A stretch of DNA of 26,108 bases from a virus: the IMG/VR virus record IMGVR_UViG_3300033144_004750, positions 1 through 26,108 of that record, one strand, 5' to 3'. The notes below the pieces were generated by a model. That model worked only from the letters and a program-made list of their open reading frames with translations, had not been told where the DNA came from and made no database searches. Below, piece by piece: positions 1 through 26,108 of the stretch (the first letter of the stretch is position 1; every line of letters starts with the position of its first letter). A program made the translations under genes and the position numbers.

Positions 1-30
1 GTAAAATAAAATCGCGTAAATTATTAATTT

Positions 31-58
31 TTGGGGTGTGTAGGGACTTAACTATAAT
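31..58 (+). promoter_or_regulatory. Possible sigma70-type promoter for the packaging/head operon
   Basis: A perfect TATAAT -10 box (53-58) lies 16 bases after TTGGGG (31-36), which keeps only the TTG of a -35 box. It is about 45 bases upstream of the first gene. The flanking DNA also repeats a GGGGTGT motif (33-39 and 91-97) that could be a regulator site, but it is too short to interpret. Seen only as sequence matches; activity is inferred. Confidence 0.35.
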
Positions 59-104
59 TGTATTTATTGTCTGTATGCCTTGGTATTAAAGGGGTGTAGA
101 GATT

Positions 105-584
105 ATGGAGGCTAAAGTTGTTAGTCATGATTCTTGGCGAAGTTGGTCATTAAATCAGTTTTCAAAAGAGTTCGGAGTTGCTAGAGAGACGGTCGTAAAA
201 AGAATTAATGATTCTGGAATACTTTCAGGTATGGAAAAAGGTGGTTTTCCTGTTTACCGTGTTGGTGAAGTTGCGACGGCAATTTTAAAGCCTGAAGGTG
301 CTTATAGTTCAGCCGATGAAATTAAAACCCCTGCCGATAGGCGGTTATGGTGGGCTTCTGAAAAAGACAAATTAGCAGTTGAAAAAGAGGCAGGTTTGTT
401 AATTTCTGTTGAGGATTCTCGCGAGCAAATGGCAGATATTGCCAAAATGGGATTACAAATTTTAGAGACTTTACCTGATATTTTAGAGCGTGATTTTAAT
501 TTAGACCCTGAAATTGTTGAATCTGTTGAAAATAAAATTCATGAGCTTCGTGAGTCGTGGGCAGATAAATTAGAGGCTGATTGA
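105..584 (+). CDS. Terminase small subunit (Nu1-like, DUF1441 type)
   Basis: Encodes 159 aa that probably recognise the packaging site on phage DNA and hand it to the large terminase. Residues about 14-50 (WSLNQFSKEFGVARETVVKR...) read as a winged helix-turn-helix, as in the Nu1/DUF1441 family. The middle and end are charged helix that would mediate oligomerisation and contact with the large subunit. Length is typical for the family. It is the first gene of the operon, and its TGA stop overlaps the ATG of the GpA-type terminase by one base, which supports both the assignment and translational coupling. The call rests on domain style plus position, not on a search. Confidence 0.8.
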   Translation: MEAKVVSHDSWRSWSLNQFSKEFGVARETVVKRINDSGILSGMEKGGFPVYRVGEVATAILKPEGAYSSADEIKTPADRRLWWASEKDKLAVEKEAGLLISVEDSREQMADIAKMGLQILETLPDILERDFNLDPEIVESVENKIHELRESWADKLEAD

Positions 585-2656
585 TGTTAGCCTCTGGGAT
601 CCAGTTAAGAAAAGATATAGCGCGAATGGTTAGACCGCGTGAAAAAATAACGGTGGTTGAATCCGCTAGTCGATATGTAAAAGTTAGAACCCCCAATGGT
701 AGTGTCGCAAATTGGGAGGCAAAGTTAACGCCTTATATGGTGCAGCCGATGAACCTTCTAACCTCAAGGATTCATGAGGCTATTGTCTACGTTGGTTCTG
801 CTCAAGGTGGGAAAACTCAAGGTTTAGTTTTGGGCTGTTCTGCTCATCCGATTATTGTTGAGCCGTCAGACTTTATGATTATGCAAACTTCACGAGAAAC
901 GGCGCGAGATTTTGACATGCAAAGTGTCAAGCGCATGTTTCGCAATAGTCCACAGCTTAAAAAAGAAATAGCTAAAGGCAGTAAATCAGACAATACTTTT
1001 GATAAGGTGTTTAGGTCGGGAAATATTTTATTTCAAGCATGGCCTACGATTAATAAACTTTCTGGCAAGCCGCTAAAGTTTGTATTTTTAACGGATTTTG
1101 ATAGATTCCCTAAAAATATTGACGGTGAAGGTTCTGCCTTTTCATTAGCCATGAAACGCACCGCGACTTTTTTAAGCCGTGGAATGACGGTGGCAGAATC
1201 CTCACCTGGCTATGACATTACCGACCCAAACTATAAGCCAAAAAATAAACATGAATCACCCCCGTGCGGTGGTATTTTGTCGCTATTTAATATGGGTGAT
1301 ATGCGGCGGTATTATGTTAAATGTCCTAATTGCCATGAGTATTACATGCCGCCTTGTGATGAACGTGGCTTAGATTTTGCGCATAATCGTGATATTTTTG
1401 AAATAACTTTAACCGATATTACGCGAAAGGTTAGTTTTATTTGTACATCTAATGGTTGTTTGATTGACCCTATTAATAAAGTTGAAATGAATCGCACCGC
1501 GTTATGGGTCCCTCAAGGTTGCCATATTGAAAAAGGTGAGGTGATCGGTGAGCCTGTAAAATCTAAAATCGCGTCCTTTTGGCAGCCTGGTATCTTTGCG
1601 GCATACTCAAACATTGAAAGCATGGTACAAAAATACCTGAATGCTTGCCGTGAATTTGATTTAACAGGAGCAGAAGAAAATTTAAAAACCTGTATAAATG
1701 TTGATTTTGGTGCGCCTTATCTTCCGCGTCGCATGGTCTCGGATAAGAATGCAGACGATTATCAACAACGTGCAGAAAATTTACCACAGCGCCGAATTCC
1801 AGACGGGGTTTTATTTATTATCGCGGCGGTTGATGTTCAGTCATGGGGCTGGGTTGTACAGGTTACAGGCTTTGGGGTTAACTCTGAGCGTTGGGTAATT
1901 GATCGGTATAATATTGAAGTGTCAAAGCGTAAAGACCGTGGCGAATTGCTTAAGGCTAGTCCTGCTGCGTATGTTGAGGATTGGGATTTAATCACCGAAA
2001 AAGTAATTGGTTCTAGTTATCCGTTAGCAGATAATAGCGGCAGATTCATGAAAGTTTTATTAACAGTTTGTGATTCGGGTGGACAAAAAGGGGTGACTTC
2101 GAGAGCGTATGATTATTGGCGTAAATTGAGAAAATTACGACTTAATAATGCCTTTGCTTTAATTAAAGGGGAACGTCCTAAAGCCACTGCGAACAGACCA
2201 CTGGTGAGGCGTTCATTTCCTGAAAATACGGATAGAAGCAAAAGAACGGCGAATGCTCGTGGTGAAATTCCATTATTTATTTTAAATACTACTAAGTTAA
2301 AAGATGCTATTAGCAATGATTTAGCACGAACTAAAGTGGGACAGGGATTTATTCATTTTCCCGATTGGTTGAAACCGTCTTTTTATGATGAATTAATTGC
2401 AGAAACTCGCGGGATTGATGGGTGGGAAAATATTGGCAATCACCGTAATGAATCTTTTGATTTGTTGGGCTATGCTGATGCAGGGATTAGGATTAAATTA
2501 ATCATGACGCATGGTGTTATTTTAGATTGGGACAAGCCGCCAATTTGGGCGAGAGAGTGGGATGATAATTCTCTGATTAAGCAGGGGAACGAGACTGAGC
2601 AACAAGCAACTTCGCTTGATGAAACTGATACGCTTATTAGCGATTTATTTAGTTAG
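584..2656 (+). CDS. Terminase large subunit (lambda GpA family)
   Basis: Encodes 690 aa of the DNA-packaging motor and nuclease. The N-terminal ATPase shows a Walker A-like GSAQGGKT at residues 71-78, a Walker B FVFLTDFD at 166-173, and an SSPG coupling-type motif near 207. A zinc ribbon with C247, C250, C287 and C292 follows. The C-terminal nuclease (RNase H fold in this family) has candidate metal-binding acidic residues D417 (AAVDVQ), D497 (VCDSGG) and D626 (FDLLGYADAG). I chose the ATG at 584 because it overlaps the upstream TGA; an in-frame TTG one codon earlier is less likely. Length fits the family (about 640-700 aa), and the order TerS-TerL-gpW is lambda-like. Confidence 0.95.
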   Translation: MLASGIQLRKDIARMVRPREKITVVESASRYVKVRTPNGSVANWEAKLTPYMVQPMNLLTSRIHEAIVYVGSAQGGKTQGLVLGCSAHPIIVEPSDFMIMQTSRETARDFDMQSVKRMFRNSPQLKKEIAKGSKSDNTFDKVFRSGNILFQAWPTINKLSGKPLKFVFLTDFDRFPKNIDGEGSAFSLAMKRTATFLSRGMTVAESSPGYDITDPNYKPKNKHESPPCGGILSLFNMGDMRRYYVKCPNCHEYYMPPCDERGLDFAHNRDIFEITLTDITRKVSFICTSNGCLIDPINKVEMNRTALWVPQGCHIEKGEVIGEPVKSKIASFWQPGIFAAYSNIESMVQKYLNACREFDLTGAEENLKTCINVDFGAPYLPRRMVSDKNADDYQQRAENLPQRRIPDGVLFIIAAVDVQSWGWVVQVTGFGVNSERWVIDRYNIEVSKRKDRGELLKASPAAYVEDWDLITEKVIGSSYPLADNSGRFMKVLLTVCDSGGQKGVTSRAYDYWRKLRKLRLNNAFALIKGERPKATANRPLVRRSFPENTDRSKRTANARGEIPLFILNTTKLKDAISNDLARTKVGQGFIHFPDWLKPSFYDELIAETRGIDGWENIGNHRNESFDLLGYADAGIRIKLIMTHGVILDWDKPPIWAREWDDNSLIKQGNETEQQATSLDETDTLISDLFS

Positions 2657-2664
2657 GAAAATTT

Positions 2665-2889
2665 ATGGCTGATTTAGAAACGTTACAAACTCAATTAAGC
2701 GAGGCAGAAGCGGCTTATCATCTTTTGATGATGGGTAAAGCCACCACGCAGTTGCAGCTTAATGGCAGAATGGTTATTTATAAAGCAAGTGAGGCGGATA
2801 CTTTAAAGGCTTATATTGTGCAATTAGAGTCTAAAATTTCGGTATTAAACGGCGGCGCAACGAGTGCGCCGATTAGCTTTGGGATTTAA
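2665..2889 (+). CDS. W: Head-tail joining protein (gpW family)
   Basis: Encodes 74 aa, matching the size and organisation of lambda gpW: an N-terminal helix rich in E/A (LETLQTQLSEAEAAYHLLM), a short two-stranded turn around the NGRMVIYK segment, and a second helix ending in a small flexible tail. gpW seals the connector after DNA packaging and provides the surface for FII and the tail. It lies 8 bases after the large terminase, with GGAAAATTT upstream as a modest ribosome site, and one base before the portal start, which is the canonical lambda position. Confidence 0.85.
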   Translation: MADLETLQTQLSEAEAAYHLLMMGKATTQLQLNGRMVIYKASEADTLKAYIVQLESKISVLNGGATSAPISFGI

Positions 2890-2890
2890 T

Positions 2891-4450
2891 ATGGACGGCG
2901 CTGGATTAGTGGACGCTCAAGGCAATTTGTTTGCCGCCTCTGATAGTTATTATGATGCTGCAAGCTCAGAAGGTCGAGAGCTTGAGGACTGGAATCCCAT
3001 AAACGCTTCTGCTGACGCTGAACTATTAGGCGAGTTGGGAACAATTACCGCGCGTAGCCATGACTTAAGTAAAAATAATGGCGTTGCTTCTGGTTATATT
3101 CAAACTGTTAAAGATAATGTTATCGGAACAGAATTAAAGTTAGCCGCTAAACCTGATTACAAAGCCTTAGGACGGGATAAAGACTGGGCGGATGAGTTTG
3201 CTGAAAAGGTAGAGTCTTTATGGAGGCAGTGGGCGGCAACAACAGAATGTGATGCTGCGAGACAACAGACGTTTGGTAGTATGACCCGTCAAGTTTTAGG
3301 CGGCGGGTTGATTGATGGTGAAGCTTTGGTATTGCCTTTATGGATGCCTGAGAGAAAATTTAAAACTACCTTAATGATGGTTGACCCTGCCAGATTAAGC
3401 GACCCTTATACCAGCTTATCCGACGCTAATATCCAAGGCGGTATTGAGGTTAATGAATATGGTGAGCCGATTGCTTATCATATTCAAAAAAGACACCCTA
3501 ATGATATTTTCAGCTTAAGGGGTGATGGATGGGACAGAGTCCCTGCGCGTGGTTTAATGGACAGGCGGCGTGTTTTACATGTTTATGATAAACAGCGAGC
3601 AGGACAGAGGCGCGGCGTACCTTCTTTAGCGGCGGTCATGGGTGATTTTAAAATGTCTGGGAATTATCAGAAAGTTGAACTTAGAACCGCAATTGCTAAT
3701 TCTTTGGTTTCTGCTTTTATTGAATCCTCCATGTCGACTGAGGAAATGGCGCAGTTATTTAATGCAGATTGGACTAAGTATAGTGATGGTCGCAAGGCGT
3801 TTAAGTCACGACTACAAGGGGGCGAAATGCTTAAGATTCCGCCTGGTGATAAAGTCACCCCGTTTACACCTTCACGAGCAGGTGGTGCGTTTGCAGATTT
3901 CATGATGGGCATTGATACGCGTATTAGTGCAGGGCTTAATATTCCACGCGAATTATTGTTAAAAGATTTTACTAAAACTAGTTACTCCAGTGCAAGAGCG
4001 GCTTTTTTAGAAGCTTGGCGTTTTTTTAGAAGTCGTCGTAAATTTATAGCGGATGATTGGGCTAGCCCTGTTTACCATTTATTTTTAGAAGAGCTGGTAA
4101 ATGATGGACGGATTGAGGCTCCTGATTTTTACGAAAATAAAGCCGCGTATTGTGCTGCCGAATGGATTGGTGCAGGTCGTGGCTATGTTGATACGGTTAA
4201 AGAAGCTAAAGGTGCGCAGATGCGTATGGACATGGGTATTTCAACACAAGAGGATGAATGTGCTGAACAAGCTAAAGATTTTGAACAAGTGCAAGACCAG
4301 CGTGTACGCGAGTTAAAAATGGCATTGATTAAAACCAGAGCTGCGGATTTACCTGATGAAGCGGCGTATAGAATTTCTGGCTTTTCGCCTTTGGATAATG
4401 AAGATGTTAGTCAGCATTTTGGGAACGATGAAGCGCAACCGAACCCGTAA
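2891..4450 (+). CDS. Portal protein (lambda gpB family)
   Basis: Encodes 519 aa of the dodecameric portal at the unique capsid vertex through which DNA enters and leaves. Family-like features are an N-terminal region with the SHDLSKNNGVASGYIQTVKD segment, a central alpha/beta domain with VDPARLSDP, and the FTKTSYSSARAAFLEAWR helix typical of lambda-type portals. An in-frame GTG at 2864 would extend it into the gpW gene. The ATG at 2891, one base after the gpW stop, is preferred because the family usually begins here. The C-terminus is acidic and ends inside the next small ORF. Confidence 0.92.
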   Translation: MDGAGLVDAQGNLFAASDSYYDAASSEGRELEDWNPINASADAELLGELGTITARSHDLSKNNGVASGYIQTVKDNVIGTELKLAAKPDYKALGRDKDWADEFAEKVESLWRQWAATTECDAARQQTFGSMTRQVLGGGLIDGEALVLPLWMPERKFKTTLMMVDPARLSDPYTSLSDANIQGGIEVNEYGEPIAYHIQKRHPNDIFSLRGDGWDRVPARGLMDRRRVLHVYDKQRAGQRRGVPSLAAVMGDFKMSGNYQKVELRTAIANSLVSAFIESSMSTEEMAQLFNADWTKYSDGRKAFKSRLQGGEMLKIPPGDKVTPFTPSRAGGAFADFMMGIDTRISAGLNIPRELLLKDFTKTSYSSARAAFLEAWRFFRSRRKFIADDWASPVYHLFLEELVNDGRIEAPDFYENKAAYCAAEWIGAGRGYVDTVKEAKGAQMRMDMGISTQEDECAEQAKDFEQVQDQRVRELKMALIKTRAADLPDEAAYRISGFSPLDNEDVSQHFGNDEAQPNP

Positions 4451-4733
4451 AATAAAGCGTAAACGTATTGTTAGCCCTCACTTTTTAATATTTTTTAGTG
4501 ACATAGAGGTGGACTCTTTTAAAAAAATGCGCGGGTTTTGCTTTGAAACATTAAAGGAACGTCATGATAAAGTTTTTTTTAAACGCTTAGAGGTTATTTG
4601 TGGCGTTAGTTTTCCTGTTTTTACGGTAAAAAATATAGAAATTCACGGCTTTGATGTTTTGTGGTGGCAATATATCGGTAGGATTAGAGAAAGAAAACGA
4701 GATTTATACAAAAAACAGATTATTAATATTTAA
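4428..4733 (+). CDS. Small basic hypothetical protein after the portal
   Basis: Encodes about 101 aa starting MKRNRTRKIKRKR, a strongly basic N-terminus followed by an aromatic-rich body (FFSDIEVDSF, VLWWQYIGR). The ATG overlaps the last 23 bases of the portal gene in another frame. The stop lies just before a rho-independent terminator, so it reads as the last gene of the first transcription segment. I do not recognise a family. Lambda has no gene here. The basic tail could bind DNA or RNA, but that is inference. Gene status is supported by the open frame beyond the portal stop and the fit to the terminator; translation is not proven. Confidence 0.55.
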   Translation: MKRNRTRKIKRKRIVSPHFLIFFSDIEVDSFKKMRGFCFETLKERHDKVFFKRLEVICGVSFPVFTVKNIEIHGFDVLWWQYIGRIRERKRDLYKKQIINI

Positions 4734-4735
4734 TA

Positions 4736-4757
4736 AACCGCTTAAGGCGGTTTTTTT
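4736..4757 (+). terminator. Rho-independent terminator before the protease gene
   Basis: Stem AACCGC (4736-4741), loop TTAAG, stem GCGGTT (4747-4752) and a T run to 4757. It sits between the small basic gene and the protease gene. An almost identical copy lies before the capsid gene, suggesting a partial terminator that sets expression steps. Confidence 0.8.
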
Positions 4758-4775
4758 ATGCTCATGGGAAAAACA

Positions 4776-5996
4776 ATGGCGAAAAAAAACGCTATAAACT
4801 TAATTACAAACGGGGCAACGTGGGCGATTGATAAGCCCTCATTAGAAACGGTTATTTCAATAGCAAACCGTGAAAATGAAATAGAGGCTTTATTAAGTCA
4901 ACGTGCTGAACCATTAGATAATACTTATGCCGTGTCAATTCGTGGCGGGGTGGCAATTATGCCTATCACAGGCATATTAATGCCGCGAGCTAATCTATTC
5001 GCAGAAATTTCAGGCGCAGTATCGGTTGAAATGTTGGGCTTAGATTTGGGCGAATTAGAACGTAATGACGAAGTAACCGCCGTGGTTTTAAAAATTCATT
5101 CTCAAGGCGGTGCGACGACCTTAATTAATGAGTTTTCGCAGCAAATTAAGGATTTTAAAAAACCTATTGTTGCTTATGTTGAAGGCACGGCGGCAAGCGC
5201 GGCGTATTGGTTAGCCAGTGCAGCGGATAAGATTATCTTAGATGCGACTGCAATCGTGGGTAGTATTGGTGTGGTGGCGGCGTTTTCATCTAACAAGAAT
5301 AAAAAAGATATAAGCATTGTTTCATCACATGCCCCTGATAAGCGTCCTAACTTAGAAACCGATGCAGGACGTAGCATTATTCAAAAATTGGTTGATGATA
5401 CTGAGGCGGTTTTTATAGAAACGATTATGGCAAATAGAAACATGAGCCATGAACAAGTTATAAGTTTGCGTGGCGGCGTTTTGGTCGGTGCGAAAGCTAT
5501 TAATGCAGGGTTTGCCGATGAATTAGGTAGCCTTGAGTCAGTGATAAATACTTTAAAAATAACGGAGGATCCTATGGATTTAAAAACCTTAAAAGCCGAC
5601 CATTCAGCGGTTTATGATGAAGTCTTTGCTAAAGGGGCAGAGTCGGCTGGAGCTTTAAGTGATAGTCAAAAAATTGACGCTGAACTTGCTGCTACGCTTA
5701 TTGAGCGTGAACGCATTGGCGCAATTATTGGCAGTAATGATGCTAAAGGGCGTGAAACTCAAGCCCAACACATTGCTTTTAAAACCGATATGAGCGCGAA
5801 TCAGGCGGTTGAAATACTGAAAACTTCGCCCGCTATTCAGGCAAAATCAACAGGTAAAACGGCGTATGAATTGGCAATGGAGGCACAGGGTAATCCTGAT
5901 GTTTCTGCTGATGCTGACGGGTCGGGTGAGGAACCTGATTTAGCCGCACAAATTATTGCTAACGGTAAATCCGCTGGTGTTCCTTTTCACGCTTAA
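4776..5996 (+). CDS. S49-family capsid assembly protease with C-terminal scaffold (gpC-like)
   Basis: Encodes 406 aa. The N-terminal half is an S49 (SppA/ClpP-fold) protease that matures the procapsid: nucleophile Ser141 lies in GTAASAAYW, and Lys189 in the APDKRP stretch is the likely general base. The last 140 residues are a helical, Ala/Glu-rich scaffold domain equivalent to lambda Nu3. I prefer the ATG at 4776 because GGGAA lies at a good distance upstream. ATGs at 4758 and 4764 are in frame, but the first abuts the terminator T run. Order portal-protease-D-E is as in lambda. Confidence 0.9.
   Translation: MAKKNAINLITNGATWAIDKPSLETVISIANRENEIEALLSQRAEPLDNTYAVSIRGGVAIMPITGILMPRANLFAEISGAVSVEMLGLDLGELERNDEVTAVVLKIHSQGGATTLINEFSQQIKDFKKPIVAYVEGTAASAAYWLASAADKIILDATAIVGSIGVVAAFSSNKNKKDISIVSSHAPDKRPNLETDAGRSIIQKLVDDTEAVFIETIMANRNMSHEQVISLRGGVLVGAKAINAGFADELGSLESVINTLKITEDPMDLKTLKADHSAVYDEVFAKGAESAGALSDSQKIDAELAATLIERERIGAIIGSNDAKGRETQAQHIAFKTDMSANQAVEILKTSPAIQAKSTGKTAYELAMEAQGNPDVSADADGSGEEPDLAAQIIANGKSAGVPFHA
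5564..5576 (+). promoter_or_regulatory. Internal Shine-Dalgarno and start for the nested scaffold
   Basis: GGAGG (5564-5568) is followed after five bases by ATG (5574-5576), in frame with the protease gene and encoding its Met267. This is one of the strongest ribosome sites in the window and sits at the protease/scaffold domain boundary, as expected for a Nu3-like internal start. Confidence 0.75.
5574..5996 (+). CDS. Nested capsid scaffold protein (Nu3-like)
   Basis: An in-frame internal gene giving the last 140 residues of the protease ORF as a separate product. It begins MDLKTLKADHSAVYDEVF and is mostly predicted helix with many Ala, Glu and Lys. In lambda, Nu3 is made this way inside gene C, supplies most of the scaffold for capsid assembly, and is degraded by the protease during maturation. 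The strong upstream SD supports independent initiation. Seen: SD, ATG and domain boundary. Known: the lambda C/Nu3 arrangement. Inferred: that this copy is made separately and acts as scaffold. Confidence 0.75.
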   Translation: MDLKTLKADHSAVYDEVFAKGAESAGALSDSQKIDAELAATLIERERIGAIIGSNDAKGRETQAQHIAFKTDMSANQAVEILKTSPAIQAKSTGKTAYELAMEAQGNPDVSADADGSGEEPDLAAQIIANGKSAGVPFHA

Positions 5997-6019
5997 ATTA
6001 TTGGTAGGTTTTATTAATT

Positions 6020-6391
6020 ATGTCTGCACCAAGTTATTCAACCGAAAGTTATACTCCAGACCGTTTGCACGCAGGTGATTTTCCTATTCGTTCAGAAGAT
6101 GGCACTCTGATTACAGGGCAAAACTTAACCCGTGGCGCGGTGTTAGGAAAAATTACAGCCAGTGGGAAATTAAATTTAAGTTTATCAGCAGCGGGTGATG
6201 GTTCGGAAGTGCCTTATGCTATTTTATCAGAAGATATGGACGCAACCGCCGCTGATAAGCAAGTCATTGTTTATTTATCGGGTGATGTTAATCAAGATTC
6301 TCTTACGATTGGAGCGGGTCATACCGCCGCCTCGATTAAAGATGGTCTACGTGATAAAAGCATTTTTTTACGCGCGCCACAAACCGCGTAG
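6020..6391 (+). CDS. D: Head decoration protein (lambda gpD family)
   Basis: Encodes 123 aa, close to lambda gpD (110 aa). The family pattern is visible: a flexible N-terminus, then LITGQNLTRGAVLGKIT and later VPYAILSEDMDA and QVIVYLSGDVNQ, forming the beta-rich core that trimerises on the capsid and cements it against internal DNA pressure. A GGTAGG lies about 11 bases upstream of the start. It sits between the protease/scaffold gene and the capsid gene, as in lambda, and is followed by a terminator. Confidence 0.9.
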   Translation: MSAPSYSTESYTPDRLHAGDFPIRSEDGTLITGQNLTRGAVLGKITASGKLNLSLSAAGDGSEVPYAILSEDMDATAADKQVIVYLSGDVNQDSLTIGAGHTAASIKDGLRDKSIFLRAPQTA

Positions 6392-6416
6392 TTTTTTAAC
6401 CTTTTTTTTATTGCAT

Positions 6417-6440
6417 AAGCCGCTTAAACGCGGTTTTTTT
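6417..6440 (+). terminator. Rho-independent terminator before the capsid gene
   Basis: Stem AAGCCGC (6417-6423), loop TTAAAC without closing mismatches, stem GCGG followed by TTTTTTT to 6440. The last pairs use T-run bases, with one G-T wobble. It is nearly identical to the hairpin at 4736-4757, including the ATGCTC that follows both. Confidence 0.75.
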
Positions 6441-6460
6441 ATGCTCGGAGAATTTACATT

Positions 6461-7391
6461 ATGGCATTAGATATTTATTCGACGGCTACTTTAAACCGTG
6501 TTGTTCAGTCTTTGTTTCAAGCTCAAACTGGATTGTTGGGTTTGTTTTTTCCTTTAATTTCTCAGTCTACTAGTGAAGAAATTTATTTTGACGTGGAGGA
6601 TGGCAAGCGCAGAATTGCGCCATTTGTTTCTCCTTTACGCGGTGGGAATTGCAGGTGAAATGATTGGGGGAGCTTTAACCCCCGCCGCAAGAATGCAAGC
6701 TAATTTAGCCTCTGAATTATCAGACCAACTAAACATGTTAAAACGCCGTTTAGAGGTTATGGCTTCTGAGGCAATGCGAACGGGTAAGGTGACAGTTAAG
6801 GGTGATGGATACCCGACTGTTGTTGTTGATTTTGGACGTAATGCTGCGCACACTGTGACTTTAGGTGGTGGAGTCATGTGGACTGATACAGGCGTTTCAC
6901 CGCTTGATGATGTCGAGGATTGGTCTTTAACCATGCTTAAAAATAGCGGCGCAGTAGTGACCGATGTTGTTATGGATGTCAAAGCGATGCGGTTATTTAA
7001 AGCTGACCAGCGCGTTAAAGATACGATTAACACTGATTTTGGCGGCATGGATGAAATGAAGTTAGCTGCAATGGCTAAGCAAGGATTAAGTTATCAAGGT
7101 CGCGTTGATATGGTTCGGTATTGGGCGTATTCAGACTGGTATAACGACCCTGACACCGATGCAGTGACTGAAATGATTCCTGAATATACGGTTATTTTGG
7201 GCAGTGATCAAATGGACGGCACTCGCCATTTTGGGGCAATTAAAGATGAAAAGGCTGGCTATCAAGCTCTTGAGACTTTTTCTAAATCATGGACAGAAGA
7301 AGACCCTAGTCAGCGTTTGTTATTAATGCAATCTGCCCCATTAGTAGTGCCTTATCGTAAAGATGCTAGCTTTTGTGTGACGGTTGGTTAA
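6461..7391 (+). pseudogene. E: Major capsid protein (lambda gpE family), frameshifted and internally deleted
   Basis: The N-terminal part (frame of 6461, up to FVSPL near 6636) and the C-terminal part (a different frame, from about 6639, reading AVGIAGEMIGGALTPAARMQ to SAPLVVPYRKDASFCVTVG) are both clear gpE-type capsid sequence, but they are out of frame. The first frame stops at 6656-6658. Typical relatives carry about 35-40 residues between VSPL and the GE-IGG motif; here only about 5-6 codons are present. The missing piece is the usual segment with PAYVK. So about 30 codons, not a multiple of three bases, seem deleted. A CGGAG ribosome site precedes the ATG. Either a damaged prophage or an assembly error; a programmed shift is unlikely because sequence is missing. 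Confidence 0.85.
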
Positions 7392-7402
7392 ATTTTATAA
7401 AG

Positions 7403-7430
7403 AACGATAGCTTTTTTAGCTATCGTTTTT
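7403..7430 (+). terminator. Rho-independent terminator after the capsid gene
   Basis: Perfect 10-bp stem AACGATAGCT (7403-7412) and AGCTATCGTT (7418-7427) with a TTTTT loop, followed by a short T run. It lies 11 bases after the capsid stop, consistent with limiting read-through from the most highly expressed gene. Confidence 0.85.
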
Positions 7431-7448
7431 AATTTGGGGTTATTAATA

Positions 7449-7607
7449 ATGAAATTAAAAACATATTCGACCGTTATTTTTAAACAAAAAGACGGTGAAA
7501 AAAAAATGGTAATGGCTGGTGTACATGATTTTCCTGATGCAGTTGCTAAGGGTTTATTAGCACGTGGTAAAGCCGAAAAAATGACGGCTGAAAAAGCTAA
7601 GGCTTAA
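7449..7607 (+). CDS. Small protein after the capsid gene (gpFI position)
   Basis: Encodes 52 aa, MKLKTYSTVIFKQKDGE... ending in a Lys/Ala-rich GKAEKMTAEKAKA tail. It resembles the short capsid-adjacent proteins of many phages, which have a small beta core and a DAVAKGLLARGKAE-like ending. In lambda this slot is held by FI, which helps packaging, but homology to FI is not visible. It follows the capsid terminator directly and precedes another small gene by 12 bases. Real gene: likely; function: unknown. Confidence 0.65.
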   Translation: MKLKTYSTVIFKQKDGEKKMVMAGVHDFPDAVAKGLLARGKAEKMTAEKAKA

Positions 7608-7619
7608 GGATTAAAACGT

Positions 7620-7919
7620 ATGCAGATTTTATTAGATGACTCAACCGCCGCTGAACAATCCGCCCCTTTTTTACTGGATAGTCCTGATAAATTGCCCGTA
7701 GCGATTAAAGCAGGGGTTTTGATTGCAGGTGAAACGGTCACGCTTCAATATCAAAACGCTGAGGGTGATTATGTAGATTATTATGAGGATGGAAGTTTAA
7801 AACAGCTTTCAGAAACTAACTCTATTTTATCAGTGGTTCAAATTGGCTGGTATCGAATTAATAAAACCTCAACCCCCGCTGGCGTTTCGGTTGCGTTAAG
7901 TTCTGTGGTGAATTTGTAA
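7620..7919 (+). CDS. Hypothetical structural-region protein, 99 aa
   Basis: A predominantly beta protein by pattern, starting MQILLDDSTAAEQSAPFLLD and with alternating hydrophobic segments such as VAIKAGVLIAGETVTLQYQ. Small beta proteins of this look often occur beside fibre genes and may be virion accessories. AAGGA lies upstream at a suitable distance. The stop overlaps the next start (TAATG, 7917-7921), linking it to the fibre module rather than to the capsid genes. I do not recognise a named family. Confidence 0.7.
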   Translation: MQILLDDSTAAEQSAPFLLDSPDKLPVAIKAGVLIAGETVTLQYQNAEGDYVDYYEDGSLKQLSETNSILSVVQIGWYRINKTSTPAGVSVALSSVVNL

Positions 7920-8089
7920 TGGCTAATTTAATCCGTTTTTTAGTTGATTACGCGGTTATTCAAGGCGTTATCGGTGTAACTAGGAGTGCTATTCAAGGAA
8001 GCGATAGCACTACGGCACTAGGTAATTTTACGATGGATTCTACCGTTATAACTATGGATTCTACGGTGCGCACAATGGATGAAACTTAA
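7919..8089 (+). CDS. Small protein with a seven-residue repeat, 56 aa
   Basis: Starts MANLIRFLVDYAVIQGVIGV and ends in a short tandem repeat, MDSTVIT / MDSTVRT / MDET, with a 21-base period at about 8033-8087. It is coupled on both sides by TAATG overlaps with the 99-aa gene and the fibre gene, which is the main argument that it is translated. The N-terminal segment is hydrophobic enough for a membrane-associated or packing helix. No family recognised. It may be a fibre-associated adaptor, but this is only context. Confidence 0.6.
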   Translation: MANLIRFLVDYAVIQGVIGVTRSAIQGSDSTTALGNFTMDSTVITMDSTVRTMDET

Positions 8090-10038
8090 TGGAAAAAATA
8101 GCACAAATAAATATTGGTACAACTGCTGATGATGGCACTGGGGATACAGCAAGAGCCGCCGCCGTTAAAATGAATGAGGCTATCACTGGTGAGCTATCAG
8201 TCATTGGAACGCCCGTTTATTCGGATTTACAGGTATTACATAATATTTTAAATTCTAGCGGGTTACTGGATGGTGGCGGGTTTTCTGCTAATTCTGATGG
8301 TTCGATAAAAGTCGCGGCGTTAAGTGGTTTAATTCGCGCGTCTGATGATCATACCTCAATTTTATATCCTTTTGATTTATCAGAGTTAGCGAGCTTAAGC
8401 TTAACGAATACCGTTTTAAATTATGTTTATGTTGAATATAACGCGGGTTCACCTCAAATTATTGCTACAGCTACCAAACGAGCAGACCGTCACTCTAATG
8501 TTTTTTTAGGAACTTCTTACCGAAATGGTAACGAATTGCATAATACCACGGCTGGCAAGCAACAAATTAGCAATGCAATCGGGGGCTTAATTGAAAGGCT
8601 ACAAGCTACAGAGTCATTTTTACATGCAAGTGGCGCGGCATTAAGTGCAACGGGAACGCGTAACATTGCTTGTTCATTAGGGTCGTTTTACGAAGCATTA
8701 AATCCAATCTCAACGATTGCGCAGGATACCAGCGGCGTTACTCCTAATAATCATACGTTTGAATATTTTTATTACAATGGCTCTGCTTGGATTACTCATG
8801 AGAGCAACGTGTCTGTGGTTGTTTTTACAGGTTCAGGGTTAGATGATGCAACTAGTGGCGGTCTTTTTATTGGGTCGCACACTCAAAATATTGTAGTTGA
8901 AATTGAGGGAACAGGAAGCCCTGATACTTTCAAATATACCTATAAAGATAACAATGGCGTAGACAACGTAGAAGCAACAGGCGTTGCTATTACGGGTTCT
9001 GCTCAAGTATTGGTTGATGATGTTAGCATTACGTTTGCTGCAACCACGGGGCATACAATAGGCGATAAGTGGGCGATTGATGCGACTTTATCTAGTCAAA
9101 TAGATAACACTCAATACAATAATACTGTATCTGGATTAGCTACACTTTCAAACAATAATTATGGAATCCATTGGATTTATTTAGACATTCATGGACACCT
9201 TGCTATTTTATTTGGACAGGATAGCTATTCTGGATTAGTTTCTGCTCAAGATGCTAGCCCACCTTCATCTGTACCCGCTGAATTAATAGGACACGCGCGG
9301 CTTATTGGTCGGGTTATTATCAAAAAAAGCGCGGCTGCTTTTATATCAATAGATAATAATTATGGTGAGGCGTTTCAAGCCTCTGTTGCCACATCTCATA
9401 GCGGATTAACTGATATAAATGCAGACGACCACAGCAAGACGTTTATTACCCTTGGTAGCTCCGCAGCGGTTGCTATTGGCGCGGAAAATTCACAGAAAAT
9501 AATCATTAGCGGTACGGCTACTATAACAAGTTTTGGTACTGCGAATAACGGAGTTAAGCGCGAAATTATTGCTAGTGGCGCATTCACTTTAACCAATAAT
9601 ACTAATATCAGAGTACAAGGCGGTGCGGATTATATCGCAGAAATTGGCGATTTAATCCAATGCTTTAGCGATGGTACAAACTGGGATATTTTTATTCAGA
9701 AAGCGAGTGGAAACTCGGTAGCAGATATACTAAAAAATAATTGTGTCGGATGGGTCACTTTTAATGGTACAGGATCCCTATCAATTCTTGATAGTTCAGG
9801 GATAATATCTAGCGTTTCTGACTTAGGGGCTGGTTCATACCAAGTGAATTTTTCGCAAGATATGGCAAACACAAGCTATGCAGTATCTATGGCAGCTAAA
9901 GTTAGTGCCTCATGGTCTAACGCTGGGAATAATGTGGACTCGAAAGCTGTGGGCTCTGTGACGGTCACAACAATAGAGGGTACAGTCCCAACTGATAGCC
10001 CCTTAGTTGATGTTTTGATTTTTGGAGAGCTAGCATGA
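8089..10038 (+). CDS. Tail fibre / receptor-binding-like protein, 649 aa
   Basis: The N-terminus IAQINIGTTADDGTGDTARA is the widespread fibre start found in many phage adhesins. Residues about 265-340 form a repeat-type beta domain (ITGSAQVLVDDVSITFAATT) shared by fibres. Around residue 440, HSGLTDINADDHSKTFITLG is the HxGL...DDH-type shaft motif. The C-terminus (GAGSYQVNFSQDMANTSYAV) is a typical fibre tip domain. It would bind a host surface structure. It is coupled to neighbours by TAATG and ATGA overlaps. Its place between capsid and head-tail joining genes is unusual for a lambda-like operon, where fibres follow the tail genes, so it could instead be a head fibre. Confidence 0.75.
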   Translation: MEKIAQINIGTTADDGTGDTARAAAVKMNEAITGELSVIGTPVYSDLQVLHNILNSSGLLDGGGFSANSDGSIKVAALSGLIRASDDHTSILYPFDLSELASLSLTNTVLNYVYVEYNAGSPQIIATATKRADRHSNVFLGTSYRNGNELHNTTAGKQQISNAIGGLIERLQATESFLHASGAALSATGTRNIACSLGSFYEALNPISTIAQDTSGVTPNNHTFEYFYYNGSAWITHESNVSVVVFTGSGLDDATSGGLFIGSHTQNIVVEIEGTGSPDTFKYTYKDNNGVDNVEATGVAITGSAQVLVDDVSITFAATTGHTIGDKWAIDATLSSQIDNTQYNNTVSGLATLSNNNYGIHWIYLDIHGHLAILFGQDSYSGLVSAQDASPPSSVPAELIGHARLIGRVIIKKSAAAFISIDNNYGEAFQASVATSHSGLTDINADDHSKTFITLGSSAAVAIGAENSQKIIISGTATITSFGTANNGVKREIIASGAFTLTNNTNIRVQGGADYIAEIGDLIQCFSDGTNWDIFIQKASGNSVADILKNNCVGWVTFNGTGSLSILDSSGIISSVSDLGAGSYQVNFSQDMANTSYAVSMAAKVSASWSNAGNNVDSKAVGSVTVTTIEGTVPTDSPLVDVLIFGELA

Positions 10039-10556
10039 GAATAGTTTTTGAAGAGGATGGAGAGCTTAAAGAAATTGCGATTGCTAAAAGTGTTGAAGAT
10101 TTTGACGCTTTAGCATTAAAATTAGTTCCTAAAAATATTGAGTATTCAGTTGTTGATGACAATGCGGATTTGTCTTTAGAAGCCGTCCTGTCAGGAGTTG
10201 ATTTTAAAGAAATTGCGCGAACTAATAAGCTAAAAGAATTAGACACTTTAGCAGAATTTCATGAGGGAAAAGATGTATTAGTTAACGCTATTCTGGTGGG
10301 GGCTGACGACAAGGCGGTGGCAAGCATTACCAGTGCGTTAAGCACAATGGGACGTAAGCCTAATAATTCAATATCTTTTGAAGATAGAAGTGGCAACTGG
10401 CAAAATGCTAATAAAGCAGGATTAGAATCCATGCAAGATGCTATTTTTTCACAAAAAAAAGCAGCGAGAGCTAATAAAAAAGTACATTCATTAGCAATCA
10501 AAGCTTTAGAGAGCATCCCTGATATTGAGAGCTACCCGATAGATTCTGGCTGGTAA
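10035..10556 (+). CDS. Fibre-linked hypothetical protein (possible fibre assembly or accessory), 173 aa
   Basis: Starts MRIVFEEDGELKEIAIAKS at an ATGA overlap with the fibre stop. The C-terminal half (WQNANKAGLESMQDAIFSQK and AIKALESIPDIESYPIDSGW) resembles the small helical domain seen in fibre-adjacent DUF4376-like or assembly proteins. The acidic N-terminal half is probably a small alpha/beta fold. Proteins in this position commonly chaperone the fibre or cap its tip. The family guess is by memory of style only, so function is an inference. Confidence 0.6.
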   Translation: MRIVFEEDGELKEIAIAKSVEDFDALALKLVPKNIEYSVVDDNADLSLEAVLSGVDFKEIARTNKLKELDTLAEFHEGKDVLVNAILVGADDKAVASITSALSTMGRKPNNSISFEDRSGNWQNANKAGLESMQDAIFSQKKAARANKKVHSLAIKALESIPDIESYPIDSGW

Positions 10557-10610
10557 AAAACTTAGATTACACCAGATTATTTAAAAAATTTAACTATAAG
10601 ATAACTAGTA

Positions 10611-10901
10611 ATGGCTGATTTTGCTGATATTTTCCCAGAGAACATTGTCCTAGACGTTTTAGGTGATACAATTTCGTACAATGGCATTGATATTAAAGTC
10701 ATTTTTAGTAAAGACGTGGAAAAAATTGGTGATGATGGGTATACCGTTGAGCTTCAATCAGAGATTGAGGTCTTGTTGGTGGATTTAGCTAGTTATCCCG
10801 TTAAAAATGATGTGGTTATTTTTAAATCCGTCGCATATAAAGTCACTCATATTGAAAGAGACACTGGCATTCATGCCACCTTAGGACTTCTTAAAGGGTA
10901 A
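10611..10901 (+). CDS. Head-tail joining protein (gpFII-like)
   Basis: Encodes 96 aa beginning MADFADIFPE, with the small beta-barrel pattern (ISYNGIDIKVIFSKD, VVIFKSVAYKVTHIERD) typical of FII-type head-tail connectors, which sit under gpW and bind the tail terminator. Lambda FII is 117 aa. The ILRDD-like ending of the family is replaced by IERDTGIHATLGLLKG, similar in placement. It lies three bases before the gpZ-like gene, the same order as lambda FII-Z. Support is moderate sequence pattern plus strong context. Confidence 0.75.
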   Translation: MADFADIFPENIVLDVLGDTISYNGIDIKVIFSKDVEKIGDDGYTVELQSEIEVLLVDLASYPVKNDVVIFKSVAYKVTHIERDTGIHATLGLLKG

Positions 10902-10904
10902 ATT

Positions 10905-11495
10905 ATGGCAGACGGCGTTAGCATCACTTTAGACCCTTCACAAGTAGAAAGTTTTAGAGCGCGGTTAGCCGAAATAGGCTCTAATAATTCAGGCTTTAAG
11001 ATTGCAGCAATACGAGCGGTTAAGCGAACTCAAACAGGCGCAAAAACGTTAATTGCTAAAGAAATTGGAAAAAAAGCCACTTTAAAAGCCAAGTTTATTA
11101 AAAGTCGGATTAAATCGCTTCGCCCTAATATTTCTAGCGATCGAGTTGAAAGCCAAATTAGGATTAGTGCTGAAAAAATATTCAGCATCCGTTACAAGCA
11201 TGGTCGGCAAACGCGGCGCGGCGTTTCAATTAAAATATTTAAAGACTCCCCTGCTATTAAAAACCCTCATGCTTTTTTAGCGACGACTCCTAATGGTCAT
11301 GAAGGAATTTTTAGGCGGAATATAAATGCTTCTAATTATGATGGTCGGCTGCCTCTTTTTGAATATAGGGGCCCTTCAATTGCCACTCTTTTTGAGATTA
11401 CTCAAGGATTAAGGCAGAGAGTTTTAACCCAAACTGCTGCAAGATTATTAACTGAAATGGAGCGGCAAACCGCTTACATATTAAGTCAGCAATAA
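10905..11495 (+). CDS. Minor tail protein Z-like
   Basis: Encodes 196 aa, the size of lambda gpZ (192 aa). The N-terminal half is strongly basic and helical (AIRAVKRTQTGAKTLIAKEI), then a beta section, and the family-like ending GRLPLFEYRGPSIATLFE, where a PL.. GPS motif is typical of Minor_tail_Z. gpZ completes the tail end that attaches to the head. It is followed by a strong terminator and a break of about 160 bases, so it closes a transcription unit. Confidence 0.8.
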   Translation: MADGVSITLDPSQVESFRARLAEIGSNNSGFKIAAIRAVKRTQTGAKTLIAKEIGKKATLKAKFIKSRIKSLRPNISSDRVESQIRISAEKIFSIRYKHGRQTRRGVSIKIFKDSPAIKNPHAFLATTPNGHEGIFRRNINASNYDGRLPLFEYRGPSIATLFEITQGLRQRVLTQTAARLLTEMERQTAYILSQQ

Positions 11496-11532
11496 AATAT
11501 CATAAAGTCTAAAAACCCCATAAAACCCCAAA

Positions 11533-11566
11533 AAGCCCTGAAATTACATTTACAGGGCTTTTTTTT
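11533..11566 (+). terminator. Rho-independent terminator after the Z-like gene
   Basis: Stem AAGCCCTG (11533-11540) and CAGGGCTT (11553-11560) around a 12-base loop, followed by eight T counting the stem end. It ends the head/connector unit; the tail genes then need their own or a read-through transcript. Confidence 0.9.
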
Positions 11567-11608
11567 GCCGTGATACTTTTGTATTGATGCAAGCTGTTAT
11601 TTTAAACC

Positions 11609-11638
11609 GTGACGATTCTGTAAGGTCGTTTTTATAAA
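11609..11638 (+). promoter_or_regulatory. Possible promoter for the tail genes
   Basis: GTGACG (11609-11614, four matches to TTGACA) and TATAAA (11633-11638) are 18 bases apart, directly after the terminator and just upstream of the gpU-like gene. The match is moderate and AT-rich DNA gives many such chance hits. Confidence 0.3.
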
Positions 11639-11653
11639 AAATCTTAAAAAATC

Positions 11654-12085
11654 ATGCCTTTATCCATTGCTGAACAAATTATTGCAGCTTTTACTGCCAA
11701 GGTTCAAACCTTAACGGCTAATCCCGTGGAACGTGTGCGCCGTGCAGAATTTGAGGGAGCAGGCTTACAGATAAGTGTTTGGGACGGCGATGAAGAAGCA
11801 AGTTTAGATGAATATGACATTCAGCACGTAGAACTTCCTATTGCTTTAAATATTCAGCAAGATTTTGGCGCAATCAATCCAAGCACGTTAGCGAATGAAA
11901 TTATAGCGAATGCTACTTCAGCATTAATAGGCATTGACCCAGAATTAAACGGGCTTGCTGAAAGTGTTATTTATACAGGCTCTACCAAAGAATATCCCTC
12001 AGAAAAAAGCAATTATCTAGCACTAATCATGGTCTTTACTATTCGATACCGTACAGATTATGGCGACCCTTTCACGCAATCTTAA
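11654..12085 (+). CDS. Tail terminator protein (gpU-like)
   Basis: Encodes 143 aa, near lambda gpU (131 aa). It opens with an amphipathic helix (SIAEQIIAAFTAKVQTL), has a beta middle (LPIALNIQQDF), a helix with NEIIANATSALIG, and ends with the strand LIMVFTIRYRTDYGDPFTQ, a very common ending of tail terminators. These cap the growing tail tube and join it to the head. It lies directly upstream of the major tail protein, matching the lambda U-V order. No clear ribosome site precedes the ATG, so translation may be weak. Confidence 0.8.
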   Translation: MPLSIAEQIIAAFTAKVQTLTANPVERVRRAEFEGAGLQISVWDGDEEASLDEYDIQHVELPIALNIQQDFGAINPSTLANEIIANATSALIGIDPELNGLAESVIYTGSTKEYPSEKSNYLALIMVFTIRYRTDYGDPFTQS

Positions 12086-12103
12086 TTATTAAAGAGAATA
12101 ATA

Positions 12104-13084
12104 ATGGCGAATAAATCACAAATTTTAATGGAAAACTCACAAGCTGAATACGCAATGCACGCGTTAACAGACTCAGGTGATCATCTTAAATTTACCAGCA
12201 CTGCAACGAGAATCTCTACGGATGACGATGTTGCTGCGAGCATTTTAGTGAATGGCGTGTTAACGGGTGGCATTGGCATTGCTGCAATTTCAGGCTCTGA
12301 TGATGTTGTCGATATTCCTGCTCTAACCTGCAATCTTAATGGGTTGGTAACTATCGTGTCAGGAGCTACGGATGAAGCCATCACACGCCCTGCTACTGCC
12401 GTTTCTAAAATAAATTCTATTACCGTTAATTCTAGTGGTGCAATTGCTGTAATTGCAGGAGCGGATGGTTCAACGACGGCTTTTAGTGAAGCCCGTGGCG
12501 CGGCTGGTTCAGCCCCTTATATTCCTGTTGATTCTATCGAATTATTCCAGGTTCGCGTCATTTCTAGCACCTCTGCCGCAATTACATCCGCTGAAATTTT
12601 TAAAAACGTAGGGCAACATAGAGAGTCAGCGTTTCCTGTTCCAATCTTAAATACGTTTGATGCTACGGTTAATTTTAAGGAAGCGTTAGCTTTAATTCAT
12701 ACAGGCGATACTGCTAAAGGAGTTTATGCGCAATATGCGGACGTTAATTTTGCAGCTCTTTCTAATGTCAAAGATTGGGTTCCCTCGTCTGAGTCTATTA
12801 GCGTAGGTTCTGAGGAATATTATGATGGTGATGTGGTGGTTTCTGAGGCGCGTAGCGTGTCGGGTGCGAGTTTTAATGTCAGTCTTAATGATGGAATTAC
12901 AGACGATGTGATTCAATCCGAAGGAAAAAGCAGAATGTTTAAGTTTTTTCCTGATAAAAACAAGGCTGCGTTTCAGTTGGTTCAAGGAAGTTATTCGGCT
13001 GTTGTGGCGAATCCAACCGATAAAAACCCAACTGCAGCTATTACAATTGCGGCAACTCAAAAAGCGGTTAATTTTATCAGCTAA
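12104..13084 (+). CDS. Major tail protein (tail tube)
   Basis: Encodes 326 aa, mostly beta, with many Ser, Thr and Ala. An insertion-like region (about residues 35-145, with repeated SGATDEAITRPATAVS-type segments) precedes the conserved tube core (VGQHRESAFPVPILNTFDAT..., then GVYAQYADVNFAAL). It ends with an exposed AAITIAATQKAVNFIS strand. No Ig-like C-terminal domain, as in lambda gpV, is obvious. AGAGAA precedes the ATG. It lies upstream of the G/GT chaperones in V position. Assignment relies on position and composition more than on motifs. Confidence 0.7.
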   Translation: MANKSQILMENSQAEYAMHALTDSGDHLKFTSTATRISTDDDVAASILVNGVLTGGIGIAAISGSDDVVDIPALTCNLNGLVTIVSGATDEAITRPATAVSKINSITVNSSGAIAVIAGADGSTTAFSEARGAAGSAPYIPVDSIELFQVRVISSTSAAITSAEIFKNVGQHRESAFPVPILNTFDATVNFKEALALIHTGDTAKGVYAQYADVNFAALSNVKDWVPSSESISVGSEEYYDGDVVVSEARSVSGASFNVSLNDGITDDVIQSEGKSRMFKFFPDKNKAAFQLVQGSYSAVVANPTDKNPTAAITIAATQKAVNFIS

Positions 13085-13539
13085 TGAGTGAGATTAAAGC
13101 AGAAGAAGAAAAAGCGGTTGAATTGCCGCTTTTTTCATATAAAGCCTTTGAAAAATCCAGATTTGAGCCGCGAGTTGAAAAGGTTTTCATCAATAATGAA
13201 GATGAAAACGGGTGTTATATTTCAGTACGCGCTTTAACCGCTGCGGAATTGGTTAAGGTTGAATTATCCGCCAATCATTTAGATGCTAAAACCAAGTTTT
13301 TAGAATCTTATGAAGGGGTTGATGATGTCGTCAATTTAATGAAGTCGGTTATCGGTGAAGATAATGAAGTTAGCGAGGCTTACGCACGTAAGCTTGAAAT
13401 GGTTCATTTGGGCGTAGTTGCGCCACCAATGCTTTTAACTGACCTAGTTAATTTTGCACAACATAGACCTGCCGACTTTAATTTATTGTTTTTAAAAATT
13501 AGGCTTTTGACCACAAAAGGTTCAAAAAAAAAGCCTTAG
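13084..13539 (+). CDS. Tail assembly chaperone, short form (gpG-like)
   Basis: Encodes 151 aa translated from a TAATG overlap with the major tail gene. The N-terminus is acidic and helical, with the LTAAELVKVEL helix typical of tail assembly chaperones, and it ends in KGSKKKP on an A9 run. gpG and gpGT coat the tape measure during tail assembly and are absent from mature virions. Its position between the major tail and tape-measure genes, and the frameshift signal at its end, make the call strong. Most ribosomes would end at the TAG at 13537-13539. Confidence 0.85.
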   Translation: MSEIKAEEEKAVELPLFSYKAFEKSRFEPRVEKVFINNEDENGCYISVRALTAAELVKVELSANHLDAKTKFLESYEGVDDVVNLMKSVIGEDNEVSEAYARKLEMVHLGVVAPPMLLTDLVNFAQHRPADFNLLFLKIRLLTTKGSKKKP

Positions 13540-13715
13540 CCCTGTTTAAAAATACTCGTGTTAAAAACATGTTGATTATTAATCACAATAATTCCTCTGG
13601 ACGTTATTTATTTGAATTATTACCTGATTTATTTCCTGATAAAAACGTTAGCGAAATAGAGCAGCAAGTTTGGTATTTATTTCAGAAAGAAAGAGAAGAA
13701 AATAAAGAAACATAG
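13084..13715 (+). CDS. Tail assembly chaperone, frameshift form (gpGT-like)
   Basis: A minus-one shift at A-AAA-AAG (13527-13533) joins the G-like frame to an open frame that continues ALALFKNTRVKNMLIIN... to the TAG at 13713-13715, giving about 210 aa. The T part is about 60 residues with Leu/Asp/Gln-rich helices (LPDLFPDKNVSEIEQQVWYL), a typical chaperone T domain, and has no start codon of its own near its beginning. Lambda and many long-tailed phages make this G/GT pair in a fixed ratio. The next gene starts at a GTG overlapping this TAG, which fits real translation to this stop. Confidence 0.8.
13527..13533 (+). other. Programmed minus-one ribosomal slippery site A-AAA-AAG
   Basis: Within a run of nine A (13524-13532), the zero-frame codons AAA and AAG (13528-13533) with the preceding A form the A-AAA-AAG heptamer, the same class as the E. 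coli dnaX site. The shift lands on the GT frame just before the zero-frame stop. I see no convincing downstream hairpin. Confidence 0.75.
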
Positions 13716-14371
13716 TGGATAAAAATACTTTTGAATCAAATATAGATATTTTTGGAGATGGTGCAGAAAAATGCAATGTATCCAAAGATACAAATACATC
13801 AGGATTAGAGGAATTGCCTGATAGCATTTTTGAAAAGTATTGTAAAAAGCATTATGCAATCATAAGTCATTTGTATCAAATAGGATTACCAAAAAAAGAT
13901 CACCAATTAAGAATCATTACTAAGCGGAATTTTAACGCGGTACAAATGATTAATTACATTGCTATTAATGACACCATTCTTGATTTAAAAATAGCCATTT
14001 ATTCTATAAATTACAATGCCGCCTTAATTTTAATAAAACTTTTAGATAACCACCAAATTAAAAAAATGGAGGTCTTAATGTCAAATTTAAGGAATAAAGC
14101 GCATAGAGAAAAAGAAGAAATTATAAAAAATTTATTCATAAAGCATAGCAGAATAGATATTTTTTATTGTTCCTCTCATGCAAAATTATTTTCTTGTCAA
14201 ACCGAAAAAAATAATTTTTATACGTTAGAAGGTTCGGGCAACATGTCTAATAATTCAAGAATAGAACAATACGTTATAGATAATGACGAAAAATTATACG
14301 AGTTTACCTGTCAATGGTTTAAAGAAATAAAAGAATTTTTAAAAAATAAAAAAGAATTAGAAATACATTAG
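13715..14371 (+). CDS. PLD-like (phospholipase D superfamily) accessory protein
   Basis: Encodes 218 aa from a GTG overlapping the T-frame stop. Residues about 150-186 carry HAKLFS with H155 and K157, then YTLEGSGNMSNNSRIEQY, i.e. the HxK and GSxN halves of a single HKD-like motif plus E184. One HKD per chain implies a dimeric enzyme if it is active. The middle (LRIITKRNFNAVQMI, then IYSINYNAALILIKLL) fits the alternating strands and helices of the PLD fold. The gene is more Lys/Asn- and AT-rich than its neighbours. It is not a known part of lambda-type tails, so it is probably a moron. Substrate unknown: nuclease, phosphatase-like or an inactive tail-associated form are all possible. Confidence 0.65.
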   Translation: MDKNTFESNIDIFGDGAEKCNVSKDTNTSGLEELPDSIFEKYCKKHYAIISHLYQIGLPKKDHQLRIITKRNFNAVQMINYIAINDTILDLKIAIYSINYNAALILIKLLDNHQIKKMEVLMSNLRNKAHREKEEIIKNLFIKHSRIDIFYCSSHAKLFSCQTEKNNFYTLEGSGNMSNNSRIEQYVIDNDEKLYEFTCQWFKEIKEFLKNKKELEIH

Positions 14372-14436
14372 CTTTCCTTATTGCGGCGAAATTTGTGCCA
14401 AAAAAATCAGAATTTTAAAAATTAATTAGCTTAATT

Positions 14437-17175
14437 ATGGCTTCAATCACTCACGATATAAATCTATTAATCAATGCGAATACAACAGGTTTAAGTGCTG
14501 GTTTAGCCAGTGCTAGAACTCAGTTAAGTGGCTTTGCAGGTGGTTTAGAATCAGCTGCCGAACCTGTGGCGAACTTTACTAAAGGGTTGCTTGCAAGCGA
14601 AGCCGCGTTATTGGGCGTTGGTGTTGCTTTTATTGGCTTATCAGTCAAAGAAGCTGGGCGTTTTTCTGATGCTATTGGGGGGTTAGGGGCTTTATTTAAT
14701 GGTACGTCTGAGCAAGTCAATGACTTAGGCGATGATTTATTAAATTTTTCTAAGACTTCGGTTTCGAGTTTTGAAGCGATTGAAGAAGCTGCCTTTATTG
14801 CAATCAGTACGGGAACGGATTATGCAGAAGTAACCGACTCGTTAGCCGTTGCACAAAAATTAGCGGTGGCTGGTTCTTCTGATTTGGTGACAGCAACAAG
14901 CACCTTAAGTCGTGCTTTAAACGCTTACGGTAAAGATGCGAGTGATGCTGAAAGTTTTAGTGATGCGTTATTTTTGGCTGCGCAACAAGGTGATACCAAT
15001 TTTACCGCTTTGGGTCAATCATTGGGTATTGTTTCGGGTACTGCCGCTGCTGCTAAAGTGCCTTTTAGTGATTTATTGGCAGGTGTTACATCACTAACGA
15101 TTGAAACGGGTCAAACGTCTGAGTCGATGACAAAGTTAAAAACTTTGTTTACAGAATTATCCAGTCCTAGTGATGTATTAAAGCAAGCATTAGGCGGTTT
15201 GCGTTTAGATACGGATGGGTTAGCCGCTGTCATGGACAGGTTAAGAGTTGTCAGCGGTGGGACACAATACGGTATGAATGCGCTGTTCAGTTCTAGTGAG
15301 GCGGTTTCTGCTGCATTAATTTTAGCTAATGATTCGGCTGGAAAATTTAACAGCACTTTAACTTTAATGGGTGATAGAGCAGGAATAGTTGAAGAAAATT
15401 ATTTAAAAATGGCAAACAGCTTTTCCGCGTCAAATCAAAAAGTAGCTAATAATTTAAGGGCTTTATTGATTGAAACGGGAAAACCTCTACTGGATGAATA
15501 TGGCAGTTTAGCCGATTCAATCGCTAGTATTTTTGATAAGTTAGGTTTGTCTATAAAAGACGGTGCGTTAAGTCAGCTATCTAAAGCGGTTGAGAATTTT
15601 GCAGGGGACGCTGCGGATAGATTAGAGGCGATAGCAAAGGCTTTACCAGCGGCATTAGATAGATTAAATTTTGATGATTTATTGGATTCGTTTGGCGATT
15701 TGGGTGCGGAATTAAAAGATATTTTAGACAGTGTGATTGGTTCAGGTTTAGACCTTTCAAAGCCAGAAGATTTAGCGAAAGCCTTACAAAAAGGCGTTGA
15801 TTTATTGCAAACGATGGTGGTTGTAACGCGTGGTATTTTAATAGAGTTTAAGCCTATTTTTGCAGCGATTGGTGAAACTATTACCAGAATTTCACAAGGT
15901 GACGATGAACTAGGCTTAACGGTTGGTAAGATTTTAGGCGCATTAACCGCTATCGCAGAATTTGGCGTGGCTATTGGCGCGGTATTAGTTGTCGTTCAAG
16001 AAACAGGTACGGATGTATCACGATTATTTGATGTGTTACAAGGCGCAGTTAAGATTTTTACTAATGGCATTCATTCATCATTTTTATTGTTACAGGATTT
16101 AATGGCGCGTGTTGCTGTTGATTTTAATAATATTTTAGCTTCGATTACGGTGGGTGATGCTTCAAAGCGTTTTGAAGCTGAGGCGCAAAAATGGCTAGAA
16201 ATTACTGAGCAAATAGAACGCGATATTGCAGAAAACGGGCGTGATATTGCCGACGGTTGGGAGTTGATGGCAGGTGAGTCGGCAAAATCAACTGAAAAGA
16301 TTATAAAGAATACTGATGACTTAGGAAAAGCTTCAAAAGATTCATCAAATATTATTACACAAGCTTCTAAAGCCGCTGGCGATGGCATTAAAGAAGGGTT
16401 TGAGGGTGCTGCTGAACCCATTGAAAAATTAAGCGATGGTTTAAATTTTGCCGCTAATGAATTTGAGGAATTTGTAAAAAAAGAACAGCAGCTCACTAAC
16501 GCTGGTTTTGAATTTACCTCAACATGGAATGAGGCTGGCGGCACGATTGCCTTTTTAGCAGAAGAAACCATCAAAGCAGCGGATGCAACCGATTTAAAAT
16601 CAGACTCTGATGCTAAAGCCATTGCCAATATTGAAAAAATCACCGCAAAAACTAACGAATTAACCGAAACCCAAAAGCGTTCGCAGCAACAAGTTTTTGA
16701 ATTAAGAAAGGCGCAGCTTGAATTTGCAGCGGAGGAGAGAATTGCCGCGATTGAATTTAGCTCTAATATTCAGGTGGCTGCGATTGAGTCAGATTCTAAA
16801 AGAGCAGTCGCAGCGTATGAAGCCATTAGCGAATCGGTTAAAAATACAGGTGAGGTTTTTGGTGGCACTTTTGACACCTTAGCAGGAGGTTTTGCGTCGG
16901 GTGATATTTCGGCTTTTGACCTATCAACTTTAGAAAGGTTGTCGGAGCGTCAATTTGATTTGCAGGAAAAAGCCTTAGATTCTCAAATAGAAATGAATAC
17001 TGCGGAAGTTGAATTACGCAACGCACAAACAAGGCAATTAGCCGAAGGTCGCGCTGCCATTGAGATAAATGTGGATGGCTTAGAGCCTGAAATGAAAGCC
17101 ATGATGTTAGGGATTTTCAGGGTAATTAGTATCGAAGCTAATTTTGAAGGGCAACAACTGTTAGGGATAATTTAA
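14437..17175 (+). CDS. Tail tape measure protein (TP901 type)
   Basis: Encodes 912 aa, the longest gene here, setting tail length and probably helping DNA entry. Residues about 60-340 hold the TP901-like core: LSRALNAYGKDASDAESFSD, then the FTALGQSLG...AAKVPFSDLLAGV section and MTKLKTLFTELSSPSDVLKQ. Two hydrophobic stretches (about 50-70 and 495-520) could be membrane-active segments. The C-terminal third is Ala/Glu/Lys-rich coiled coil (RIAAIEFSSNIQVAAIESDS). It lies after the PLD-like gene instead of directly after the chaperones. Confidence 0.9.
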   Translation: MASITHDINLLINANTTGLSAGLASARTQLSGFAGGLESAAEPVANFTKGLLASEAALLGVGVAFIGLSVKEAGRFSDAIGGLGALFNGTSEQVNDLGDDLLNFSKTSVSSFEAIEEAAFIAISTGTDYAEVTDSLAVAQKLAVAGSSDLVTATSTLSRALNAYGKDASDAESFSDALFLAAQQGDTNFTALGQSLGIVSGTAAAAKVPFSDLLAGVTSLTIETGQTSESMTKLKTLFTELSSPSDVLKQALGGLRLDTDGLAAVMDRLRVVSGGTQYGMNALFSSSEAVSAALILANDSAGKFNSTLTLMGDRAGIVEENYLKMANSFSASNQKVANNLRALLIETGKPLLDEYGSLADSIASIFDKLGLSIKDGALSQLSKAVENFAGDAADRLEAIAKALPAALDRLNFDDLLDSFGDLGAELKDILDSVIGSGLDLSKPEDLAKALQKGVDLLQTMVVVTRGILIEFKPIFAAIGETITRISQGDDELGLTVGKILGALTAIAEFGVAIGAVLVVVQETGTDVSRLFDVLQGAVKIFTNGIHSSFLLLQDLMARVAVDFNNILASITVGDASKRFEAEAQKWLEITEQIERDIAENGRDIADGWELMAGESAKSTEKIIKNTDDLGKASKDSSNIITQASKAAGDGIKEGFEGAAEPIEKLSDGLNFAANEFEEFVKKEQQLTNAGFEFTSTWNEAGGTIAFLAEETIKAADATDLKSDSDAKAIANIEKITAKTNELTETQKRSQQQVFELRKAQLEFAAEERIAAIEFSSNIQVAAIESDSKRAVAAYEAISESVKNTGEVFGGTFDTLAGGFASGDISAFDLSTLERLSERQFDLQEKALDSQIEMNTAEVELRNAQTRQLAEGRAAIEINVDGLEPEMKAMMLGIFRVISIEANFEGQQLLGII

Positions 17176-17523
17176 ATGAATGTATCGTTTCACTCGCCTA
17201 TTTTTGACCTTGATGGCTACGTGACTTTAAAAGCGGATGGTCGTAGCAATTTTCCTGCGCATGGCCGCCGCGTTTCTGCTGCGGCGACACTTGATGGAAA
17301 TAATGACTTATCTGATATGGGTTTTACGCTTGCTGATAATATTATTACAGTGTCTGTTTCTGCTATTTCGCTTGCACAAATTGAGACCCTAAAGCACCTG
17401 ATAGAAACCTATGCGACTGTCAATTACACCGACCTAACGGGCAGTTATCAGGGTGTAATCTCATTGCTCGAATGGGTTAAAAAGCCCGTCAAAATCACCT
17501 TTTTAATTGGAAAATCTATTTAA
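17176..17523 (+). CDS. Minor tail protein following the tape measure, 115 aa
   Basis: Starts at the base after the tape-measure stop. MNVSFHSPIFDLDGYVTLKA and ITFLIGKSI at the end give a mainly beta protein with a central helix (ISLAQIETLKHLIETYATV). The position corresponds to lambda gpM or to a distal-tail adaptor, which binds the tip of the tape measure and tube. The sequence is not close enough for me to name a family, so the role rests on context. Confidence 0.65.
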   Translation: MNVSFHSPIFDLDGYVTLKADGRSNFPAHGRRVSAAATLDGNNDLSDMGFTLADNIITVSVSAISLAQIETLKHLIETYATVNYTDLTGSYQGVISLLEWVKKPVKITFLIGKSI

Positions 17524-17697
17524 ATGACTAGTGAGCTTTGTGGAATTTGTGGCGGAAAAACGCAAGCAATAGATGAATTTGGCGCGGCTGCGCGTTTGCA
17601 ATGTGTTGCAGATGAAAATCATTTTGCCTCATTTTGGGATTATGTCTGGGCAGGAATAAGCCAAAAAAAAACCAACCAAAGAAAAATTAAAACATGA
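17524..17697 (+). CDS. Small Cys-motif protein, 57 aa
   Basis: Starts MTSELCGICGGK at the base after the previous stop. C6 and C9 give a CxxC knuckle, with a third Cys at residue 27 and a His at 33, so a small metal site is possible but not complete. The second half has aromatic residues (HFASFWDYVWAGI) and a basic tail. Its TGA overlaps the ATG of the lipoprotein gene (ATGA, 17694-17697). Supported by tight coupling; function unknown. Similar mini zinc proteins occur next to tail genes of many phages. Confidence 0.6.
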   Translation: MTSELCGICGGKTQAIDEFGAAARLQCVADENHFASFWDYVWAGISQKKTNQRKIKT

Positions 17698-17957
17698 ATA
17701 AATTAATTTTAATAGCCGTGCTATTTTCAATCTTAGGATGCTCTAAAATTGCCAGTAAGAAGTTGGAAATAGACGGATTTAGTTATTTTGTAAGCCTTTA
17801 TAAAATAAGTGATAAATCAGGTTTTGCTTTGTATTCAAAATTAAAAAATAAAAGCAGCAAATTTGTGATGACTATGCTTGATTGTCAGCCAGAAGGCAGA
17901 GAAAAAAAGTTATTTGAGGGTTTTTTTCTCTCTGAAATATCGCCGCTAGCTGAATAA
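17694..17957 (+). CDS. Small phage lipoprotein, 87 aa
   Basis: The N-terminus MNKLILIAVLFSILGC is a lipoprotein signal: a basic start, hydrophobic core and lipobox with C16 as the lipidation site. Residue 17 is Ser and residue 18 Lys, so an outer-membrane destination is plausible. The mature 72 aa have a beta-rich, Lys-rich pattern. Phage lipoproteins of this size include superinfection-exclusion proteins (Cor or Llp type) and outer spanins. Placement inside the tail operon, with no holin or endolysin nearby, favours an exclusion-type moron over a spanin, but this is inference. Confidence 0.7.
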   Translation: MNKLILIAVLFSILGCSKIASKKLEIDGFSYFVSLYKISDKSGFALYSKLKNKSSKFVMTMLDCQPEGREKKLFEGFFLSEISPLAE

Positions 17958-17959
17958 TT

Positions 17960-18550
17960 ATGTCAAAATTAAATAAATTTAACGCCCTTTTAATGGGGCT
18001 GGGAAATGGCGATAAAAAAATAATAGAATCCATTTTATCGGATACACAATTAGCGGCTGAATTTAGCGATAATGATTTTAACACTGAGTTTTTTAATATT
18101 TTTAGTGTTCATCCTTTTGTTAATCGAAAATTAAGGAGGAAAATTGAAAAAATAAAAGGCACGGGATTTATTGAGTTATACGCTGAAATTATTAATGCTA
18201 AAAAATTACAGATTATTAACCAGCAGGATTTTTACACGCAATTATCACAAGATTTATTAGCGATTTTTAAAGATAAGATTGCGTGGCAGCTTGATGGAAA
18301 TACATGGCGTTGCAAGCGTTATTTACCTCATTCTAAAGACTATATTTTATATAGAGTTACTAATGGTTTATCGGTTAAGACTGATAAAGTCGAAGTTTTG
18401 AGCGCAAAATGTGACGCGAATGATAAGCAAATTAGCATCGTTCATGGTTATGCGATTGATAGTGTTAATGAGATTTTTACGGATAAAAAAACAGCTAATG
18501 TGGGTGCAGTAGAATCTATTTATCAAAGTTGGCTTGAGGGTGAGTTTTAA
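17960..18550 (+). CDS. Hypothetical tail-region protein, 196 aa
   Basis: Starts MSKLNKFNALLMGLGNGDKK two bases after the lipoprotein stop. The N-terminal part is helical (ILSDTQLAAEFSDNDFNTEF), the second half beta (WQLDGNTWRCKRYLPHSKDY, ILYRVTNGLSVKTDK). It ends in SIYQSWLEGEF, and its TAA overlaps the next ATG (18548-18552). Position after the tape measure suggests a distal tail component, where lambda has M/L/K. No catalytic motif such as an NlpC/P60 or Mov34 site is visible, so it is not a gpK equivalent. Family unknown. Confidence 0.65.
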   Translation: MSKLNKFNALLMGLGNGDKKIIESILSDTQLAAEFSDNDFNTEFFNIFSVHPFVNRKLRRKIEKIKGTGFIELYAEIINAKKLQIINQQDFYTQLSQDLLAIFKDKIAWQLDGNTWRCKRYLPHSKDYILYRVTNGLSVKTDKVEVLSAKCDANDKQISIVHGYAIDSVNEIFTDKKTANVGAVESIYQSWLEGEF

Positions 18551-19395
18551 TGGGAAATAGAAGCACGGGACTAGTTAATAAATTGGGCGGAATTGCCACA
18601 AATTTAACTATAAATCCTAATTTTACAAGCGATACTGCTGGATGGACTGCGACCGATTCAACGCTTGCTAGTGTATCAAATGAATTAGAAATAACCGAAA
18701 CGGGCGGCGTAAATCCTGCTAAAGCGTATCAAGATATAATCACATTAGTCGGGCGTAAATATCAATTTAATTTTTCCTTTAAAAAAGGTTCTTCTGCTAC
18801 AGGTTCGGTAAAAATTGGCACTATAGCTGTAGAGGATGAAATTTATACCGGTGCCAGTTTATCCAATGCCACGCTTACCGCTTTTCAAACTGATTTTATT
18901 GCCACCGAAACCACTACGCGAATTACTTTAATTTCGGATAGCGCGGTGATCGGTGAAACTTGTTATTTTGACGCGGTTAAATGCCATCCTATTTACAACG
19001 GTTTTAAAGATATTTTTAAAAATGGTAAGGCTGCAATTTATACCAGTTCACGCCCTGATAGTGCTGATTTAGCGGTCACAGGTTTACTAGTGACTTTAAT
19101 CACTAAAGACGGTGATGGTGTCACGGGCTTAACCTTTGAGGATTCGCTTAATGGCGTAGTCTCAAAATCATTAACCGAAATTTGGCAAGGCAAAGATTTA
19201 ATCAATAGTAATGCTGTTGGATATATTCGCTTTTATGAGGAATTTGATGATATTAGTTTGGACAGCAGTTTAAACGCGCGTTTAGATTTATCATTTGGTA
19301 CTGCCAATGCTGATATTATTTTAACCTCCTTAAATGCCACCATTGATAAGCAAAGAAACCTTAATTTTTTCAAATACATTCAACCTAAATCTTAA
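18550..19395 (+). CDS. Tail-tip protein with carbohydrate-binding-like jelly roll, 281 aa
   Basis: Residues about 20-150 follow the pattern of CBM4/9-type jelly rolls found in phage tips and enzymes: LTINPNFTSDTAGWTATDST, a middle strand set including YQFNFSFKKGSSATGSVKIG, then ITLISDSAVIGETCYFDAVK. Residues about 165-280 form a second domain (IYTSSRPDSADLAVTGLLVT, then DGVTGLTFEDSLNGVVSK) that is shared with the next gene. A role in binding surface sugars is plausible. Coupled by TAATG to the gene before it. Confidence 0.65.
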   Translation: MGNRSTGLVNKLGGIATNLTINPNFTSDTAGWTATDSTLASVSNELEITETGGVNPAKAYQDIITLVGRKYQFNFSFKKGSSATGSVKIGTIAVEDEIYTGASLSNATLTAFQTDFIATETTTRITLISDSAVIGETCYFDAVKCHPIYNGFKDIFKNGKAAIYTSSRPDSADLAVTGLLVTLITKDGDGVTGLTFEDSLNGVVSKSLTEIWQGKDLINSNAVGYIRFYEEFDDISLDSSLNARLDLSFGTANADIILTSLNATIDKQRNLNFFKYIQPKS

Positions 19396-19400
19396 TTATT

Positions 19401-19856
19401 ATGGCTAAAAATTTACTTTATTCAACAGGCGCAGTTGACCAAGAAGCCGCCGACCACAAAGCGGCTTATGATGGTCATTTTTTAGATATTTATGATAATT
19501 CGGCTGGTATTCCAACTGCCGCTGAGGATGCGGTTTTAGGCAATAAGCTAGTAAGAATTTCATTAAATGGTTTGGGTGTTTCTGGTTTGACTTATGAAGC
19601 TACACCAGCTGAAGGCGTATTAAATTTGGACGGTTCGGCTTATAGTGGTTTGGGTTTGGTTGCGGCTGATATGGCTTATGCTCGTTTGGTTGCTAGTGGT
19701 GATGGTGGTGGCTCATCAAGCACCGATGTTAGGACTCAATACACAGTCGGTGCAAGTGCTGATTTTGATATTACCGTCGGAAATGTAGCGGTCAGCATTG
19801 GTGTAGCTGTCACTTTCGGCTCATTGCCTTTTACTGCCAGTAAAAACGGCGGTTAA
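19401..19856 (+). CDS. Tail-tip protein sharing a domain with its upstream neighbour, 151 aa
   Basis: Starts MAKNLLYSTGAVDQEAADHK. Residues about 27-100 align by eye with the C-terminal domain of the preceding protein: an IY turn, a D/A-rich loop, a strand with LVRISL, then GVSGLTYEATPAEGVLNLDG and an aromatic/Arg strand (MAYARLVASGD). After a GGGSSS linker come strands TQYTVGASADFDITVGN. The shared domain probably is a small beta unit of the tail tip. No enzyme motif is visible. Confidence 0.6.
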   Translation: MAKNLLYSTGAVDQEAADHKAAYDGHFLDIYDNSAGIPTAAEDAVLGNKLVRISLNGLGVSGLTYEATPAEGVLNLDGSAYSGLGLVAADMAYARLVASGDGGGSSSTDVRTQYTVGASADFDITVGNVAVSIGVAVTFGSLPFTASKNGG

Positions 19857-19858
19857 TT

Positions 19859-20701
19859 GTGGCATGTTTTTGGTCGGGATTAGTCAATGTAGAATGTAGT
19901 GAACCTGTTGTTGTGCCGAATCTCTACGCCTTGTGGGATTTATCGAGTGCCATCTATACGGGTAAAAGTTTTGCAACTACAAAGGCTGTAGAGGGCTTAT
20001 GGTTTAGAAACGACGGGGAAACTTTGATAACAATGGATGAGAATTTATCCTCATTGCATCAATTCACATTAAGCACAGCATGGGATATAAGCACGGCTTC
20101 TGATGATTTAATTAGCTACTCATTAGCCTCAAATGCTGGGTATTGTCAAGGCATGTGCATTAGTCCTGATGGTTTTCATCTTTACGCCGCTAGTGATGAT
20201 TTTAACAAATTATTTCAATATGATTTTGGTGTGGCGTTTGATATTTCGACGCTAAGCTACTCAGGTAATTCAGTTACAATTCCAACAACTTATATAGAAG
20301 AACCTGATTTTAATCCCGACGGTTCAGGGTTTGTAATTTGGTCAGTTCAGCCTGATGGCGTTTTAATGCAGTTTTCATTGTCAACCCCGTGGGATTTGTC
20401 AACAGCGGCTTATATTAACGAAGGGACTCCTAATTTAACCTATTTTCACCCTTATTCCAATAGAACTAATCAAAATGGACTTCAATATGTTGCGTTGACC
20501 GATAACGTTGGAGTTATGCACCTTGAGAATTTAAACCCTGCTTTTGATGCCGCAACAAATTCAGGTGAAATTGAAACGTTTAATTATTCGGCTCAAGACA
20601 ATTCAGTTTTTGGTCAATATTTTAAAGATGACGCTACAGGGTTTTATTTGTCTGGTTCTGACACGAATAAAATTTATCAATATTCAATGACACCAGCATA
20701 A
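19859..20701 (+). CDS. Beta-propeller-like repeat protein of the tail tip, 280 aa
   Basis: GTG start two bases after the previous stop. About five repeats of roughly 45-50 aa share a Q(F/Y)xLSTxWD(I/L)STA segment followed by a PDG..LY... segment: HQFTLSTAWDISTA near 68, ISPDGFHLYA near 101, QYDFGVAFDISTLSYS near 120, QFSLSTPWDLSTAAY near 171. The pattern is that of the propeller-like repeat seen in phage tail and bacterial surface proteins, where it probably forms blades that bind a receptor. Its stop overlaps the next ATG (TAATG, 20699-20703). Not a signal-peptide protein. Receptor binding is inferred. Confidence 0.7.
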   Translation: MACFWSGLVNVECSEPVVVPNLYALWDLSSAIYTGKSFATTKAVEGLWFRNDGETLITMDENLSSLHQFTLSTAWDISTASDDLISYSLASNAGYCQGMCISPDGFHLYAASDDFNKLFQYDFGVAFDISTLSYSGNSVTIPTTYIEEPDFNPDGSGFVIWSVQPDGVLMQFSLSTPWDLSTAAYINEGTPNLTYFHPYSNRTNQNGLQYVALTDNVGVMHLENLNPAFDAATNSGEIETFNYSAQDNSVFGQYFKDDATGFYLSGSDTNKIYQYSMTPA

Positions 20702-22404
20702 TGTCAAACACCCTAAAAAAATCATTTTCAAGTGTATTAGTACAGCCGCCCAATGAATTGCGCATTGTTCCTGCCCGCTTTAAAAGCGATAGAGAAGCTT
20801 TGTTGGTTGATGCGAAATACAACGATTTAAAAACAACGATTTATAGCGGCATTGATTTTGCCTACTCACTTTTTAACACTGCCCAAAACGGCGGCTCGTC
20901 TCAAGCTTTTGATGAATACGATAATATTATTGAGCTTGAAAACGGCTGGTATGTAAATTTTCAACAGGATGTTGGTGGCTCTATTCCTGATAGTTTATTA
21001 ATTTTAGATGCGGATGTAGACACGCCTTTGGGAGGCGAAATAACTCCAGAAACCACTGAATTAATCACCCCTGAACCACGATTAGAAAGACAAGTCTTAG
21101 AGGGTTGGAATGCAAGCGCGTACAGCACTGAAATTATAAGCGGTTCGATTCAATTGTCATTTAGTATTGCCCCTTATTCAAAAGGAGTTATTTGTGGAAT
21201 TAATCAAGCAAATAAAGCGAAGTGCAGGACGGATTATGATGATATTAATTATTGTTTTTATAGTTTTGGTAATCAATATAAAATTTTAGAAAACGGGGTT
21301 GATATTGGCTTTAGTGCAGAAACTTTTACTGATTCTGATATTTTTAAAATCGTTATTTTTAATGGCTTAACAAAATATTATGTGAATGATATTTTAAAAA
21401 GAACGGTGGCAAGACATGAAAACTATTCTAATTTTCGTGGGGACGTTAGTCTTTATGCCAGTAATGATAGTCTTATTAATGCAGTTATTGAAAAATCTGT
21501 TGTCCCGTTTGTTGGGACAGAAATAAGTAAAAATTTAGAATTTGGCACGGATTCAAGCACGAATAACAGTCTTTATGGGTCGGAAATTAGTTTAAATTTT
21601 GAGCAAGGCGCAATTTTAAATGTGTTAAATGGCTCTGAAATTAGCTTAAATTTAGAAATTGGCACGGATTCAAATACTGACAGTATTCTTTATGGGTCAG
21701 AAATTAGTGAAAATTTTGAAACGGGAAATACGGTCTTAATTATTCCGCCTGATGTTTTGTTAGGCTCAGAAACCAGTTTTAATGTGGAATCAGGCTATAT
21801 TGATACAGGCGAATTTTCTATTAATTACACAGAACCCGACCCAACCTTTAGCGTAGACGGTGAGATTATCATCAAAGGCGTTATCAATAAACGCCTATAT
21901 ACCGTCACTTTTACAGGGGCTGCGGATGGGTTGTCTGATATTGTTATCCCGATTAAAAGCATTAATGGCTCATTGTCGAATGCTGGTATAAGTAATATGC
22001 AGATAGTTGTCCCTAATGGTTTAAAATATGGGGCAGAAATTTCAGCGCGTAGTAATGGGGGTTTTATTATCACTGCGATCGAGTTTTATAGCGATGGAAC
22101 ACAATCACAAACCGATTTTGGTGAATTTAAAATAACTCGTTTTCCGCAAAATCGCGGGGCGCGGTCGTATTCGATTACGGTAGCAGGTGAAATGGCGTTA
22201 GCAAGAATGGGTGGCAATACGGTTACCGTTCAAGGTCAGTCAACTTTGAATAATAACAGTGGTGTCAGAAGTTTAAATTGTGGTTTGGATAAAGATTTAT
22301 TACCATCGGATACCGTCATAGGCTTTGAAGGCGTAAGCTTTAAAGTAGCAAGAATAGGCTGGCTAATTAATGAAAGTTCGCAAAGAATGGACGTTTACGA
22401 GTAA
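20701..22404 (+). CDS. Large tail-tip protein with GSEIS repeats, 567 aa
   Basis: Residues 1-110 form an alpha/beta start (KKSFSSVLVQPPNELRIVP). Residues about 130-265 look like a concanavalin-type beta sandwich. Residues 272-366 hold five imperfect copies of G(S/T)E(I/T)SxN(L/F/V)E, spaced 18-23 residues, which may be a flexible stalk. The last 190 residues carry baseplate-hub-like strands: YGAEISARSNGG, YSITVAGEMALARMGGN, and an ending FKVARIGWLINESSQRMDVYE, where the Q-M-V-E ending is common in phage tail hubs. So it may join a hub domain to an adhesive part. Named function unknown; the hub idea is from style and context. Confidence 0.6.
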   Translation: MSNTLKKSFSSVLVQPPNELRIVPARFKSDREALLVDAKYNDLKTTIYSGIDFAYSLFNTAQNGGSSQAFDEYDNIIELENGWYVNFQQDVGGSIPDSLLILDADVDTPLGGEITPETTELITPEPRLERQVLEGWNASAYSTEIISGSIQLSFSIAPYSKGVICGINQANKAKCRTDYDDINYCFYSFGNQYKILENGVDIGFSAETFTDSDIFKIVIFNGLTKYYVNDILKRTVARHENYSNFRGDVSLYASNDSLINAVIEKSVVPFVGTEISKNLEFGTDSSTNNSLYGSEISLNFEQGAILNVLNGSEISLNLEIGTDSNTDSILYGSEISENFETGNTVLIIPPDVLLGSETSFNVESGYIDTGEFSINYTEPDPTFSVDGEIIIKGVINKRLYTVTFTGAADGLSDIVIPIKSINGSLSNAGISNMQIVVPNGLKYGAEISARSNGGFIITAIEFYSDGTQSQTDFGEFKITRFPQNRGARSYSITVAGEMALARMGGNTVTVQGQSTLNNNSGVRSLNCGLDKDLLPSDTVIGFEGVSFKVARIGWLINESSQRMDVYE

Positions 22405-22408
22405 TATC

Positions 22409-22433
22409 GTAGGGTGGGCATTGCCCACCCTAC
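22409..22433. repeat. REP-like palindrome (GTAGGGTGGGC type)
   Basis: Perfect 11-bp inverted repeat GTAGGGTGGGC (22409-22419), loop ATT, GCCCACCCTAC (22423-22433). It lies four bases after the tail-tip gene and just before the end of an opposing gene. No T run follows, so it is not a classic terminator, though it could stop or stabilise both transcripts. The motif looks like a dispersed host repeat. Confidence 0.7.
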
Positions 22434-22437
22434 ACGG

Positions 22438-22605
22438 CTAATATTCATTCAAAAGCTCTCTGTTTGCCTTCATTGATGCCCACGTGTTTATGATGTCGCA
22501 TGAACATCTAAGCTTCTCATCCTCTCTATTTTTTTCTTGTTTTATTAATGTCATATTACCAGAATATTCACCACATTTTTTACAAGTATAGTAAGTATAG
22601 GTCAT
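22438..22605 (-). CDS. Small zinc-ribbon protein, 55 aa, antisense to the tail operon
   Basis: Starts MTYTYYTCKKCGEYSGNMTL. C8 and C11 form a CxxC knuckle, and C34 and C36 (RCSCD) can complete a four-Cys zinc site. AGGTGA lies four bases upstream as a clear ribosome site. The C-terminus is helical (WASMKANRELLNEY). It follows the other leftward gene by 13 bases, so both form one small operon. Function unknown; such ribbons often bind nucleic acids or proteins. Confidence 0.6.
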   Translation of the reverse strand: MTYTYYTCKKCGEYSGNMTLIKQEKNREDEKLRCSCDIINTWASMKANRELLNEY

Positions 22606-22618
22606 GATTCACCTTGTT

Positions 22619-22924
22619 TTAATGTGAAAAAGTAAAACGTTGATAGCGTTCTAAAATTTCAGAAAGTTTAAATTTACGCTTAAAGAAATTTAAGGTTAAT
22701 TTTTTGTTTTTAGTGCTTTTCTTAATTTCAGTAATACAAATAGATTGAGCTTTGCATAAAAAACCTGCTTTTCGATAAAGCTCTGGATTTTGTTTTTGTT
22801 TTACTGCCCACTCAATGGGAACATTAATTTCAATAAATTTTAAAGCCGTTAGCTCACCTTTTTCATATTTTCCGAAAGCTTCATTTATCGTTTTTGCGTG
22901 GTTTTCATTAGTCAAGCCATTCAT
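22619..22924 (-). CDS. Hypothetical protein, 101 aa, antisense to the tail operon
   Basis: Starts MNGLTNENHAKTINEAFGKY with GAGAGG upstream at a good distance. The protein is Lys-rich (IKKSTKNKKLTLNFFKRKFK) and mostly helical, with one Cys (CKAQSICITEI) pair. It is the first gene of a two-gene leftward operon nested between two rightward tail genes. I do not recognise it. Its base composition is AT-rich, like the PLD-like gene, suggesting separate acquisition. Confidence 0.65.
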   Translation of the reverse strand: MNGLTNENHAKTINEAFGKYEKGELTALKFIEINVPIEWAVKQKQNPELYRKAGFLCKAQSICITEIKKSTKNKKLTLNFFKRKFKLSEILERYQRFTFSH

Positions 22925-22954
22925 TTTAAACCTCTCATTGATTTACATAGGGAA

Positions 22955-22960
22955 ATTATA
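22955..22960 (-). promoter_or_regulatory. Possible -10 box for the leftward pair
   Basis: Read leftward, TATAAT (the complement of 22955-22960) lies 30 bases upstream of the 101-aa gene. A good -35 box is not seen. The site overlaps the ribosome-binding region of the rightward gene at 22963, so the two directions may interfere. Confidence 0.3.
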
Positions 22961-22962
22961 GT

Positions 22963-24783
22963 ATGGGGCAAGCACAAATAAAAGAAGTTTTAAGCGATTC
23001 AGAATACAAAATTCAATATTTACATGATTCTGAGTTAGCCGCCGCTAAAAAATCTTTCTTGGATGAAAGAAAATTAGCGTTAAATAAAGAAAAAATAAGC
23101 AATCAAACTCAGATTGATAATCAATTAATTGTGCTAGATGATGCTATTGCAGCTCTTGATGCTGCCATAGATACGCCCTTTAATCCTGATGATGCTGGCG
23201 AAGTCGAAGCGCATGATAAATCCATTAAATTAGCCGCTGAAAATTCAGGTAAGCAGCGTAAAATTCTTAAGGGTTTGGTTGACAATCAAACTCAAATTGT
23301 TTTACAAATTGCAGATTTAGAAAAGCAGTTAGAGTTATTAGCCCTTGCCATTGCTGATATTCCTGTTTTTACAGTGTGGTGCGCTGATTATTATGTCAGT
23401 TTAGCCGTTGATGCTATTGTCCCTACCTTAGAAATTAACGACGAATATAACCTATCTAATCAGCATGTCTTAATCATGCCGCACACGTTCAGGGCAAAGC
23501 AGCAAGACATTGATTTATGGATTGAGCAAAGCGATAACCAGCAGTTTAAGATTGATGATTTTAATAGTCAGATTGATAGCGTAAATTTACGTTTGATAGA
23601 ATTAACGACTGAGCAAGCGGATAAAGAAGCGGAAATTGTTAATGCTTTTATGGCTTTAAGCTCGCTTGCGAATCAAGCCCCCCGTGATGATGCCGCTTAT
23701 ACTTTTCAGCAGAGTGCTATTGAAACGCTAGAATTTGAATTAAGCATTATTATTAATGAGATTAGTGCAAAAATAGAAAAGGGCTTAATCTTAGAAAAAC
23801 AAAGGGTCTTGGTTGAAGCTCGGCAAGCTATTATTGACGCTGAAAAAGCTACTTTTGACACCTCATTGGCAAACAATACCCCTATTGTGCCACTGATTAC
23901 TGCTGAAACGGGATTGTATCAGCCGTTTATCGCTTCTGATGATTTTACCTCGTTATTTAATAAGCTTATTTTAAATGGGGTGCAAAAATGGAATCCTGTT
24001 TTTAGAGTTGGTAAAATTACTGCCTTAGATTTTGAGGTCAAAACTGCATCAGTTTTATTAGAGTTTTCTGAAAAAGATATAAGCGCAATTGCTATCGATG
24101 GTGATAACGAATATTTAAATATTAATCAAGGAGTGCTTTTAAATGATGTTAATATTCAATATTCATTTTCTCATGCGCACACGTTCAAAATTAATGACGT
24201 GGTGGTTGTTGATTTCAATAAAGATTTTAATTATCCGAATATTATTGGCTTTGAATCTAATCCTGTTAAGCCGCCGTTTTTTTTAGTTGAGGATAAGGAC
24301 GAATATTTAACTATTTTTTACTGGGATGATCCATCTTATTATGTTGAGGCGTGGCAGATTAAATTATCACTCTTAGACGAAAATAAAACTTTGTTTGATG
24401 TTTACGCAAATTATGCAGACTATAATGTGGTCTTGAATGGAGCTACGGTGCAGTTTTCGGGCGGTAATGAGCGTCGTGCGCAATATTTTTCTACGCAATG
24501 GCTCACAGAAGCTAGGCTCTTTTACCCACCAGAAATTACAGAAAGCAATAAACCAGTTTTAAAAATTTCACAGCGTGTAAGGCCTACAGTTCCGCAAACT
24601 AAACCTGATACCAGCCATTTTATTACTGTTCAGATTATTCATAAAACAAGTTTAGAGAAAGTTTTAAGCGTATCTATTGAGCTTAATAGTGATGAATCTT
24701 TTGTAGCTATTACAGATAATGATAGTCAGCGTTTAGCCCCTAAAACTGGGTTTGTCGGTGAGTATTTCACCCTTAATTATTAG
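22963..24783 (+). CDS. Tail-tip protein with long coiled coils, 606 aa
   Basis: Residues about 20-130 and 195-310 are heptad-rich helices (for example LKGLVDNQTQIVLQIADLEK) that would form trimeric coiled coils. Residues about 345-425 are beta strands with FRVGKITALDFEVKTASVLL and INDVVVVDFNKDF, a pattern like the small barrel near the spike of baseplates. The C-terminal 150 residues are a further beta domain ending FVGEYFTLNY. It probably forms a central fibre or spike. No peptidase or lysozyme motif is seen. Last large tail gene in the window; AGGG lies about 10 bases before the ATG. Confidence 0.65.
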   Translation: MGQAQIKEVLSDSEYKIQYLHDSELAAAKKSFLDERKLALNKEKISNQTQIDNQLIVLDDAIAALDAAIDTPFNPDDAGEVEAHDKSIKLAAENSGKQRKILKGLVDNQTQIVLQIADLEKQLELLALAIADIPVFTVWCADYYVSLAVDAIVPTLEINDEYNLSNQHVLIMPHTFRAKQQDIDLWIEQSDNQQFKIDDFNSQIDSVNLRLIELTTEQADKEAEIVNAFMALSSLANQAPRDDAAYTFQQSAIETLEFELSIIINEISAKIEKGLILEKQRVLVEARQAIIDAEKATFDTSLANNTPIVPLITAETGLYQPFIASDDFTSLFNKLILNGVQKWNPVFRVGKITALDFEVKTASVLLEFSEKDISAIAIDGDNEYLNINQGVLLNDVNIQYSFSHAHTFKINDVVVVDFNKDFNYPNIIGFESNPVKPPFFLVEDKDEYLTIFYWDDPSYYVEAWQIKLSLLDENKTLFDVYANYADYNVVLNGATVQFSGGNERRAQYFSTQWLTEARLFYPPEITESNKPVLKISQRVRPTVPQTKPDTSHFITVQIIHKTSLEKVLSVSIELNSDESFVAITDNDSQRLAPKTGFVGEYFTLNY

Positions 24784-24788
24784 CCTTA

Positions 24789-24947
24789 ATGAATGATTTA
24801 GAATTATTAGATTTATTGGATTTATTGGAAAATGCTGATTTTATACATAATCATTATGCAAGAAAAGCGAACCAGTTAAAAAATGAATTAGCTAAAAAGC
24901 TAGGAGTTGAATTAAAAAAGCCACTTCCTTTGAAAAATAAAAAGTGA
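24789..24947 (+). CDS. Small Leu/Lys-rich protein at the operon end, 52 aa
   Basis: Starts MNDLELLDLLDLLENADFIH, an acidic, Leu-rich helix, and ends with a basic ANQLKNELAKKLGVELKK stretch. It lies six bases after the large coiled-coil gene, so it is likely co-transcribed. No clear ribosome site. Its stop lies inside the first hairpin of the attC-like series. No family recognised; it could be a tail accessory or the ORF of the first cassette. Confidence 0.5.
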   Translation: MNDLELLDLLDLLENADFIHNHYARKANQLKNELAKKLGVELKKPLPLKNKK

Positions 24948-25013
24948 TATGCGGGCGAATCTACCCGAAAAAAATATTATCAGGTAGATTCGACACGATA
25001 ATCATTGTTATCT
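24935..25013. repeat. Structured hairpin A, attC-like
   Basis: Perfect 10-bp stem CGAATCTACC (24956-24965) and GGTAGATTCG (24983-24992). The outer arms also pair imperfectly: AAATAAAAAGTGATAT on the left against ATAATCATTGTTATCT on the right. The right end GTTATCT (25007-25013) is a good attC R' box, but the left box is AAATAAA instead of AAATAAC. It shares its 3' part, CGA(T/C)AATCATTGTTAT, with hairpin B, while the stem bases differ but still pair. Confidence 0.5.
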
Positions 25014-25035
25014 TGTTGCGAACTGCGTTCTGACA

Positions 25036-25138
25036 AGATAACAAAAAAATCCACCCGACCTTTTAAAGCGTCATGCCTTTTGCAAAAAGACCGCAAAAGC
25101 CCTGCCACTTTAAAATGCAGGTGATTTTGGCGTTATTT
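25036..25138 (+). repeat. attC-like recombination site 1 (103 bp)
   Basis: Left arm GATAACAAAAAAATCCACC and the complement of the right arm (AATAACGCCAAAATCACC) match as R'', spacer, L'' versus R', spacer, L'. The TAAC boxes pair, the spacer AAA versus GCC stays open, AAAATC pairs, and one extra C in the left arm is unpaired. This is the architecture of integron attC sites in the usual orientation along the plus strand. The centre has its own hairpins. Confidence 0.55.
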
Positions 25139-25139
25139 T

Positions 25140-25235
25140 TCAGTTGTAGCTAGTATCAACATACTCATAGCAGTAAACTGGAATCCCTCCAGCTTTGTAG
25201 TAATGTATTTTCCTTGTTAGTGTTCCTGATGTCAT
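25140..25235 (-). CDS. Micro-ORF, 31 aa, between attC-like sites 1 and 2
   Basis: Starts MTSGTLTRKIHYYKAGGIPV, with AGGA seven bases upstream on the minus strand. It ends two bases from the R' box of site 1 and begins 28 bases from the R'' box of site 2, filling the cassette body exactly. Tyr-rich and without a recognised domain. Its reality is uncertain because of its length, but the good ribosome site and fit to the array favour it. Confidence 0.4.
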   Translation of the reverse strand: MTSGTLTRKIHYYKAGGIPVYCYEYVDTSYN

Positions 25236-25262
25236 TTTAATTCCTAATTTATTGCGTTAAAA

Positions 25263-25365
25263 ACATAACAAAAAAATCCAGTGGACATAAAAAGCCTAGC
25301 TAAATTTTCAGTTATGTTAAAGTTTTTTGGAGCGGCTTTTTATGCCGCTGATTTTGGTGTTATAA
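25263..25365 (+). repeat. attC-like recombination site 2 (103 bp)
   Basis: Left arm ACATAACAAAAAAATCCAGTGG pairs with the right arm, whose complement reads TTATAACACCAAAATCAGCGG. TAAC boxes pair, the AAA versus ACC spacer is open, AAAATC pairs, and one extrahelical C occurs at the same place as in site 1. The length is also the same (103 bp), while the centre differs completely, including a GCGGC/GCCGC hairpin. Conserved ends with variable centres are what attC sites show. Confidence 0.6.
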
Positions 25366-25376
25366 ATCTAAGTAGT

Positions 25377-25535
25377 CTAAAGAACGTCTCCTGCAATGCG
25401 CTTGAAATGTTCTTGTTTTATAATGACAAATCCATCAGAACCGTCAGCGTTAAATACTACTTTTATATCGTTATTTTCTAAAACATCAATTGTAACTAAG
25501 TCATGCTCATATTCTGCAATTTCTATATCATCCAT
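25377..25535 (-). CDS. Small acidic protein, 52 aa, in the cassette-like array
   Basis: Starts MDDIEIAEYEHDLVTIDVLE; AGGA precedes the ATG at about eight bases, which is why this start is preferred over an upstream TTG at 25559. Predicted as a small beta protein with a C-terminal helix (VIIKQEHFKRIAGDVL). Its stop lies 12 bases from the R' box of site 2 and its start 28 bases from the left box of the next element. Unknown function. Confidence 0.6.
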   Translation of the reverse strand: MDDIEIAEYEHDLVTIDVLENNDIKVVFNADGSDGFVIIKQEHFKRIAGDVL

Positions 25536-25563
25536 TTCTAATCCTATTTTAGTGTGCAAACAT

Positions 25564-25605
25564 TTATAACAAAAAAATCAAGCCGATGGTAAACCGTCGT
25601 TATGT
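25564..25605 (+). repeat. Truncated attC-like element 3 (42 bp)
   Basis: The left end TTATAACAAAAAAATCAAG is the same as in sites 1 and 2, and the right end GTTATGT is a good R' box, but no matching L' arm is present. A 6-bp inner stem CGATGG/CCGTCG (one G-T pair) closes a TAAA loop. Probably a deleted attC, or a distinct short hairpin. Confidence 0.45.
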
Positions 25606-25606
25606 T

Positions 25607-25843
25607 TTAATTAATCATTGATAAAATCACATAATCTTTATCAAGGCCATATTTGCCACCATACAAAATGTGACTAATTACTTTTTTAACGTTTCTACCT
25701 GTAAATTTTTTGTTTTCAAATTCAAGCAAAATTAAATCATCGCCTACTTTAAAATTTCGGTCGTTTTTTCTTAATTCTGCTTTTTTAAATCCTGCAAGAA
25801 CATCATTAAAATGTTCTGGCAATGTTTTTAGTTTATGTTTCAT
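25607..25843 (-). CDS. DUF3850 (ASCH/PUA-like) protein, 78 aa
   Basis: Starts MKHKLKTLPEHFNDVLAGFK, followed by AELRKNDRNFKVGDDLILLE and TGR..., then YGLDKDYVILSMIN. This matches the DUF3850 pattern (H-LKT-PE-F, KK-E-RKNDR-F-VGD-L-L-E, TGR, GL-YVILS), a small ASCH-like domain thought to bind RNA or modified nucleic acid and common in phages. GGAG lies five bases upstream, which selects this ATG over an in-frame start at 25900. It is the best recognised gene of the array. Precise substrate is unknown. Confidence 0.8.
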   Translation of the reverse strand: MKHKLKTLPEHFNDVLAGFKKAELRKNDRNFKVGDDLILLEFENKKFTGRNVKKVISHILYGGKYGLDKDYVILSMIN

Positions 25844-25866
25844 GTTTGCTCCAAAAAAAACAGCTC

Positions 25867-25900
25867 GTAGGATGGGTAGAGCGATAGCGAACCCCATCAA
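25867..25900. repeat. REP-like palindrome (GATGGG...CCCATC type)
   Basis: GATGGG (25871-25876) and CCCATC (25893-25898) flank a GAGCGATAGCGA core in the string GTAGGATGGGTAGAGCGA. It resembles short dispersed palindromes I recall from environmental gammaproteobacteria. It lies upstream of the DUF3850 gene on the minus strand. Confidence 0.5.
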
Positions 25901-25906
25901 GCTATG

Positions 25907-25979
25907 AAATAAAAAAATGGGCGGATATACCTAAAAAACCAATACTTAGGTATATTTGCCCCGACAATCATTGTTATTT
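25907..25979. repeat. Structured hairpin B, relative of hairpin A
   Basis: A 16-bp stem GGGCGGATATACCTAA (25919-25934) and TTAGGTATATTTGCCC (25946-25961), with two G-T pairs, around an 11-base loop. It is followed by CGACAATCATTGTTATTT, nearly the same as after hairpin A. Compared with A the stem bases differ on both sides yet still pair, which suggests selection on structure. Confidence 0.5.
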
Positions 25980-26029
25980 TTCAAGCCACTTAATTATTGT
26001 GGTGGTGGTAAGTTATTGGGGCGTTATGT
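25930..26029 (+). repeat. Degenerate attC-like site 4
   Basis: The right arm TAAGTTATTGGGGCGTTATG (26010-26028) has a canonical GGC-GTTA end. Its L' part pairs with CCAATACTTA in the loop and right stem of hairpin B, apart from one extra base on the right arm. The left box is TAAA instead of TAAC. Length is about 100 bp, close to sites 1 and 2. It competes with hairpin B for the same bases, so it is a weak call. Confidence 0.3.
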
Positions 26030-26108
26030 TAATTTTGCAGATATAGATGCTAATAGTTCAAATATCTCTTGCTTTCTTTTAGCAAGCATTTCTTCTTGCT
26101 GTTTTTGT
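26024..26108 (-). CDS. Partial leftward gene running off the right edge
   Basis: The last 27 residues (QKQQEEMLAKRKQEIFELLA...) and a TAA stop whose complement, TTA at 26024-26026, lies inside the GTTATG box. The fragment is a charged helix. The start is outside the window, so nothing about function can be said. It continues the pattern of a leftward ORF ending exactly at an attC-like right end. Confidence 0.5.
   Translation of the reverse strand, partial: QKQQEEMLAKRKQEIFELLASISAKLT

Follow-up and report, generated by a model that had tools for sequence, protein, structure and literature searches.

The right end of a 26,108-base virus record, analysed here over its full length (hereafter the window), carries two hairpins of 101–103 bp that, judged by structure and covariance models, are genuine attC sites with predicted recombination by an integron integrase (IntI). 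The region that holds them is very probably a CALIN in the lineage of methanotroph chromosomal integrons, and the phage host is probably a methane-eating bacterium. The term CALIN, an attC cluster without integrase, applies because the 26 kb record, which ends inside the array, contains no integron integrase by TIGR02249. CALINs are counted from two attC sites upward (PMC9024848), and the record holds two strong sites with no neighbouring intI; having no intI, it does not hold a complete integron, which comprises intI and attI. A sequence-only reading of this DNA had placed the attC sites within the phage structural region. The elements sit just past it instead: the plus-strand late operon, encoding terminase, portal, S49 protease, capsid, tape measure and tail genes, ends at 24783, and the end of the record falls within the attC region (Table 1).

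Table 1. Features of the attC region and its left flank, in window positions.
Feature	Positions	Strand	Evidence
Last large late/tail operon gene, 606 aa	22963..24783	+	ORF; homologue of the last late gene of Marinobacter phage PS3, E 3e-13
Small ORF after tail operon, 52 aa	24790..24948	+	Sequence; no PHROG match
Hairpin-containing repeat, copy a (degenerate attC at most)	24953..25014	+	74% identity to 25919-25980; folds; no match to attC models
attC site 1	25037..25137	+ (top strand = +)	R1 83 bits, E 7.7e-20; R2 30.2 bits, E 8.4e-6; strict rule; 84-89% identity to attC sites in genomes of the symbiont's order
Cassette 1 ORF, 31 aa	25140..25235	-	Preceded by TAGGAAT; stop directly before hairpin; no PHROG match
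attC site 2	25264..25364	+ (top strand = +)	R2 43.5 bits, E 3.5e-9; R1 50.9 bits, E 3.3e-11; strict rule
Cassette 2 ORF, 52 aa	25377..25535	-	Preceded by TAGGATTAG; no phage relative
attC site 3, truncated (R and left L box kept, right L box lost)	25564..25605	+	Left end 90% identical to site 1; R2 13.1 bits, E 0.18
Cassette 3 ORF, DUF3850/ASCH-fold protein, 78 aa	25607..25843	-	PF12961, E 2e-23
Interspersed repeat copy (GTAGGATGGGTAGAGCG...), upstream of DUF3850 gene	25862..25900	.	blastn, genomes of the symbiont's order
Hairpin-containing repeat, copy b	25919..25980	+	74% identity to 24953-25014
Possible degenerate attC site 4, right end GGGGCGTTATG	25930..26028	+	R2 18.4 bits, E 0.008, borderline; no R1 match
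Partial ORF running off contig end	26024..26107	-	Stop codon inside right R box of site 4

Both elements fold into an R stem, a 3-nt open spacer, an L stem with one extrahelical base and then a longer stem. The left and right ends quoted in the sequence-only reading for two 103-bp elements lie where it had put them, and its description of paired R boxes, an open spacer, L boxes and one unpaired base is borne out for both, minus strand included. The R boxes of the two sites have pairing AAC/GTT cores, and their outer positions depart from RYYYAAC/GTTRRRY, likewise in methanotroph sites. Strand polarity is set by the extrahelical base of the L boxes, which on the minus strand is a G in the 3′ arm. 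The spacer, the extrahelical base and the model score together identify the plus strand as the attC top strand; for site 1, the covariance model R1 described below clearly favours plus (83 versus 37.5 bits). Folding z-scores relative to shuffles were -6.6 for 25030-25144 on the minus strand and -5.2 for 25257-25371 on the plus strand. A strict attC rule (AAC..GTT, at least five of six R pairs, 3-nt spacers, and eight of eight L pairs with one bulge), applied to both strands of the whole window, returned sites 1 and 2 and no others; among 2,000 dinucleotide shuffles of 24783-26108, one contained at least one such element and none contained two.

Two home-made covariance models were built with the window left out of training: R1 from nine sites in the genome (chromosomal integron) of a methanotroph symbiont, and R2 from 23 phage attC sites, taken from one Vibrio and one Shewanella phage. 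Running an attC covariance model on the two 103-bp elements had been proposed as a check, and R1 and R2 both match both elements strongly. All training sites share with the two elements the extrahelical base, the AAN spacer and the GGYGTTA end. As a control, R2 was applied to 0.95 Mb of other viral DNA, picked because it contains a right-end motif, and gave six matches, the best of which (36.6 bits) is itself attC-like. Rfam returned no match in the window.

These results also bear on a rival reading, in which the hairpins are plain intrinsic terminators with a fortuitous likeness to attC. Six terminator-like sites occur in 24500-26108, versus 1.1 in shuffles, and two of them overlap elements 2 and 3; attC sites are able to terminate weakly too, so the two readings overlap. 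However, intrinsic terminators need no conserved R and L boxes, AAN spacer, fixed extrahelical base or conserved ends, and the strong R1 and R2 matches, the single positive shuffle in 2,000 and a site 1 centre shared with chromosomal attC sites make a chance resemblance very improbable. Nor were the same ends found as plain terminators in related phages, an outcome that the sequence-only reading had named as fatal to it: Marinobacter phage PS3 and KLER1-1, the two closest annotated phages, gave no match to any attC model.

Individually, only sites 1 and 2 are significant. The truncated copy proposed at 25564-25605 is present, but at 13.1 bits it is weak and not significant alone, and a chance R2 match at window position 9522 scores 13.6 bits. 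As to the degenerate copies proposed on either side, the repeat pair 24953-25014/25919-25980 is real, 24935-25013 matches no attC model, and 25930-26028 is borderline. The repeats at 24953 and 25919 were also considered as intact attC sites and were dropped, having no R1 or R2 support.

The affiliation of the sites was traced with a composite attC pattern, which in a scan of 84,980 genomes matched three places, all in one metagenome-assembled genome (MAG) of a Bathymodiolus methanotrophic symbiont. This MAG encodes an intact integron integrase (TIGR02249, 436 bits); upstream of the gene, the same contig bears a series of attC sites, and other contigs have more. The search for intI and for more copies of the end motifs in host genomes, suggested by the sequence-only reading, thereby arrived at close relatives of the sites upstream of a real integrase gene. 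The same attC class is present in 14 of the 18 genomes of the symbiont's genus. In one chromosome of that genus (G114; L345 and L346), we also observed a large attC array on one strand, with sites every 0.3-5 kb. The symbiont's order, as inferred from the MAG, is apparently Methylococcales, an order for which Ghaly et al. 2021 (PMC8352920) list a dedicated attC model. At least seven genomes of the order (G179, G251, G119, G277, G230, G005 and others) carry sites with 84-89% identity to site 1, whose similarity to chromosomal attC sites extends into the hairpin centre. By R1 and blastn, the sites resemble the chromosomal attC sites of the order and are of Methylococcales type, a likeness to the published class (PMC8352920) that is judged here with home-made models. 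Beyond the attC sites, 137 of the 311 genomes of the order have some blastn match to the region, and many of these match the interspersed repeat at 25862-25900, at up to 97% identity.

Viral sequences were scanned as well. The composite attC pattern has no match in viral contigs, and half-motif scans of these contigs gave, among the matches listed, mostly chance hits. Minimal attC-like elements were seen between genes of three other viral contigs, at L129:6053-6108 (minus), L154:1439-1496 and 175-206 (both minus) and L359:1200-1245 (plus). They measure 46-58 bp, one being more truncated, share one consensus (TAACNAAAAAATGCAGCGGAC..GCCGCTGATTTTGGCGTTAT) and score 36.6, 25.3 and 28.1 bits with R2 for L129, L154 and L359, respectively; those of L154 flank a DNA methyltransferase gene. 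Compared by blastn with phage and plasmid records, the region gave a DUF3850 match and otherwise only weak matches.

Predicted ORFs of 31 and 52 aa lie between attC sites, as in gene cassettes. The gaps between attC sites are 127-326 bp, and the majority of 52 intervals examined in host arrays are larger. All likely ORFs (31 aa, 52 aa, the 78-aa DUF3850 protein and the partial one) are on the minus strand, antisense to the attC polarity; three of them have ribosome-binding-site-like sequences, and their stops fall near or inside the next hairpin. For cassette 2, one of the three cassettes, orientation is ambiguous by ORF length alone (57 versus 60 aa). Among the 52 host intervals, 38 are sense, 10 antisense and 4 ambiguous, a crude comparison because the longest ORF was used and the sites were loosely placed. 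As far as reading frames can indicate, the orientation of these likely genes against the attC polarity appears unusual. Relatives of the DUF3850 protein occur in 469 phage records versus 1 of the 311 genomes of the symbiont's order; the sole match of the cassette 2 ORF (E 0.006) is likewise in one of the 311.

The late operon to the left is homologous to that of PS3 (MF959999) from the terminase to the last tail gene. Searches with peptide patterns turned up no viral relatives of either the portal or the last tail protein, and the latter has no match in the 311 genomes of the symbiont's order. Two irregularities were observed within the structural genes: the major capsid gene (6461-7391) is split over two frames near 6650, with both parts aligning to the PS3 capsid gene, and in 22500-22924 the tail operon is interrupted by minus-strand ORFs (one is 101 aa long) of no clear family, with a plus-strand structural gene on either side. 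The broken capsid frame stems either from prophage decay or from misassembly.

Between ownership of the array by the host and by the phage, the two alternatives that the sequence-only reading had offered, the evidence on this contig is almost evenly balanced. We see about an even chance that the phage is a prophage located within or adjacent to a chromosomal integron of the host, the array being host DNA past its right end. The attC lineage and the host interspersed repeat inside the array point this way, as do the frame-broken capsid gene and a similar published case in Vibrio anguillarum (PMC9892861). Beyond its late operon, PS3 has a tRNA-3′-end-like stretch followed by an integrase, and a prophage of PS3 type would therefore end there; an attC-like attP was also sought in PS3 and was not found. 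However, the cassettes are atypical of the examined host arrays, being tiny and in an orientation seen in only 10 of 52 host intervals, and DUF3850 is phage-typical and rare in the symbiont's order. In addition, a search of the window found no tRNA that would mark an att site, and no att junction is identifiable because a single phage end is present.

The chance that the cassettes are instead part of the phage genome falls somewhat short of even. On that account the phage captured them from an integron of a methanotroph, and the cassette genes have come to run with a leftward phage operon converging on the late operon. The likely minus-strand ORFs, with plausible ribosome-binding sites and running stop-to-hairpin in tandem, are consistent with such an operon, and so are the tiny antisense cassettes, the 469 phage records (and 1 of 311 genomes) with DUF3850 and the opposite-strand gene block past the late operon in both KLER1-1 and PS3. 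The attC-like elements amid phage genes in L129, L154 and L359 and published precedents (PMC9892861) also favour it. Yet the nearest relatives of the attC sites are found in chromosomes, no other viral contig of the collection shares the 19-bp core of site 1, the array contains a host interspersed repeat, and the frame-broken capsid gene fits a decaying prophage or an assembly error; no phage gene is visible beyond the array because the contig ends within it. Overall, we lean slightly toward a host flank over phage ownership.

Efficient recombination of attC is confined to its bottom strand, and this fixes the orientation of cassettes (PMC11023631). The minus strand of the window would be this recombinogenic bottom strand and, when single-stranded, would fold into the R/L-box hairpin. 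A host IntI acting in trans may then have cut and joined at the R box (plus-strand GTT), inserting each small cassette, and the sites may be active at present. The array would since have decayed, with site 3 truncated and site 4 doubtful, as is expected with no integrase in cis.

The array connects phage DNA with methanotroph chromosomal integrons, and we know of no description of phage-borne cassette flow in these bacteria. A more elaborate scenario, which we regard as possible but rather doubtful, is that a temperate methanotroph phage carries captured host cassettes as a leftward operon, with every gene antisense to attC and expressed by phage transcription rather than from an integron promoter, and that these could be returned to a host integron. 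If phage-borne, the array would support the idea that phages carry integron cassettes from one bacterium to another, and the uniformly antisense layout would be a testable sign of cassettes placed under the phage's own transcription.

The sequence-only reading had regarded attC-type cassettes in a phage structural region as very unusual; Qi et al. 2023 (PMC9892861), however, already described integrons and CALINs from phages, one example being a Vibrio anguillarum prophage with attC sites on both sides, and showed that IntI1 recombines five of the six phage attC sites they tested. Our find is therefore a further case of a known type, unusual in the orientation of its genes. The phage CALINs TJE1, P12002L and PH101 (PMC9892861) are likewise attC clusters without integrase in phage DNA. 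The cassettes of TJE1 and of PH101 all run in one direction and the attC sites of P12002L are divergent, whereas the window has one attC polarity with all likely genes against it. Vibrio anguillarum phage Va_90-11-286_p16 (MK672802), whose attC sites are in the R2 training set, is also a prophage with a chromosomal integron; it includes intI and has attC sites at both ends, whereas the window shows one phage end only. PS3 shares the late operon but has no attC-like site. In the Bathymodiolus brooksi methanotrophic gill symbiont MAG (JAJJBE01), the chromosomal integron includes intI, and its cassettes are mostly larger and carry sense genes, in contrast to the tiny cassettes and antisense genes of the window, which has no intI; the attC ends, spacers, extrahelical base and polarity of that integron are the same, and its site centre is also like that of site 1 (TTTAAAGCGTCA..GCAAA..CACTTTAAA).
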